Shown one piece after another: positions 1-58,992 of a DNA stretch of 58,992 bases. The first letter of the stretch is position 1. The number at the start of each line of letters is the position of its first letter. The notes under the pieces are model-generated. The model was not told the DNA's origin and ran no database searches. It saw nothing but the letters and a program-made list of their open reading frames with translations. Both the position numbers and the translations under genes were made by a program. The DNA is from Romeriopsis navalis LEGE 11480. Lineage in GTDB: Bacteria; Cyanobacteriota; Cyanobacteriia; Leptolyngbyales; Leptolyngbyaceae. Location: assembly GCF_015207035.1 (NCBI RefSeq), contig NZ_JADEXQ010000029.1, positions 1 through 58,992 of the forward strand. The letters are read 5' to 3'.

Positions 1-1114
1 TGTTGATTAACTCCTTACCGGGGAAATCGGCCATGACGATGCCGGTATAGCGTGTTTGGCGTGATGGCTCGTAATAGCGGCCAGAATTGGTTTTAATACT
101 GTTTGCAAATAGCACATTGGTGCCTTCAAACGAAATGGTGCAGGCTTTTCCCAGACAAGTCGTGCGGGGGAAATCGCGATATTTCGACCGATTTGCGACA
201 ATGGTCGTCAGCCCGGTAGAAAGTCGCGGGGCCGATGTACCGGGGCTGGAGTGCCCACTCGCCACGAAGTAGGGAAACGCGCCTACCGCCCCACTCAAGT
301 AATTGATATAGAATCCTTGGTTACCGTTACTGGCATTGGCGCGCCTTTGCAATGACTTGATCTTGGTCCATTTGCTGTATAGCGACCAGTTTGTGGTTAA
401 TTTGTAGTCATCTTGTGATGCCTTAAACATTCTGCTATAGGGCAAACCATGGTCGCCACCACTGAAATTTTGCAGAACGACGATTTTGCCGCGCACCGCT
501 TTGAGCCGTGGATCGTCAGAACTACCGGTATAGAATAAGCCGGGATAGCGGGTTTTGTAATTTTTGAATGTTGCCTCAAAGCTGCGTGTATTACCAGTTG
601 CGGTATGTTCTGGTTTAACCCGCATCAAGATGGTTTCGCTGGGGTTCCGTCGGAGGAAGGCACGAGCCTGATTCAGCACATCGCCGAACATGGCCTTTTG
701 AAAGACGGGGCCGTGATGGATGGCAAAGGCATTTTTAATGTGGCGATTCCGAATATCCAGTACCCGAATGCCCGACTGCAATTGCTGCGGCAGGGTCATC
801 GACTGAGTCTTGGGAATATCGCCACCATATCGCGACATCGTGTCATGGGTGCCGGGGAGCGATAGCTGGCTGAGCTTCTTGTTGCCACTGATCCGACTCA
901 TCCAATTCGGATTGGATGCCACACTTCTAGCGTTATGAGAATACGCGGGATGCCTGTGAGCGGCGGCAGTGGAAGAACTCATCAGGGTTGTCGCAACCGC
1001 CCCGAATAAAGATAGAGAGAAAAGACTGATTGCTAGCTTTAACTGGCGATGCTTTGGATTTAGATGCTTTGGATTTATTTGAGCGGTAGTCTGTGAATAC
1101 GGGAACAACTGCAT
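1..1114 (-). CDS. Secreted PI-PLC X-domain phospholipase-like protein (3' end outside window)
   Basis: The frame is open from ATG at 1114 to the left edge, giving 371 codons without a stop, so the C-terminus lies outside. Residues about 25-52 form a basic-then-hydrophobic signal peptide ending in a TAAA-type site, so the protein should be exported. The rest matches the phosphatidylinositol-specific phospholipase C X domain. LPGTHDTM carries the first catalytic His (about 90) and its Asp partner, LDIR carries the Arg (about 122), and FAIHHGPV carries the second His (about 133). Near the edge GIVMADFPG resembles the final beta strand of the barrel. In bacteria this family cleaves phosphoinositides or GPI-type anchors by acid-base chemistry with two histidines. 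The substrate here is unknown, because cyanobacteria are not known for phosphatidylinositol membranes. The family call is firm and the function is inferred. Confidence 0.85.
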   Translation of the reverse strand, partial: MQLFPYSQTTAQINPKHLNPKHRQLKLAISLFSLSLFGAVATTLMSSSTAAAHRHPAYSHNARSVASNPNWMSRISGNKKLSQLSLPGTHDTMSRYGGDIPKTQSMTLPQQLQSGIRVLDIRNRHIKNAFAIHHGPVFQKAMFGDVLNQARAFLRRNPSETILMRVKPEHTATGNTRSFEATFKNYKTRYPGLFYTGSSDDPRLKAVRGKIVVLQNFSGGDHGLPYSRMFKASQDDYKLTTNWSLYSKWTKIKSLQRRANASNGNQGFYINYLSGAVGAFPYFVASGHSSPGTSAPRLSTGLTTIVANRSKYRDFPRTTCLGKACTISFEGTNVLFANSIKTNSGRYYEPSRQTRYTGIVMADFPGKELIN

Positions 1115-1427
1115 ATATAGAAACCAATTTAAATCGGCATAGAGATTTTTAAGTTGGCGAATAAATCACCTTAATTATTCATCAACCACGTTTATTGGAT
1201 GGCAAAATCTTGATTCACCTGGATTTTTCACCATTTTTATTCATGATTCACAATTTATCTGCAATAAAAGCAAAAATACAGCCTCGAAGTAGTTGCTTCG
1301 AGGCTGTATTTTTGTTTGGCAAGTTGAGAAATGTATCGACTATCAATGACATACCCCAGTTAGATCACTGGCCGATTGAGATCGTCTTGAGAGTTTGAAA
1401 CATATTGCAGTTTAGGACAATTGAAAT
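1115..1427. other. Intergenic region
   Basis: No gene is supported in these 313 bases. The stretch holds the promoter side of the phospholipase gene and the strong hairpin at 1272-1313. The open frame on the plus strand here has no recognisable protein features. Confidence 0.6.
1272..1313. terminator. Bidirectional rho-independent terminator
   Basis: A perfect 18-base inverted repeat (1272-1289 and 1296-1313) is separated by a 6-base loop. Its outer ends are A5 and T5, so a U-tract follows the stem in both directions. It lies 115 bases beyond the stop of the membrane/STAS gene, which runs leftward, and should end that transcript before the phospholipase gene. Confidence 0.85.
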
Positions 1428-2429
1428 TTAGAACAATTGAAATGATGTTTGATGAAAGTCTGGCATTGGAAACGTGGTTGGCCGCTTAATTTTGCCTAAG
1501 GCAGTATGCAGCGCTTGAGCACTATCACTAATAATGTCCTGCGCCCGCACAATATCGTATAAACCCAGTCGTCCCAACTGGCGGCGAATCTTCGCACTTG
1601 TCCCAACGATATAGACCTGCATGCCATGCTCATGGGCATAACGAATGGTCGTCGCAATTTTGCGCGATGAGCGGAAGCCAACAAAGGGCACCTTCGTAAA
1701 GTCCATCACTAATTTATCCGCCGACTTCATTGCCGTCCGACCGCGATTAATGTCACGCGATCGCTCAAACATCATTGGTCCATTCAAGTGGAACAGCAAA
1801 ACCCGATCGTACTGATACAAACTCACGCCCCGAACAAAGCGATACTGCTTCTCCCAGCGATGCAACTGATTTCCCCAGAGCAACGACAGGATAAACCCAT
1901 TGCCTGTAAACAGATAAACCGGCAAGGCCGCATGACTCAAATCCCACTGCTGAACCGCCGAAAGATTGATCGCCGTGCTGATGAAATACATCATCCAACA
2001 GGTGAAGTCCTCACTCTGCGGGCAATGAATCGCTTTACGAATCGTCGGCAAACAAGCCAGAAAATCGACACTAATCGTCAACGCCAGCGCCAGCATCGGC
2101 GAATCAAGCTGTTGCCACACAATCAAACTGGCAATTACCCCGGCCATACAAATCTGATCGAGCTTGCCCCAGCCCCCTTTCCCGTAACGAATCGAAAGAA
2201 TCGCAATACATAGCTGTCCGATCGCCGCGCACAGTGGCTCCCAAAATGTCGTTGTACCACCAGCCGCAAAGTGATTGGCACTCATCATGAAGCCTAAAAC
2301 ACTCAAAATCCACCATGTAACGCGATGGGGTTGAGTTTCACCTTTAATCGTACTGATAATGTAGGGAATGATGCAGGTAATGGAGAGAACCCCCGCCGCT
2401 GCGCCCATGATGCTATGGAAACTGCTCAT
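1428..2429 (-). CDS. PQ-loop-like membrane protein fused to a STAS-like domain
   Basis: The 333-residue protein has two parts. Residues about 1-190 contain roughly six hydrophobic segments. The first has the pattern IPYI-x5-KGETQPHRVTWW followed by a glycine/alanine-rich helix, resembling small PQ-loop/SemiSWEET-like bacterial membrane proteins. Residues about 205-310 resemble a STAS domain like those at the C-terminus of SulP transporters: VLLFHLNGPMMF, then KLVMDFTKVPFVGFRSS, then MQVYIVGTSAKIRRQLGRLGLYDIV. The usual D-[ST] phospho-site region reads VGFRSS, so the phosphorylatable serine may be displaced or lost. The gene is transcribed alone and ends at the terminator at 1272-1313. The domain calls come from sequence patterns; transport or signalling function is not known. 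Confidence 0.65.
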   Translation of the reverse strand: MSSFHSIMGAAAGVLSITCIIPYIISTIKGETQPHRVTWWILSVLGFMMSANHFAAGGTTTFWEPLCAAIGQLCIAILSIRYGKGGWGKLDQICMAGVIASLIVWQQLDSPMLALALTISVDFLACLPTIRKAIHCPQSEDFTCWMMYFISTAINLSAVQQWDLSHAALPVYLFTGNGFILSLLWGNQLHRWEKQYRFVRGVSLYQYDRVLLFHLNGPMMFERSRDINRGRTAMKSADKLVMDFTKVPFVGFRSSRKIATTIRYAHEHGMQVYIVGTSAKIRRQLGRLGLYDIVRAQDIISDSAQALHTALGKIKRPTTFPMPDFHQTSFQLF

Positions 2430-2903
2430 GTTCTTGAAGTAATGGAGAAAGTGGTAGATGTCCCCTTACCTAAGAACCCAATTATTGAAGTAAGGCAAGC
2501 TGGAGTGACTTATCAGTAAGGCTCAGCTGTCTCGGCTGACTCCGTACTTGCCTATAACTAAGATGGCACCACTGAAATTTAATGTCTCTTTTTACACTCG
2601 GTTTTCACGGAGACTACATACGCAATTTGGCTTCCATGCAAGTTTGATGAATTCACGGTCCCTCCCCGTGGAATATGCGGTTTGTTTCCTACCTGCGATA
2701 GAGCGATTCGGACCGGCGATCTGTCTTACGAAGGAGCAGGCTAGGCGAGCAGTCCGGATCAGAAACCTTGGTCAATTGACCGAGCAGTTCGCCAATATGC
2801 TGGCCTGTTTCCTTTGTCGATATGCTGAAACCGCTGATTTTATGGGGAGTTCGGGAACCCGTACAGTTGCGGATATTGTGTGGGTCGCTACTTTTTCGTT
2901 AAA
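2430..2903. other. Intergenic region upstream of groESL
   Basis: About 470 bases separate the divergent membrane/STAS gene from the groESL operator. An open frame of 119 codons (2548-2907, plus) has no recognisable domain and runs into the CIRCE element, so I do not call it a gene. The groESL promoter must lie here or overlap CIRCE, but I see no convincing -10/-35 pair. Confidence 0.5.
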
Positions 2904-2930
2904 TTAGCACTCGGACTGTGAGAGTGCTAA
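2904..2930 (+). promoter_or_regulatory. CIRCE operator (HrcA binding site)
   Basis: TTAGCACTC, nine bases, GAGTGCTAA: an exact match to the CIRCE consensus. It lies 60 bases upstream of groES. CIRCE is bound by the heat-shock repressor HrcA, so groESL should be derepressed by heat. HrcA itself is not in the window. Confidence 0.97.
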
Positions 2931-2990
2931 ATCCGTGCGACTCATGGCCCAAACATCAAATTTCAACGTACAGACATTGGAGTCATCAAC

Positions 2991-3299
2991 ATGGCAGTAT
3001 CTCTAAGCGTGTCTACTGTGAAGCCCTTGGGCGATCGCGTATTCGTGAAGGTAAGTGCAGCAGAAGAAAAAACCGCTGGCGGCATCATCCTGCCGGACAA
3101 CGCGAAAGAGAAGCCCAACGTTGGCGAAATCATGCAAGTTGGGACAGGCAAGCTCAACGATAAAGGTGAGCGTCAGGCGATGGAAGTAAGTGTTGGTGAT
3201 AAGGTGCTTTACTCGAAGTACGCTGGCACTGACATCAAGCTTGGTAATGATGAGTACGTGCTGTTGTCTGAGAAAGACATCTTGGCGATCGTTTCCTAA
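2991..3299 (+). CDS. groES: Co-chaperonin GroES
   Basis: This 102-residue cpn10 protein forms the heptameric lid of the GroEL folding chamber in the cytoplasm. It shows the family core ([12 protein letters not shown]), the mobile loop ([12 protein letters not shown]) that docks onto GroEL, and the roof region ([10 protein letters not shown]). The N-terminal extension MAVSLSVST is usual for cyanobacteria and supports the start at 2991. It is the first gene of a two-gene operon, 48 bases before groEL, under the CIRCE site. Nothing is odd in length or motifs. Confidence 0.98.
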
Positions 3300-4979
<1,680 letters not shown>

Positions 4980-5009
4980 TCAATGCGGTTAGTCATAGCA
5001 AAATAGCTT

Positions 5010-5051
5010 AAAGCACGATCGTCTTTCTCTTAGGGGGCGATCGTGCTTTTT
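5010..5051 (+). terminator. Rho-independent terminator of groESL
   Basis: The 12-base arms 5010-5021 and 5038-5049 are perfectly complementary around a 16-base loop and are followed by a T-run. It lies 30 bases after the groEL stop. Confidence 0.85.
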
Positions 5052-5112
5052 AATGGGAATTAGTTAGGCTGAAAAGATATTTGCCCAGTTTTGTGAGGGC
5101 CGATCGATCGTG

Positions 5113-5175
5113 ATGCAAGCTCAGGCAATAGCTGAGAAACTTCGAGCGCTAGGGATTAACCCAGATGAGATTTAG
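5113..5175 (+). pseudogene. C-terminal remnant of a Uma2-family protein
   Basis: Twenty codons read MQAQAIAEKLRALGINPDEI and then stop. The ending AEKLRALGINPDEI is typical of the C-terminal tail of many cyanobacterial Uma2-type proteins. An in-frame stop lies at 5065-5067, so no nuclease domain precedes it. I read it as a decay product of a lost gene. The similarity is from memory of the family and is short, so confidence is limited. Confidence 0.4.
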
Positions 5176-5201
5176 GTCTTTTCCTGCGAGGATAGATCCG
5201 G

Positions 5202-7301
5202 CTATTGAATAAACTGCTGTAGTGCGGCAAGGAATGTCTGCTCATCCCATTCGGCATCCTGTTTGAGTCGGAAATTAGCTTGAAAATCCATTTCGATGCC
5301 TTTGAGGTCTGCCTGCATTTCCGGTTCGGAGCCAGTTTGGACAAATTCGTCACCTAAAATCTGCTGCAATTTCTCGTTATCGTTGTAGCAATATTCCTGG
5401 AGCAGCGGCACGACTTGGTTGAACCAAGCAAATCGCAGACTTTGAACATCTTTGAGATCCATTAGGTAGCTATGGCCGATTTGATAGTCGCGACCGATTA
5501 AGGCGGTAATACGGTGGTTGAGGCGACGGAGGATCTTGGGTAAATCGATCGAAATTCCATTGAATGACTTGACCTCAAGTAAATCCGGCTGGGGCATCAG
5601 TTCTACGAAGGTGAAACGTCTTCGGAGGGCAATGTCGAGCAGGGAGATCGACCGATCGGCGGTGTTCATCGTGCCGAGAATGTAGAGATTGCTGGGCACC
5701 CCAAATTTTTCTTGGGAGTAGGGGAGTGTGACGGTGAGTGCATTGGTTTGGCCAAGCCGTTTATCATCTTCAAGCAGAGTAATCAATTCGCCGAAAATTT
5801 TGGAAATATTCCCACGATTGATTTCGTCAATGATCAGCAGGTATTTGTTGTCGGGATCATTTGTTGCGGCGGCGCAGATTTCGCGGAAGATGCCGGGTTT
5901 GACTTCGTACTGGACAGCCGTTTCGCCTTCTTGGCCCATGATGGGTCGCATGCCTTCGACAAATTCCTCGTAGGAGTAGGACTGATGAAACGTGACAAAG
6001 CGGGTGAATTTGCCAATGCTGATATTTGCTTGAGGCTGATTAATTGCTTCATTCCACGGTGTTTTGAGATTGCTGCGGACGTAATCATGCCCATCTTCGG
6101 TGAGATACCAGTCGCTTGTGTCGGTTTTCTCAAACAAGAACGGAGCATTGCGGCGGGCATACTTCACCGTCTCTACGCTGGGATCTGTATGACTTTGCAG
6201 GTTAGATTGAACTGCGCTAGTTAGGTGTTGAGTATTAGCAAGTTCAAAATATTCTTGAATGATTGCTAAATGACCAAGGTCTACAGCTTTAAAGCGTGCT
6301 TGATCGCCTTCCAGATACATTGCGAGCGCAATTGCTTCATACCACTTGAAGGATTGCAGTGTTTCTCTGCGGCGCACGGCAGGAGCGATAGGTGTTTTGA
6401 GTTGTGGTCTGAGAAAAGCCGGCTGAAAAGTCTGACTGGTAAATGTCTTGCCTGTTCCAGGTGGGCCGTAGAGCAAGATGTTCTTACTCCGGTTGGCAAT
6501 TTGCAGAAGGTTTTGGACTTGTGGTGAGATTGGTTCGTTTGGTGAGATTGGTTTCTTGGATGAGATTAGTTTGTTTGATGAGATTGGTTTCTTTTTGTCA
6601 GGTCTATCCATTAATTGGTCTAGCTGTGTTAGTGTTTCGGCTATTTCCAGAGGGTTAAAACATTCGTACAGGAAACGCTCGATTTGTTTTGATGCAAACC
6701 CACTAAATTCTGGTTGCGCTCGGCAAAACTCTAGAAGCTGGCGGTTTTTGGCGTGAACCCCTTCAGCTGGAAGTTGACCAAAAATCTGGAGAAAGTGATT
6801 TAAATGTGTTGGCTTTGAGATCGGCAAAAAATCCTCTGGAAAGTAGAGATAGAGAGTCTTTGACCGTAATCCATATTTATGTGTGCCCAGGCCCTCACTG
6901 CCAAGCTGATCAAGGTAGCTGAAGGCTCGGTTTTGTGCTGCTTGGAGAAATTCGATGAGGTTGCGTTTGAGTTTCCCGAAGGCTTCATCTGGGGTCTGGC
7001 TTTGGAGAAATTGGTTCCATTTCCAGGACTTTGTGTCCTTATGCCATCGAATACCAAACTTGTTGGCACTGCCGCCGCTGATGCTGCCAAGCGGATGTGT
7101 TTTAAACTCTAGCCAGTAGCAAAAGCTGTCATTTGCCTTACCACCGGCATAGTCTTTGAGCGTCAGCGGTTCGAGTCCTTCTAGTGGAAAGCGTTGAAGA
7201 AAGGCTTGATGAATTTGCTTCAGATCCTCTGGCATGGTCTTAGGATTTGATTCTAGCCAAATGGCCAACTCCGATCGCCAGTCTTTTACTTGCATATTCA
7301 T
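5202..7301 (-). CDS. mcrB: McrB-like AAA+ GTPase of a McrBC restriction module
   Basis: The protein has 699 residues from ATG at 7301. That ATG overlaps the mcrC stop as ATGA, so I prefer it to the start 15 bases further upstream. The motor domain has Walker A GPPGTGKT near residue 282, Walker [11 protein letters not shown] near 487 and GTMNTADRS near 548. NTAD is the McrB-type guanine-specificity motif. A following RRRFTF segment fits the arginine-finger region. The N-terminal 230 residues should recognise DNA but do not look like the E. coli McrB methylcytosine domain. Residues about 225-255 form a low-complexity linker with repeated PIS(S/P)N(E/K) units. With McrC it should make a GTP-driven complex that cuts modified DNA. 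The modification recognised cannot be predicted. Confidence 0.88.
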
Positions 7302-8593
7302 ACCGTCACCCCGCAAATATCCGCGAATTCCTGCAACATTAACGCTGTTTGAGCCGCATTCTGAAGATCGATCGTCGCGACCTGAATCTCAATATTGCAC
7401 CCATTCAACCTCCAAGATTCCCGAATGGGGTCCAAAATCTCGGCGGTTTGAGGATAAAGCAGCAAAATTCGATTGCACTCAAATCGTTGGGCATAAGCGG
7501 CCATCTGGTACATATCGGCGGAGGAAATGCCCAGCTTCCGATCGTCCACATTCAGTCGTTTGTATTTTGTATCGATAATCAACTGGTATTGCCCATTGGC
7601 AGAGAACGCAAAATCAGGTCGGAGCTGAAAGATTTGTGTGTTATCCGATCGCACAGCAAAATAGCGACCTTTCACTTGGGACTTCGCTTCGCATTGGCGC
7701 AGCGCGGCTGGCAAATCCGCCTGGTGCCGTTTGAGGAAATTAGCGACAAACTGCTCAAACAGCTGATTCATATCAAATGTCAACCCATAGCTGCGACAGT
7801 TTCCCGCCGCCAGTTGCAAACTACCCTGGGCTAAAAATAGCCGCGCCAGATTCAGCAATGGCTCAAATCGCTGATTCATTCTGGTCGTTGATAATGCGAG
7901 AACTTCCGCCAGGTTAAGCGCTGGCAGTAATGTCACCTCATCCATCCAGATTCGGAGTTCGCTTAATGTCCGCCGATTCTGATGATCGCGGGTGAGGCTC
8001 CATAGTCGCTCCACGACATAGCGAAATACCTGATTTAACCGATTGTCCGCTGTGAATTCGTCATAGGTGACAGCGAATTGGTGCTGGCGCGCTGGATGTC
8101 GTAACTGATCCGTCAGTCGCCATTGCCCCTTCAGCACCGGCAAGACCGCTTCAACTGACTGGTAATTGCGAAACGCACCCTGTTGCCACTGTGATCTTAG
8201 GTTTGTCGCAAACAGTCGAATTAATAGTTCGAAGAAATCCCGTTCGTTATCTTGGAGATTTATCAGTCCGGTCAATTTAGGCAAATCAGCGTCATATTGC
8301 AGCAAGCTGAATAAGTTACCTGTAGCATCCTGAATTTGCTCGGCGGTGGGCGAAGCGGTTGAATGCGTTTTGTAGAGTTTCGGCAAAACTTGAATCGTCA
8401 AATCCTCAAGCTGAAACACTCCCACGAATTGTTTTGCTTTGAGTCCTGTCTTGCCTTGCTGAAAACTGGGAGTAAAAATTGCTTGTCCGACCTGATTTTC
8501 GAGCACGGTCAGCGATCGCAACAGTCGATCGTCAATGGTCAGTGGAATAAACTCATATTCAAAACAAGTAATCAAGGTAGGAGTAGCACGCAT
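7298..8593 (-). CDS. mcrC: McrC-like nuclease subunit of a McrBC restriction module
   Basis: McrC stimulates the McrB GTPase and supplies the nuclease. The N-terminal half has the family segment [16 protein letters not shown]. The C-terminal PD-(D/E)xK core reads LRPDFAF, then [10 protein letters not shown], giving the catalytic Asp, Asp and Lys. I start at ATG 8593 (431 residues); TTG or GTG starts at 8620 or 8617 would add nine or eight residues. The gene lies upstream of mcrB with a 4-base stop/start overlap, so the two are translationally coupled. The order is the reverse of the E. coli mcrB-mcrC arrangement. The catalytic residues look intact. Confidence 0.88.
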
Positions 8594-8695
8594 CCGACTT
8601 GAGGGATATTGAGTCACCAAGTTATGTTTCTCACTTCATACCAAAAATCCGGATAATCAGCCGTTGATAACGGATTGCAGCAAATACAGACAATT

Positions 8696-8740
8696 AAGCC
8701 CATCTCACAAGTTAGCTAAAAAGCTGCGTAAGATGGGCTT
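8696..8740 (-). terminator. Inverted repeat, possible terminator
   Basis: AAGCCCATCT at 8696-8705 pairs with AGATGGGCTT at 8731-8740, with a smaller AGCT(A)n-AGCT stem inside the loop. It sits just past the stop of the small membrane gene that runs leftward. There is no good U-tract, so it may instead be an operator or attenuator for mcrCB. Confidence 0.4.
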
Positions 8741-8770
8741 TAAATCCGAGGATATTTGACCACGTGAGAG

Positions 8771-9061
8771 TTATTCAGCGAAGTGATGGCTGACGTAGTT
8801 CTTAAGATGGGGGCGCAAGGCATTAGTAATAATCATGCTGAGAATCCCACCGCCGATCGCGCCGCCGATCGCTGCCCCCAAAATGGGGCCAAAGACATGC
8901 ATGCCGATCGTCACAAGCGTTGACATGATGGCGCAAGCAACCCAAGTCTCACGCATCTTAAATAAATACTTCTCGTAACATTGCTGGAAGGCCGTTTTCT
9001 GTTGGTCTTCGGTTAGGTCAGCGAGCTCAGGAATATCTTTGAACGACCAGTAAATTTTCAT
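8771..9061 (-). CDS. Small conserved membrane protein of unknown function
   Basis: The 96-residue protein begins with a soluble segment (MKIYWSFKDIPELADL), followed by a charged helix. Residues about 38-85 are hydrophobic and contain the glycine-rich stretch GAAIGGAIGGGIL, likely one or two transmembrane helices with tight packing. The KDIPELADLT motif recalls small cyanobacterial proteins with no assigned function. Start and length look natural. The function is unknown. Confidence 0.65.
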   Translation of the reverse strand: MKIYWSFKDIPELADLTEDQQKTAFQQCYEKYLFKMRETWVACAIMSTLVTIGMHVFGPILGAAIGGAIGGGILSMIITNALRPHLKNYVSHHFAE

Positions 9062-9180
9062 GGGGGCATACCATGCTTGGAAATAGGGCTTAAATTACTT
9101 TGCCCAGATTTAAATGAAATGACTTCGGTGAAACTACAGAAATTTCACCAGTCAGATCAGATGTATGCCCGTTAATTTGG

Positions 9181-9336
9181 TTAGCCGAATTGCTTTTTTG
9201 CTTCGTCGTAAATCGCGGCAGTAATTTCCGTCGCGCCCATTTCTTGCGCTAGCTTTTCAATCTTTTTTCGCGCCGCCGGGCGGACAAAAAACGGAATTTC
9301 CTTCAGCTTCTGTTCGGCTTCAGTGGTCCATTGCAT
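9181..9336 (-). CDS. PCP_red domain mini-protein
   Basis: This 51-residue gene has ATG at 9336, an AGGAGT ribosome binding site eight bases upstream, and TAA at 9181. It begins MQWTTEAEQKLKEIPFFVRP and continues with ARKKIEKLAQEMGATEIT. This is the PCP_red fold (Pfam PF08369), found at the C-terminus of ChlB/BchB, the 57-kDa subunit of light-independent protochlorophyllide reductase, and also as free-standing small proteins in phototrophs. The pattern W-T-EA-E-L-IPFFVRP-A-R-IE-A-E-G-T-IT fits over the whole length. A role linked to chlorophyll synthesis is plausible but not shown. No chl genes are adjacent. Confidence 0.85.
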   Translation of the reverse strand: MQWTTEAEQKLKEIPFFVRPAARKKIEKLAQEMGATEITAAIYDEAKKQFG

Positions 9337-9398
9337 AGGGTGACTCCTGATCGGGGATATCGATGAAATAAATGAGACGGATCAATCAATGATCACAT

Positions 9399-9863
9399 CT
9401 AAAATGCATAGTTTGCCGTGGCAGTCAGTTCGGTGTCTGTGTCATTGGCCTTAAATAAAAGGTTACCGCCAACTTGTAAAACAAGTTGATCAGCAAGCAG
9501 GAAGTCGATCCCAGCAGTTAACAAAGGATCGACGTCGCCAGTCGCATCGGTATTAATCGCGATCCCACCACCGAAATACGGTGACCAATTGGGCGCCACT
9601 TCACCCTCGCCAGTAATTGCCAAACGGAATTCTGCTTCGTCGTTAAATAAAATTGTCGGACGTCCCGAAAGGCTAACCTGACCGAAATCAGCGACTTTGA
9701 CTTTGCCGTTGAGGACAAAAGCGCTCTCGTCTTGGAAGCCAGTCCGAATACCAGCACCAATATGATTCGCGGCAGGTGCCGCAAGAGCGGGCGAGGAACC
9801 AGCACCTAGGGGAAGGACGAGCAGTGCCAAGACTGTGCGATCCCAAGTAATTTGATTGCGCAT
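9399..9863 (-). CDS. Small outer-membrane beta-barrel-like protein
   Basis: The 154-residue protein has a signal peptide (residues 1-28, cleavage near PALAAPAA). The rest is glycine-rich with alternating hydrophobic residues, as in amphipathic beta strands, with turns such as TDATGDVDP and NDTDTE. It ends in TANYAF, an aromatic C-terminus typical of outer-membrane barrels. Six to eight short strands would fit. It resembles the protein at 21730-22215 in size, strand pattern and aromatic end, so the two may be paralogues. The substrate or role is unknown. Confidence 0.6.
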   Translation of the reverse strand: MRNQITWDRTVLALLVLPLGAGSSPALAAPAANHIGAGIRTGFQDESAFVLNGKVKVADFGQVSLSGRPTILFNDEAEFRLAITGEGEVAPNWSPYFGGGIAINTDATGDVDPLLTAGIDFLLADQLVLQVGGNLLFKANDTDTELTATANYAF

Positions 9864-9911
9864 ATTTATATTGCTAATCGCGATAAATGGCTAAATAAAC
9901 CGCCTGAGACC

Positions 9912-10991
9912 TTAGGTGGAATCAGATCGTGACAAATCCATCAGATTCGCCAATTTATAGACAATTCTAGCGCCAACGTTGCCATCCCATTCCGCGTTAC
10001 CGACTTCACATAGGTCGAAGCCTATGATTTCGCGGCCACTGCGGATCAATTCGCTGAATAAGTAGAAGGTCTGTTCCAGCTCTAACCCCCCAGGCACAGG
10101 CGTGCCAGTTGCCGGACAGAGTTTGGGATCAAGGCCATCCACGTCATAGCTGATATGCACTTTTTGGGGCAAGTTTTGAATCATGTCTTGGCAAAGCGTT
10201 TGCCAGGTTTGGCCGGTGTAAAGCTGCTGTTTGATATCGCGATCGTAAAATGCAATCACCCGTGGATTAGCATCGTTAATCAAATTCACTTCATCAATGC
10301 AAATATCGCGTAATCCGACTTGCACCAATTTGGAAACCTGGGGGATCGCCAGCGCATTAAACATGATGGAGGCATGGGAATATTTAAACCCCTCATAGGC
10401 ATCACGCAGATCGGCATGGGCATCGATATGCAGAATCCCGAAGTTGTCATGGTGAGCCGCTTGCGCTTGGAAGTAACCCAGGGGCGAACTATGATCCCCG
10501 CCCACAACAGCAACCCGTTTCCCTTGAGCGATCGCCGTTGTGCATTGCTCAAACAACCATCGATTCATCGATTCGCAGGCACGGTTGATGTTGTTGAGCG
10601 CATCACTCAGATCAGGCAACTCCGTTAATGATCGTCCCTGCTCAAGCCGATCAATAATTTGAGCGGCTTGGGCTTTATAACTTTCACTTTGTTGGAGAAT
10701 TGACCGATCGATTTCTGGCATAAAGATACCTTGCTGCCAACCATCGGGATGATCGAAATCGTATAGGTCTAATTGGGGTGATGCATCCAAAACTTGCTGG
10801 GGCCCCAGCGCTGTACCGCCACCATAGGAAACCGTTACTTCCCAAGGCACCCCAATGATGATCAACTTGGCTGAATCGTAGTCAAACGGGAGACCACAAA
10901 AGTTGCCATTGAGTTGGCCGATGCCGCTGGGATCATAGTCAGAGAGCGCTGGGTTAGATCTCGCTGGGTCAGAAATTGCGTCGCTAGCCAT
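9912..10991 (-). CDS. speB: Ureohydrolase: agmatinase or guanidine hydrolase family
   Basis: The 359-residue arginase-fold enzyme carries all the binuclear metal ligands: GGDHS near residue 165, DAHADLR near 190, and SYDVDGLDP near 282. The active-site segment YSHASIM is also present. In cyanobacteria this family includes agmatinase (agmatine to putrescine and urea) and the nickel-dependent guanidine hydrolase GdmH. The long N-terminus with GQLNGNFCGLPFDYD is shared with the second group as far as I recall, so the substrate is open. Its start overlaps the end of the spermidine synthase gene by eight bases, which favours a polyamine role. It lies second in a two-gene operon. Confidence 0.8.
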   Translation of the reverse strand: MASDAISDPARSNPALSDYDPSGIGQLNGNFCGLPFDYDSAKLIIIGVPWEVTVSYGGGTALGPQQVLDASPQLDLYDFDHPDGWQQGIFMPEIDRSILQQSESYKAQAAQIIDRLEQGRSLTELPDLSDALNNINRACESMNRWLFEQCTTAIAQGKRVAVVGGDHSSPLGYFQAQAAHHDNFGILHIDAHADLRDAYEGFKYSHASIMFNALAIPQVSKLVQVGLRDICIDEVNLINDANPRVIAFYDRDIKQQLYTGQTWQTLCQDMIQNLPQKVHISYDVDGLDPKLCPATGTPVPGGLELEQTFYLFSELIRSGREIIGFDLCEVGNAEWDGNVGARIVYKLANLMDLSRSDST

Positions 10992-11886
10992 TGATCATCT
11001 TCCGCACGTAAGTCGGTAGACAGAATGCCGCTTGATGTACATCCGCGTTGTAGTAGCGCATGCAGTGTGCTTCTGTGAACTGCTCCGCTTTAGCATAGTC
11101 AAAATCCTTCAGCGGATGCGGCCCTTGCTTGGCACAATACGTGAGGCTCCACATGCCGGTGGGATAGGTGGGGATATGCAGCAGGTAGCAGTGAACGCTA
11201 TCTGAGCCAAAGACTGCTTTGAGGCAGAGATTTAATTCAGTGAACGCCTTGGGATTGAAGGAGGGCGATTCGCTTTGGACGGTCACGACACCTCCAGGCC
11301 GCAAAGCCCGAAATACGCCTTCGTAAAATGACTTGGTAAATAGTCCTTCCGAGGGACCAACGGGATCGGACGAGTCAATCACGATCAGATCGTAGGATTC
11401 GGCCGTGGCATTCTCAACAAACTTGATCCCGTCATCTACTCGGAGATCGAGTTTGGGATTATTGAACGCCGAAGCGATCCCCGGCAGGAATTGCTGCGAG
11501 GCCCGGATCACCGCTTCATCAATTTCGACCATGGTGATTTTTTGCACATGGTCGTGACGCAGAATTTCCCGGATCGTACCACCGTCCCCAGCCCCAATCA
11601 CTAGGACATCTTGGACGCCTGGATGGGTCAGCATTGGCACCTGGGCAATCATCTCGTGGTAAGCAGCTTCATCCCATTCCGTACACATCACCATGCTGTC
11701 GATCGTCAGCATTTTGCCGCAGCTATAGGTATCGAATACCTCAACGGTTTGATAGGGAGATTTTTCTTGAAAAAGGGGTTTGCCTTGGAACCGGATCGAG
11801 AGGGCGATCTGCCCGTTGCTGTCGGTGAGCCATTCGCTCGGACTCGACTGAGGTGTAGTCGGTTCAGGTGCCGCAGGGTGAGTCAT
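10984..11886 (-). CDS. speE: Polyamine aminopropyltransferase (spermidine synthase)
   Basis: The 300-residue enzyme transfers an aminopropyl group from decarboxylated S-adenosylmethionine to putrescine in the cytoplasm. Motifs in order are YQTVEVFDT, the substrate region EWDEAAYHEMIAQVP, the dcSAM-binding VIGAGDGGTIREIL, the acidic MVEIDEAV, and the catalytic region IVIDSSDPVGPSEGLF. The length is normal. It is first in the operon with the ureohydrolase, which could supply putrescine from agmatine. The S-adenosylmethionine decarboxylase is not nearby. An N-terminal proline/threonine-rich extension of about 20 residues is dispensable-looking. Confidence 0.95.
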   Translation of the reverse strand: MTHPAAPEPTTPQSSPSEWLTDSNGQIALSIRFQGKPLFQEKSPYQTVEVFDTYSCGKMLTIDSMVMCTEWDEAAYHEMIAQVPMLTHPGVQDVLVIGAGDGGTIREILRHDHVQKITMVEIDEAVIRASQQFLPGIASAFNNPKLDLRVDDGIKFVENATAESYDLIVIDSSDPVGPSEGLFTKSFYEGVFRALRPGGVVTVQSESPSFNPKAFTELNLCLKAVFGSDSVHCYLLHIPTYPTGMWSLTYCAKQGPHPLKDFDYAKAEQFTEAHCMRYYNADVHQAAFCLPTYVRKMING

Positions 11887-12016
11887 TGCAGTGCGATCGC
11901 CTCGGTAGGTGGAGATAAATCAGCTGTAGTTGTTTCAGCTTAGACAGTCAATAAGCATACGAGGTTATTGGCCGCGGCTCAAGCAGTTAATCATACGGCT
12001 GGGGATCGCTAAGCAA

Positions 12017-12051
12017 AACCGCCGCGATCGACTGGTGCGATCGCGGCGGTT
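12017..12051 (-). terminator. Rho-independent terminator after the ycf66-like gene
   Basis: A perfect 14-base GC-rich inverted repeat (12017-12030 and 12038-12051) has a 7-base loop. Read on the minus strand, the stem ends in a short U-run. Both arms contain CGATCG, so the hairpin is partly built from HIP1-like sequence. It lies 34 bases after the ycf66-like stop. Confidence 0.8.
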
Positions 12052-12084
12052 GGCAATTATCACAGTGATCATTAAGCGGCGCAT

Positions 12085-12996
12085 TTATGCGTCTTCAATC
12101 TCATCTGCCATATCTTCAAGGTCTTCGGCGACAGTTTCGACAACTTCTACAGCCGCCTCTTTAACGTCTTCAGTCTTATCCATGACGACTTCTTTGGCCT
12201 CATCCGCTTGCTCAGCGAGCGTTTCCGACGCCGCCTCGGCTTTTTCTACAACCACGTCTTTGACATCATCGGCTGTCTCAGTAACCGTATCCGCCGCCGC
12301 CTCGGCTTTTTCCTGGAAGTCTTTCCGCACATAGGTTTCGGTATTTTTCTTCGGCGCTTTAGCCACTGGTGCGGCAGCTTTATCGGGGGCTTTGGCCGTA
12401 TCCTTCACAGCGGCTGCCGTATCTTTCGTTTTATCCGCGACCGTCGCAGCGGTGTCTTTGGCCTTATTCGCAACGCTACTGGCTGTATCTTTCGTTTTGC
12501 TAGCAACACTGCTGGCCGTATCTTTCACCGATGCGGCAGTGTCTTTCGCTTTACTCGTCAAGTCTTGGGCCGTACCGGCGACATTCTTCGCTTTGTCAGT
12601 CAGCGACTGAGTCGAGCTTTTGGCTTTGTCAGCTAAGCCCTTGGCCTGATCGCCCAGTTTGCTGACATCGAAGTTTTTCAGGTCGATCCCGTCAATTTTT
12701 TCTTTGATATCGGTGATGAATTTCGCTTGTTCTTTATCTGCCGCACTGAGTCCGGCCCAGCGGGCTCCGAAAGCCTGCCACCCCAGCCAGCCAATCAAAC
12801 TGACACTGGCCATTTGCCCCAGCAGGAGTCCACCGCGAACTTGACCGGCACACACCCACAGAACGAGTGCGTAAAATAGACCCACCCCACTCCAGATCAA
12901 ATCCTGTTCCCGTTTGAATGCTGGTAGAAAAAAGGTCATTGCATAGAGGCCAATACTAGCAATTGCCACGGCAAATGCTAAAAGGTAGGTCAGCAT
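12085..12996 (-). CDS. ycf66: Ycf66-family membrane protein with LEA-like C-terminal repeats
   Basis: Residues 1-85 match the Ycf66 N-terminal family of cyanobacteria and plastids, with about three hydrophobic segments and the signature LIWSGVGLFYALVLWVCAG. Ycf66 function is unknown. The remaining 215 residues are hydrophilic and very rich in Ala, Lys, Asp, Thr and Glu. A first block repeats units such as KDTAASVKDTASSV and KTKDTA in an 11-residue register like group-3 LEA proteins. An acidic block after residue 225 repeats A-E-x-A-x-x-V. These should form long amphipathic helices that may coat membranes or stabilise them on drying. The gene stands alone with its own terminator. Confidence 0.85.
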   Translation of the reverse strand: MLTYLLAFAVAIASIGLYAMTFFLPAFKREQDLIWSGVGLFYALVLWVCAGQVRGGLLLGQMASVSLIGWLGWQAFGARWAGLSAADKEQAKFITDIKEKIDGIDLKNFDVSKLGDQAKGLADKAKSSTQSLTDKAKNVAGTAQDLTSKAKDTAASVKDTASSVASKTKDTASSVANKAKDTAATVADKTKDTAAAVKDTAKAPDKAAAPVAKAPKKNTETYVRKDFQEKAEAAADTVTETADDVKDVVVEKAEAASETLAEQADEAKEVVMDKTEDVKEAAVEVVETVAEDLEDMADEIEDA

Positions 12997-13200
12997 AGGT
13001 GTCTCCCAAATCCCACATTTTCTTAATAATTATGTACTGACAAAGCGGGAACGATAAGCAGAGGTAACCGACGCTGCCGGACCGGCTGCCCACATTCCTT
13101 AAGAGAATTTTAAGCCTATTCCCCCCTCGTTCTCTAGGGATCACGTTACCTTGAAGGGAAACGGCAACCGCAACAATATTTACAGAGTGAAATATTTCTT

Positions 13201-14619
13201 ATGGCACAGAGCTTTGGTGTAATTGGTCTCGCGGTGATGGGCGAAAATTTAGCCCTCAACGTTGAACGTAATGGTTTTCCGATTTCGGTTTACAACCGAT
13301 CGCGCGAAAAGACCGATAGATTTATGGCAGAACGCGCTGTTGGCAAGAATGTTGTCGCAGCTTATAGCTTGGAAGAATTTGTCGCGTCCTTAGAGCGCCC
13401 CCGCAAAATCTTGATCATGGTCAAGGCCGGTGGCCCAGTTGATGCAGTAATTGATCAACTCAAGCCGCTGTTGGATGAAGGCGATATTTTGATCGATGGT
13501 GGTAACTCGCTCTACAGCGACACCCAGCGGCGGGCCGCGGCCTTGGAAGCCGAGAAGTTTACGTTTATTGGCATGGGCGTCAGCGGCGGCGAAGAAGGCG
13601 CGCTAAATGGTCCTAGCTTGATGCCAGGCGGTACGCAGAGTGCTTATCAGTACTTGGAGCCGATTCTGACTAAGATTGCGGCCCAGGTCGATGACGGCGC
13701 TTGTGTCACCTACATCGGCAAAGGTGGGGCGGGGCACTACGTCAAGATGGTGCATAACGGCATCGAGTACGGCGACATGCAGCTAATCGCTGAAGCCTAC
13801 GACTTGCTGAAGAATGTCGCGGGCCTCAATCAGCAGCAATTGCATGATGTGTTTGCGTCATGGAACAAAACCGAGGAACTCGATTCCTACTTGATCGAGA
13901 TTACGACGGATATTTTCACCAAAACGGATCCCGATACGGGTTTGCCTTTGGTTGAGGTGATTCTGGACGCAGCCGGGCAGAAAGGCACAGGCCGTTGGAC
14001 GGTGCTAGAAGCCTTGGAAGCTGGTGTGGCGATTCCGACGATCGGGGCCGCCGTGAATGCCCGAATTATGTCCTCCTATAAGTCCGAGCGGATGGATGCA
14101 GCCCAGCAGTTGACTGGCCCATCGAAGCAGTTTGATGGTGACGTACAGCAGTTTATCGATAAGGTGCGGGATGCGCTGTACTGCTCGAAGATGTGCTCCT
14201 ATGCCCAGGGCATGGCGCTGTTGAAGGCGGCTTCCGAGAAGTATGACTACGACTTGAATCTGGGCGAATGTGCGCGGATTTGGAAGGGTGGTTGTATTAT
14301 CCGGGCGCGGTTCTTGGACAAGATTAAAAAAGCGTTTGATGAGCAGCCAGACTTGGCAAATCTCTTGTTGGCACCAGAGTTTAAGCAGTCAGTGCTCGAT
14401 CGTCAGACCGCTTGGCGAGAAATCATTGTGGCCGCAGCGGAATACGGCATCGCCGTACCGGCGTTTAGTGCGTCCTTGGATTACTTTGACAGCTATCGTC
14501 GATCGACCTTGCCACAGAACTTGACCCAGGCACAGCGCGACTACTTTGGTGCGCATACCTATAAGCGCATCGATAAAGAAGGCGTCTTCCACACTGAGTG
14601 GATGGCCGAAAGCGTTTAG
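13201..14619 (+). CDS. gnd: 6-phosphogluconate dehydrogenase, decarboxylating
   Basis: The 472-residue enzyme oxidises 6-phosphogluconate to ribulose 5-phosphate with NADP+ and CO2 release, in the oxidative pentose phosphate pathway used by cyanobacteria in the dark. The N-terminal Rossmann motif is GVIGLAVMGENLALN followed by the NADP-type NRSREKT. The catalytic region is GAGHYVKMVHNGIEYGDMQ near residue 182, with the Lys, Asn and Glu of the active site. The C-terminal helical domain is complete, ending HTEWMAES. No operon partner is adjacent. The length matches the family. Confidence 0.97.
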   Translation: MAQSFGVIGLAVMGENLALNVERNGFPISVYNRSREKTDRFMAERAVGKNVVAAYSLEEFVASLERPRKILIMVKAGGPVDAVIDQLKPLLDEGDILIDGGNSLYSDTQRRAAALEAEKFTFIGMGVSGGEEGALNGPSLMPGGTQSAYQYLEPILTKIAAQVDDGACVTYIGKGGAGHYVKMVHNGIEYGDMQLIAEAYDLLKNVAGLNQQQLHDVFASWNKTEELDSYLIEITTDIFTKTDPDTGLPLVEVILDAAGQKGTGRWTVLEALEAGVAIPTIGAAVNARIMSSYKSERMDAAQQLTGPSKQFDGDVQQFIDKVRDALYCSKMCSYAQGMALLKAASEKYDYDLNLGECARIWKGGCIIRARFLDKIKKAFDEQPDLANLLLAPEFKQSVLDRQTAWREIIVAAAEYGIAVPAFSASLDYFDSYRRSTLPQNLTQAQRDYFGAHTYKRIDKEGVFHTEWMAESV

Positions 14620-14702
14620 TTTCGCAGTTATACCAATACCTTTTGACTTAATCGTTTGATTAGTTAGTTAACTGAAGCGTTGGACTAATTAGTTAAATGA
14701 TG

Positions 14703-14736
14703 GCCCTGCTTCCAATTTGGCGGTGGGGTTTTTTAT
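14703..14736 (+). terminator. Possible terminator after gnd
   Basis: GCCC and GGGG flank an inner CCAA/TTGG stem and are followed by six T residues at about 14729-14734. The stem is imperfect, so this is only a likely terminator. Confidence 0.4.
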
Positions 14737-14912
14737 TGATTGACTGATGATGGTGAACGTCCAATTTCCTCGCAGCTCAACGCCTCAGCTTGATCAACAA
14801 TCACAATGCGGCTGACGATCGAGACGCATAATTAAGTTCATCTATTTCCGTAAATTTGCTCATTGCTGTTGTAGTTACTCGACAAAGCACGATAATTCGG
14901 AGGAAAATCCCC

Positions 14913-15443
14913 ATGCCTGCGACGATTCGGTACCAGGAGCAAAACTCGACCCAAACACTCCAAGAAGCCCTCGACGAATACCATGCACTGAATCCGAATC
15001 TACTGAAACCGGATGAAATGTCCGCCAATGGTGCCGAACTATTTAGCAACCATGATCTGATTCACGTGGTATTTGGCCTCGATACGTCTCTGCACGATGA
15101 AACGTTAGCGGATACTTGGACTATTTTTGGCTCCTCGATCGGCTTTTGGGAATATCTCAAATACATTAAAAATCCTGAAGCCATGCAGGTGCTTCAGGAT
15201 CTCAGTGTGAACGGTAACACCAACTATTTGACGATCGCGAAGGAAGCAATTCGGGCCATCCCAGATGTGTTTAAAGTGATTCGGCGGAGTCGCCAAATGA
15301 CCCAAAAATGGCCGTGGCAAAATCATCAATCCTATCGCCTCAAAACCCTGGGCCAAATTCGCCAGGAATTGGGGATTCAACTAATTGCCACGGCCAGTGA
15401 AGTGATGAGCGAATCGCACAATTCACTGTCTGCCCACAGTTAA
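14913..15443 (+). CDS. Coq4-like protein
   Basis: ATG at 14913 follows a GGAGG ribosome binding site, so I use it rather than the in-frame start 57 bases upstream; the product has 176 residues. It contains HDLIH at residues 47-51 and Glu at 63, which gives HDx2Hx11E, the metal-ligand motif of Coq4. Coq4 organises ubiquinone synthesis in eukaryotes and acts as a C1 oxidative decarboxylase. Most of the rest is helical, as in Coq4. Cyanobacteria make plastoquinone, not ubiquinone, so the job here must differ or relate to another quinone or isoprenoid. The gene is convergent with, and overlaps by four bases, the small gene downstream. Confidence 0.7.
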   Translation: MPATIRYQEQNSTQTLQEALDEYHALNPNLLKPDEMSANGAELFSNHDLIHVVFGLDTSLHDETLADTWTIFGSSIGFWEYLKYIKNPEAMQVLQDLSVNGNTNYLTIAKEAIRAIPDVFKVIRRSRQMTQKWPWQNHQSYRLKTLGQIRQELGIQLIATASEVMSESHNSLSAHS

Positions 15444-15694
15444 CTATCTTCCCACATCTGCCGGGCCAGTGCGGCAATCACCCCAGCCCGCGCTCGCGGA
15501 TCAAGGTAGGCTAACTCCCGCGCGATATCAAAACAGTCAGATTCCAGTTCCATCGGGCCACTCTCAATGCCTTCTGTCGCTAAGGCCCGCATGAGCCGAA
15601 ACCGCTGCGGCCCCAGACGTTCTAAAGCCGCACCATACTGGGCAATGAGATTTTGGATAGTCTCATCCGTTGCATAAAAATCGATCCGATTCAT
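15440..15694 (-). CDS. Small hypothetical protein
   Basis: I use ATG at 15694 (84 residues, MNRIDFYATDETI); a TTG start at 15742 would add 16. The protein is helical and acidic, with segments LIAQYGAALERLGPQRF and ELAYLDPRARAGVIAALARQM. I do not recognise a family. The base use and lack of interruptions fit a real gene, and it is tail-to-tail with the Coq4-like gene with a 4-base overlap. No function is proposed. Confidence 0.5.
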   Translation of the reverse strand: MNRIDFYATDETIQNLIAQYGAALERLGPQRFRLMRALATEGIESGPMELESDCFDIARELAYLDPRARAGVIAALARQMWEDS

Positions 15695-15882
15695 ATCTCG
15701 GTTGTTTTGAATAGTAGGAGTAAGTTCAGGACGCACCAACAAAGGTCATTGACCTCCAACGACATACATCAAGATGAAAGTTCAGCCATCAAGGCAGGAA
15801 TTAAACCTAGTATGTATGGCAATTTAGGATGATTTCGTGAAGGTGATCGATTGAGAAGGTTTAGATGGATATTACCCCAAAC

Positions 15883-18030
15883 TTAATCGTCATCTTCTGA
15901 ACTGACGCGGCCCAACCGCTTCAGCATGACAAACGATCGTGGCTCAACCGCAATCACTTGATCATGCATATAATGCTTGCCGCGCCGCACAAAACGGGGT
16001 TTAGTCGTATCAATGATCGTGCGCCATTCCCAAGTTTGCATGTCGGCAGGCAACGAAAATTCCAGGGGTTCAGCATGGGCATTGAATAACATCAGAAAGC
16101 TATCGTCAATCAGCCGTTCACCCCGATCGTTGGGCGTTGCGATCTCTTCCCCATTCAAAAAGATGGCGATCGACTTAATTGCCCCTTCTTGCCACTGCTC
16201 TTCATTCATTTCCGTGCCGTCAATATTAAACCAGGCAATATCATGCACTTCGGAGCCGTGAATTGCTCGACCTTGAAACCACTTGCGGCGGCGGAAGATC
16301 GGGTGTTTGCGCCGAAAATCGATCAGTTGGCGGGTGAAGTCGAGCAGGACTTCGTTCTCTTCTGGCAGATTCCAGTCCACCCAGGATAGTTCGGTATCTT
16401 GGCAGTAGGCATTGTTATTCCCATTCTGGGTTTTGCCCATTTCATCACCGCTGAGCAACATGGGTACGCCTTGGGACAGCAGCAATGTCGCTAACATATT
16501 CCGGCGTTGGCGTTCGCGTAGCTTCAAGACTTTCGGATCTTTAGTTTTACCCTCAACCCCACAGTTCCAAGATCGATTGTGACTTTCGCCATCGCGATTG
16601 CCCTCACTGTTGGCTTCATTATGTTTGTGGTTATAGCTAACTAGATCATTTAGCGTAAACCCATCGTGGGCAGTAATGAAGTTGATACTGGCGTGGGGCC
16701 GTCGACCATTGAGTTTATAGAGGTCCGAGCTGCCAGTCAGACGATAGGCAAACTCGGCTAAGAGACTATCATTGCCGCGCCAGAAGTCACGCACGGTGTC
16801 GCGATATTTGCCGTTCCACTCGGACCACAGCAGCGGGAAGTTGCCCACATGGTAGCCCCCTTCGCCGATGTCCCAAGGCTCGGCAATCAGTTTGACATTC
16901 GCCAAAACCGGATCTTGGTGCACGATGTCGAAAAATGAGGCCAGCCGATCGACGGAATACAGTTCCCGGGCCAAGACCGTCGCCAGGTCAAACCGGAAGC
17001 CATCAACATGCATTTCCAGCACCCAATAGCGCAGGCTATCCATAATCAGTTTCAGCACCTGGGGACTGCGCACGTTTAAGGAGTTGCCACAGCCCGTAAA
17101 GTCCATGTATTTGCTCGGGTCATCTTCCATGACGCGATAGTAGGTACTGTTATCGATGCCTTTGAGCGACAGGGTGGGGCCCATATGGTTGCCTTCCCCG
17201 GTGTGGTTGTACACCACATCCAGAATCACCTCGATGCCCGCTTTATGTAGGGCCTTAACCATCGATTTGAACTCTTGCACCTGATTTTCCGGCTTACTGG
17301 AGACGTAGCCATAGTGCGGGGCCAAGTAGGCGATCGAATCATAGCCCCAGTAATTCTTCAGGCCCGTATCCGCTAAATGTCCCGGCTGTGAGAGGAAATG
17401 ATGCACGGGCATCAGCTCGATCGCCGTAATCCCCAAGGACTGAAGATGGGAAATAGCCGCTGGGTGGGCCAGTCCTGCGTAGGTGCCGCGTAATTTCTTG
17501 GGAATATCGGGATGGAGCTTAGTGAACCCTTTGACGTGGGTTTCGTAGATCAGGGTTTCATGCCAGGGCGTATCGAGTAGCTTGTCGCCTTCCCAATCGA
17601 AGGCTTCATCGACCACCAGGGCTTTGGGGACCAAGTGGGCGTCATTAGTGACGGAAAAGGATAAATCGGCATCTTCGTGCTCGAGGGTGTAACCAAAAAT
17701 CTCGGGGCCAAACCCAATTTCACTATCGAGGGCTTTGGCGTAGGGGTCAATCAGGAGCTTGTTGGGGTTAAACCGATGTCCTGCTTCTGGGGCGTGAGGG
17801 CCATGGACACGGAAGCCATAGCGTTGTCCCGGGCCAATCGCCGGAATATAACCATGCCACACAAAGTTAATCACTTCCTTGAGTTCTACCCGGGTTTCGC
17901 GGCCTTTCTTATCGAAGAGACAGAGTTCAACACCGGTTGCATGTTCCGAAAACAAGGCGAAATTCGTGCCTTTGCCATCCCAGTTTGCGCCTAATGGATA
18001 GGGTTTGCCGGGCCAAAGTGATAAATACAT
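15883..18030 (-). CDS. glgX: Glycogen debranching enzyme (isoamylase type)
   Basis: The 715-residue GH13 enzyme hydrolyses alpha-1,6 branches of glycogen or limit dextrins. An N-terminal carbohydrate-binding beta domain (residues 1-160, starting [15 protein letters not shown]) precedes the catalytic barrel. The conserved regions are DVVYNHT near residue 272, DGFRFDLA near 344 (nucleophile Asp), AEPWD near 382 (acid/base Glu) and ITAHDGFTL near 458 (transition-state Asp). The C-terminal beta domain is complete. The length agrees with cyanobacterial GlgX. It is transcribed alone, ahead of no other glycogen gene in the window. Confidence 0.96.
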
Positions 18031-18123
18031 GATTTCCCCTAGAGCGATCGCAATGCGTTACCTGGCCCAGTCATGCTGTCGTCGTCAGTCATGATCCAGA
18101 GCAAACCAACCTAGCCTAACAAT

Positions 18124-18158
18124 TAAAACGGATGCCAACTCATGCTGACACCCGTTTA
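18124..18158 (-). terminator. Likely terminator of the rlpA-like gene
   Basis: AAAACGGATG and CACCCGTTT form a stem with one mismatch around a loop of about 15 bases. On the minus strand it is followed by TTTTAATT. It lies 55 bases beyond the rlpA-like stop. Confidence 0.6.
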
Positions 18159-18213
18159 AATTCGGAAGCTATCCATTATTCATGGTGGCGAAGATCGCCC
18201 AACCCACAAACGT

Positions 18214-19194
18214 TTATCTGCCCAGTACTTCCACAGACACTGGCGCAACGCCCGAGGCCTTTAGGCCAATCCGAGCAGCGGCACCTGCGGATAGATCGAT
18301 AATCCGCCCCCCGGCATAAGGTCCGCGATCGTTAATTCGCACGATCACGGCGCGGCCTGTGTACTGGTTTGTGACCCGGACACGGGTGCCGAAACGTAAA
18401 AATGGATGTGCGGCTGTGATGCCGTACTGGTTGTAACGTTCGCCATTAGCTGTCAGGCGACCGTGGAAACCAGGGCCATACCAGGAGGCTTGGCCACGAT
18501 AGACGCGTGTAACACGGCCACCAGCGCTAACACTACGGCGCCGGGGCGTCGCGATCACGGGCTTCGGCTTACCTTCAACCGTTTTAATCGGCTTGACCTC
18601 ACCGTTGCTCAACAAGCGGCGGAGACGGTTAGCAATCAGCAACGCATCTTGCTCAGCGCTCCGAGTCGTTTTAGCGTAGGTCGTGTTTTTGTCAATTGTG
18701 GCGATCGGCAATTTGCCCGCGGTCACCACATACTGGCCTTTGCGCGTCTTTTTATTGCCTTGCCAAACGACCTTGATCCCTTGGGCAGAATCACCGGCTT
18801 GGTAAAGCTGGTCAAGCTGCGCGGCAATTGATTCTGCCTGGGATGGGGCAGTGCGGTTCGATTGTGCGGAATTCTCTGTGGCCGGAGCGGTATTGCTAAC
18901 CAGCTGTGTCTGATTGGCCGCAGTGGGGGCCTGATCGTTGAGGAAAGTCAAAATTGGAAGATTGCGAACGTACAGCGTTGCTGCTTGCTTCCCTTTGATT
19001 TGGTGGTTGTGGATCTTGACGATGGAGGCAGCCTTTTGAGCGGCTTGGCTCACTCGTACAGTTGCACCCTGATCAGCCGTAGCAGTTTTGACGCTTTGAG
19101 CCGATGTTTGTGACATCCCTGGCTTTGCTTCTGAACTAACCGCTGTGATGCACAGCAAGGCAGCCAGAACGCTGCTAAGTCTATAGGAAATCAT
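18214..19194 (-). CDS. rlpA: RlpA-like double-psi beta-barrel protein, exported
   Basis: The 326-residue protein starts with a signal peptide (SSVLAALLCITAVSSEAKPG). The last 95 residues form the RlpA/expansin-like double-psi barrel: GQASWYGPGFHGRLTANGE, then AAHPFLRFGTRVRVTN, then VRINDRGPYAGGRIIDLS with the catalytic-type Asp. RlpA of Pseudomonas is a lytic transglycosylase acting on denuded septal peptidoglycan. The middle 200 residues, with GKQAATLYVRNLPILTFL and a Gln-rich linker, are typical of cyanobacterial homologues and are not assigned. There is no SPOR domain. It should act in the periplasm on the cell wall. The long upstream region could hold regulation. Confidence 0.88.
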   Translation of the reverse strand: MISYRLSSVLAALLCITAVSSEAKPGMSQTSAQSVKTATADQGATVRVSQAAQKAASIVKIHNHQIKGKQAATLYVRNLPILTFLNDQAPTAANQTQLVSNTAPATENSAQSNRTAPSQAESIAAQLDQLYQAGDSAQGIKVVWQGNKKTRKGQYVVTAGKLPIATIDKNTTYAKTTRSAEQDALLIANRLRRLLSNGEVKPIKTVEGKPKPVIATPRRRSVSAGGRVTRVYRGQASWYGPGFHGRLTANGERYNQYGITAAHPFLRFGTRVRVTNQYTGRAVIVRINDRGPYAGGRIIDLSAGAAARIGLKASGVAPVSVEVLGR

Positions 19195-19805
19195 ATTTTG
19201 TATGGTGAGTGGTCAAAATCGTGTCACGAGTGACTCGAGCAGGACAGCGATGAAAAGTCGGTGTGACACGTTACATGTCGCGACCAAATCATTCGCAGAT
19301 CTACCGTTTAGCGCCGCTCAGCGTCTCCCGACGCAACTCTCGGACTCGATCCGTTGTTCATCGATAACTGACAAACGAAAATTACACTAGCATGAAGTTT
19401 TGAAACACAACAGCGGATCCTTATCGGCCAAATGTAGCAATTCAAACAAACTTCATACTCGTCTTACGCACCCAGCGGTAATAGTAGCAATGGTTCCCCT
19501 CGTTCCGGGAAAAATCTTCGCAGAGAAAGGTTCATGAACCCTTAATTCATATCCGCCAGGGTTTTTACGCTTTCGTTACAATTAAAAGATTGGCACAATA
19601 TTGCTTGACGGATCCGATTTCGGCGTAAATTAGGCGCGATTTTCGGGCGGTAAAACGCGATTTAGGATTGATTTCAGTCAATCGATCGCAGTGGATAATT
19701 TAGGGATTAAATCGTTTACGGAGTTGAATGATTGATTACCGATCGGAGGTTTTCGGGGCACGGTACAATACGGGACTGTTCCTCGGGGAGGCCAAAGTTG
19801 GCGGT
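19195..19805. other. Divergent intergenic region between rlpA-like and purM
   Basis: About 610 bases without a supported gene. It contains the perfect 12-base palindrome GGTTCATGAACC at 19529-19540, which could be an operator, and an inverted pair GTGTCAC/GTGACAC near 19220 and 19270 in the rlpA leader. I looked for the c-di-AMP (ydaO) riboswitch often found before such cell-wall genes and did not see its conserved core. TTGACG at 19605 and TAAATT at 19626 are spaced 15 bases apart and are at best a weak purM promoter. Confidence 0.45.
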
Positions 19806-20834
19806 ATGGACTACAAATCAGCAGGCGTCGATGTCGAAGCAGGGCGCGATTTTGTGCGGCGGATCAAAAGCCGCGTTGAGAGCACCTATCGGCCGGAAGT
19901 GCTCGGTAATTTAGGTGGTTTTAGCGGTCTATTTAGTTTGCCGACGGGCTACCAGGAACCTGTATTGGTGTCGGGGACCGATGGTGTGGGGACGAAGCTA
20001 CGGTTAGCCCATCAGATGCAAAAGCACGACACTGTCGGCATTGATCTCGTGGCCATGTGCGTCAACGATGTCTTGACCTGCGGAGCAGAGCCACTGTTTT
20101 TCCTCGATTATTTGGCCACGGGGCATTTAGAGCCAGCAGAACTGGCGCAAGTTGTTGACGGCGTGGCTACCGGTTGTCAACAAGCCGGTTGTGCGTTGTT
20201 AGGCGGTGAGACGGCTGAAATGCCCGGCTTTTACCAACCGCAAGAATATGACTTAGCGGGCTTTTGTGTGGGCATCGTCGATCGGCCCAAAGTGCTCGAT
20301 GGGTCTAAGATTGCGGTGGGGGATGCCGTGATTGGGCTCGCCAGTAGCGGTGTCCATAGCAATGGATTTAGTCTTGTCCGCAAAATTGTGGAAGAGAAGG
20401 CTTATACCTGGGGCAGTCATATTAAAGGGCCAGAGGGTCAAACCTTGGGGGAAGTGTTGCTAACGCCGACCCAGATTTATGTCAAACCAATTCATGCGGC
20501 ATTGAAAGCCGGATTGACGATTCACGGCATGGCGCATATTACCGGCGGTGGCTTGCCAGAAAACTTGCCCCGGTGTTTGAGTGATACCCAATCTGTCCAG
20601 ATCGATCCACAGTCCTGGGAACCACTACCAATCTTCCAATGGTTGGAGCAAGAAGGTCATGTCCCGATCGTCGATATGTATAACACCTTTAATATGGGCA
20701 TCGGTTTTGTCGTGATTGTGCCGAACGAACAGGCATCGGCGACATTGGAATTTTTCCAAGCCCAGGATATTATCGCCAATCAAATTGGCACGATTATTGA
20801 AGGTAAGGGTGAAGTTCTCGGCTTACCAACTTAA
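19806..20834 (+). CDS. purM: Phosphoribosylformylglycinamidine cyclo-ligase (AIR synthetase)
   Basis: PurM closes the imidazole ring of AIR from FGAM using ATP in purine synthesis. I start at ATG 19806 ([13 protein letters not shown]), the usual family N-terminus, giving 342 residues; an upstream start at 19728 would add 26 atypical residues. Motifs are the [14 protein letters not shown] loop, the [25 protein letters not shown] region, the [13 protein letters not shown] segment and the C-terminal [13 protein letters not shown]. The rsmA gene follows 40 bases later on the same strand, so they may be co-transcribed. Confidence 0.95.
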
Positions 20835-20874
20835 ACAAACCGACAATCCTAAAACAACCTCTAAAAACAACACT

Positions 20875-21696
20875 GTGGTCAAAACCCGTAAACAATTTGG
20901 TCAACACTGGCTGAAAAGCGAAAAAGCACTCGAGAAAATTGTCGCAACTGCCCAACTTCATGCGACCGATCGGGTGCTGGAGATTGGCCCTGGCACTGGG
21001 GTTTTGACTCGTCAGATGTTGCCCCAAGCACATTCAGTCGTGGCCGTGGAAGTCGATCGTGACCTTTGTGCCTTACTGGCGAAAAAGCTGGGTAAAGCCC
21101 AAAACTTTTTACTGCTTCAGGGCGATTTTTTGACCCTGGATGTCAATGAATTACTAGTGCCGCCCTTTGAGTCGCCCAATAAGGTTGTGGCAAATATTCC
21201 CTACAACATCACCGGCCCAATTATTGAAAAGCTGCTGGGGACGATCGCGCAACCCGCGGCGCAGTCCTACGAGGCAATCGTGCTACTGGTGCAGAAGGAA
21301 GTCGCACTGCGCATTTGTGCCCGGGCAAACAATCATAATTTCGGGGCGCTATCGGTGCGGGTACAATATTTAGCCGAGGCAGAATTTGTGTTCGATGTTC
21401 CAGCCAAAGCGTTTCAGCCACCGCCCAAAGTTGATTCGGCAGTGATTCGGTTGACGCCAAGACCCATTGCACAACCCGCCAAAGATCCGAAACATATGGC
21501 CCGGATTCTCAAAATGGGCTTTGCCACGCGGCGGAAAATGCTGCGGAATAACCTTAAAAGTCTGATTCCGCCCGATGATCTGAATCCGATTCTGGAAGAG
21601 TTGGGCTTGAAGGCCAACGATCGAGCAGAAAATTTGAACGTCGAGGATTGGGTACGCTTGAGCGATCGGCTACTCGCCGATAATGCGACTAACTAA
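20875..21696 (+). CDS. rsmA: 16S rRNA dimethyladenosine transferase
   Basis: RsmA (KsgA) dimethylates two adjacent adenosines in the 3' hairpin of 16S rRNA, late in 30S assembly. I start at GTG 20875 (273 residues), because the family core KTRKQFGQHWL begins three residues later; the frame extends upstream into purM without a plausible start. The SAM-binding motif is VLEIGPGTGVLTR, the catalytic motif is NIPYNIT, and the C-terminal helical domain (FQPPPKVDSAVIRL, then ATRRKMLRNNL) is complete. The length is normal. Confidence 0.95.
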   Translation: MVKTRKQFGQHWLKSEKALEKIVATAQLHATDRVLEIGPGTGVLTRQMLPQAHSVVAVEVDRDLCALLAKKLGKAQNFLLLQGDFLTLDVNELLVPPFESPNKVVANIPYNITGPIIEKLLGTIAQPAAQSYEAIVLLVQKEVALRICARANNHNFGALSVRVQYLAEAEFVFDVPAKAFQPPPKVDSAVIRLTPRPIAQPAKDPKHMARILKMGFATRRKMLRNNLKSLIPPDDLNPILEELGLKANDRAENLNVEDWVRLSDRLLADNATN

Positions 21697-21729
21697 TTAT
21701 TCACAAGCCAACTTATCCGGTCGATAACG

Positions 21730-22215
21730 CTAGAAACTATAACCAAACCCAGCCTTTGCCACCCCCGTCTCTAACTCCGTGAGATAGTCAAATCCGCCAT
21801 AGATCACCGTTTTCCCAAACTTGGCCTCCGCTCCGACCTGCACCACAGGCGTCGTTTTTTCGTCAATGTGAACGCCGCCGCCAATGTATGCGCCCACATT
21901 CGGGATAATCGACAAATCGTAAGTCCCCGTCGCCTGCACACTAAGGTTATTCAGATAAATCGAGGTGCGGGCCGAAATCGGTAGCACTGGCAGGCGATAG
22001 CGGGCATCGATTGATGACTGAAACTCCACATCATCAGTTTCTTTGAAGCGTAGCGCGTCCGGCTTCACTTCAAAGGTTTTGGTCATCCCACTGAAAGCAC
22101 CAGCGGCAGTTCCTCCAACATAATTGGCAGGCATTTTCGCCTGTGCCTGGGGCGCGATGGTGATGATCGCACAGCTAACGATAATTGCAGTAATTGTCAG
22201 TCGCTGAAAACGCAT
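21730..22215 (-). CDS. Small outer-membrane beta-barrel-like protein
   Basis: I use ATG at 22215, where a signal peptide begins (RLTITAIIVSCAIITIAPQAQAK); an in-frame start 81 bases upstream adds an unlikely leader. The mature part of about 135 residues has alternating strand patterns, glycine-rich turns (GAYIGGGVHIDE) and a C-terminal GFGYSF with a final phenylalanine, as in outer-membrane barrels. It resembles the protein at 9399-9863. Its partner or cargo is unknown. It is convergent with rsmA. Confidence 0.6.
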   Translation of the reverse strand: MRFQRLTITAIIVSCAIITIAPQAQAKMPANYVGGTAAGAFSGMTKTFEVKPDALRFKETDDVEFQSSIDARYRLPVLPISARTSIYLNNLSVQATGTYDLSIIPNVGAYIGGGVHIDEKTTPVVQVGAEAKFGKTVIYGGFDYLTELETGVAKAGFGYSF

Positions 22216-22541
22216 AGGTGATTTTCCCTGAATAACTAAATCGGATGCATCATTCCCCGAGGCGACTATCTCAACAATCAATCTCGATCGATCCACCCGG
22301 TTATTGTTCTAGTTTCACTATCAGACAAAGGGATCAGGAAAGTCTGCAATCGTGAACAAAAAAAGTCCGTTGGCCCTCTGCTTGAACCAACGGAGTAATT
22401 GAGTAAAAGCTCTCACGCTATGCGTCCGCACCGGGTGATCGGGATATTCTGAACGTAATTTGACAGGGCGCAACACATCCCACATAAGTCATCACATCAC
22501 CCACAAGTCACCGCATCACCCACAACCCTACGGCCTCGCAC
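22216..22541. other. Intergenic region with the thrC-operon terminator
   Basis: This region of about 325 bases separates two minus-strand units. It holds the terminator at 22354-22394 and the promoter side of the barrel gene. A short direct repeat, CACATCACCCACAAGTCA then CGCATCACCCACAA, lies at about 22490-22525. No gene is supported. Confidence 0.5.
22354..22394 (-). terminator. Rho-independent terminator of the sulfur-carrier/thrC unit
   Basis: TCCGTTGG at 22366-22373 and CCAACGGA at 22387-22394 form a perfect 8-base stem with a 13-base loop. On the minus strand it is followed by a run of seven U residues. It lies about 150 bases beyond the sulfur-carrier stop. Confidence 0.85.
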
Positions 22542-22817
22542 CTAGCCACCGGCGATCGCCGGGACAATGCTGACTTCATCACCATCTTGCAGGGCGGTAG
22601 CTTCGCCATCGAGGAACCGAATATCTTCACTATTGAGATAGAAATTCACAAACCGGCGGAGTTTGCCACTGTCATCGCAAAGACGCCCCTTAATGCCTGG
22701 CGCATTGGCTTCGAGTGAATCAATTAATTCTTGGATGGTGGTGCCATCACATTCAATTGTTGCCTGATCGTGAGTCAGTTTTTGCAACGGTGTGGGAATT
22801 AAAACTTTTACAGCCAT
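22542..22817 (-). CDS. MoaD/ThiS-family sulfur-carrier protein
   Basis: This 91-residue protein starts at ATG 22817, five bases after AGGTGA; GTG at 22826 is less likely. It has the beta-grasp pattern with the conserved [24 protein letters not shown] end. The terminal Gly-Gly is the site that is adenylated and turned into a thiocarboxylate in this family. The stretch [17 protein letters not shown] is typical of the group next to threonine synthase and CysO-like carriers. It follows thrC by 104 bases on the same strand, with a shared terminator downstream. It may donate sulfide to a PLP enzyme rather than to molybdopterin, but the acceptor is inferred. Confidence 0.88.
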
Positions 22818-22921
22818 GTTAGTCACCTAATGAATCGTAAATCAGAACGGAGAAATATCGTCAGGCGAGCTTCGCTCAGGTCATTCTCCCACGAACCTCT
22901 AGCCGTCAAGGGTAGGAGTTA

Positions 22922-24220
22922 TCAGGCCAAAACCGGCTGTTTCCCCAATTGGTCAAGCGGCTGTGCCTGTTTTAATGCCTGCTCAAAACTCTCTAGCTGC
23001 GGCTCGATTGTTAATGGTGCACCAATTTTTCCGTGAACGGCTTCTTGGGTCTTCAAACCATTGCCCGTGATGTAAACCACGGTAGTTTCATCCGGGCTAA
23101 TTTTACCGGCCTCTACCAGTTTCTTGAGCGTAGCGATTGTTGTCCCGCCCGCCGTTTCGGTAAAAATGCCTTCGGTTTCGGCCAAGAGCTTCATGGCATC
23201 AATGATTTCGGCGTCGGTGACATCTTCAATATTGCCGTTGGTCTTGCGGGCCAACTCCAGTGCGTAAACACCGTCAGCGGGGTTACCGATCGCCAGCGAT
23301 TTCGCCACCGTATCGGGTTTCACCGGGGTGATGAAATCACGGCCCTGCTTAAATGCGGTGGCGATCGGGTTACAACCTGCCGCCTGCGCACCGCTGAAAC
23401 GCACTGCTTTATCCTCAACCAAGCCGACTTCGACAAATTCGCGGAAGCCCTTATAAATCTTGGTAAACAGTGAACCGGAGGCAAGCGGTGCCACAACGTG
23501 ATCCGGCAATTGCCAATCTAGTTGCTCGGCGACTTCATAAGCCAAGGTTTTGGAGCCTTCCGAATAGTAGGGGCGTAAGTTGATATTCACAAAACCCCAG
23601 CCGTGAGTATTGGCAACTTCTGAGCAAAGACGATTAACTTGGTCATAGTTGCCATTCACCGCCATCAGTGTGGGGTTATAAATTAAGGTCCCCAGCACTT
23701 TCCCCGCTTCGAGATCCGCCGGAATAAAAACACAGCAGTCTAAACCCGCGTGGGCCGCAATCGCCGCAGTCGAGTTGGCCAAGTTGCCGGTACTCGCACA
23801 GGAAACAGTAGAAAAACCCAGTTCACGGGCACGAGTCAAAGCAACGGACACAACGCGATCTTTGAAGCTGAGCGTTGGCATATTCACCGCATCATTTTTG
23901 ATGTAGAGGTTCTTCAGCCCCAAATGCTGTGCCAGACGGTTGGCTTTAATTAACGGCGTCATCCCGGTACCAACATCGATCGGATGATCTGATTCAACGG
24001 GTAAGAAATCCTTATACCGCCAGATCGAGTGGGGACCGGACTGAATTTTTTCGCGGCTCACGTTGCGCTTGATTTTGGCGTAGTCGTACTTCACTTCCAA
24101 GGGGCCAAAGCACATTTCGCAAACATGGGTGGCCTGCGCGGCGTACTCTGTACCGCACTCTTTGCATCTGAGTCCCGCGATCGCGGTCAGGCTGGCGGAT
24201 AAAACTGGGGTCGCGGTCAT
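22922..24220 (-). CDS. thrC: Threonine synthase
   Basis: The 432-residue PLP enzyme converts O-phosphohomoserine to threonine. I start at ATG 24220 after GGGAGA; the frame runs 90 bases further without a better start. The N-terminus has a zinc-ribbon-like pair of CxxC motifs, CKECG and CEMCFGPL. The PLP lysine is in TLSFKDRVV near residue 118, and the phosphate-binding region is SCASTGNLANSTAA. The C-terminal half is complete and includes ETAGGTTIATLKKLVEAG. The zinc ribbon marks the ThrC type found with sulfur-carrier genes. It sits between two MoaD/ThiS genes on the same strand. Confidence 0.93.
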   Translation of the reverse strand: MTATPVLSASLTAIAGLRCKECGTEYAAQATHVCEMCFGPLEVKYDYAKIKRNVSREKIQSGPHSIWRYKDFLPVESDHPIDVGTGMTPLIKANRLAQHLGLKNLYIKNDAVNMPTLSFKDRVVSVALTRARELGFSTVSCASTGNLANSTAAIAAHAGLDCCVFIPADLEAGKVLGTLIYNPTLMAVNGNYDQVNRLCSEVANTHGWGFVNINLRPYYSEGSKTLAYEVAEQLDWQLPDHVVAPLASGSLFTKIYKGFREFVEVGLVEDKAVRFSGAQAAGCNPIATAFKQGRDFITPVKPDTVAKSLAIGNPADGVYALELARKTNGNIEDVTDAEIIDAMKLLAETEGIFTETAGGTTIATLKKLVEAGKISPDETTVVYITGNGLKTQEAVHGKIGAPLTIEPQLESFEQALKQAQPLDQLGKQPVLA

Positions 24221-24405
24221 GTCACATCTCCCAACTGAGGAAAGGGTCTTCGTCGCCGTCACACAAGCCCGAGTCGGACATTGCGCTTGAAGTTGGAACG
24301 ATGCTAGCACGATGAAAAAAATCGACCAAGCATACCCGATTAAACTAGTCGGATATACCTATAAATTCTCACAAAAGCTATTCCGCAGCCGTTTCAGCCG
24401 ACCCA

Positions 24406-24663
24406 TCAACCGCCACTCACAGGTGGGATCAAAACGACTTCATCACCATCTTCGAGGCGATGCTCTGGCTTCACCTGCTCCAGGTTGACGCCAAACTGAG
24501 TCAGATGACGCCAGGGTTCAAGCGTTGGATATTGTTCGAGGAGACGATCGCGGACAGTGGCTACCGAAGAATTCGCCGGTAACGTCAATTCGATTTCCGG
24601 CGTTTGCAAGGTTTCTTGGTAGATAGCGAAGAGTTTGACGGTAACGATTATTTGATTGGCCAT
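24406..24663 (-). CDS. MoaD-like sulfur-carrier protein
   Basis: The 85-residue beta-grasp protein has the MoaD pattern: an N-terminal strand IIVTVKLFAIYQE, then VATVRDRLLEQYP, and the end EDGDEVVLIPPVSGG. Gly-Gly is the activation site. MoaD is the small subunit of molybdopterin synthase, but no moaE is in the window. The gene lies 185 bases upstream of thrC on the same strand, making a carrier-thrC-carrier cluster. Whether it serves molybdopterin, thiamine or an amino-acid enzyme cannot be decided from the sequence. Confidence 0.88.
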   Translation of the reverse strand: MANQIIVTVKLFAIYQETLQTPEIELTLPANSSVATVRDRLLEQYPTLEPWRHLTQFGVNLEQVKPEHRLEDGDEVVLIPPVSGG

Positions 24664-24731
24664 AGAAAAATCTGGGGGATTTACATACAGAAAATTTACA
24701 CACAGAGCCGATTAGTTCACAGTACAGATTA

Positions 24732-24759
24732 TTGGTAATCAGGTTATCGGCAGTACAAT
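24732..24759 (+). promoter_or_regulatory. Candidate sigma-70 promoter of the WD40 kinase gene
   Basis: TTGGTA at 24732 and TACAAT at 24754 are separated by 16 bases, about 60 bases before the kinase start. The match is fair, not exact. Confidence 0.4.
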
Positions 24760-24821
24760 AGAGAGAAATTGGGGTAACAAATCATCCAGTTGTTTGCTGC
24801 TTCAATCACTTCCCTGTCTCT

Positions 24822-27197
24822 ATGATCTATTGTCTTAATCCAGAATGTAAACAGCCTGTGAATGTCGCTGGCGATTCCCATTGTGCAAGTTGTGGCTTGC
24901 CTTTGGCGGCGTTGTTGCGACGGCGTTACCGGATTCAGAAGCAACTGGGCCGGGGTGGGTTTGGTAAAACTTTTTTGGCCGTCGATGAGGATCGCTTGCA
25001 AGCGAAATGCGTGATTAAGCAGTTTTCGCCGCAGCTGAAAGGCACAGACGCCATGGAAAAAGCCGTGCGGCTGTTTGAGCAAGAAGCAATTCGCCTCGAT
25101 GAATTGGGCGAACATCCCCAAATTCCAACGCTGCTAGCCTATTTTGAACAAGACCAACGCTTGTATCTAGTGCAGCAATTTGTTGAAGGGAAAACGCTCG
25201 TGCAGGAGTTGGCGGAGGAGGGTGCGTTTGACGAAAAGAAGATTCGGGAGGTGCTCAGCGGCATCTTGCCGATTTTACAGTTCGTACATGATCATAATGT
25301 GATTCACCGCGATATTACACCGGCAAATATCATTCGGCGGGAAATCGATAACCAGTTGGTACTCATTGATTTTGGGGTGGCAAAGCTCCTAACGGAGCAT
25401 ACGTTTGGCTTGCCCGGAACCAAGATTGGGACGGAAGGCTATGCACCGATCGAACAGTTGCGGAATGGGAAAGCCTATCCAGCCAGCGATTTATACAGCT
25501 TAGGGGCGACTTGTTTATATTTACTGACGCGGACGAAACCCGAAGAACTATACGATCCTTTGCGCGGGCGATGGTTATGGCGCGATAACCTCGCTGCACG
25601 TCAGACATCAATTAGTGATGGGATCGGTCAGATCTTGGATGTGTTAGTGCGCGATTTAGTCGCAGAACGGTTTCAAGATGCGCCGGATGCGCTGCAAGCA
25701 TTAAGTGTTGCCTTGAAGCAGCCCGCCGTGGCACAGCCTGTCCGTCGATCGCCAGCGCCTGGAATGCCACCATCATTGCCAAACTCCCAGGAGACCATAG
25801 CTCAGCGCACTCCTGTCCCACCGCCGAATATTGCGCTCTCATCGCAGCCATCAAAACCGGTTGCGCAATCACGCAATGTCACCCAGATTGATCCACCCAC
25901 GGGTAGCGCCCGATCGCAGGCACGTACCGACAATGCCGCAACTGCTAATCCCACGGCTCAATCCGTGAGTGGCGATCGGCGCAGTGGGCTGAGTGGCATC
26001 AATCAGCCACCCACTTCCCGTCAACATGGATCAGGGCAATCGGCTACAGCGACACCACGCTCCAATCAACCGCAATCGCGGCAAATCTCAGCCAAGCCAC
26101 CGCAATCGCCGCCAGCACCATCGCCGCCACCCAAGTCGAGCCAACCCAAGTCAGGACAACCTCAATCGAGTCAACCCATCTCACAACCAACAACCGGCAT
26201 CCGCACATCACCGCCTTTACAACCCATTTCACATCCAGTGACGGTGCAGCCGGTATCCCAAGCCTACTCGGGATCACTGGGAGCCAGTGTCGATAAATAT
26301 CCTTGTTTAACCAATCTCAAGGGGCATTCGTCTTGGGTCTTAGCCCTGGCCGTGAGTCCGGATGCGCGCACCGTCGTCAGTGGGGGCTTAGACGATCGCA
26401 TCATTATCTGGGATCTCCAAAGTGGCCAAGCGCGGTTAGTGATTAATGATGCCCATAGTAAACCAATTAACAGCTTGGCCATTACTCCGGATGGCCACCA
26501 ACTCGTCAGCGGCAGTGATGATGACACACTGAAAGTATGGCAGTTATCGAATGGCCAGTTGGTGCGCGTGATTACTGGTCATACGCGGGATGTCAACGCC
26601 GTGACGATTACACCGGATGGTCAATTTATTGTGAGCGGCAGTGAAGACCGCACCGTGGCGGTGTGGCGCTTAGCCACAGGAGAGCGTCTACGCAACTTTG
26701 CAGGCGTGAAGGCGCTGATTAAGGCGACGGCCATGAGTGTGAATGGCGAATATGTGGCAGCCGGGGGATCGGATAATTTAATTCAGGTGTGGAATCTGAA
26801 CGCGGGCACCTTAGTCCAGACCTTGCAGGGCCATTTGAGTTCGATTCAATCCTTGGCCGTCAGTGCGGAAGGTCGGTTTGTTGTGAGTGGCAGCAAGGAT
26901 CGGACAATTCGGATTTGGATTCCCAAGACCGGTGAATCAGTGCGGACGCTGGTCAAACATTTGGATGCCGTAAATGCCGTAGCCGTGACGCCCGACAGTC
27001 GTTATATCATTAGCGGTAGTGCAGATAAAACATTGCGCGTGTGGCGCTTACCAACCGGTGAACTCGTCAGCACGTTGAATCAGCATACCGGTGCAGTCAA
27101 CGCGATCGCCATCAGCCCCAATCAGCGGTGGTTCGTTTCGGGTGGGTCAGATGGCCAGATTTACGTGTGGCAGTTGGCCGCGAATACAGGCTATTGA
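24822..27197 (+). CDS. Ser/Thr protein kinase with C-terminal WD40 propeller
   Basis: The 791-residue protein has three parts. A zinc-ribbon-like N-terminus (CLNPEC then CASCG) leads to a kinase domain (residues 35-295). It has LGRGGFGKTF, the ATP-binding Lys in CVIKQF and DFGVAKLL. The catalytic loop is HRDITPAN near residue 160, with Thr where Lys is usual. Residues about 300-490 form a Pro/Ser/Gln-rich linker. Residues about 500-791 hold seven WD40 repeats (VSGSxDxTxxVW), enough for one propeller. It is likely a soluble or membrane-associated sensor kinase whose propeller binds a partner. The Thr variant occurs in some bacterial kinases, so loss of activity is not implied. The phosphorylation target is unknown. 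Confidence 0.9.
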   Translation: MIYCLNPECKQPVNVAGDSHCASCGLPLAALLRRRYRIQKQLGRGGFGKTFLAVDEDRLQAKCVIKQFSPQLKGTDAMEKAVRLFEQEAIRLDELGEHPQIPTLLAYFEQDQRLYLVQQFVEGKTLVQELAEEGAFDEKKIREVLSGILPILQFVHDHNVIHRDITPANIIRREIDNQLVLIDFGVAKLLTEHTFGLPGTKIGTEGYAPIEQLRNGKAYPASDLYSLGATCLYLLTRTKPEELYDPLRGRWLWRDNLAARQTSISDGIGQILDVLVRDLVAERFQDAPDALQALSVALKQPAVAQPVRRSPAPGMPPSLPNSQETIAQRTPVPPPNIALSSQPSKPVAQSRNVTQIDPPTGSARSQARTDNAATANPTAQSVSGDRRSGLSGINQPPTSRQHGSGQSATATPRSNQPQSRQISAKPPQSPPAPSPPPKSSQPKSGQPQSSQPISQPTTGIRTSPPLQPISHPVTVQPVSQAYSGSLGASVDKYPCLTNLKGHSSWVLALAVSPDARTVVSGGLDDRIIIWDLQSGQARLVINDAHSKPINSLAITPDGHQLVSGSDDDTLKVWQLSNGQLVRVITGHTRDVNAVTITPDGQFIVSGSEDRTVAVWRLATGERLRNFAGVKALIKATAMSVNGEYVAAGGSDNLIQVWNLNAGTLVQTLQGHLSSIQSLAVSAEGRFVVSGSKDRTIRIWIPKTGESVRTLVKHLDAVNAVAVTPDSRYIISGSADKTLRVWRLPTGELVSTLNQHTGAVNAIAISPNQRWFVSGGSDGQIYVWQLAANTGY

Positions 27198-27972
27198 TGC
27201 GGTGACACCACTCATTCAGGGTGGTTGACCGTATGGTGCTGAAGCCAACCAAAACATTACAGAACTCAGCGAGAACATCTCGTTTAAACCATTGCGGGAA
27301 AGGATTGAATATAACTTGTGCTGACCTGAGTCGTCAGCCAGACTGATTTGGCGCATCACTTCCAGCCGGTTCGTTTCGGACCACCATTCCACAATTTTGT
27401 CCGGCTCAAATCAGAATGGGTTTAAGTCGTTGATTTGAGGGATTTTGCAAGTGGCTGGCAAACTGAGCAATCGACCAGTATTCATACCAGAAGACATTGC
27501 ACTGAAGTAGATAAACTTACTCTCTTTAGCAATCACGTTAGCGATGCTCTAATCGATGTCAGCAAAATTTTCAAACAGACTCTGATTAAATATATTTTCG
27601 CTTTCAGATAAACAATCGAGGCGACATTAGCGCATCCCATATTTTTCCCGATTAGCCTCCGTCGCTCATCTGGCTTTGGCAAATCCCAGAACGAGAATTT
27701 AGTGTTGGATACTGGTATTAAACCTGCATGGGAGTGGCGATCACGGGATGACCCCGGCCCGTACAAAGTAGCGCACCAAGGCACAATATGACTGGCACCA
27801 AAGACGATCAACCAATTCGGCTCAGCCGACTGAAGAGCCAGTGAATTACCGTTTCAATTGATTTAATCGGAGGCATTTTCATCTCCATCGGCTTCCAGAA
27901 CAGCGCGTAACGGCCCGGTTACCTTTTTACCTTTACTTATACGATGCGAATATGGCGGGGTTCAATCAAGTT
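27198..27972. other. Large intergenic region, no supported gene
   Basis: These 775 bases between convergent genes contain no recognisable gene. A 92-codon open frame (27533-27811, minus) and a shorter start-poor frame near 27210-27400 (minus, FEPDKIVEWWSETNRLEV) have no family I know. The composition is more AT-rich around 27500-27620 than in the neighbours. It may hold decayed coding sequence. Confidence 0.45.
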
Positions 27973-29319
27973 TTAGCGAGCCTGCAACACCATAGGCATC
28001 CCGTCCCGCGGACGTGTATTAAATTGGAATACGGGTTGGAATTCATAGTCCGGTGCTGGAATCAGACGATAACGCTGCAAAATCAATGCTAGATTAATCC
28101 GCATTTGCATCATGGCAAAAGCCTTACCAATACAAGCCCGGGGGCCAGCAGCGAAGGTTAGATGACTAAAATTGGGAATGGGGTGGGAAGTTTGGCGATC
28201 GGCAGAAAATCGCTCTGGGTCAAATTTTTCTGGTTCAGGAAAGATATCGGCACGCCGATGCAGCGTCCATGGTGCAATCAGTATCATGCTGTTTTTAGGC
28301 ACTGTATAGTCACCGATCGTCACCGGCATAATTGCCTGACGGGAAGTGATTGCCGCAGCTGGCAACAATCGCATCGACTCCTGCAAAACCTGCTCTAGAT
28401 AAGGCATTTGTGCTAAGGCTTCCGTACTCATCGGCTGGGTGGCGAGGACTCGATCGATTTCGGCGAGGAGCTTCGCTTCGACGGCCGGATGCTGCGAAAT
28501 TAAGTAAAATGTGAAAGCTAAGCTGTAAGCAACTAACTCATAGCCAGCAGCGAAGAGATTACTCACTTCATTGCACACCTGCTGGCCGGTAATATAGCCG
28601 GTTTTATCCGCCGCCTGCGCCTGAATCAACATGGACATAATATCGCCATGATCTTCGCCGGATTGCCGCCGTGCTTCAATAATGGGTAAGAAGAATTGAT
28701 TCAGATCGCGAATTATCCGTTTCAATTCACGGTTGCTGGGAATTGGCACCCAGGCGGGCACAGGCAGGCCACTAATCCGCTGAAAAAACAGCTCGATAAA
28801 CCGGAGTAAGTTATCGCCGGCCTGACTACTATATAGGTCAAGGCCAAAGAAACAGCGCGTTGAAGTCCGCAGCGTCACTTCTCCCATAGCCGCACACAGA
28901 TCAACGGATTCACCGGGTTGCCAACCGGCCATGATTTGCTCGGTGTAGTCGATCATCGTTTGACTATAGTCCTGCAGCCGTTCGGTGCTAAATCCGGGTT
29001 GTAGAACCGAACGCAGAATTTTCCAGAGTTCACCGTCGCTCGTGAACAGATTGTCTCCAAAGATTTGATTGGCAGTGTATTTGACGTTAAAGGGTTTATG
29101 GAAGCGACGCGATTGCCGCACCATCACCTCCTGAACCAAGTCGGGATGATTGATCAAATAAGTTGGCACCAATGGAATCGGCAGCTTGAGGAAATCCCCT
29201 TGGGGCGCAATCTGCTCCAAGTAACCCAACAGATCAGTTTTCATGGCCTTGGCATGATTTTTTTGGGGGCCGGGCAAGGCGGCAGTCGGGATTATTCCTC
29301 TTGTGCTAGTGGATGCCAT
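27973..29319 (-). CDS. Cytochrome P450
   Basis: The 448-residue protein is a soluble bacterial-type P450. The heme-ligand motif is FAAGPRACIG near residue 390, the K-helix ExxR is ESMR, and the PERF region reads FDPERFSADRQ. The I-helix, which normally reads AGxET(T/S), is AGYELVAYS near residue 258: Glu is kept but the oxygen-activating Thr position is Leu or Val. The final GMPMVLQ is a typical end. The substrate is unknown. It lies 62 bases downstream of an ECF sigma factor gene on the same strand, so it may be part of that regulon. No ferredoxin or reductase gene is adjacent. Confidence 0.93.
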   Translation of the reverse strand: MASTSTRGIIPTAALPGPQKNHAKAMKTDLLGYLEQIAPQGDFLKLPIPLVPTYLINHPDLVQEVMVRQSRRFHKPFNVKYTANQIFGDNLFTSDGELWKILRSVLQPGFSTERLQDYSQTMIDYTEQIMAGWQPGESVDLCAAMGEVTLRTSTRCFFGLDLYSSQAGDNLLRFIELFFQRISGLPVPAWVPIPSNRELKRIIRDLNQFFLPIIEARRQSGEDHGDIMSMLIQAQAADKTGYITGQQVCNEVSNLFAAGYELVAYSLAFTFYLISQHPAVEAKLLAEIDRVLATQPMSTEALAQMPYLEQVLQESMRLLPAAAITSRQAIMPVTIGDYTVPKNSMILIAPWTLHRRADIFPEPEKFDPERFSADRQTSHPIPNFSHLTFAAGPRACIGKAFAMMQMRINLALILQRYRLIPAPDYEFQPVFQFNTRPRDGMPMVLQAR

Positions 29320-29381
29320 ATTGCTGCTCGCAGTGCCAAATCGATGATACGTCTAGTAATTATCGTATCAAATGCATGCAC

Positions 29382-29969
29382 TCAACCATTTCGCTTGACG
29401 TAATCACGCCGTGTATTTAAGCACGCATACTCATATATATTGTGCTGAGGCTCTTGATTGAAAATTTTGCGTCTTAACTTCCGCAGCCCCTGACGTGAGC
29501 GCGTTTTGACCGTGCCAAGTGGAATTCCTAAACGCGTTTTGATCTCGGATTGGCTTAAGCCTTCATAGTAGGCGATCGTTAAAACTTGCCGTTGGGGAGC
29601 AGGCAAGGTCTTTAAAGCTGCAGTGAGCTGGACCGACGCCTCCGATAAAATAACGTGATGCAAAACATGATCAGTTTCATTCACAGGCACTGCGGTTTCC
29701 CAACGTTGTAACAAGCGTTTGCGGGACTTGCGTTTGTTAATGTAGTTGAGCGCCCGCGACCGGGTCATAACGAGGAGAAACGTAATCAAGCGACCACGAC
29801 TCGGGTCATATTGCTGCTTTTGCCAAAAATCGATGAATACTTCTTGAGTCAAATCCTCAGCATCGTTTGTATTACCCAACATCCTTAGTGCAAGTCGATA
29901 CACCGGTTCGCTATAAGTGTTATACAAGGCTTCGAAGGTGGGGGCATCGTCAGAGGGGAACGTTTTCAT
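29382..29969 (-). CDS. ECF-type RNA polymerase sigma factor
   Basis: The protein has 195 residues from ATG 29969; a GTG three bases earlier is possible. Region 2 spans about residues 12-80 (FEALYNTYSEPVYRLALRMLGN, then DAEDLTQEVFIDFW), and region 4 about 115-168 (LPAPQRQVLTIAYYEGLSQSEI, then LGIPLGTVKTRSRQGLRKLR). It should direct polymerase to a small regulon. No anti-sigma gene follows, which is unusual. The P450 gene follows instead. The C-terminal 25 residues (NIYEYACLNTRRDYVKRNG) extend beyond region 4. An inverted repeat lies 30 bases upstream. Confidence 0.9.
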   Translation of the reverse strand: MKTFPSDDAPTFEALYNTYSEPVYRLALRMLGNTNDAEDLTQEVFIDFWQKQQYDPSRGRLITFLLVMTRSRALNYINKRKSRKRLLQRWETAVPVNETDHVLHHVILSEASVQLTAALKTLPAPQRQVLTIAYYEGLSQSEIKTRLGIPLGTVKTRSRQGLRKLRRKIFNQEPQHNIYEYACLNTRRDYVKRNG

Positions 29970-29999
29970 CACATTTTTCCTACTGTAAGAGCAATGGAG

Positions 30000-30022
30000 A
30001 TATTGGCTGGCTTAGCCAATAT
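30000..30022 (-). promoter_or_regulatory. Inverted repeat upstream of the ECF sigma gene
   Basis: ATATTGGCT and AGCCAATAT are perfect arms separated by GGCTT. The site lies about 30 bases upstream of the start codon, in the leader or promoter. It could be an operator or a 5' hairpin that controls the sigma factor. Confidence 0.5.
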
Positions 30023-30380
30023 GAGGGCGTTATATGACCTGTATGCGCTTCAGTAAATCAGCTCGGTTAGCCAGGTTGACGGGTTACTCGGTTGACCCAT
30101 CCATTCGATGGCGATGATGGTTATACAACTTGACTGTAGCCAGCTCGGCGGCGGCGTGATGGTGTCAATAGGGCTAGATTCAGATGGTTCAAACCCGTAA
30201 TTATCAAACATCGTCAGCGAAGCGGACATGGTGAAAACTAAGTAAAGTTGACGTTCTCAGCCTAGGAAAATCACCCCTATATTTCCCCTAGAGCAGAGTC
30301 GGATTTTCTCCACTCCAAACGAACGGCATCGAACCAATCTCTTTGGGAGAATATTGGTCAATACCGCTGGAGGAGCTTTA

Positions 30381-30400
30381 ACCTGGCCGATCGGCTAGGT
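30381..30400 (-). repeat. 20-base near-palindrome after the response regulator
   Basis: ACCTGGCCGATCGGCTAGGT is self-complementary except for one pair. It lies 12 bases past the response regulator stop. It could be a weak terminator, though no U-tract follows. Confidence 0.35.
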
Positions 30401-30411
30401 ATTGCTTTGAT

Positions 30412-31083
30412 TTATTCGTTCAGACGTACCAGGCCGCGGCGCAGCGCCGTGATGATAGCCTGGGTACGATCGTTGACACCCAGCTTCTGGAAAATATGAT
30501 TCATGTGGAATTTGACGGTGCCTTCGGAAATTTGGAGGGCCTCAGCCAGCGCCGCTGTACTGGTGCCTAACACCATCAGGTTCAACACATCTTGCTCTCG
30601 CTCGGTGAGTTCTTCGCGGTCCATCCGTTCTAATAACTTCAGGGCGACATTAGATGGCAGGTAGCGTTTGCCACTATAGACTGTATGGACAGCATCCAGC
30701 AATTCTTCAAAATCGGCATCCTTGAGAATATAGCCCCGCGCCCCGGCTTGCAGCCCCCGATAGATATCTTCATCCGTATCATAGGTGGTGAGGATAATAA
30801 TTTGCGCCTCGGGATGGTGCGCCCGAATTTGGGTAATCGCCTCGACCCCCTCCAAATTCGGCATCCGTAAATCCATTAGGGTGATGTCGGGTTGATGTTG
30901 CTTGTAAAGGGCGATCGCTTCGACCCCATCCTTGGCTTCGGCCACAATGTGAAAGTTGCTTTGCAGTTGGAGAATCGCGACAATACCTTGACGGACGATG
31001 CCATGATCTTCGACCACTAGAATGCGAATGGTATCAGTATCAGGCGAGGTATTCATGGCGTTAGCAGCAGTGAAAGTAATCAT
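30412..31083 (-). CDS. NarL/LuxR-family response regulator
   Basis: The 223-residue regulator has a receiver domain with acidic pocket VVEDH (residues 23-27), phospho-acceptor Asp71 in LMDLRMP, and the conserved Lys in GYILKDAD. The C-terminal LuxR-type HTH reads LTEREQDVLNLMVLGTSTAA, then ISEGTVKFHMNHIFQKLGV. It should bind DNA as a dimer once phosphorylated. Its start overlaps the stop of the upstream kinase gene as ATGA, indicating coupled translation. It is the only regulator for the two kinases in this operon. Confidence 0.95.
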   Translation of the reverse strand: MITFTAANAMNTSPDTDTIRILVVEDHGIVRQGIVAILQLQSNFHIVAEAKDGVEAIALYKQHQPDITLMDLRMPNLEGVEAITQIRAHHPEAQIIILTTYDTDEDIYRGLQAGARGYILKDADFEELLDAVHTVYSGKRYLPSNVALKLLERMDREELTEREQDVLNLMVLGTSTAALAEALQISEGTVKFHMNHIFQKLGVNDRTQAIITALRRGLVRLNE

Positions 31084-32798
31084 TCAGATGGTAAGGGAAT
31101 TAGGACATCAATGGTGGTCCCAATGCTGGGTGTACTGAGCAATTCAAATTGTCCCTGCATCCGTGCGGTGCGTTCCCGCATCCCACTCAGGCCAAACCCT
31201 GGGGCTTCGCTCAAAATGGTTTGATCAAATCCATTCCCATTGTCCATAATGCGCAGTTGCACTTGTGGGGCAGGGGATGGGACCGCAAGTTTGGGGTCAG
31301 GCAGAGCAGCGAAGCTGAGGGTGATCTCGAGTTGCGTGGCGTTGGCATGGCGCAGGGTATTGGTGATCGCTTCTTGGGCGATGCGGAGCAGATTGAGTTG
31401 GATGTCATCGGGCAATGGAATCGGTTGGCCTTCGAGGTAAAAGTGGGTAGTGAGGCCGGTGTCGCGTTGGGTTTGGGTCAGGGTTTTGCGGAGGGCGTCG
31501 GGGAGACTATCGTCTTCTAGGGCCGCAGAGCGGAGGGCATGGACGGAGCGGCGGGCTTCGGAGAGGCCCTGCCGGGATAGATCGCGAGCCCGCAGAATGC
31601 AGGCTTGGGCGGCTTTGAGGGTGGCGATTTCAACCGTGTTATCAGGGCGATCGGGGTCGGATAGCGGCGCGATCGCGGAGTTTGTCAAACGATTGATCAG
31701 GTTTTCGAGTGACCCCCGGGCGGCTTCGAGTTGGAGGGAGACGCCGGTGAACGCCTGGGCCAGGGTATCATGGATTTCCCGGGCCAGGCGGTTGCGTTCA
31801 TCCAGCAGCGCTGCGGTCTGGGCCTTCGCCAGTTGTTGCTGCTCGAAGGTATGGAGTCGCCAGAGTGCGGCCAACATCAGACTGGTGAGGCCAAGGATAA
31901 CGATGCCCATGAGATTGAGCATATCTAACTGATTATCAATATCCATCAGCGGAATCACAAGGGCCAGCGACCAATTGGTTGATTGCAACGGGAGGTAGGC
32001 GATATAGCGAGTTTGACCGTCGATTTGGATGCGGCCAATACCCTGTTTGCCAGTAACCATCCGTTGCACCATGGCGGCGAGGTCTGGCTCGGCGGCGGTG
32101 AGCAGGCTGGGGGCCTGACGCTCGGATGTGGACATCAGTGCTGGATCGGGATGGATAATGGCGCGGCCTTCGGAGTTAAGCAGGAAGGCGTAGCTCTGTT
32201 GGCCGTAGTTAATTTGATTCACATATTGCTTGATCCGGTCAATTTTCACGCCGCCGTGGATCACGCCAATGGCGCGCTGGCGTGGGGTACGCTTGGCGGA
32301 TGCCGGTGGTGGCACCGGGGCCGAAATCGCAATGACAGGGCCGCCCGTCGCGCGGCTAATGAAGGGATCATCGATATGGGGTTGGCCGGCGATCGCCCGC
32401 TGGAACCATTGCCGATCGCTGGCATTGACCAGTTGATTATCGGCTGTGGTATAGCGCATGCCTTGGGGATTGGAAAGGCCTAAAAACACAAAATCCGGTA
32501 GTCGGGTATTTTCGGCGGCGAGGTAGGGACCGACAACCTCCCAGTCCGTCGACTGACTTTGAGCCGTATTGGCAATGGTTTCAATAATCGCCTGATGATT
32601 ACTCAGCCACTGATCGATATCATCAACCCCCTTTTGGACTTCAAGGAGGGCACTGCGTTCAATATTTTCTAGCGTACTTTTGCGAATCACTTGATAACTC
32701 AAATAGGCGCAAAAGCTGGAGAATAAAACTGCCGCGCCCAAGAGTAGCCGCAGGCGTTGATGACGCAGATGGGATATGGGTGGAAGTGGCTTAGACAT
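31080..32798 (-). CDS. NarL-class sensor histidine kinase with a periplasmic Cache domain
   Basis: The 572-residue kinase has a first transmembrane helix (LLLGAAVLFSSFCAYLSYQ), then a long extracytoplasmic region (about 40-280). The latter resembles dCache sensors (NSEGRAIIHPDPALM, then QTRYIAYLPLQSTNWSLALV). A second helix near residue 300 leads to a HisKA_3 dimerisation domain with the phospho-His in REIHDTLAQAF near 337, and an HATPase domain (IAQEAITNTLRHA, DNGNGFD, GFGLSGMRERT). It should sense a small ligand outside the membrane and phosphorylate the regulator downstream. It overlaps the preceding GAF kinase gene by eight bases and the regulator by four. Confidence 0.93.
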   Translation of the reverse strand: MSKPLPPISHLRHQRLRLLLGAAVLFSSFCAYLSYQVIRKSTLENIERSALLEVQKGVDDIDQWLSNHQAIIETIANTAQSQSTDWEVVGPYLAAENTRLPDFVFLGLSNPQGMRYTTADNQLVNASDRQWFQRAIAGQPHIDDPFISRATGGPVIAISAPVPPPASAKRTPRQRAIGVIHGGVKIDRIKQYVNQINYGQQSYAFLLNSEGRAIIHPDPALMSTSERQAPSLLTAAEPDLAAMVQRMVTGKQGIGRIQIDGQTRYIAYLPLQSTNWSLALVIPLMDIDNQLDMLNLMGIVILGLTSLMLAALWRLHTFEQQQLAKAQTAALLDERNRLAREIHDTLAQAFTGVSLQLEAARGSLENLINRLTNSAIAPLSDPDRPDNTVEIATLKAAQACILRARDLSRQGLSEARRSVHALRSAALEDDSLPDALRKTLTQTQRDTGLTTHFYLEGQPIPLPDDIQLNLLRIAQEAITNTLRHANATQLEITLSFAALPDPKLAVPSPAPQVQLRIMDNGNGFDQTILSEAPGFGLSGMRERTARMQGQFELLSTPSIGTTIDVLIPLPSE

Positions 32799-35739
32799 GC
32801 GGATTTGGTATGTCGCTCAGGGGCAGCTGTACAGTGATGCGGGTGCCTTGCTGGGGATTACTGTGAATTTGAAATTTGCCATTCAAGCGAGCGGCCCGTT
32901 CACGCATGCCGATCAGGCCAAAACCAGTGACCTCGGAGAGCGATTGCGGATGGAAGCCGCAGCCATTGTCGAAAATCTGGAGGCGAATTTGTGGGGGGGT
33001 GAAGCCCAGTGTGATGTCGAGCTGGGTGGCCTGGGCATGGCGGAGGGTGTTGGTGATGGCTTCTTGGGCAATCCGGAGCAGGTTGAGTTGGCAGTCGTCG
33101 GAGAGCGGGAGCGGGACTCCTTCGAGGTGAAACTGGGTCGTCAGGCCGGTATCCCGTTGCGTTTGGCGGAGGACTTTCTGGAGGGCGTTGGGTAGGTCAT
33201 CCGTTTCGAGCGCTGCGGAGCGGAGGGCATGGACCGATCGGCGTGCTTCAGAGAGGCCTTGGCGAGCCAGATCGCGGGCCCGGCGGATAAAGGCTTGAGC
33301 CTGTTTAAGCGATGCGGCCGTGTCGGGATGATTGGGGTTATTGGTGAGGCCGCGCACCACTTCCAGCTGGAGCGAGACACCGGTGAATGCTTGGGCTAGG
33401 GTATCGTGAATTTCGCGGGCCAGCCGGTTGCGCTCATCGAGTACGGCTTGTTCTGACTGACGCAGTGCGACATCTTGGGCCTGACGGGCAATGGCGGCCG
33501 CAATACTTTCGGCCGCGACCTTCAAAATGGCAATCTCAGCCTCGCCATAGAGTCGTGGTTGCGGCTGGTTACTATCGAAGTGAATGAAGCCCCACATTTG
33601 CTGCCCTACCGTGATGGGGACAAATAATGTCGCGGTCGTGCCCTGCCGGGCCATGAGCTGACGATCGGCCTCGGGTAAATCCGCCACTAAATGGCTCGCC
33701 ACCACGCCGAGTCGCATCTGTTCGGTCAGGAAAGGGCCATCTTTCCAGGAATAGAGTTGATCACCGTGAGGGCTAAAGGAAGCGGCGGGGGCGGTGGTCG
33801 TCGATCGCCATTCCCACTCGGGTGGGACATTGACGGCCGGTTCGCCAGAAATCGGGTGGGGGACATCTTGACCAATGCCACAGCGATCGCACTCGACCGC
33901 CTCACCTAAGAGCCGTACGACCTGTGGGAAGACGCTGGTATAGTCGGTGGAGCGCAGGAGTAAGTTGGCTGCTTCAGCGACGCGACTGAGCAGTTTGGCC
34001 TGTTCCTGAGCGGCCTGATCGCGCCGGACTTCGGCTTGATCAATGGCACTGCCAATACAAGTCGCAGCGGTCCGAAATACCGCTAGCTCCGCTGCGTTCA
34101 AAAGCTTCGCCACCCGGCAGTGGCCCATACCGACGATGCCCCATGCCTTGCCTTTGATCAATACTGGTACAGCGAAAAATGACTTTAACCCGAGTGCCAG
34201 ATGATGACTCCGCAAGGGTTCATCAAGCTCATCGACGATGCCGCCGAACCATTGGCTGGTGATTAACTGTTGGTACGCCGCTGGAAAGCTGGCGACTGGC
34301 AGATCGCGAATTTGTGGGTTATCCATATGCCGGGGAATCCCAGCGGCATCCCACTCATAGATCAACCGCCCAATGCCGAGGTCGCCTGGTATATCAGGAT
34401 TTGTGATATATTGCCGGACGAATACGAAATCGCATTCGAGATTCTCGCCGAGGGTGGCTAATGCGGCATTAACGCTGGCATCGACATCAGTCGTCGCAAT
34501 GAGTTCATTGGCGGCGGCCGCTGTGGTTTCCAGCCAGCGATCGCGGGTTAGCAGAATCTGATTAGTCGCTTCGAGTTCGTCAGCGCGGGCAGCGCGTTCT
34601 CGCTCAATTAGCGCCGTCCGTTCAGCAACGGCGCGGTCCTGCCGACTCTGATCGCGCTCAATGGCATTGCCTACAGCAGTTGCAGCAGTTTTCAATACGG
34701 TGATTTCTGCCTCGCTCCATACCCGTTCTTCAATGCAGTTGTCGAGTCCCAAAAGCCCCCACCATTGGCCATTGATCGTAATTGGGACACCCATTAACGA
34801 TCGGGCCTGTCCAGGCGGCCGTTGATTGGGGCAAATTCCGTCGAGTTCACGGGCGAGAAACTGCGTCGCTCGGCCCGTTTTGAGTGGATCAGACAAATGG
34901 GCTGGAAAGGCTGAAACCGGCACTGGGAAATGCCCACCAGTGGCCGTTTTGCTCGGAATGTGAGGGGCATCCCATTCGAGATGCAAGTTGAACATGAGTT
35001 CGTCGGTGGGGGTGGCTTGGGAGTTGCGTAAAATGTAGGCCCGCGATTGCTGAGTGCCCTCGCCTAAAATCTTCAGGGTGGCAAGCAGTGCCACCGCGAG
35101 ATTGTCATTGGCAACGAGGCATTGAGTTGCGGCGTTGACACATTTGAGTAAGGCATCCCGCCGTTCTAGCTCAACCTGATTATCGCGTCGCTGTAAGGCT
35201 CCGGCAAGACTTGCTGCGGCTGTTTCCAGGATTGAAATTTCGGTCTCGCTCCATATCCGCGCTCTGATGCAATTGTCAAAGCCCATCACGCCCCACCACG
35301 CCCCGTTGAGCATAATGGGGACGGTGAGCCGTGATCGGGCTGTATTTTGTGCCTGTATCGTCTGAGCCTGGGTGGATGGCTCACGGATGATCGCTTGAAC
35401 GGAGCGTCCAGATCGTAATACCTGTACCCCATTATCGAAACCCCCGTCGGATATGAGAAAGTCCGTTGGTGGCGGGCTGATTTGGTGCATCCCCGGCAGG
35501 GTCCATTCGTAGAGACAATTAGTAACGTCTGCGCCTGTACTGGGGATAATCGGATTTTCCATCACATAAATCCGATCAATGCCTGCTGCTGTGGCGATCG
35601 CTTCAAGGGCAAGATTTACGGCTATTTCGAAGTCGGTGATTGCCAATAACCGTCGTGCGGCCTCTGCTACACCGCCGAGCAATCGATCCGTCGGCAGGTG
35701 ATCAACCGACGATGTGGTGGTTGTCTCTGGCTTATGCAT
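32791..35739 (-). CDS. NarL-class histidine kinase with four GAF domains
   Basis: This 982-residue soluble kinase has four tandem GAF-like domains at about residues 25-195, 210-365, 405-575 and 590-750. Each contains the SVPI/VPIxxNGxWWGxxGFDN-type strand. The first two contain the near-identical VMGFDNCIRARIWSE and LLGLDNCIEERVWSE. A HisKA_3 domain follows, with REIHDTLAQAF near residue 776, and an HATPase domain to the end. The GAFs could bind small ligands or chromophores, but I see no clear phytochrome-type chromophore cysteine. The kinase core is strikingly similar to that of the next gene. First gene of a three-gene operon. Confidence 0.93.
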   Translation of the reverse strand: MHKPETTTTSSVDHLPTDRLLGGVAEAARRLLAITDFEIAVNLALEAIATAAGIDRIYVMENPIIPSTGADVTNCLYEWTLPGMHQISPPPTDFLISDGGFDNGVQVLRSGRSVQAIIREPSTQAQTIQAQNTARSRLTVPIMLNGAWWGVMGFDNCIRARIWSETEISILETAAASLAGALQRRDNQVELERRDALLKCVNAATQCLVANDNLAVALLATLKILGEGTQQSRAYILRNSQATPTDELMFNLHLEWDAPHIPSKTATGGHFPVPVSAFPAHLSDPLKTGRATQFLARELDGICPNQRPPGQARSLMGVPITINGQWWGLLGLDNCIEERVWSEAEITVLKTAATAVGNAIERDQSRQDRAVAERTALIERERAARADELEATNQILLTRDRWLETTAAAANELIATTDVDASVNAALATLGENLECDFVFVRQYITNPDIPGDLGIGRLIYEWDAAGIPRHMDNPQIRDLPVASFPAAYQQLITSQWFGGIVDELDEPLRSHHLALGLKSFFAVPVLIKGKAWGIVGMGHCRVAKLLNAAELAVFRTAATCIGSAIDQAEVRRDQAAQEQAKLLSRVAEAANLLLRSTDYTSVFPQVVRLLGEAVECDRCGIGQDVPHPISGEPAVNVPPEWEWRSTTTAPAASFSPHGDQLYSWKDGPFLTEQMRLGVVASHLVADLPEADRQLMARQGTTATLFVPITVGQQMWGFIHFDSNQPQPRLYGEAEIAILKVAAESIAAAIARQAQDVALRQSEQAVLDERNRLAREIHDTLAQAFTGVSLQLEVVRGLTNNPNHPDTAASLKQAQAFIRRARDLARQGLSEARRSVHALRSAALETDDLPNALQKVLRQTQRDTGLTTQFHLEGVPLPLSDDCQLNLLRIAQEAITNTLRHAQATQLDITLGFTPPQIRLQIFDNGCGFHPQSLSEVTGFGLIGMRERAARLNGKFQIHSNPQQGTRITVQLPLSDIPNPHV

Positions 35740-35985
35740 GGAAAGTTGCCTGAGTCACCAATTCCCCCACTTGAACATCCCTCCAACCTTGGCTGAAATC
35801 GAAATGCTGCCAATCTTGGAATTCTAGCGGAAAGATGTCGGCTCACTGTCAATTCAGCAGCATCATGTAACAGTCTTGAATGGGACTTTTCTGTCCCGAA
35901 GACTGCCTGGCTGTGCTTTGAGGGTCTTGATGCTGATCAGCACTATGTTTGATGATTGAACATTAATCTAAGCCAACAAAGTAAT

Positions 35986-36546
35986 TTAAGCCAGAAAGAA
36001 GAAAATATAAGCGGTCCAAGCTAATCCATTCAGTAATGTGAGAAGACCTTTGACGATCCATGTACCGATCGATGGAAAGAGATAAATCGTTGAACCGAGT
36101 ACGGCCAGATTTTCGCCTAAAGCACCCCAAACTGCATTATGCCGTTTGTCCCAGTAGGAAACGGGGCTAATAAATTTATAGTCAGTGAAGGGTAAAAAGT
36201 GACGGTGGGCATCATTATTATGTAACGGAATATCACCCAGGGAATGCATCACCATTGCGATTGCTAAATACTTCAGCCAAGCAATCCCAAAATAATGTGC
36301 AATTAACGCAATGGCGGCCGCGATCGGAATCGAATGAAAGTAATGGGTAAAGTCTTGCCAGAAGGGTTGCCAATAGACCTCACCCCAGAGTTCGCGGCCG
36401 GGAATACCATTGATTCTGGCCCAAATCACCAGGACTAACATCGGGAAGTCGGGCAACACTGAGCCGATCAAGATCGGCCAGGTTTGTTTTGGCGCAACGC
36501 CGCTCAAAATGGCGTAATTAACGATCGCGTGGCTGGTGCTATTCAT
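35986..36546 (-). CDS. Multi-pass membrane protein, putative metal-dependent hydrolase type
   Basis: The 186-residue protein starts MNSTSHAIVNYAILSGVAP and has several hydrophobic helices. The first segment has an early His, and GSVLPDFPM follows. A loop HSLGDIPLHNNDAHRHFLPF is rich in His and Asp and lies between helices. This layout recalls the YdjM/DUF457-type membrane-bound metal hydrolases, for which functions are poorly known. The gene starts five bases after the CDF-like gene, so the two form an operon. The assignment rests on layout rather than on a full match. Confidence 0.6.
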   Translation of the reverse strand: MNSTSHAIVNYAILSGVAPKQTWPILIGSVLPDFPMLVLVIWARINGIPGRELWGEVYWQPFWQDFTHYFHSIPIAAAIALIAHYFGIAWLKYLAIAMVMHSLGDIPLHNNDAHRHFLPFTDYKFISPVSYWDKRHNAVWGALGENLAVLGSTIYLFPSIGTWIVKGLLTLLNGLAWTAYIFFFLA

Positions 36547-36551
36547 GGGTG

Positions 36552-37496
36552 CTATAGATCAATTCCGGAGTGGGAACTGTTGGAATTGGTGGCGTCGCTG
36601 AGGGCGGTTTGGAGGTCATTCCAGTCGTTATCGACCTTGGTATTAACTTTGACAGGGCCGTAGGTTTCACGCAAGATCGCTTCAACTGACTGGATAATCC
36701 GACCTTCCATGCCGAGAAATTCGGGATGAATCCGCAGTGTGAGGGAAATGAGGACTTGGCGACCGACAATGCCACGGGATTCGATTTGGGCACAGTGGGT
36801 GACGCCATCGACGCGGCGGACGGCTTGGGCGATCGCTTCGGGGGCGATGGCGATTTGACGCACCATCAGTGGTTGCTGACGTTGGAACATACCCCAAGCG
36901 CTGAAGCCGGCACTGACGACGAGTCCTAATGCTAAAACCGGGTCAAGCCAGGTATAGCCTTGCTGAATACTGCTGAGACCTAGCAGTAAGCCAAGACTGA
37001 GCAGGGATTCGCGCAGGACTTGGTCGCCATTTGTGGCTAGGGCAAGGCTGCGAAATCGCTTGGCCCAACGTTTCTGGAGCCAGGCTAACCCGAGGCTGCA
37101 CATGCCAAAGAGCAATTGAACCTGGAGTTGGGCGCGGGTGATGGTAACGGGGGGCGCTTGGTGGAGTTGGGGGGATGCGGCTAAATGCTGGAGGGCGACG
37201 CTGGAGAGGATAATGCCGCCGAAGCCGAGGAGGGCAATGAAGGCGGCAGCAAGACCGGATTCCCAAGGGTTGTGTCCCCAGACGGGACGGCCCGCTTGCT
37301 GCAGGTTATAGGTAGCGATGATTGCGTAGATTGCACTGACGGCGGCGATCGCGCAGTAGAGGGCCGTTGCAAGTAGTGCAAGCGAATTGGTTTGCCAGCC
37401 GACGAAAACTTTGACCGTCAACGCCAGTAGCTCTAGCCAAAGGGCGGCGAGCAGGAAGCGTTGCGTGGTTGGGTATCGTTGGGATTTTGCGACCAT
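36552..37496 (-). CDS. CDF-family-like membrane protein lacking canonical metal ligands
   Basis: The 314-residue protein has six predicted membrane helices and a C-terminal cytoplasmic domain (residues about 205-295), as in cation diffusion facilitators. TNSLALLATALYCA matches the CDF helix-2 pattern TNSLALLADALHSLSD, but the metal-binding Asp and the following His/Asp positions are Thr, Tyr and Ala. Helix 5, normally HxxxD, reads NGDQVLRESLLSLG and also lacks the His. The overall fold is probably kept but zinc-type transport is doubtful. It may carry something else or act in regulation. It is the first gene of an operon with the following membrane protein. Confidence 0.7.
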   Translation of the reverse strand: MVAKSQRYPTTQRFLLAALWLELLALTVKVFVGWQTNSLALLATALYCAIAAVSAIYAIIATYNLQQAGRPVWGHNPWESGLAAAFIALLGFGGIILSSVALQHLAASPQLHQAPPVTITRAQLQVQLLFGMCSLGLAWLQKRWAKRFRSLALATNGDQVLRESLLSLGLLLGLSSIQQGYTWLDPVLALGLVVSAGFSAWGMFQRQQPLMVRQIAIAPEAIAQAVRRVDGVTHCAQIESRGIVGRQVLISLTLRIHPEFLGMEGRIIQSVEAILRETYGPVKVNTKVDNDWNDLQTALSDATNSNSSHSGIDL

Positions 37497-37783
37497 AGAC
37501 CACAGGTTAGCACGGTAGTTTTGGCTTGGGGCAACCTAAGCCAGGCTCGTCAGGATTTGCCAACATCAAGGCTGGTGTACGGCTGTTTGAGCCTACTTAT
37601 CATCGCATGGTTTTTGGGGGATGGCACAGGGAATATGTAATCTATGATACTTGGTGTTGCGATCACGCTTTTCACCCGATGCCATTAGCAAAATCAGCAG
37701 GGGTGGGAATTAATCTTGCCGGCGGAATCTAAAGCTCAATTAATCATTGCTACAATAAATCTGATCAACTGCTGATTTCAGTG

Positions 37784-38347
37784 ATGGTTCAAACCCCGAC
37801 TCGATCACTAGCGCTGGAAGAATTCCTCAAGCTACCGGAAACCAAACCGGCGAGCGAGTTTGTTGATGGTCAAATCATCCAGAAACCGATGCCGCAAGGA
37901 AAGCACAGTACGATTCAAAGTGACTTGGTTCCAGCGGTGAATACGGTACTAAAACCGCACAAAATTGGCCGGGCCTATACGGATCTGCGCTGTACCTTTG
38001 GTGGCCGATCGCCTGTCCCAGATGTCTCCGTCTTCACTTGGTCCCGAATTCCCCGTGATTCAGATGGCACGGTGATGAATGTGTTTCCCATTGCTCCCGA
38101 TTGGACGATTGAAATTCTTTCGCCGGACCAAAGCCAAACTAAGGTTGTCCGCAATATCCTGCACTGCCTTGAACACGATACTCAAATGGGCTGGTTAATC
38201 GATCCGGAAGAGGAAACCATCTTTGTCTATTTTGCCGATCGGACGATCGCTGTCTTTGATGAACCAAATCAATCGCTTCCAGTGCCAGATTTTGCAATTG
38301 GTCTAGAGCTGACGATCGGGCAAATCTTTGGCTGGCTAGAGGATTAG
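37784..38347 (+). CDS. Uma2-family (PD-(D/E)xK fold) protein
   Basis: The protein has 187 residues from ATG 37784; a GTG three bases earlier is possible. The Uma2 pattern is LALEEFLKLPETKPASEFVDG, then PVPDVSVF, DWTIEILSPDQSQ and GWLIDPEEETIFVY. Asp in PVPDVSVF and Glu in IEILSP belong to the predicted nuclease core. Uma2 proteins are very numerous in cyanobacteria and their biological role is unsettled. It is transcribed alone and is tail-to-tail with the rhodanese gene, three bases away. Confidence 0.9.
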   Translation: MVQTPTRSLALEEFLKLPETKPASEFVDGQIIQKPMPQGKHSTIQSDLVPAVNTVLKPHKIGRAYTDLRCTFGGRSPVPDVSVFTWSRIPRDSDGTVMNVFPIAPDWTIEILSPDQSQTKVVRNILHCLEHDTQMGWLIDPEEETIFVYFADRTIAVFDEPNQSLPVPDFAIGLELTIGQIFGWLED

Positions 38348-38350
38348 CAT

Positions 38351-39199
38351 TTACTTGGGGGCGATCGCTACATCCGTAAACTTATTCAATGCGCCGGAAA
38401 TCTTCGCGGTGACTTTTTTGCCGCAGTCGTTGAGCTGGTGCCGATCGGCGATATAAGCCGGGTCGTTGTAACCGATTTTGACAACTTTTTCGTCCTGCCA
38501 GATCAATACCTTCTGGGGTAGGTCGATCGCGATACTCCGTTGGCATTGCATCAGGGGCGTCCCGAGCTTGGGATTGCCAAACATGACCAAGGTTGTCGGC
38601 GGTAACTTCAAGTCTGCTTTGGCGGCATTCTGGCTGTGGTTGATAGTGGCAAAGACTTTGATGCCCTTGGACTCGATTACTTTAGTCAACCGATCGGTGG
38701 TTTTTTCGACGCTATGGGGACTGGTCTTGACGATGAGTCCCGGAATATCGGCATGAGTTTGAACAATCGTGGCCGCATCAAATGGTTGCTTGCCCTGGAC
38801 GATCGGTTGTTGGTTCTTACGCCAAGCGGACATATCACCTTGGAGATGCAGAATGTTCGTGAATCCGGCATCACTGAGGATTTTCTCGGCGATATTGGCC
38901 CGGACGCCGGTTTCGCAGTAGACGACGATCGGGGCATCTTTTGCGCCTTGGATCTCGCTTACCCGCTGGGCCAATTCCCGAAAATCGATATTGGTTGCAC
39001 CCGGAACGTGGCCCACTTCGTACTCCTTGGGACTGCGGACATCCAAGATGCGTGGGGCAGTTTGGTTTTTAATCTGGGCGGCTAAGTCCATCTGTGAAAT
39101 CGGTGCTCCGGCAGCAATTAAGCTGCCACAACCGGCAATCTGCATACTGATGATCAGCGCAAACAAAATATGCAGTTTTGAACGACTCATTTGGCGCAT
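38351..39199 (-). CDS. Lipoprotein with rhodanese and DUF302 domains
   Basis: I start at ATG 39199 after GAGGAA (282 residues). A lipoprotein signal (LHILFALIISMQIAGC) puts it on the periplasmic side of a membrane. Residues about 35-135 form a rhodanese domain: RILDVRSPKEYEVGHVPGA, with the active Cys in VVYCETGVRA. Residues about 145-275 form a DUF302 domain (GLIVKTSPHSVEKTTDRL, then TTLVMFGNPKLGTPLM). Rhodanese domains carry sulfur as persulfide; DUF302 is of unknown function and is common near sulfur and redox genes. The fusion suggests handling of a sulfur compound outside the cytoplasm, which is inference. Confidence 0.88.
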   Translation of the reverse strand: MRQMSRSKLHILFALIISMQIAGCGSLIAAGAPISQMDLAAQIKNQTAPRILDVRSPKEYEVGHVPGATNIDFRELAQRVSEIQGAKDAPIVVYCETGVRANIAEKILSDAGFTNILHLQGDMSAWRKNQQPIVQGKQPFDAATIVQTHADIPGLIVKTSPHSVEKTTDRLTKVIESKGIKVFATINHSQNAAKADLKLPPTTLVMFGNPKLGTPLMQCQRSIAIDLPQKVLIWQDEKVVKIGYNDPAYIADRHQLNDCGKKVTAKISGALNKFTDVAIAPK

Positions 39200-39357
39200 T
39201 GCTTCAGATTCCTCTATTCCAGCACATCTCACAGGTGGTTTCGCATCACCAGGGGGTCAGCGAGCACTGCCCACATCATACAATTCTAAATACCCGGCAA
39301 ATGCTGTGATGGATTGTCTATGTGCCGGATGCGCATCGAATTGCCGCGATCTCAGCC

Positions 39358-40140
39358 CTATGGTTGAAATATCTTCGCCGTCATCTTGGCGACCACTTCC
39401 TGTGGTAAGAGTTTGCCCATACCTGCAATCAGACGATTGCTCAGACTGCTCGTGACGACGATGGGTTGTTGACGATCGAGGGCGACTAATGATTCTTGGA
39501 CGACACTGGCCGCCGTCGCGATTTCGGGGCCGCTTTTGCCACTGCTAAAGACGCGATCCATCCCCGACACGACACCGAAGTTGGATTCGGTCGGACCGGG
39601 GCAAAGGCACTGGACATGGATTCCTTGGTCTTGGGTTTCGACCCAGAGTGCCGTGCTAAAGCTGAGCACAAAGGCTTTTGTAGCGGCATAGACCGAGACG
39701 TAGGGCATGGATTGGAAAGCGGCAATAGATGCGACGTTGATAATTTGGCCGCTTTGGCGCGCTTGCATGGTTGGTAGGAACAGGTGGGTCAGATCGACTA
39801 ATGCCTGCACATTCAGTTGCACCATTGTGGTTTGTTTGGGGCCATCGCTTTGACTAAATTCGCCGTAGTCCCCAAATCCAGCATTGTTAATCAGTAAGTC
39901 GATCGACTGGCCCCAGGTTTGGACTTGGTTGAAGATGTTCTGACAGGCTTGGGGTTCGGTCAGATCGGCAGCAATAATTTGGGCGGTGATTTGATTCTGG
40001 TTGGTGAGATCGGTGGCGATCGCCTGCAGCTTGTCGGTCGATCGGGCCACCAAAATCAGGTCATAGCCTTTAGCAGCGAGCTGCCGGGCAAATTGCTCGC
40101 CAATGCCCATCGAAGCGCCGGTAATTAATGCAGTGGGCAT
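39358..40140 (-). CDS. Short-chain dehydrogenase/reductase
   Basis: The 260-residue SDR has the nucleotide motif TGASMGIG near residue 7, then LINNAGFG near 85, and the catalytic Ser and YAATK with the Tyr-Lys pair near 155. The basic residue after the first beta strands (VARS) suggests NADP(H). The substrate is unknown. It resembles the DltE/YqjQ-like bacterial group of general oxidoreductases. The gene follows pcrA by 44 bases on the same strand, perhaps co-transcribed. Confidence 0.93.
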   Translation of the reverse strand: MPTALITGASMGIGEQFARQLAAKGYDLILVARSTDKLQAIATDLTNQNQITAQIIAADLTEPQACQNIFNQVQTWGQSIDLLINNAGFGDYGEFSQSDGPKQTTMVQLNVQALVDLTHLFLPTMQARQSGQIINVASIAAFQSMPYVSVYAATKAFVLSFSTALWVETQDQGIHVQCLCPGPTESNFGVVSGMDRVFSSGKSGPEIATAASVVQESLVALDRQQPIVVTSSLSNRLIAGMGKLLPQEVVAKMTAKIFQP

Positions 40141-40184
40141 AGAGTTCTGTTCCTTCGGGTGCGGGGTTTGAGTGATTCAGCCGT

Positions 40185-42554
40185 CTATTCCACCTTACGT
40201 AAAGGCACCAGCTTTGGATCAAGAATTTTTTGTCCGGCAGTGGGAAATTTCACCGCCAAGCACATCTTCTTGCCGGTGCCAAAAACATGGGTGACTTGGC
40301 CCACACCAAAGGAGTCATGCACTGCTTTCTCGCCCACGACCCAATCGGTAATGCCGCTACCTTGAGGCATCGATCGCTTCGTTTTCGGGGCAGCCGGTTT
40401 GCTGATGTCAGAGGTTTCCCAGCGCTTGGCCCGTGATCGCACCGTATTACTTTCCAGTAAGTTCTCCGGCATTTCATCCAGAAATAGTGAGGGCGTAGCA
40501 ATCTCGCGATTCCCGTAGAGCCGCCGCTCGCAGGCATGGGAGATAAATAGCCGTTCTTGAGCGCGGGTAATGCCCACATAGCACAGCCGCCGCTCCTCTT
40601 CGATCGCCGACGGGTCATCGAGCGATCGGAAGCTGGGAAATAGCCCCTGCTCCAGCCCCACCAGAAACACCACGGGGAATTCCAAGCCTTTCGATGCGTG
40701 TAGCGTCATCATTGAGATGCGGTTGTCATCTTCCGATGAATCATCCATATCCGAGGCCAGGGCCGCACCGGCCAGAAATCCGACGAGCGACTGGTCTTCA
40801 TCCTCACCGCTGTTTTCCTCTTCAAATTGCAGGATGGCATTGTATAGCTCTTGCACGTTGGAGAAGCGGTTCTCGGCTTCTTCGGTATTTTGGCGTTTCA
40901 AATCATCCAGGTAGCCCGAATCTTCTAAGACGCCTTGGGCTAGCTCCGAGGCCGGCATAGTGGTCAGCTGTTCGCGGTATTTCTTGATCACTTCCGCAAA
41001 GGCCAACACGCCTTTCGACGAGCGACCCGCCAGGGTTTTGACTGAGGTTTCATCGTTGAGGATTTCCCATAAGGGGACGCCCAGTTCCAGCGACGCCCGA
41101 ACCAGTGCTTCGACAGTAGTTTTGCCCACTTTGCGTTTGGGGGTGTTGATCACCCGCAGCAAACTGACGGTATCGGCGGGGTTAGCAATCGCCCGCAAGT
41201 AAGCCAGGACATCTTTAATTTCGCGCCGATCGTAGAAGCGCATCCCGCCCACAATCCGGTAAGGCAGTTGCCGCTCCACCATGACTTGCTCGATCACCCG
41301 CGATTGGGCGTTGGTTCGGTAGAGAATCGCGACTTTGCCATAGCTCAAATCGGGATTACGCCGCAGCAGGGTTTCCACCTGCCGAACGATGAATTCTGCT
41401 TCATCGATTTCGTTATCCGCCCGGTAGGAATAAATCCGCTCTCCCTCGCCGCGTGTGGCTTTGAGGATTTTGTCGATGCGCTCGGTGTTGTTGTCGATGA
41501 GGGTGTTGGCCAGTTCGAGAATGTTGGAAGTGGAGCGATAGTTTTCTTCGAGCTTGACCATGGACTCGGTGTCCGCATCCTCACGCCCATCGCCGAAGTC
41601 CTGCTGAAAGCCCATCAGGATGGTGAAGTCAGCGCTACGGAAGGAATAAATCGATTGGTCCGCGTCACCCACCACGAAGATCGATCGATGGGCCCAATCA
41701 TCAAATTGCTTCGGCGACTTGCCATTGGTCGTCAGCATGGTCAGCAGGTCATACTGCGTCCGGTTCGTATCCTGATACTCATCCACGAGAATATGCCGAA
41801 ACCGCTTGTGCCAGTAGGCTCTGACCTGCTCGTTTTGGCGAAACAGTTTCACCGGCATCAGAATCAGATCATCGAAGTCAAGGGCATTATTCTCAGACAG
41901 GCGATTGAGGTAATGCGTATAGACATCAGCAATCACGCGCCCGCGATAATTCTGTTGCTCTTGCTCGACCTCAGCCGGTGACATCGCTTTATTTTTAGCG
42001 TTGCTAATAGCGTAGCGAATATTGCGTGGCTCAAATTTCTTTTCGTCGAGATTCAGCTTGTTAATGATGATGTCTTTAATGATCGTCATTACATCTGATT
42101 CATCAAAGATCGAAAAGGTTTTATCCCAGGTGCGTCCACTGTCGTCTTTGTACTTTTCGATGTCAAACCGGAGGATACGGCAGCAGAGGGAATGGAAGGT
42201 GCCGATCCAGAGGTCTTTGGTAATGGTTTTGTAGATCCGTGATCGCAGCTTTGTCTGTTCGTATTCCTTTAGGGCGGCGAGGGGTTTGCCAAATTCCGAC
42301 TGGGATTGCTGCTCGGCGAATAGATCTTCGACCCGTTTTTTCATCTCCTTGGCCGCTTTGTTCGTAAAGGTGACGGCGAGGATATTTTCGGGGTCCACCC
42401 GCTGGGACAGGACGAGATTCGCGATGCGAAAGGTGAGGGCACGGGTTTTGCCTGATCCGGCTCCAGCGACGACTAGCAGTGGGCCATTGACATGTTCGAC
42501 GGCTTGGCGCTGCGAGGGATTGAGATGGGAGAGAGAGTCGCTGAATTGGGCCAT
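40185..42554 (-). CDS. pcrA: UvrD/PcrA-type DNA helicase
   Basis: The 789-residue superfamily 1A helicase unwinds DNA 3' to 5' in repair and replication. It shows AGAGSGKTRALTFR (Walker A), VDEYQDTNRTQYDLL (motif II), VVGDADQSIYSFR (III), EENYRSTSNILELA (IV), MTLHASKGLEFPVVFLVG (V) and RRLCYVGITRAQERL (VI). The C-terminal extension with VGEKAVHDSFGVGQVTHV is the Tudor-like RNA-polymerase-contact region of PcrA. It is 81 bases downstream of the DUF4336 gene on the same strand. Confidence 0.96.
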   Translation of the reverse strand: MAQFSDSLSHLNPSQRQAVEHVNGPLLVVAGAGSGKTRALTFRIANLVLSQRVDPENILAVTFTNKAAKEMKKRVEDLFAEQQSQSEFGKPLAALKEYEQTKLRSRIYKTITKDLWIGTFHSLCCRILRFDIEKYKDDSGRTWDKTFSIFDESDVMTIIKDIIINKLNLDEKKFEPRNIRYAISNAKNKAMSPAEVEQEQQNYRGRVIADVYTHYLNRLSENNALDFDDLILMPVKLFRQNEQVRAYWHKRFRHILVDEYQDTNRTQYDLLTMLTTNGKSPKQFDDWAHRSIFVVGDADQSIYSFRSADFTILMGFQQDFGDGREDADTESMVKLEENYRSTSNILELANTLIDNNTERIDKILKATRGEGERIYSYRADNEIDEAEFIVRQVETLLRRNPDLSYGKVAILYRTNAQSRVIEQVMVERQLPYRIVGGMRFYDRREIKDVLAYLRAIANPADTVSLLRVINTPKRKVGKTTVEALVRASLELGVPLWEILNDETSVKTLAGRSSKGVLAFAEVIKKYREQLTTMPASELAQGVLEDSGYLDDLKRQNTEEAENRFSNVQELYNAILQFEEENSGEDEDQSLVGFLAGAALASDMDDSSEDDNRISMMTLHASKGLEFPVVFLVGLEQGLFPSFRSLDDPSAIEEERRLCYVGITRAQERLFISHACERRLYGNREIATPSLFLDEMPENLLESNTVRSRAKRWETSDISKPAAPKTKRSMPQGSGITDWVVGEKAVHDSFGVGQVTHVFGTGKKMCLAVKFPTAGQKILDPKLVPLRKVE

Positions 42555-42635
42555 GATGCGCTGCGGAGATCAACAAGTAGACGAACGAATGAACTATTTA
42601 AGCAAGCCCTATTGTGCCGTATAAGTGCCGCGATC

Positions 42636-43841
42636 TTAAACCTTTTCCTGCGCTGGCGGGGTAATTCTGGTGCGATCGAGGCCCGCTTCCAACTGCCGCA
42701 GTAGCTCAAAGTCGGCTTCGGGGAGGGGATAGCGAATTTCTTGCTGGGGGTGTTTTTCGAGGAAACTAAAGGCCGCCCGGAATTCTTGGGCATTGGTGGC
42801 GATCGGGGCTTCCATATGGCAGGTGATGATGCGACGAAAGTCCCATTGAGCAACGGTGTTAGCCCAGTCGATCGCCTCACGCGGGTCCCGGTTTAGAATC
42901 AACCGCTGCAAAATCGGCGCGACAAACAGCCGCCCTTCGCCCCGCAGCGCATCAAATGACTTTTTCCAGTCGGATTGCCACTGGAAGGGATAGAGGCCGT
43001 AGTAGTTTTGGCGGGAACGATCAGGAGCCGTCTTGAGGTCTTTGAGCGCCGGAATCAGGCTAACCACACCCGCTGCACTGGGCCGAAAGTAGAAAGAAAA
43101 TAGCGCAATACGCTGCCAGCCTTTGAGTCGGTTGGCCGGGGTGTCGGCAACGACTTCACTCACATGGTCGCGGGCATGGAACAGCATGGCGCGGGTTTCC
43201 GCCGCAATAATCGCGGGAGGCTGTTCGGGCACAGCTACAACAGAATCGGTCAGCAAAAGGGTTTGGCTGGCCCGGTGGAGCATCGCTACTTCTTCAAAGG
43301 CCCCGAGGCCGAGGCCGATCGGCCCCAGCATCGCATAGTCAAATTCATCGCCAAATGGGGCATCGCTACTGCGCTTGGGCAACTTCTGAGTGCGGCCCCA
43401 GGGCAGCCCCAGCCATGCCAGCGGCAGATTGACCGGGAAACTCCACTGATTCGGCGCGACGAAGACTTGGGCGCTGGGAAACTTGCGGGCAAAGGGGCCG
43501 ACAAAGACTTTGTGCTCCAGCCCGGAGGTGGTGGGCAGAATGATGTATTTGATCTCGCCGTATTGCTCGACCAGGTCGTTGACCAGGCGCAGGCATTCTT
43601 TGGTCGGGGCTACGGGCGCATAAACCAGCAGGCCACCGGCAGCCAGCCGGACGATCGTCATCCGAATTGGGGTGACGACGTAGAGAATTCCCTGGAGTTG
43701 GTCGAAGCTCCAAATCGTTTCGGGAACGAGTTCGCGGCGGATGGTACGGCGCTGGCTGAAGGGATAGAGCGGTACGGTGAACCAGAACGGCCAGTGTTGG
43801 TCGGGGTCGCGGGGAGTTTGGAGGGGGCCCTGGCTAGTCAT
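42636..43841 (-). CDS. DUF4336 protein, metallo-hydrolase-like
   Basis: The 401-residue protein matches the DUF4336 family of cyanobacteria and plants, which resembles the metallo-beta-lactamase fold. Visible family segments are IWSFDQLQGILYVVTPIRMTI, then KYIILPTTSGLEHKVFVGPFARKFP, and LLLTDSVVAV. The classic HxHxDH metal motif is not present in that form; TSGLEHK lies at the equivalent place. The function is unknown. It is followed by pcrA on the same strand. Confidence 0.82.
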   Translation of the reverse strand: MTSQGPLQTPRDPDQHWPFWFTVPLYPFSQRRTIRRELVPETIWSFDQLQGILYVVTPIRMTIVRLAAGGLLVYAPVAPTKECLRLVNDLVEQYGEIKYIILPTTSGLEHKVFVGPFARKFPSAQVFVAPNQWSFPVNLPLAWLGLPWGRTQKLPKRSSDAPFGDEFDYAMLGPIGLGLGAFEEVAMLHRASQTLLLTDSVVAVPEQPPAIIAAETRAMLFHARDHVSEVVADTPANRLKGWQRIALFSFYFRPSAAGVVSLIPALKDLKTAPDRSRQNYYGLYPFQWQSDWKKSFDALRGEGRLFVAPILQRLILNRDPREAIDWANTVAQWDFRRIITCHMEAPIATNAQEFRAAFSFLEKHPQQEIRYPLPEADFELLRQLEAGLDRTRITPPAQEKV

Positions 43842-43981
43842 CGATCGGTCTTATGTGAGACGCCAGGTCAAAGTTTATCGCGAGATGGGGGCTGATCAAG
43901 CAGCGGGTTCATCAAACCTGACGTGCCTCCCGGAATGGGGGATAATGGTCAAGCGTATCCCTTATCTGCTGATTTCACTCT

Positions 43982-44335
43982 ATGCGGTTCTTGCTGGCGA
44001 TTTTTCTGGGCCTCTCACTCCTGTTGGGTAATTGCATCACTGCTGCTCCTGCGACCGCTGCGGTGCAACATTGCCGGATTGTTAAGGGGAAGCGAGTCTG
44101 TATCGATCGGATTAAGCGGAGTGCGAAGCAATATTGGGTCTATAAGGCAACGCTGACTGTGAATGGGGTGAAGCAAGCGCCAGCGGTGTATGACTGTGTG
44201 AGTCGCGTGATTGTGGAGCCGGATGATACGATTATCCACTTTGGCAAGAATGATCCGAGTGCGGTGGTCTGTGACCTGTTTCGGGAACGATCGAAGTCGA
44301 TGCGGTTATCGGATTTATCCGCCCCTAGAAGCTAG
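43982..44335 (+). CDS. Small secreted protein of unknown function
   Basis: The 117-residue protein starts with a signal peptide (RFLLAIFLGLSLLLG, cleavage near ATAAV). The mature part has four cysteines that could form two disulfides (QHCRIVKGKRVCID, then VYDCV and VVCDLF). I recognise no family. It probably acts in the periplasm or outside. There is no strong ribosome binding site. Base use and a clean signal peptide support it as real. Confidence 0.65.
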   Translation: MRFLLAIFLGLSLLLGNCITAAPATAAVQHCRIVKGKRVCIDRIKRSAKQYWVYKATLTVNGVKQAPAVYDCVSRVIVEPDDTIIHFGKNDPSAVVCDLFRERSKSMRLSDLSAPRS

Positions 44336-44504
44336 CCTCTCCTAACTTTAATCTGCTCCAAATTTTAATCGGCGAGGTTAATCCGCCTGAGACTGTCGCG
44401 AATCATCATTTTTCAAATTTCCCACTTCTTTACAATGTGGCGGTGCATCCAGTCTTCCGCATCATTCTGGGTAAGATATATGGCAAAGCAATGATACCGC
44501 CATA

Positions 44505-47500
44505 ATGATCGCTTCCGCTCATCAGTTACGCCCCACAGTCAACGGTTACACCCTTTGTGAAATCCTCCATCAGGGAAGCCAAACTGCTGTATATCGGGCA
44601 GTTGAAGATGCGAACCAAACTTCAGTGATCATTAAGCTGCTGACGCTTGAATTCCCCAGCCTCAATACCCTCGTTCGATTTCGGAATCAATTCAATATCA
44701 CCCATAATCTGCAATTTCCTGGTGTTGTTACACCACTGAAAATTGTGCCTTGGAGAAAATCCTACGCGATCGTCATGCCCGATGCGGGTGGGCAATCCTT
44801 AGCGAAATACTTAGGGGATCAGCCGCATCTTTCTATCAGCGCGACTTTGGATATTGCGATTCAGCTGGCTGAGGTGCTGCACTATCTTGGCCAACAATGC
44901 ATCATCCATAAAGATATTAAACCCGCGAATATTCTGATCCATCCAGAAACGCACAAGATTCAGTTGATTGATTTCTCGATCGCGACACTGCTCCCAAAAG
45001 AAACCCAATCACTGCAAAGTCCGAACACACTAGAAGGTACCCTGGCCTACCTGGCACCAGAACAAACGGGGCGGATGAACCGTGGCGTTGATTATCGCGC
45101 TGATTTTTATAGCTTTGGGGTGACGCTCTATGAACTATTGACTGGCCAGTTACCATTCCCGACTCAAGACTCGACCGCACTACTGCATTGTCATATTGCA
45201 CAGATTCCTGCTTCTGTGCATCAGGTGCAGCCCCAGGTGCCGATTCAGGTATCGGTGATCGTGAGTAAACTCATGGCCAAGAATGCGGAGGAGCGCTACC
45301 AGAGTGCGTTGGGACTGAAGCTTGATCTTGAGCAATGTTTGCACCAGTGGAAAACGACTGGGCAAATTACCACCTTTGAGTTGGGGCAGCGGGATATGAG
45401 CGATCGCTTCCTCATCCCAGAAAAACTCTATGGACGCGAAGCAGAAGTGCAAACTTTGCTCGATGCCTTTGAACGGGTGAGTCAGGGTAACTCTGAACTG
45501 ATGCTAGTAGCGGGCTTCTCCGGCATTGGCAAAACAGCAGTAGTCAACGAGATCCATAAACCCATTACTCGACAAAAGGGTTACTTTACCAAGGGTAAGT
45601 TTGATCAATTCAATCGAAATATCCCCTTTTCTGCGTTTGTCCAAGCGTTCCGCAACCTCATGGGCCAGTTGCTGGGAGAAGCTGATGCCGTCTTAGGCGT
45701 CTGGAGAAACAGCATCCTAGATGCGGTGGGGGAAAATGGGCAAGTACTAATCGAAGTCATTCCAGAGCTGGAACATATTATTGGTGAACAGCCAGCAGTA
45801 CCTGGACTGCCGGGAGTTGCCGCCCAGAATCGTTTCAATTTGCTCTTTAGCAAGTTTATTCAGGTTTTTACCACTCCAGAACATCCGCTTGTTCTCTTTT
45901 TGGATGATCTCCAATGGGCTGACTCTGCTTCGCTCAACCTATTGCAATCCCTGATGGCTGATTCCCAGCTAGGGCATCTCCTAGTCCTGGGCGCATATCG
46001 CGACAATGAAGTGTCTCCAGCCCATTCGCTGATGTTGGCATTAGCAGCGCTGAAAACCCAAGATGTAATCATCAACCGGCTCACACTAGAACCACTCGCA
46101 TTAGGTGATGTCGGACAATTTGTTGCGGATGCCTTGTTATGTCAGCCGCAGCTAACAACAGCACTCTCAGAGTTGATTTATCAGCAGGCCCAAGGCAATC
46201 CATTTTTCACGACCCAGCTGCTGCAGGGACTCTATGACGATGGCCAAATTCACTTTGATGAAGCGGTTGGGTATTGGCAATGTGACCTGAGCCAGATGGC
46301 GCTTGCGGAAGATGTCGTGGCATTTATGGAGACTCGGTTGCGAACGCTGCCAAAACAGACCCAAGCGGTATTGCAAGTTGCTGCTTGTATCGGTAACCAA
46401 TTTGACTTGGCGACATTAGCAGTAGTCTGTGAAAAATCTCAGGAAACGGTTGCTCAAGATTTATGGCGATCGCTCCAATCGGGGCTGATTGTGCCAGAAA
46501 ATCAAACCTACAAATTGTTCCTGGGCAACGATCAAACAAATCCCTTGACAATCGAGAGTGGCTGTAGCTATCGCTTTCTGCATGATCGGGTTCAGCAAGC
46601 GGCTTATGCTCTGATTGAAGCCACCCATCAAGCGGCGCTCCATCTCAAGATCGGGCAGCGTTTGCTCCAGCAACTCGACGATCATTCCCAAAATGAGATT
46701 TTCAATGTTGTCAATAATCTCAATAAAGCCCATGCTTTATTGAACCCGCAGGAACAGCGACAACTCGCTGAACTGAACTTACAGGCAGGCCAACAAGCGA
46801 GACTCTCATTGGCTTACCAAGAGGCTGCTACCTATTTCGAGCAAGGCATTGATCTGATCGTGCCTGAAGGCTGGGACGTGCAATATAACCTTCTGCTTGA
46901 ACTGCATGCTGAACTGGTCAATGTGCAATTTTTAAGGGGAGAGTTTGAGGCGGTTAGAGCAACCAGCACCAATGCCTTGACCCATGTTCAGTCAACCGCC
47001 GATGCCTTGCCCATTTATATTTCACAAATATCGAGTGATCAAGCTCAAGGGAAGATGCTGGAGAGCTTTGACCTCGGTCTCCAAGTATTAGACTCTCTAA
47101 GTGTGACAATACCAAGGTCGGTGCATCAGGATGGTGTACAACAAAAACTGTATCAAATCCAAACTGAGTTCCAAGCCAAAACGATTCAAGCATTGCTTGA
47201 CCTCCCTCAAAATCAAGATCCGCAATTTTTGAGCACTCAAGAACTACTAACCGTGATGGTGGGCTATGCCTATAAATCTAGACCGGAGCTGTTATCCATC
47301 ATCGTCGGTGAGCAGGTTTCCCTGCTGATGCGCCATGGCAATATTCCTGCCTCGGCATCGATCTATGCGCTCTATGGCATGTTGCTTAGTGGTTCTCAAG
47401 ATTTTGAATCTGGCTTTTTTGCTGGGGAAGTCGCCCTTGCCATCAGAGAACGCTATCCGGCCAAACAATTTGAGATGCGAGTGCGAAATCTGGTTTATTC

Positions 47501-50500
47501 CTACATCACGCCTTGGAAAGCATTACTCCAAGATTGCCTCTCCCCTTTGAAACAGGGTTTCAACCTCGGCTTGGAATCCGGGGATCTTGAATATACGGCT
47601 TACGGTATCAACCACTATATCCAATTTCTTTACTTTGCCGGCATTGATTTATCAACGGTTGAGCATGAGATGTCAACCCATAGCACAGTTCTGGCCGCTT
47701 ATAGGCAAGAAGGTGTTCTTCAAGGGGTTCGAGTTTTCCATCAAGTGGTTTGGAATTTGAGTCATGTTAGTCCTTGCCCCTGGGAACTAGAAGGTGAAAT
47801 TCTTCGAGAATCTGACTGTGTAGAAGCTTGGCGAGCAGAAAATTTAGGCTTCTTTCTGGGAGTGCTTTACATTAGCAAATTAGTGCTCGCCGTTTTATTT
47901 GATAATTCGACCTTAGGTCTAGACTATGCAGAAAGTGCTAATGCTCACTATGAGGGGTTAACGAGAGAATTTCAGATCTCATACTTACACTGCTATCGAG
48001 CCCTGGCACAGTTAGGCGTACTAGAAACTGCCCAACTAGCGGATTTAGAAGAGCAAGCAGACGAGGTAGCTCAAGTCACAACTGATTTGAACATGCTAGA
48101 AAAATTTGCTAGCTATGCTCCCATGAATTTTCAGCACCAGGTGGACTTAGTTCGGGCTGAACGCTATCGGGTTTTGGGACAGCGCTTAGAGGCAATGGAT
48201 GCTTATGACCAGGCGATCGCCGGCGCAAAAGAAAACCAGTACACCCAAGAAGAAGCCCTAGCCAACGAACTTGCCGCGAAGTTCTACCTCGACTGGGGGA
48301 AAGACAAAGTTGCGGCGGGTTACATGCAAGAAGCATACTACTGCTATGCCCGCTGGGGTGCACACGCCAAAACCGCTGACCTAGAAAAACGCTATCCCAA
48401 TTTGCTGCGGCCGATTCTTCAGCAAGCAACGCCGCCATTCGCCGATCCTTGTGCAACGCTGAGCAGCATCGCGCCGCTCAATCTATCCGTACAGTCTACG
48501 GCCAGCATTACCTCGACGGCGATCGATAGCATTAATCAATCCCTTGATCTGGCGACAATTTTTAAATCCGCCCAAGCCCTCACAGAGAGTATTGACCTAG
48601 GTGAGTTGCTGGAAAAACTCGCGCTGATGATGTTGCAAACTGCCGGAGCCGATCACTGTGCCATTGTGATTCCCGATGGACAAGGGCTTTGGCAAGTACG
48701 GGCCAGGGCAACATCTAAAACCATAAGTCTGACACCGGAGCCGTTAGACAATCGTTCAGCATTACCAATCCAGTTGATTCAGTATATTAAAAATACCCGA
48801 GAGATCGTGGTACTGGATGATCGCAATCATGATGCGGCTTTAGTCGGTTCCTACTTCCAAAATCATCGATCCTGGAGTGCATTGGGTGCTCCGATCGTCC
48901 ACCAGAATCAACTGATTGGGGTGCTTTACTTACATAATCAAGCCACCGCCGGAGTCTTCACCCACGATCGCATTACCGTCCTCAACTTCCTCTGTGCGCA
49001 AGCGGCGATCGCCCTCGATCATGCCCAGCTTTACCGGACGCTGGAGCAGCGGGTTGAAGACCGCACCCATTCACTACAGGAAAGCCAAGCCGCCTTAGCC
49101 AAGCTAAATTATGAGTTGGAAGCCCGTGTCACCGATCGGACAGCCCAGCTTGCCGATTCCGAAAAGCGGTTGAAGACGCTGTTTAATGAAACAGCCGATG
49201 CCATTTTCTTATTAGGTCAGCAAGGATTTCTTGATTGTAATCAGGCCGCCCTTGAGCTGCTGGGATATGACCATAAGGCAGAAGTTTTAGCACTTCATCC
49301 CTACCAAATTTCACCGGAGCGACAGCCGGATGGCCAACTTTCGGCAGAGAAGGCAGCCCGCTTAAATCAAGAGGCTTTCCAGCACGGTAGTTTAAGGTTT
49401 GAATGGCTAATTCGCCGCCGTAGTGGAGAGAATTTTTGGACAGAAATCACTCTTACGTCTGTTCAGTATCCGGAAGAAACGATTCTGCACTGTAGTGCCC
49501 GCGATATTAGCGATCGCAAACGACTTGAAGCAGAACAACAACGACAGTTGGACATCCTGGAAAGTACACCAGACTTTATCGGCACATGCAATCCGAATGG
49601 AAAAATTCTATATCTCAATCGGGCTGTGAGAAAGTTGTTGCAGCGCGATGACAACGAGCCTGTGAGCCGCGTCAGTATTTCGGAACAACACCCAGCTTGG
49701 GCAGTCACGATTATTATCAATGAAGCATTGCCGGAAGCGGCCCAAAATGGCATATGGCACGGAGAAACAGCGCTATTGAATGGGAATGGGCAAGTAATTC
49801 CAGTCTCTCAAGTGGTGATTGCACACAAATCAACCAGCGGTGAAGTCGAGTATTTCTCTACGGTCATGCGTGATATGAGCGATCGTAAAACAGCCGAAAA
49901 ATCCCTACAAGCCAGCGAGTTAAAATTCCGAACGCTCTTATCCAACTTAGATGGTGTGGTCTATCGCTGCCTAAATGATCCAGCCTGGACAATGGAGTTT
50001 ATGAGTGATGCCATTACCAAACTGTCGGGTTACCCAGTCTCTGACTTTATTAATAATCGAATACGTACCTATGCCAGTATTATTCATCCGGATGACCTAG
50101 GGTTAGTCGATGAGGCGGTAAATCAGGGAATTGCTGCGCAACAATCTTTTACAGTGGAGTATCGCATTATTCATCGCGATGGCGCTTGGCGCTGGGTTAG
50201 AGAAAACGGTAAAGGCATATTTGATCACACAGGTAAACTCGAATGTTTGGAAGGTGTAATTTTTGATGTGAGCGATCGTAAAGCAGCGGAGCAAGCCCTA
50301 CAGCTCAAACAAAATCACTTGGAAGCGTTGCTGGATAATATCCCGCATATGGCTTGGATTAAAAACGAGCAGAGTCGATTTATCGCGGCTAATCGAGCCG
50401 TAGCAGAAGCGACTGGTTTCTCAACCGCAGCGCTTGTTGGTAAAACCGACTATGACATCTGGCCTGAGCCATTGGCTAAGGCTGTGCGTGCTGATGACTT

Positions 50501-52592
50501 TGCAGTTCTACAGTCTGGCCAGCGAAAAGTTGTGGAAGAACAGATTCCCCATGCCGATGGCACGTCTGTTTGGTTAGAAACAACAAAAACACCGTTCAGA
50601 AATGCTAATGGAGAATTCGCTGGAACCGTTGGGATTGCAGCCGATATTAGCGATATCAAAGCCGCCACGCAAAAAATCCTGGAGTCGCAAAAGTTCTTAC
50701 AGACGGTCCTCGACACGTTTCCTCTGGCAATTTTCTGGAAAGATCGTGAATCGCGCTACATTGGTGTGAATCAAAACTTTGCCCGGGATGCTGGCTATAG
50801 CAAGACGGAAGATATTGCGGGTTTGACGGATTTTGATCTGCCATGGTCGGAAGCTGAGTCGCAAGCCTATCGCGCCGATGATCAAGCGGTGATGCTGTCT
50901 GATACAGCGAAGATCGGCATCATCGAAACTCAAATCCAAGTGGATGGGACTCAGGTTTGGCTAGAAACCAATAAACGACCGTTGCATGATCTCGATGGTA
51001 ACGTGATCGGCGTCATGGGGACTTATCAAGATATTAGCGATCGCAAACAGGCAGAGTTACGTCTCAGGGAAAGCCAGGTTCAGTTTAGGAACATGACCGA
51101 AAATGTCCCAGGGATGATTTATCGGTGGGTCATGCATCCCGATGGCAGTCGGGCGTTTCTCTATGTCAGTTCCAAGGTCCGGGAACTCTGTGAACTCGAA
51201 CCGGCAGCGATTCTCCAACAGGAAACTCTGATATGGGAGAAAATCCATCCTGATGATATTTCCGGGCTACAAGCGGCAATTGCGGTTCATACTCAGAGTT
51301 TGCAATCTTTTAGCCATGAATTTCGCCTAATGCTGCCCCGAAAAGGGCTCCGATGGGTCCAAATTATTTCCCAACCCGAACAGTTGGAAAATGGTGGAGT
51401 TATTTGGGATGGCGTTTTGGTTGATATTAGCGATCGTAAAGCGATCGAAGAGGATCTAGCTCAAAGCGAAGCATATCATCGCAATTTATTTGAGCAGTCT
51501 GCGATCGGACTGCTTTTGTGCCGAATGGACGGCACCTTTATCTATGGGAACACAGCCTTTGCGGATATTCTTGGGCGTGAAAAAGACGAATTAGCAGACT
51601 TAAGCTATTGGGAAATTACACCTGAAAAATATGCTGAAGATGAACAGAGACAACTCAAAGCATTGGAGGAGTTTGGATGTTATGGTCCCTACGAAAAAGA
51701 GTATATCCATCAAAATGGGGCCCTGATTCCCGTTAGACTATCTGGTGTCATCGTTTCTCGCCATGGCGAGAAACTGATTTGGTCAAGTATCGAAGATATC
51801 AGTGATCGCAAGGCTGCAGAAGCCACACAAAAGGCGACGAATGAACGCTTAGCCATCACTAACCAAGAACTGGTGCGTGCGACCAAACTCAAAGATGAGT
51901 TCCTAGCGAATATGAGCCACGAATTGCGCACCCCGCTGAATGCGATCCTGGGTATGAGTGAAATCCTCAGTGAAGAGCTTTATGGCAATCTGAATCAACA
52001 TCAGCAACAGCATGTGACAACGATTGCTAGCAGTGGCGAACATTTATTGGCTCTAATCAATGACATCCTCGATGTCTCAAAAATTTCAGTGGGTCAAGTC
52101 AACTTAGAATTTAGCCAAGTCGTCCTTGCTCAAATCTGTGATAATGCCCTGACTCTGGTTCGTCAACAAGCCCAAAAGAAATCGCTCAATTTGACACTAA
52201 CGATCGCCCCGCAAATTGACTATGTGATGGCAGATTATCGGCGACTGTTGCAGGCGATCGTCAATCTGTTATCGAACGCGGTCAAATTCACGCCCGAGGG
52301 TGGGGCAATTGAGCTTAGCCTGACTCTCCAAGCTCAACTGGCGGAATATCCCGGCAACTGGCTGTGTATTGCAGTGACGGATACCGGCATTGGGATTGCT
52401 GCCGATCAACAGTCGCGGTTATTCCAACCGTTTATGCAAGTGGATAGTAGCCTCAACCGGAAATATGAAGGCACAGGACTCGGATTAACCCTCGTGAAGC
52501 AGATTGCGGAAATGCATGAAGGCTTTGTTCAGATGGACAGCGAGTTAGACAAAGGCAGTTGCTTCCAGATTTTCATTCCCTATAAACAATAG
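44505..52592 (+). CDS. Giant Ser/Thr and histidine hybrid kinase
   Basis: The 2695-residue protein has the HstK layout known from Nostoc. Residues 10-285 form a Ser/Thr kinase with HKDIKPAN near 135 and DFSIAT instead of DFG. Residues about 310-600 form an AAA-type ATPase (GFSGIGKT near 339, LFLDDLQWAD near 464). A helical TPR-like region of about 700 residues follows. A GAF domain spans about 1360-1505. Seven PAS domains follow, ending near 1668, 1792, 1922, 2049, 2178, 2308 and 2433, each closing with (D/E)(I/M/V)SDRK or a variant. A HisKA domain has the phospho-His in NMSHELRTPL near 2471, then an HATPase to the end. There is no attached receiver, so a separate regulator is needed. The gene is alone on its strand. 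Confidence 0.93.
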   Translation: MIASAHQLRPTVNGYTLCEILHQGSQTAVYRAVEDANQTSVIIKLLTLEFPSLNTLVRFRNQFNITHNLQFPGVVTPLKIVPWRKSYAIVMPDAGGQSLAKYLGDQPHLSISATLDIAIQLAEVLHYLGQQCIIHKDIKPANILIHPETHKIQLIDFSIATLLPKETQSLQSPNTLEGTLAYLAPEQTGRMNRGVDYRADFYSFGVTLYELLTGQLPFPTQDSTALLHCHIAQIPASVHQVQPQVPIQVSVIVSKLMAKNAEERYQSALGLKLDLEQCLHQWKTTGQITTFELGQRDMSDRFLIPEKLYGREAEVQTLLDAFERVSQGNSELMLVAGFSGIGKTAVVNEIHKPITRQKGYFTKGKFDQFNRNIPFSAFVQAFRNLMGQLLGEADAVLGVWRNSILDAVGENGQVLIEVIPELEHIIGEQPAVPGLPGVAAQNRFNLLFSKFIQVFTTPEHPLVLFLDDLQWADSASLNLLQSLMADSQLGHLLVLGAYRDNEVSPAHSLMLALAALKTQDVIINRLTLEPLALGDVGQFVADALLCQPQLTTALSELIYQQAQGNPFFTTQLLQGLYDDGQIHFDEAVGYWQCDLSQMALAEDVVAFMETRLRTLPKQTQAVLQVAACIGNQFDLATLAVVCEKSQETVAQDLWRSLQSGLIVPENQTYKLFLGNDQTNPLTIESGCSYRFLHDRVQQAAYALIEATHQAALHLKIGQRLLQQLDDHSQNEIFNVVNNLNKAHALLNPQEQRQLAELNLQAGQQARLSLAYQEAATYFEQGIDLIVPEGWDVQYNLLLELHAELVNVQFLRGEFEAVRATSTNALTHVQSTADALPIYISQISSDQAQGKMLESFDLGLQVLDSLSVTIPRSVHQDGVQQKLYQIQTEFQAKTIQALLDLPQNQDPQFLSTQELLTVMVGYAYKSRPELLSIIVGEQVSLLMRHGNIPASASIYALYGMLLSGSQDFESGFFAGEVALAIRERYPAKQFEMRVRNLVYSYITPWKALLQDCLSPLKQGFNLGLESGDLEYTAYGINHYIQFLYFAGIDLSTVEHEMSTHSTVLAAYRQEGVLQGVRVFHQVVWNLSHVSPCPWELEGEILRESDCVEAWRAENLGFFLGVLYISKLVLAVLFDNSTLGLDYAESANAHYEGLTREFQISYLHCYRALAQLGVLETAQLADLEEQADEVAQVTTDLNMLEKFASYAPMNFQHQVDLVRAERYRVLGQRLEAMDAYDQAIAGAKENQYTQEEALANELAAKFYLDWGKDKVAAGYMQEAYYCYARWGAHAKTADLEKRYPNLLRPILQQATPPFADPCATLSSIAPLNLSVQSTASITSTAIDSINQSLDLATIFKSAQALTESIDLGELLEKLALMMLQTAGADHCAIVIPDGQGLWQVRARATSKTISLTPEPLDNRSALPIQLIQYIKNTREIVVLDDRNHDAALVGSYFQNHRSWSALGAPIVHQNQLIGVLYLHNQATAGVFTHDRITVLNFLCAQAAIALDHAQLYRTLEQRVEDRTHSLQESQAALAKLNYELEARVTDRTAQLADSEKRLKTLFNETADAIFLLGQQGFLDCNQAALELLGYDHKAEVLALHPYQISPERQPDGQLSAEKAARLNQEAFQHGSLRFEWLIRRRSGENFWTEITLTSVQYPEETILHCSARDISDRKRLEAEQQRQLDILESTPDFIGTCNPNGKILYLNRAVRKLLQRDDNEPVSRVSISEQHPAWAVTIIINEALPEAAQNGIWHGETALLNGNGQVIPVSQVVIAHKSTSGEVEYFSTVMRDMSDRKTAEKSLQASELKFRTLLSNLDGVVYRCLNDPAWTMEFMSDAITKLSGYPVSDFINNRIRTYASIIHPDDLGLVDEAVNQGIAAQQSFTVEYRIIHRDGAWRWVRENGKGIFDHTGKLECLEGVIFDVSDRKAAEQALQLKQNHLEALLDNIPHMAWIKNEQSRFIAANRAVAEATGFSTAALVGKTDYDIWPEPLAKAVRADDFAVLQSGQRKVVEEQIPHADGTSVWLETTKTPFRNANGEFAGTVGIAADISDIKAATQKILESQKFLQTVLDTFPLAIFWKDRESRYIGVNQNFARDAGYSKTEDIAGLTDFDLPWSEAESQAYRADDQAVMLSDTAKIGIIETQIQVDGTQVWLETNKRPLHDLDGNVIGVMGTYQDISDRKQAELRLRESQVQFRNMTENVPGMIYRWVMHPDGSRAFLYVSSKVRELCELEPAAILQQETLIWEKIHPDDISGLQAAIAVHTQSLQSFSHEFRLMLPRKGLRWVQIISQPEQLENGGVIWDGVLVDISDRKAIEEDLAQSEAYHRNLFEQSAIGLLLCRMDGTFIYGNTAFADILGREKDELADLSYWEITPEKYAEDEQRQLKALEEFGCYGPYEKEYIHQNGALIPVRLSGVIVSRHGEKLIWSSIEDISDRKAAEATQKATNERLAITNQELVRATKLKDEFLANMSHELRTPLNAILGMSEILSEELYGNLNQHQQQHVTTIASSGEHLLALINDILDVSKISVGQVNLEFSQVVLAQICDNALTLVRQQAQKKSLNLTLTIAPQIDYVMADYRRLLQAIVNLLSNAVKFTPEGGAIELSLTLQAQLAEYPGNWLCIAVTDTGIGIAADQQSRLFQPFMQVDSSLNRKYEGTGLGLTLVKQIAEMHEGFVQMDSELDKGSCFQIFIPYKQ

Positions 52593-52666
52593 TCAACTTT
52601 CTATTTGGGGGTAACTATTACAGGTCTCTTTCCCAGTCCTGACTGCCGTTAGAGATTGCGGATGAG

Positions 52667-52726
52667 TTAGTCGTCTGTGGGAAATCTATCGTAGCGTTTC
52701 CAGAATTTTGACGTTGCGTAACGCAT
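52667..52726 (-). pseudogene. Truncated RelE/ParE-type toxin remnant
   Basis: ATG at 52726 overlaps the antitoxin stop as TAATG. The frame codes for 19 residues, including TSKFWKRYDRFPTDD, and then stops. The start resembles the N-terminus of cyanobacterial RelE/ParE-type toxins (xSxKFWxxYxxLP). The downstream sequence has further stops, so the toxin is destroyed. Confidence 0.6.
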
Positions 52727-52926
52727 TAAAAGGCGCAGCAGCGACCCGCTTTGAAGTCGGCGATCGCGGCCTCAGCTAAAGCATCTAACTTCTCATCCAC
52801 CACATCTTGCTCGATTTGCTAATCCCATGCGTTAGCATCCATTTCAGCGAGCCATTGCCGCAATTGCTAGATTTGTTCAGCAGGGAGCTTGAGGATTTCA
52901 GCCTCAATTTGTTCAAGCGTGAACAT
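52726..52926 (-). pseudogene. Antitoxin remnant with two in-frame stops
   Basis: From ATG 52926 the frame reads MFTLEQIEAEILKLPAEQI, an amber stop at 52867-52869, QLRQWLAEMDANAWD, a second amber stop at 52819-52821, and then QIEQDVVDEKLDALAEAAIA, ending in DFKAGRCCAF at 52726. Without the stops it would match the common cyanobacterial type II antitoxin family with the pattern LSxEExxELRxWLxExDAxAWDxQIExDxxxGxLDxLAxEAxxDxxxGR. The truncated toxin follows in the expected order. Both stops are TAG, where CAG or a similar codon is expected. The module is inactive. Confidence 0.85.
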
Positions 52927-53014
52927 ATCGACATCACCTTGCGGTTTACGGCCCGATTATAGCTTGACCCGATTCCAGCGGCTGTAATGACGGTAGACAG
53001 CCGATTTGCAAAAT

Positions 53015-53872
53015 TTAACCACCGAAAAACCACTGCGTTCCAGTCGCGAGATAGTAGGCACCAGTCAATAGCAGGGCCACACTACCCAAACGAATAATGC
53101 CTTCGGAATGCTTCAGCAAGTTCCGGCTTTGCTTGGCAAGCCCCGTAAACAAGCTAGCGAGGAAAATCAGCATTGTATAACCCAAGGCGTAGCTCACCAT
53201 CGTTAGCGTCCCCAGCAACTGCGAACCAGATGCTGCCGCTGCCGCCAATACCGCAAACAAAACCGGACTCGCACAAGGCGAACTGACCAGCGCAAAAGTC
53301 AAACCCACGCCAAATGGCCCCGCCGCCTCAGGCGCCCCAATATTAAATGTCGGTAGCGGAATCCGCACAACACCGACCAGCCACAGACCCATGACAACCA
53401 TGATCAGGCCCACGGCGACATTGATATAGCCGCGATATTCCACCATCACCGCCCCAGCAAAGGATGAGACCAAGCCAAACAGGCTCAAAATCACCACCGC
53501 GCCTAAGACAAATGCACCGGCCTTACTAAAGGCATCCCACTTGGACTTAATTTCCAGGGTACCGATGTAGCTGAGGTTGACTGGGAGCAAACCCAGAATA
53601 CAAGGTGAGACACTGGCCAGCAATCCGCCCACAAATGCTAACGGTAATAGCACCAAGGGATTGGCTGTATCCTGCTGGACAAACCACTGCTGATACTGAT
53701 TTTCGACTGTGCCGATGAGCGTTTCGAGCGGCTCACTCAGCACAGGGCCAAATGCGACGACGATCAGCAAGGTCAAGAGGCCGATACCACCATAGATCAG
53801 CCATTGTTTTGTACTTTTTGATAAGCGACGGCGGGTCGGCTGATCGCTGGCGGATTGATGAGATTCAGTCAT
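53015..53872 (-). CDS. ccdA: CcdA/DsbD-like thiol-disulfide membrane transporter
   Basis: I start at ATG 53872 (285 residues); an in-frame start 57 bases upstream is possible. An N-terminal helix with an extra soluble loop (residues about 25-80) precedes six membrane helices. The two redox cysteines are in SVSPCILGLLPVNLSYIG near residue 100 and SSPCASPVLFAVL near residue 205, the CcdA/DsbD-beta pattern. This family passes electrons from cytoplasmic thioredoxin across the membrane. It lies 101 bases downstream of the lipoprotein thioredoxin gene, which is its probable electron acceptor. The target may be c-type cytochrome maturation or metal-linked thiol repair. Confidence 0.92.
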   Translation of the reverse strand: MTESHQSASDQPTRRRLSKSTKQWLIYGGIGLLTLLIVVAFGPVLSEPLETLIGTVENQYQQWFVQQDTANPLVLLPLAFVGGLLASVSPCILGLLPVNLSYIGTLEIKSKWDAFSKAGAFVLGAVVILSLFGLVSSFAGAVMVEYRGYINVAVGLIMVVMGLWLVGVVRIPLPTFNIGAPEAAGPFGVGLTFALVSSPCASPVLFAVLAAAAASGSQLLGTLTMVSYALGYTMLIFLASLFTGLAKQSRNLLKHSEGIIRLGSVALLLTGAYYLATGTQWFFGG

Positions 53873-53973
53873 GGGTTTTGTGGGTTGAAGGATAGCCGGG
53901 AATAGCGTAATTATGCGATCGCACAGCATTCCCGGCTGCGGTTATGGGTTTGAGCGCTTCACTTTGGCCGGAT

Positions 53974-54528
53974 TTAGTTCAGTGCCGCGTTCAACACCGT
54001 TGTGTAATCGTCGATATTCGCATTCTTGCGGTGCTGGGCCAGGATTTTGCCCGTGGCTGGATCAAAGATGGCCACAAGACTAGTTTGGGACTTGTTCTGC
54101 TTGAGGAATTCGCTGAGGCCCAGCTTCTTAGCGGTGGCTTCCGCCTCAGCAACGGTGGACTTATCCGTCACATCCAAAACCACAAAGTTGACTTTGTCTT
54201 TGTAGTCTTCCTTCAGCTTAGTGAGGGTCGGTGCGATCTTCTGGCAAGACTTACACCAGGTGGCGTAGACATCGACGAGCACGGGCTTACCCTGAAGTTC
54301 TTTGGCGAGGGCAACTGTGGTTGCTCCGCCCTTACTAGCACAGGGATTCGCTTTACCGGCACAAGGGTTCTTCGCCGCACAGGGATTGGCTTTACCCGCA
54401 CAAGGATTACTGGCAGCTTCGGTGCTTGAACCAGATGTTTTAGCCGCACAAGGGTTGCTACAAGCCGCGATCGTGCCAAGGCTCAGCATCGAAACCGTAG
54501 CGAGCACTGCAAAATACTTGATTCTCAT
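53974..54528 (-). CDS. Lipoprotein thioredoxin with repeated NPCA motifs
   Basis: The 184-residue protein begins with a lipoprotein signal (MRIKYFAVLATVSMLSLGTIAAC). Residues about 24-66 hold five repeats of the type NPCA(A/G/S)K, giving five evenly spaced cysteines, besides the lipidated one. A thioredoxin domain follows (about 70-184) with the active-site WCKSC in VDVYATWCKSCQKIAP. It should be anchored outside the cytoplasmic membrane. It is paired with the CcdA-like gene downstream, which should keep it reduced. The NPCA cysteines may bind metal or act as a redox relay; neither is established. Confidence 0.88.
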   Translation of the reverse strand: MRIKYFAVLATVSMLSLGTIAACSNPCAAKTSGSSTEAASNPCAGKANPCAAKNPCAGKANPCASKGGATTVALAKELQGKPVLVDVYATWCKSCQKIAPTLTKLKEDYKDKVNFVVLDVTDKSTVAEAEATAKKLGLSEFLKQNKSQTSLVAIFDPATGKILAQHRKNANIDDYTTVLNAALN

Positions 54529-54902
54529 TAGATTATTCGCCTCACGAAAGATTGGGGATTAGGAGCCTGAGTCATCGCCGATGTTCAGGGAAGTTCCGAC
54601 AGTGGATCGTTAGTCTCGCACGACTCTGACGATTTGCACTTAGCTGTTGATATTAATGATTAAAGCGACCGAAAATGAGTCGTAGATGAAGCCCAGATAG
54701 ATTCTTCCTAAAAGTCATGACGAATGCAGCCCAAACGCGCAAGATTCATCGCGTTCCCAGAAATTCAATTGCTATAGTGAGAGTGGCCCACTACCACTGG
54801 TAAATCGCGATTTTCAGCAAAAATTCATCTGGCAATCAGCGCGTGATCATGCGGACCCGCGATGATGAAAGTTAGTTGGATACTATATAGATCTAATCCT
54901 TC
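54529..54902. other. Divergent intergenic region
   Basis: About 375 bases between the divergent thioredoxin lipoprotein and histidine kinase genes. No gene is supported. The promoters of both must lie here; no strong -35/-10 pair stood out. Confidence 0.5.
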
Positions 54903-56372
54903 ATGCCACGCCGATCGCTTGTTAAATCTATTGCAAAACGCTTGCAGCGTCGACGCGCAACCGGTCGGCGGTTTTCTACTTCGTCGCTTCAGTTTCGGTT
55001 GACATTGGAGCTAGTGGTGCTGTCGATCGTCGGTTTGGCCTGCGTCGCGGGTTGGGCCGCTTGGCAAATGGAGCAAAACCTGATTGCCACCCACAAGCAA
55101 ACTTTAGACTATGTTGCGGCCCGCTTCCCTGAGCAGCTCGAGCTATATGCCGAAATGGGGGAAGAAAATGGGTTGGAGCGCACAATCAAACGGGTATCTA
55201 CGTCAGAATTGATGGTGTGGGTCAAGAGTCCCGAGGGCCAACTGATGTCGCAGTCGCCGACCTTAACGCCGGATTCATCAACGATTAAAACAGTGACGGC
55301 CCTAACCGAGGTGCCAAAACGACCGCAAATCGTGCGGGTGGGCGATCGCGATATTGTGCTGTGCAGTCGCGTGATTTCGGTGAATGGGAAGACCTACGGC
55401 AAACTGTATTTGTCTCAAGATGTGACGGCGGATCAGGAAAATCTGACGATGAACCTCTGGCGACTAATGGGGGTGAGTGGACTGACGATCGGCCTGCTCG
55501 TCTTCGCAATTTCCCGGCGGATTCAGCGAGCCTTGCAGCCCTTGGCCCAAATGAGCCAGATTGCCGGGGCGATTTCCGTCGATGACTTGAATGGGGCCAC
55601 GCTGGAACTGCGCCAAGCACCGGATGAGATTTTAGGCTTGGCTCGATCGTTTAATGAAATGTTATTTCGCTTGTCGGGCGCTTGGGAGCAGCAGCGTCAG
55701 TTTGTCGGCAATGTGTCCCACGAGTTGCGCACCCCCCTGTCGGTGATTGTGGGGTATCTCCAAAGCCTTCTGCGCCGGGGGGATAATCTTAGCCCGCACC
55801 AGCAGCAAGCCGTCTCGACGGCAGCGGCGGAGGCGGAGCGGATGACGCGGATGTTGCAGGATTTGTTGGATTTGGCCCGGGTCGATAGCGGCAGTTTGTC
55901 GTTTCGGCAGACGCCGGTGATGCTGAATACGCTGGTGGTGGAAGTGGTGCAGATGACTCAGACTGTGACGCAGCGATCGATTAAAGTAATTGCGACGAAT
56001 GATGATGTGATTGCCAGTACCGATCAAGATCGATTGCAGCAGGTGTTGATTAATCTATTAGATAATGCGATTAAATATTCTACGGATGACGCCAATGTTG
56101 AGTTGATCCTCGAAAAGACCTCCGAGGTTGCTTTGATTCACGTGCGCGATCAGGGTGTCGGGATTCCGCTGGCCCATCAGAAGCGCATTTTTGAGCGGTT
56201 CTACCGGGTGGATGAGGCGATGACTCGATCGCGTGATGGCACTGGCCTTGGCCTCGCGATTGCCAAGAGCCTGACCGAAGGGATGCATGGCCGCTTAAGT
56301 CTGCGATCGCGTCCCGGCGAAGGCAGCGAATTTACGATCACCTTACCCCTGTGGCAGTCCCCCGTATCATGA
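54903..56372 (+). CDS. OmpR-class sensor histidine kinase
   Basis: The 489-residue kinase has a basic N-terminus, a first transmembrane helix near residue 40-60 (LVVLSIVGLACVAGWAAWQ), an extracytoplasmic loop of about 120 residues, a second helix near 190-205 and a HAMP domain. The HisKA phospho-His is in NVSHELRTPLSVI near residue 275. The HATPase has NLLDNAIKYS, DQGVGIP, and GTGLGLAIAKSL. The stop overlaps the start of the response regulator gene as ATGA, so the pair is coupled. The signal is unknown. The closest known group is the general cyanobacterial two-helix HK type. Confidence 0.95.
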   Translation: MPRRSLVKSIAKRLQRRRATGRRFSTSSLQFRLTLELVVLSIVGLACVAGWAAWQMEQNLIATHKQTLDYVAARFPEQLELYAEMGEENGLERTIKRVSTSELMVWVKSPEGQLMSQSPTLTPDSSTIKTVTALTEVPKRPQIVRVGDRDIVLCSRVISVNGKTYGKLYLSQDVTADQENLTMNLWRLMGVSGLTIGLLVFAISRRIQRALQPLAQMSQIAGAISVDDLNGATLELRQAPDEILGLARSFNEMLFRLSGAWEQQRQFVGNVSHELRTPLSVIVGYLQSLLRRGDNLSPHQQQAVSTAAAEAERMTRMLQDLLDLARVDSGSLSFRQTPVMLNTLVVEVVQMTQTVTQRSIKVIATNDDVIASTDQDRLQQVLINLLDNAIKYSTDDANVELILEKTSEVALIHVRDQGVGIPLAHQKRIFERFYRVDEAMTRSRDGTGLGLAIAKSLTEGMHGRLSLRSRPGEGSEFTITLPLWQSPVS

Positions 56373-57049
56373 GCGCCCATATTCTCCTGCTTGAAGATGA
56401 CCCAAAGCTAGCGCAGTTCGTGGAAATGGAACTGCGTTTAGAAGGCTATGAAGTCACCCTCGTGACCAATGGCATGGATGGGTTGCAGCAGGCAAGGGAA
56501 ACATCGCCGGATCTGTTGATTCTCGACTGGATGACGCCGGGAATTTCGGGTTTGGATGTCTGTATGCGGCTACGATCGACCGGGACCCAAGCGCCGATTA
56601 TTATGCTGACTGCCCGCGATGAGATTCCCGATCGGGTGGCGGGCCTCAATGCCGGGGCTGACGACTATGTGACGAAGCCCTTCAGCATTGAGGAATTGTT
56701 GGCACGGGTAAATGCCCATTTGCGCCGTTTACAACCAGAATCTTCCGAGGGCTTGACGTTTGAGGATTTAGCGCTGAACTGCATTACCCGCGAAGTTTAC
56801 CGCGCTGGTCAATTGGTGCAATTGACCGCGAAGGAATTTGATTTGTTGGAGTTTCTGATGCGCCACCCGCGCCAAGTAGTGAGCCGGGAGCAAATTCTGG
56901 AGCAGGTTTGGGGCTATGACTTCGTGGGGGAATCGAATATCATCGAAGTTTATATGCGGGCGTTGCGGATCAAGCTGGAAGCGAGTCAACCGCAACGCCT
57001 GATTCAGACTGTGCGCGGTGTGGGGTATGCGCTGCGTGAGCCGAGTTAA
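56369..57049 (+). CDS. OmpR/PhoB-type response regulator
   Basis: I start at ATG 56369, which overlaps the kinase stop by four bases; this gives 226 residues, against a start 18 bases upstream. The receiver has LLLEDDPK (acidic pocket at 9-11), phospho-acceptor Asp53 in LILDWMTPG, and Lys in YVTKPFS. The winged-helix domain (residues about 125-226) has LTAKEFDLLEFLMRHPRQVV, then the recognition region ESNIIEVYMRALRIKLE and RTVRGVGYALR-like end (QTVRGVGYALREP). It should be a DNA-binding transcription factor controlled by the kinase before it. Confidence 0.96.
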   Translation: MSAHILLLEDDPKLAQFVEMELRLEGYEVTLVTNGMDGLQQARETSPDLLILDWMTPGISGLDVCMRLRSTGTQAPIIMLTARDEIPDRVAGLNAGADDYVTKPFSIEELLARVNAHLRRLQPESSEGLTFEDLALNCITREVYRAGQLVQLTAKEFDLLEFLMRHPRQVVSREQILEQVWGYDFVGESNIIEVYMRALRIKLEASQPQRLIQTVRGVGYALREPS

Positions 57050-57119
57050 CACAATCGTGAGGTTCAGAATGGAGGGTTTGGGGGGCATGTAGATCGCAGA
57101 TGCATCAGAGTGAAAACCC

Positions 57120-58992
57120 CTACCGCCACAACCCCGCGACCCAATCCACTGCCTGCTCCCACCAAGACGACTGGCGTACCGGCTGACTCGCCTCCAACCA
57201 CGGACGCCGATCGCAAGCGGCCTTCGCATCCCGCCCAATCTTGACTAGCTCCTCACCCGTCACCACCGTCTCTGGTGCATTCAGTAAGGGATGGTACTGA
57301 AGCCGCTCACAGGCCAGGTGCATAAAGCCCGACCAATCACCGGGCCAGAGGCGCAGCGTCTGGTCACTACTGCCACTGACAATGCGTTTGCCATCGGGGC
57401 TAAAGGCGACAGACCAGACATAATCTGAATGTCCTTTGAGCGGTTGTCCGATGGGTTGTCCGGTTTGTGCATCCCAGAGGCGCAGCGTATCGTCCCAACT
57501 GCCACTGACAATGCGTTTGCCATCGGGGCTAAAGGCGACAGAAGCGACATCATTTGAATGTCCTTTGAGCGGTTGTCCGATGGGTTGTCCGGTTTGTGCA
57601 TCCCAGAGGCGCAGCGTATCGTCCCTACTGCCACTGACAATGCGTTTGCCATCGGGGCTAAAGGCTACAGACAAGACATCATTTGAATGGCCTTTGAGCG
57701 GTTGCCCGATGGGTTGTCCGGTTTGTGCATCCCAGAGGCGCAGCGTATCGTCCCAACTGCCACTGACAATGACGTAGCCTAACCCTGACGGGGTCGCTAC
57801 GCGAACGGGGCTAAAGGCGACAGACACGACACCATTTGAATGTCCTTTGAGCGGTTGGCCGATGGGTTGTCCGGTTTGGGCATCCCAGAGGCGCAGCGTC
57901 GCGTCCCAACTGCCACTGACAATGCGTTTGCCATCGGGGCTAAAGGCCACAGAAACGACATAATTTGAATGTCCTTTGAGCGGTTGCCCGATGGGTTGTC
58001 CGGTTTGTGCATCCCAGAGGCGCAGCGTCGCGTCCCAACTGCCACTGACAATGCGTTTGCCATCGGGGCTAAAGGCCACAGAAACGACATAATTTGAATG
58101 TCCTTTGAGCGGTTGCCCGATGGGTTGTCCGGTTTGTGCATCCCAGAGGCGCAGCGTCGCGTCCCAACTGCCACTGACAATGCGTTTGCCATCGGGGCTA
58201 AAGGCCACAGAAACGACATAATTTGAATGTCCTTTGAGCGGTTGCCCGATGGGTTGTCCGGTTTGTGCATCCCAGAGGCGCAGCGTCGCGTCCCAACTGC
58301 CACTGACAATGCGTTTGCCATCGGGGCTAAAGGCCACAGAAACGACATAATTTGAATGTCCTTTGAGCGGTTGCCCGATGGGTTGTCCGGTTTGTGCATC
58401 CCAGAGGCGCAGCGTCGCGTCCCAACTGCCACTGACAATGCGTTTGCCATCGGGGCTAAAGGCCACAGAAACGACATAATTTGAATGTCCTTTGAGCGGT
58501 TGCCCGATGGGTTGTCCGGTTTGTGCATCCCAGAGGCGCAGCGTCGCGTCCCAACTGCCACTGACAATGCGTTTGCCATCGGGGCTAAAGGCCACAGAAA
58601 CGACATAATTTGAATGTCCTTTGAGCGGTTGCCCGATGGGTTGTCCGGTTTGTGCATCCCAGAGGCGCAGCGTCGCGTCCCAACTGCCACTGACAATGCG
58701 TTTGCCATCGGGGCTAAAGGCCACAGACAAGACCTCATTTGAATGTCCTTTGAGCGGTTGTCCGATGGGTTGTCCGGTTTGTGCATCCCAGAGGCGCAGC
58801 GTATCGTCCCTACTGCCACTGACAATGCGTTTGCCATCGGGGCTAAAGGCCACAGACAAGACATCATTTGAATGTCCTTTGAGCGGTTGCCCGATGGGTT
58901 GTCCGGTTTGTGCATCCCAGAGGCGCAGCGTCGCGTCCCTACTGCCACTGACAATGCGTTTGCCATCGGGGCTAAAGGCGACAGACCAGACA
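57120..58992 (-). CDS. WD40-repeat protein (5' end outside window)
   Basis: The frame is open from the right edge to the stop at 57120, so the N-terminus lies beyond 58992. Thirteen WD40 repeats of 43 residues are visible, with the core SVAFSPDGKRIVSGS and TLRLWDAQTGQPIGQPLKGHS. Several are almost identical. The last unit is degenerate (SSDQTLRLWPGDW), followed by a 70-residue tail with WSGFMHLACERLQYHPLL, which is typical of the C-terminus of cyanobacterial WD40 proteins with an N-terminal ATPase (NACHT-type) or kinase. The missing part probably holds such a domain. One repeat carries a 34-base foreign insert (57772-57805). It is likely a large-ligand or protein-binding surface. Confidence 0.9.
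   Translation of the reverse strand, partial: VWSVAFSPDGKRIVSGSRDATLRLWDAQTGQPIGQPLKGHSNDVLSVAFSPDGKRIVSGSRDDTLRLWDAQTGQPIGQPLKGHSNEVLSVAFSPDGKRIVSGSWDATLRLWDAQTGQPIGQPLKGHSNYVVSVAFSPDGKRIVSGSWDATLRLWDAQTGQPIGQPLKGHSNYVVSVAFSPDGKRIVSGSWDATLRLWDAQTGQPIGQPLKGHSNYVVSVAFSPDGKRIVSGSWDATLRLWDAQTGQPIGQPLKGHSNYVVSVAFSPDGKRIVSGSWDATLRLWDAQTGQPIGQPLKGHSNYVVSVAFSPDGKRIVSGSWDATLRLWDAQTGQPIGQPLKGHSNYVVSVAFSPDGKRIVSGSWDATLRLWDAQTGQPIGQPLKGHSNGVVSVAFSPVRVATPSGLGYVIVSGSWDDTLRLWDAQTGQPIGQPLKGHSNDVLSVAFSPDGKRIVSGSRDDTLRLWDAQTGQPIGQPLKGHSNDVASVAFSPDGKRIVSGSWDDTLRLWDAQTGQPIGQPLKGHSDYVWSVAFSPDGKRIVSGSSDQTLRLWPGDWSGFMHLACERLQYHPLLNAPETVVTGEELVKIGRDAKAACDRRPWLEASQPVRQSSWWEQAVDWVAGLWR
57772..57805. repeat. Small palindromic element within a WD40 repeat
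   Basis: Thirty-four bases replace the ten bases found here in every other repeat, a net gain of 24 bases that keeps the reading frame. The element has CGTAGC and GCTACG ends that pair as an inverted repeat. On the protein it changes DGKRI into VRVATPSGLGYVI. It looks like one of the small dispersed palindromic repeats of filamentous cyanobacteria. No second copy was seen in this window. Confidence 0.6.
57961..58605 (-). repeat. Near-identical 129-base tandem repeats
   Basis: Units of 129 bases (43 codons) follow each other with landmarks 129 bases apart (57951, 58080, 58209, 58338, 58467, 58596). I read the five intervals as identical in sequence. They encode WD40 blades of the gene at 57120-58992. 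The flanking units differ by a few bases each. Confidence 0.9.

Follow-up and report, generated by a model that had tools for sequence, protein, structure and literature searches.

Pairs of a CcdA-type membrane protein and a thioredoxin are common in cytochrome maturation. One described system of this kind is formed by SoxV, which, in the account that PMC10451225 gives with reference to Appia-Ayme and Berks (2002), is a CcdA orthologue that reduces the periplasmic thioredoxin SoxW. ScsC of Caulobacter, an envelope protein with a thioredoxin fold, binds Cu(I) (PMC8900818). The locus reported here also joins CcdA to a thioredoxin, which carries an arm of cysteine repeats. It lies in a window of 58,992 nucleotides (the whole stretch of DNA that was analysed) from Romeriopsis navalis LEGE 11480, contig NZ_JADEXQ010000029.1. 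Its features, and the two other arm genes of the genome, are as follows.

53974..54528, minus strand: NPCA-arm thioredoxin, lipoprotein-like, 184 aa (ORF; PF00085, E 5e-14)
54460..54528, minus strand: signal peptide with putative lipobox TIAAC, Cys23 (by sequence reading)
54331..54456, minus strand: arm of five NPCA[AGS]K units, residues 25-66 (sequence and genome-wide pattern count with control)
54244..54258, minus strand: WCKSC active site, residues 91-95 (sequence; W, C and C invariant, n=56 homologues)
53015..53929, minus strand: CcdA-type membrane electron carrier, likely true start Met20, giving 53015-53872 (PF02683, E 6e-11; PF13386, E 3e-9)
54671..54690, minus strand: promoter box TTCATCTACGACTCATTTTC, 11-bp direct repeat TCATCT-N5-TCATTT (motif discovery in 27 upstream regions)
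54903..56372, plus strand: sensor histidine kinase, divergent, heavy-metal/CopS-like below cut-off (PF00512, PF02518, PF00672)
56351..57049, plus strand: OmpR-type response regulator, NblR-like below cut-off (PF00072, PF00486)
Contig C5: stand-alone arm lipoprotein, near a cupredoxin-like lipoprotein and a CDO-like cupin
Contig C12: arm joined to a YHS-domain protein (NF041384, 167.6 bits, cut-off 70)

Five NPCA(A/G/S)K repeats between a lipid anchor and a WCKSC thioredoxin domain had been described in the initial annotation, and the ORF, the shuffles and the genome control all agree with this, the anchor (IAAC, Cys23) being putative and read by eye. The units are NPCAAK (25-30), NPCAGK (41-46), NPCAAK (48-53), NPCAGK (54-59) and NPCASK (61-66), and the cysteines of the 184-aa protein are at positions 23, 27, 43, 50, 56, 63, 92 and 95. 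The even spacing that had been claimed for the arm cysteines holds for the last four (7, 6 and 7 residues) and not for the first two. The repeats are not due to chance, since none of 20,000 composition-shuffled arms contained two or more NPCA units and the 6.47-Mb genome has 0 copies of the reversed control pattern. By comparison, 25 matches to the NPCA[x]K DNA pattern are present there, 24 of them within the three arm genes, all of whose products have putative export signals as judged by eye. Among relatives, 194 of 199 NPx[AGS]x[KQN] units have cysteine at the Cys position. Because this residue is kept while the choice between TGT and TGC (126 and 68), the Ala codon (four in use) and the fifth residue are free to change, the arm thiol is under selection.

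The AlphaFold model gives a pLDDT of ~97 for the thioredoxin domain and 45-50 for the arm, so that the domain is predicted to be ordered and the arm disordered. In a structure comparison, the modelled domain matched Deinococcus Trx2 (Z 11.7, rmsd 2.3 over 94 residues). The CxxC motif holds the only cysteines of this domain in relatives. Residues 101-156 are without any proline, and Thr149, invariant in 56 of 56 sequences, sits at the expected place of the cis-proline, just before strand 151-156 of the model. The claim that the cis-proline is missing rests on the absent proline and the AlphaFold model, as the profile-profile alignment to cis-proline thioredoxins ended before the region and MAFFT misaligned across an insertion. 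The identity as a classical thioredoxin was rejected because of this absence and because the score against TIGR01068 (50.6 bits) is below the cut-off of 96.8; the curated models for DsbE/CcmG, ResA and TlpA were all far below their cut-offs. According to a passage of PMC2757866 citing Su et al. (2007), a cis-proline may hinder metal binding at CxxC. Its apparent loss here is a lead toward metal binding at this site, not a test of it.

The CcdA/DsbD_TM gene lies 44 nt downstream of the thioredoxin gene on the same strand, and its product has Cys110 and Cys219, both in Pro-Cys motifs. That the next gene is CcdA-like, as had been proposed, was upheld by the match to PF02683 and by conservation of the pair: a same-strand CcdA gene is present at 43 of the 44 thioredoxin loci collected, with most gaps below 300 nt. 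In addition, 10 of these loci adjoin a cytosolic thioredoxin gene and 5 a gene for thioredoxin-disulfide reductase (above the cut-off of TIGR01292, E 4e-119), which means that the whole electron path can be clustered. A Pseudanabaena galeata plasmid holds, in a row, two thioredoxin-domain genes, CcdA, an FAD-dependent oxidoreductase and another thioredoxin-domain gene. The system II arrangement, with ccdA next to ccsB or ccsA, was not found at the window locus; a second ccdA lies on contig C4 next to a CcsB/ResB-like ORF (CcsB by reading). This separate canonical pair makes a role of the window locus in cytochrome maturation unlikely.

Among 42 genomes of the order, four others have the armed thioredoxin, with 2, 3, 6 and 7 units, and further ones have the same thioredoxin-CcdA operon with no arm. 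In a phylum sample of 386 genomes, the thioredoxin orthologue was found in 37 and a strict two-unit arm in 24; the orthologue was present in 18 of the 24 arm genomes (Fisher 5e-16, relatedness not corrected), and the reversed control pattern was absent from the rows inspected. The 44 thioredoxin loci divide into 26 armed and 18 unarmed. Since the pair occurs with no arm at ~40% of loci, the thioredoxin has other substrates. One locus (L121), cut by a contig end, was scored unarmed though the arm is present, and reassigning it changes nothing of substance; five loci are near-copies, and the cyanobacterial counts ignore relatedness. The armed state is clustered on a 55-row tree, with at least 9 changes compared to a shuffled mean of 18.3 (0 of 500 as low; near-copies contribute). 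Repeat number and cysteine conservation in relatives had been set beforehand as the test of the initial annotation, and the outcome was divided. The number varies from 0 to 11 across thioredoxin loci, which goes against it, whereas the constancy of the cysteines and the firm link with CcdA speak for it.

The arm has companions of its own in cyanobacteria. Of the 26 armed thioredoxin loci, 17 have a gene for a CDO-like cupin alongside, against none of the 18 unarmed ones; such a gene also adjoins 4 of 5 arm-YHS loci and 5 of 5 solo arm loci. The cupin tracks the arm, not the attached thioredoxin. It is present in 24 of 24 arm-positive and 60 of 362 arm-negative genomes (Fisher 7e-18, relatedness not corrected). 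When the tables were compared by eye, cupin and arm were on one contig within ~6 kb in 22 of the 24, the exceptions being genomes G321, with the arm at a contig end, and G338. The cupin profile matches 3-mercaptopropionate, cysteine and mercaptosuccinate dioxygenases in the PDB with E values down to 3e-14, and His112, His114 and His166 are invariant in six sequences; the score against Pfam CDO_I, 20.5 bits, is below the cut-off of 23. By this 3-His motif and homology, the cupin is assigned as a putative thiol dioxygenase. One copy (G083:C1:593015-594763, ~6 kb from locus L126) is split in two with ~1.1 kb between the parts, perhaps by an insertion.

A two-component system is the other companion. 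The histidine kinase scores 233.6 bits against the heavy-metal sensor model TIGR01386 (cut-off 292.6) and the response regulator 266.8 bits against the NblR model (cut-off 300), and both families recur beside arm-thioredoxin, arm-YHS and solo arm genes. Motif discovery gave CATCTRAGACTCATTTTC with a log-likelihood of 118, compared to 63-69 in six shuffled sets. The box is exact at armed thioredoxin genes in three genomes, usually once per genome, and two other genomes have it at arm-YHS genes with 1-2 mismatches. With up to two mismatches allowed, neither of the two remaining arm genes in R. navalis showed the box, and enumeration gave no exact 6-mers repeated at 10-12 bp. A second copy (L132 559-578) lies upstream of an exported DUF2808-looking protein, a possible further regulon member. 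In window coordinates, a 2695-aa serine/threonine kinase/ATPase/GAF/PAS/histidine kinase fusion (44505-52592) is upstream of the operon, and a WD40-like protein with nearly identical tandem repeats (57120-58859) is at the contig end. On contig C12 a putative secreted protein whose sequence after the signal opens with HGTVISPASRV (L005 28-1035), by eye similar to the copper-dependent AA10 lytic polysaccharide monooxygenases, is encoded just upstream of the arm-YHS gene.

Plasmids carry compact versions of these neighbourhoods. On pAQ7 of Picosynechococcus sp. PCC 7002, histidine kinase, response regulator, cupin and a 93-aa solo arm gene are together. The arm gene (L286 9995-10313) appears unannotated in a gene table that is incomplete, with a hypothetical protein annotated over it on the opposite strand, and the pAQ7 expression paper that was found deals with other genes. 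A plasmid of Leptolyngbya sp. BL0902 has an FAD oxidoreductase, arm, DoxX, cupin, response regulator and histidine kinase.

A scan of named genomes gave at least 118 arm stretches. Among the matches listed, arms occur in Beta-, Alpha- and Gammaproteobacteria, Rokubacteria, Nitrospinae and cyanobacteria, and outside the cyanobacteria they are fused to SoxA/TsdA-type cytochromes (PF21342) or cytochrome P460 (PF16694) or stand alone. YeeE-type sulfur transporters are near proteobacterial arms at no fewer than 10 loci. DUF6969 (PF22308), which has an invariant YYYHAH...EHGHFH motif and no PDB match, is the proteobacterial counterpart of the cupin as arm companion. An armed gene lies beside it on the same strand in 32 of the 38 loci holding DUF6969 among the matches listed, and when the test was reversed, with DUF6969 as the starting point in 274 genomes of a class sample, an arm lay within 1.5 kb of 11 of 16 high-scoring and 2 of 11 low-scoring genes. 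DUF6969 was rejected as a relative of the cupin (hhalign probability 0.1). Two further families turn up repeatedly next to arms in cyanobacteria as well as in Proteobacteria: a cupredoxin-like one and DUF3179, which in cyanobacteria was identified by reading. The former is exported and has no Pfam match (L048 5839-6339, L049 7261-7740, L142, L245 2140-2637); a cupredoxin fold is not claimed for it, as the model has a pLDDT of 63 and there was no PDB match below E 0.15. A protein of the FGE-sulfatase type (formylglycine-generating-like) is encoded beside some proteobacterial arms (L191, L193, L239, L245, L264).

The initial annotation had seen a variant of trans-membrane thiol reduction. Such a role fits the families, but the arm is not peculiar to the thioredoxin-CcdA pair and should rather be regarded as a separate module that has its own companions: cupin or DUF6969, two-component system and promoter box. 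The distribution and the companions point to an unrecognised thiol- or metal-handling module. Our preferred reading, held tentatively at a probability of about 0.45, is an envelope thiol-reduction unit in which CcdA serves the thioredoxin and the thioredoxin keeps NPCA arms reduced so that they can take up thiophilic metals or oxidants. By analogy with known families, electrons would pass from NADPH through TrxB and cytosolic Trx to CcdA, which would deliver them on the other side of the membrane to the anchored WCKSC thioredoxin. The thioredoxin might then keep its own arm and those of the C5 lipoprotein and the C12 YHS protein reduced. In the periplasm or lumen, the reduced arms could perhaps be a flexible thiol sink that takes up oxidants or thiophilic metals, with Cu(I) as a first guess, and the adjacent two-component system would have them produced when needed. 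That the arm is the substrate of the thioredoxin and binds metals or oxidants is something we infer with little direct evidence. The near-constant CcdA neighbour, the clustered reductase path, the constancy of the cysteines, the disordered arm beside an ordered thioredoxin domain, the apparent loss of the cis-proline, the Cu(I) precedent of ScsC and the occurrence of the arm on three proteins with putative export signals are all consistent with the thiol sink. So are the box common to arm-thioredoxin and arm-YHS genes and the kinase, regulator and cupin families flanking all three kinds of arm gene. The unarmed pairs count against it, as do the solo and YHS arm loci that have no thioredoxin-CcdA pair nearby, the lack of a recurrent copper transporter beside arms and a cysteine spacing unlike that of metallothioneins. 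A plain metal sink would also leave the tight link with a thiol-dioxygenase-like cupin unexplained.

In a rival reading, the NPCA cysteines would carry sulfane sulfur (persulfides) like the carrier cysteine of SoxY, with CcdA and thioredoxin releasing or resetting them as SoxV and SoxW might, given the reduction of SoxW by SoxV reported in the cited part of PMC10451225, and with the cupin oxidising small thiols or persulfides in the cytoplasm. The presence of the cupin in every arm genome, its dioxygenase matches, the fusions to SoxA/TsdA-type cytochromes and the nearby YeeE-type transporters argue for such sulfur handling; no sulfur-oxidation genes were seen beside cyanobacterial arms and a kinase of the heavy-metal type does not suggest sulfur, and we consider it rather unlikely. 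It is less probable again that the locus is a plain pair for reducing disulfides in the envelope or for cytochrome maturation, and that its low-complexity linker is incidental. The frequency of CcdA-thioredoxin pairs in cytochrome maturation and the lability of arm length (9 state changes on the 55-row tree) would fit, but the separate ccdA beside the CcsB/ResB-like gene on C4, the cysteine constancy and an arm found on unrelated domains with its own companions would not. The lowest probability goes to modification of the arm before export, in which the cytoplasmic cupin (cyanobacteria) or DUF6969 (Proteobacteria) would modify the NPCA cysteines, by oxidation or in another way, to yield a new ribosomally made metal ligand comparable to bufferins. 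Both proteins look cytoplasmic by eye and have conserved histidines, and in each the companion link follows the arm, in the cupin counts over armed, unarmed, YHS and solo loci as in the reverse test. However, the known cupin thiol dioxygenases use free thiols or N-terminal cysteines as substrates and are not known to use internal cysteines; the cupin is also present in the 60 genomes with no detected arms, and DUF6969 and the cupin have no detectable kinship.

A broader proposal, improbable as a whole, is that the NPCA repeats are an undescribed mobile envelope cysteine module, on a thioredoxin, YHS protein, cytochrome or nothing, which would be matured or serviced by the cytoplasmic cupin thiol dioxygenase in cyanobacteria or DUF6969 in Proteobacteria. 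An odd linker becomes a testable module, a cysteine repeat on unrelated exported proteins across phyla. DUF6969, a domain of unknown function, gains a predicted partner and the cupin becomes a companion thiol-dioxygenase family; the module adds a putative regulator and a DNA box (TTCATCTNNGACTCATTTTC), and Picosynechococcus sp. PCC 7002 offers a tractable model. The module may bring to light an overlooked way in which photosynthetic envelopes handle metals, sulfur or redox. No paper naming the NPCAAK, NPCAGK or NPCASK repeat was found in the literature searched, nor any on DUF6969.

Compared to SoxV/SoxW with SoxYZ, as far as the cited source describes them, the likeness is that CcdA goes with an envelope thioredoxin which probably acts on a cysteine in a flexible segment; here there are many NPCA cysteines, on the thioredoxin itself, no Sox genes were seen, and neither soxYZ nor soxAX was noticed among the recurrent neighbours of cyanobacterial arm loci. 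The Scs system likewise combines a membrane reductase (ScsB) with an envelope thioredoxin-fold protein and is linked to copper, but ScsC is a trimeric DsbC-like isomerase with no repeats, and the CcdA here lacks the extra domains of ScsB. CcdA with ResA, CcmG, TlpA or HCF164 in cytochrome maturation shares the anchored CxxC thioredoxin-fold partner; the window locus differs in missing the curated models, in the apparent lack of a cis-proline, in its cysteine arm and in the separate ccdA-ccsB locus. The C12 arm protein resembles the YHS domain-containing (seleno)proteins of NF041384, being above the cut-off, and its plasmid relatives match the YHS part only, with the arm unmatched. Metallothioneins have clustered CXC/CXXC cysteines, in contrast to the CX5C/CX6C spacing that sets the arm apart from them. 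Bufferins and other MNIO-modified cysteine-repeat peptides (PMC12452194) are also exported and clustered with unusual metal-dependent enzymes; that survey does not mention an NPC motif. We rejected membership of this group because MNIO (PF05114) has 0 matches in the R. navalis genome and is absent from 10 of the 11 arm genomes tested, the one copy elsewhere not being near the arm. If the broader proposal is true, the NPCA arms would constitute a new class of metal or sulfur ligands that are exported and modified by enzymes, resembling the bufferins but served by different enzymes.
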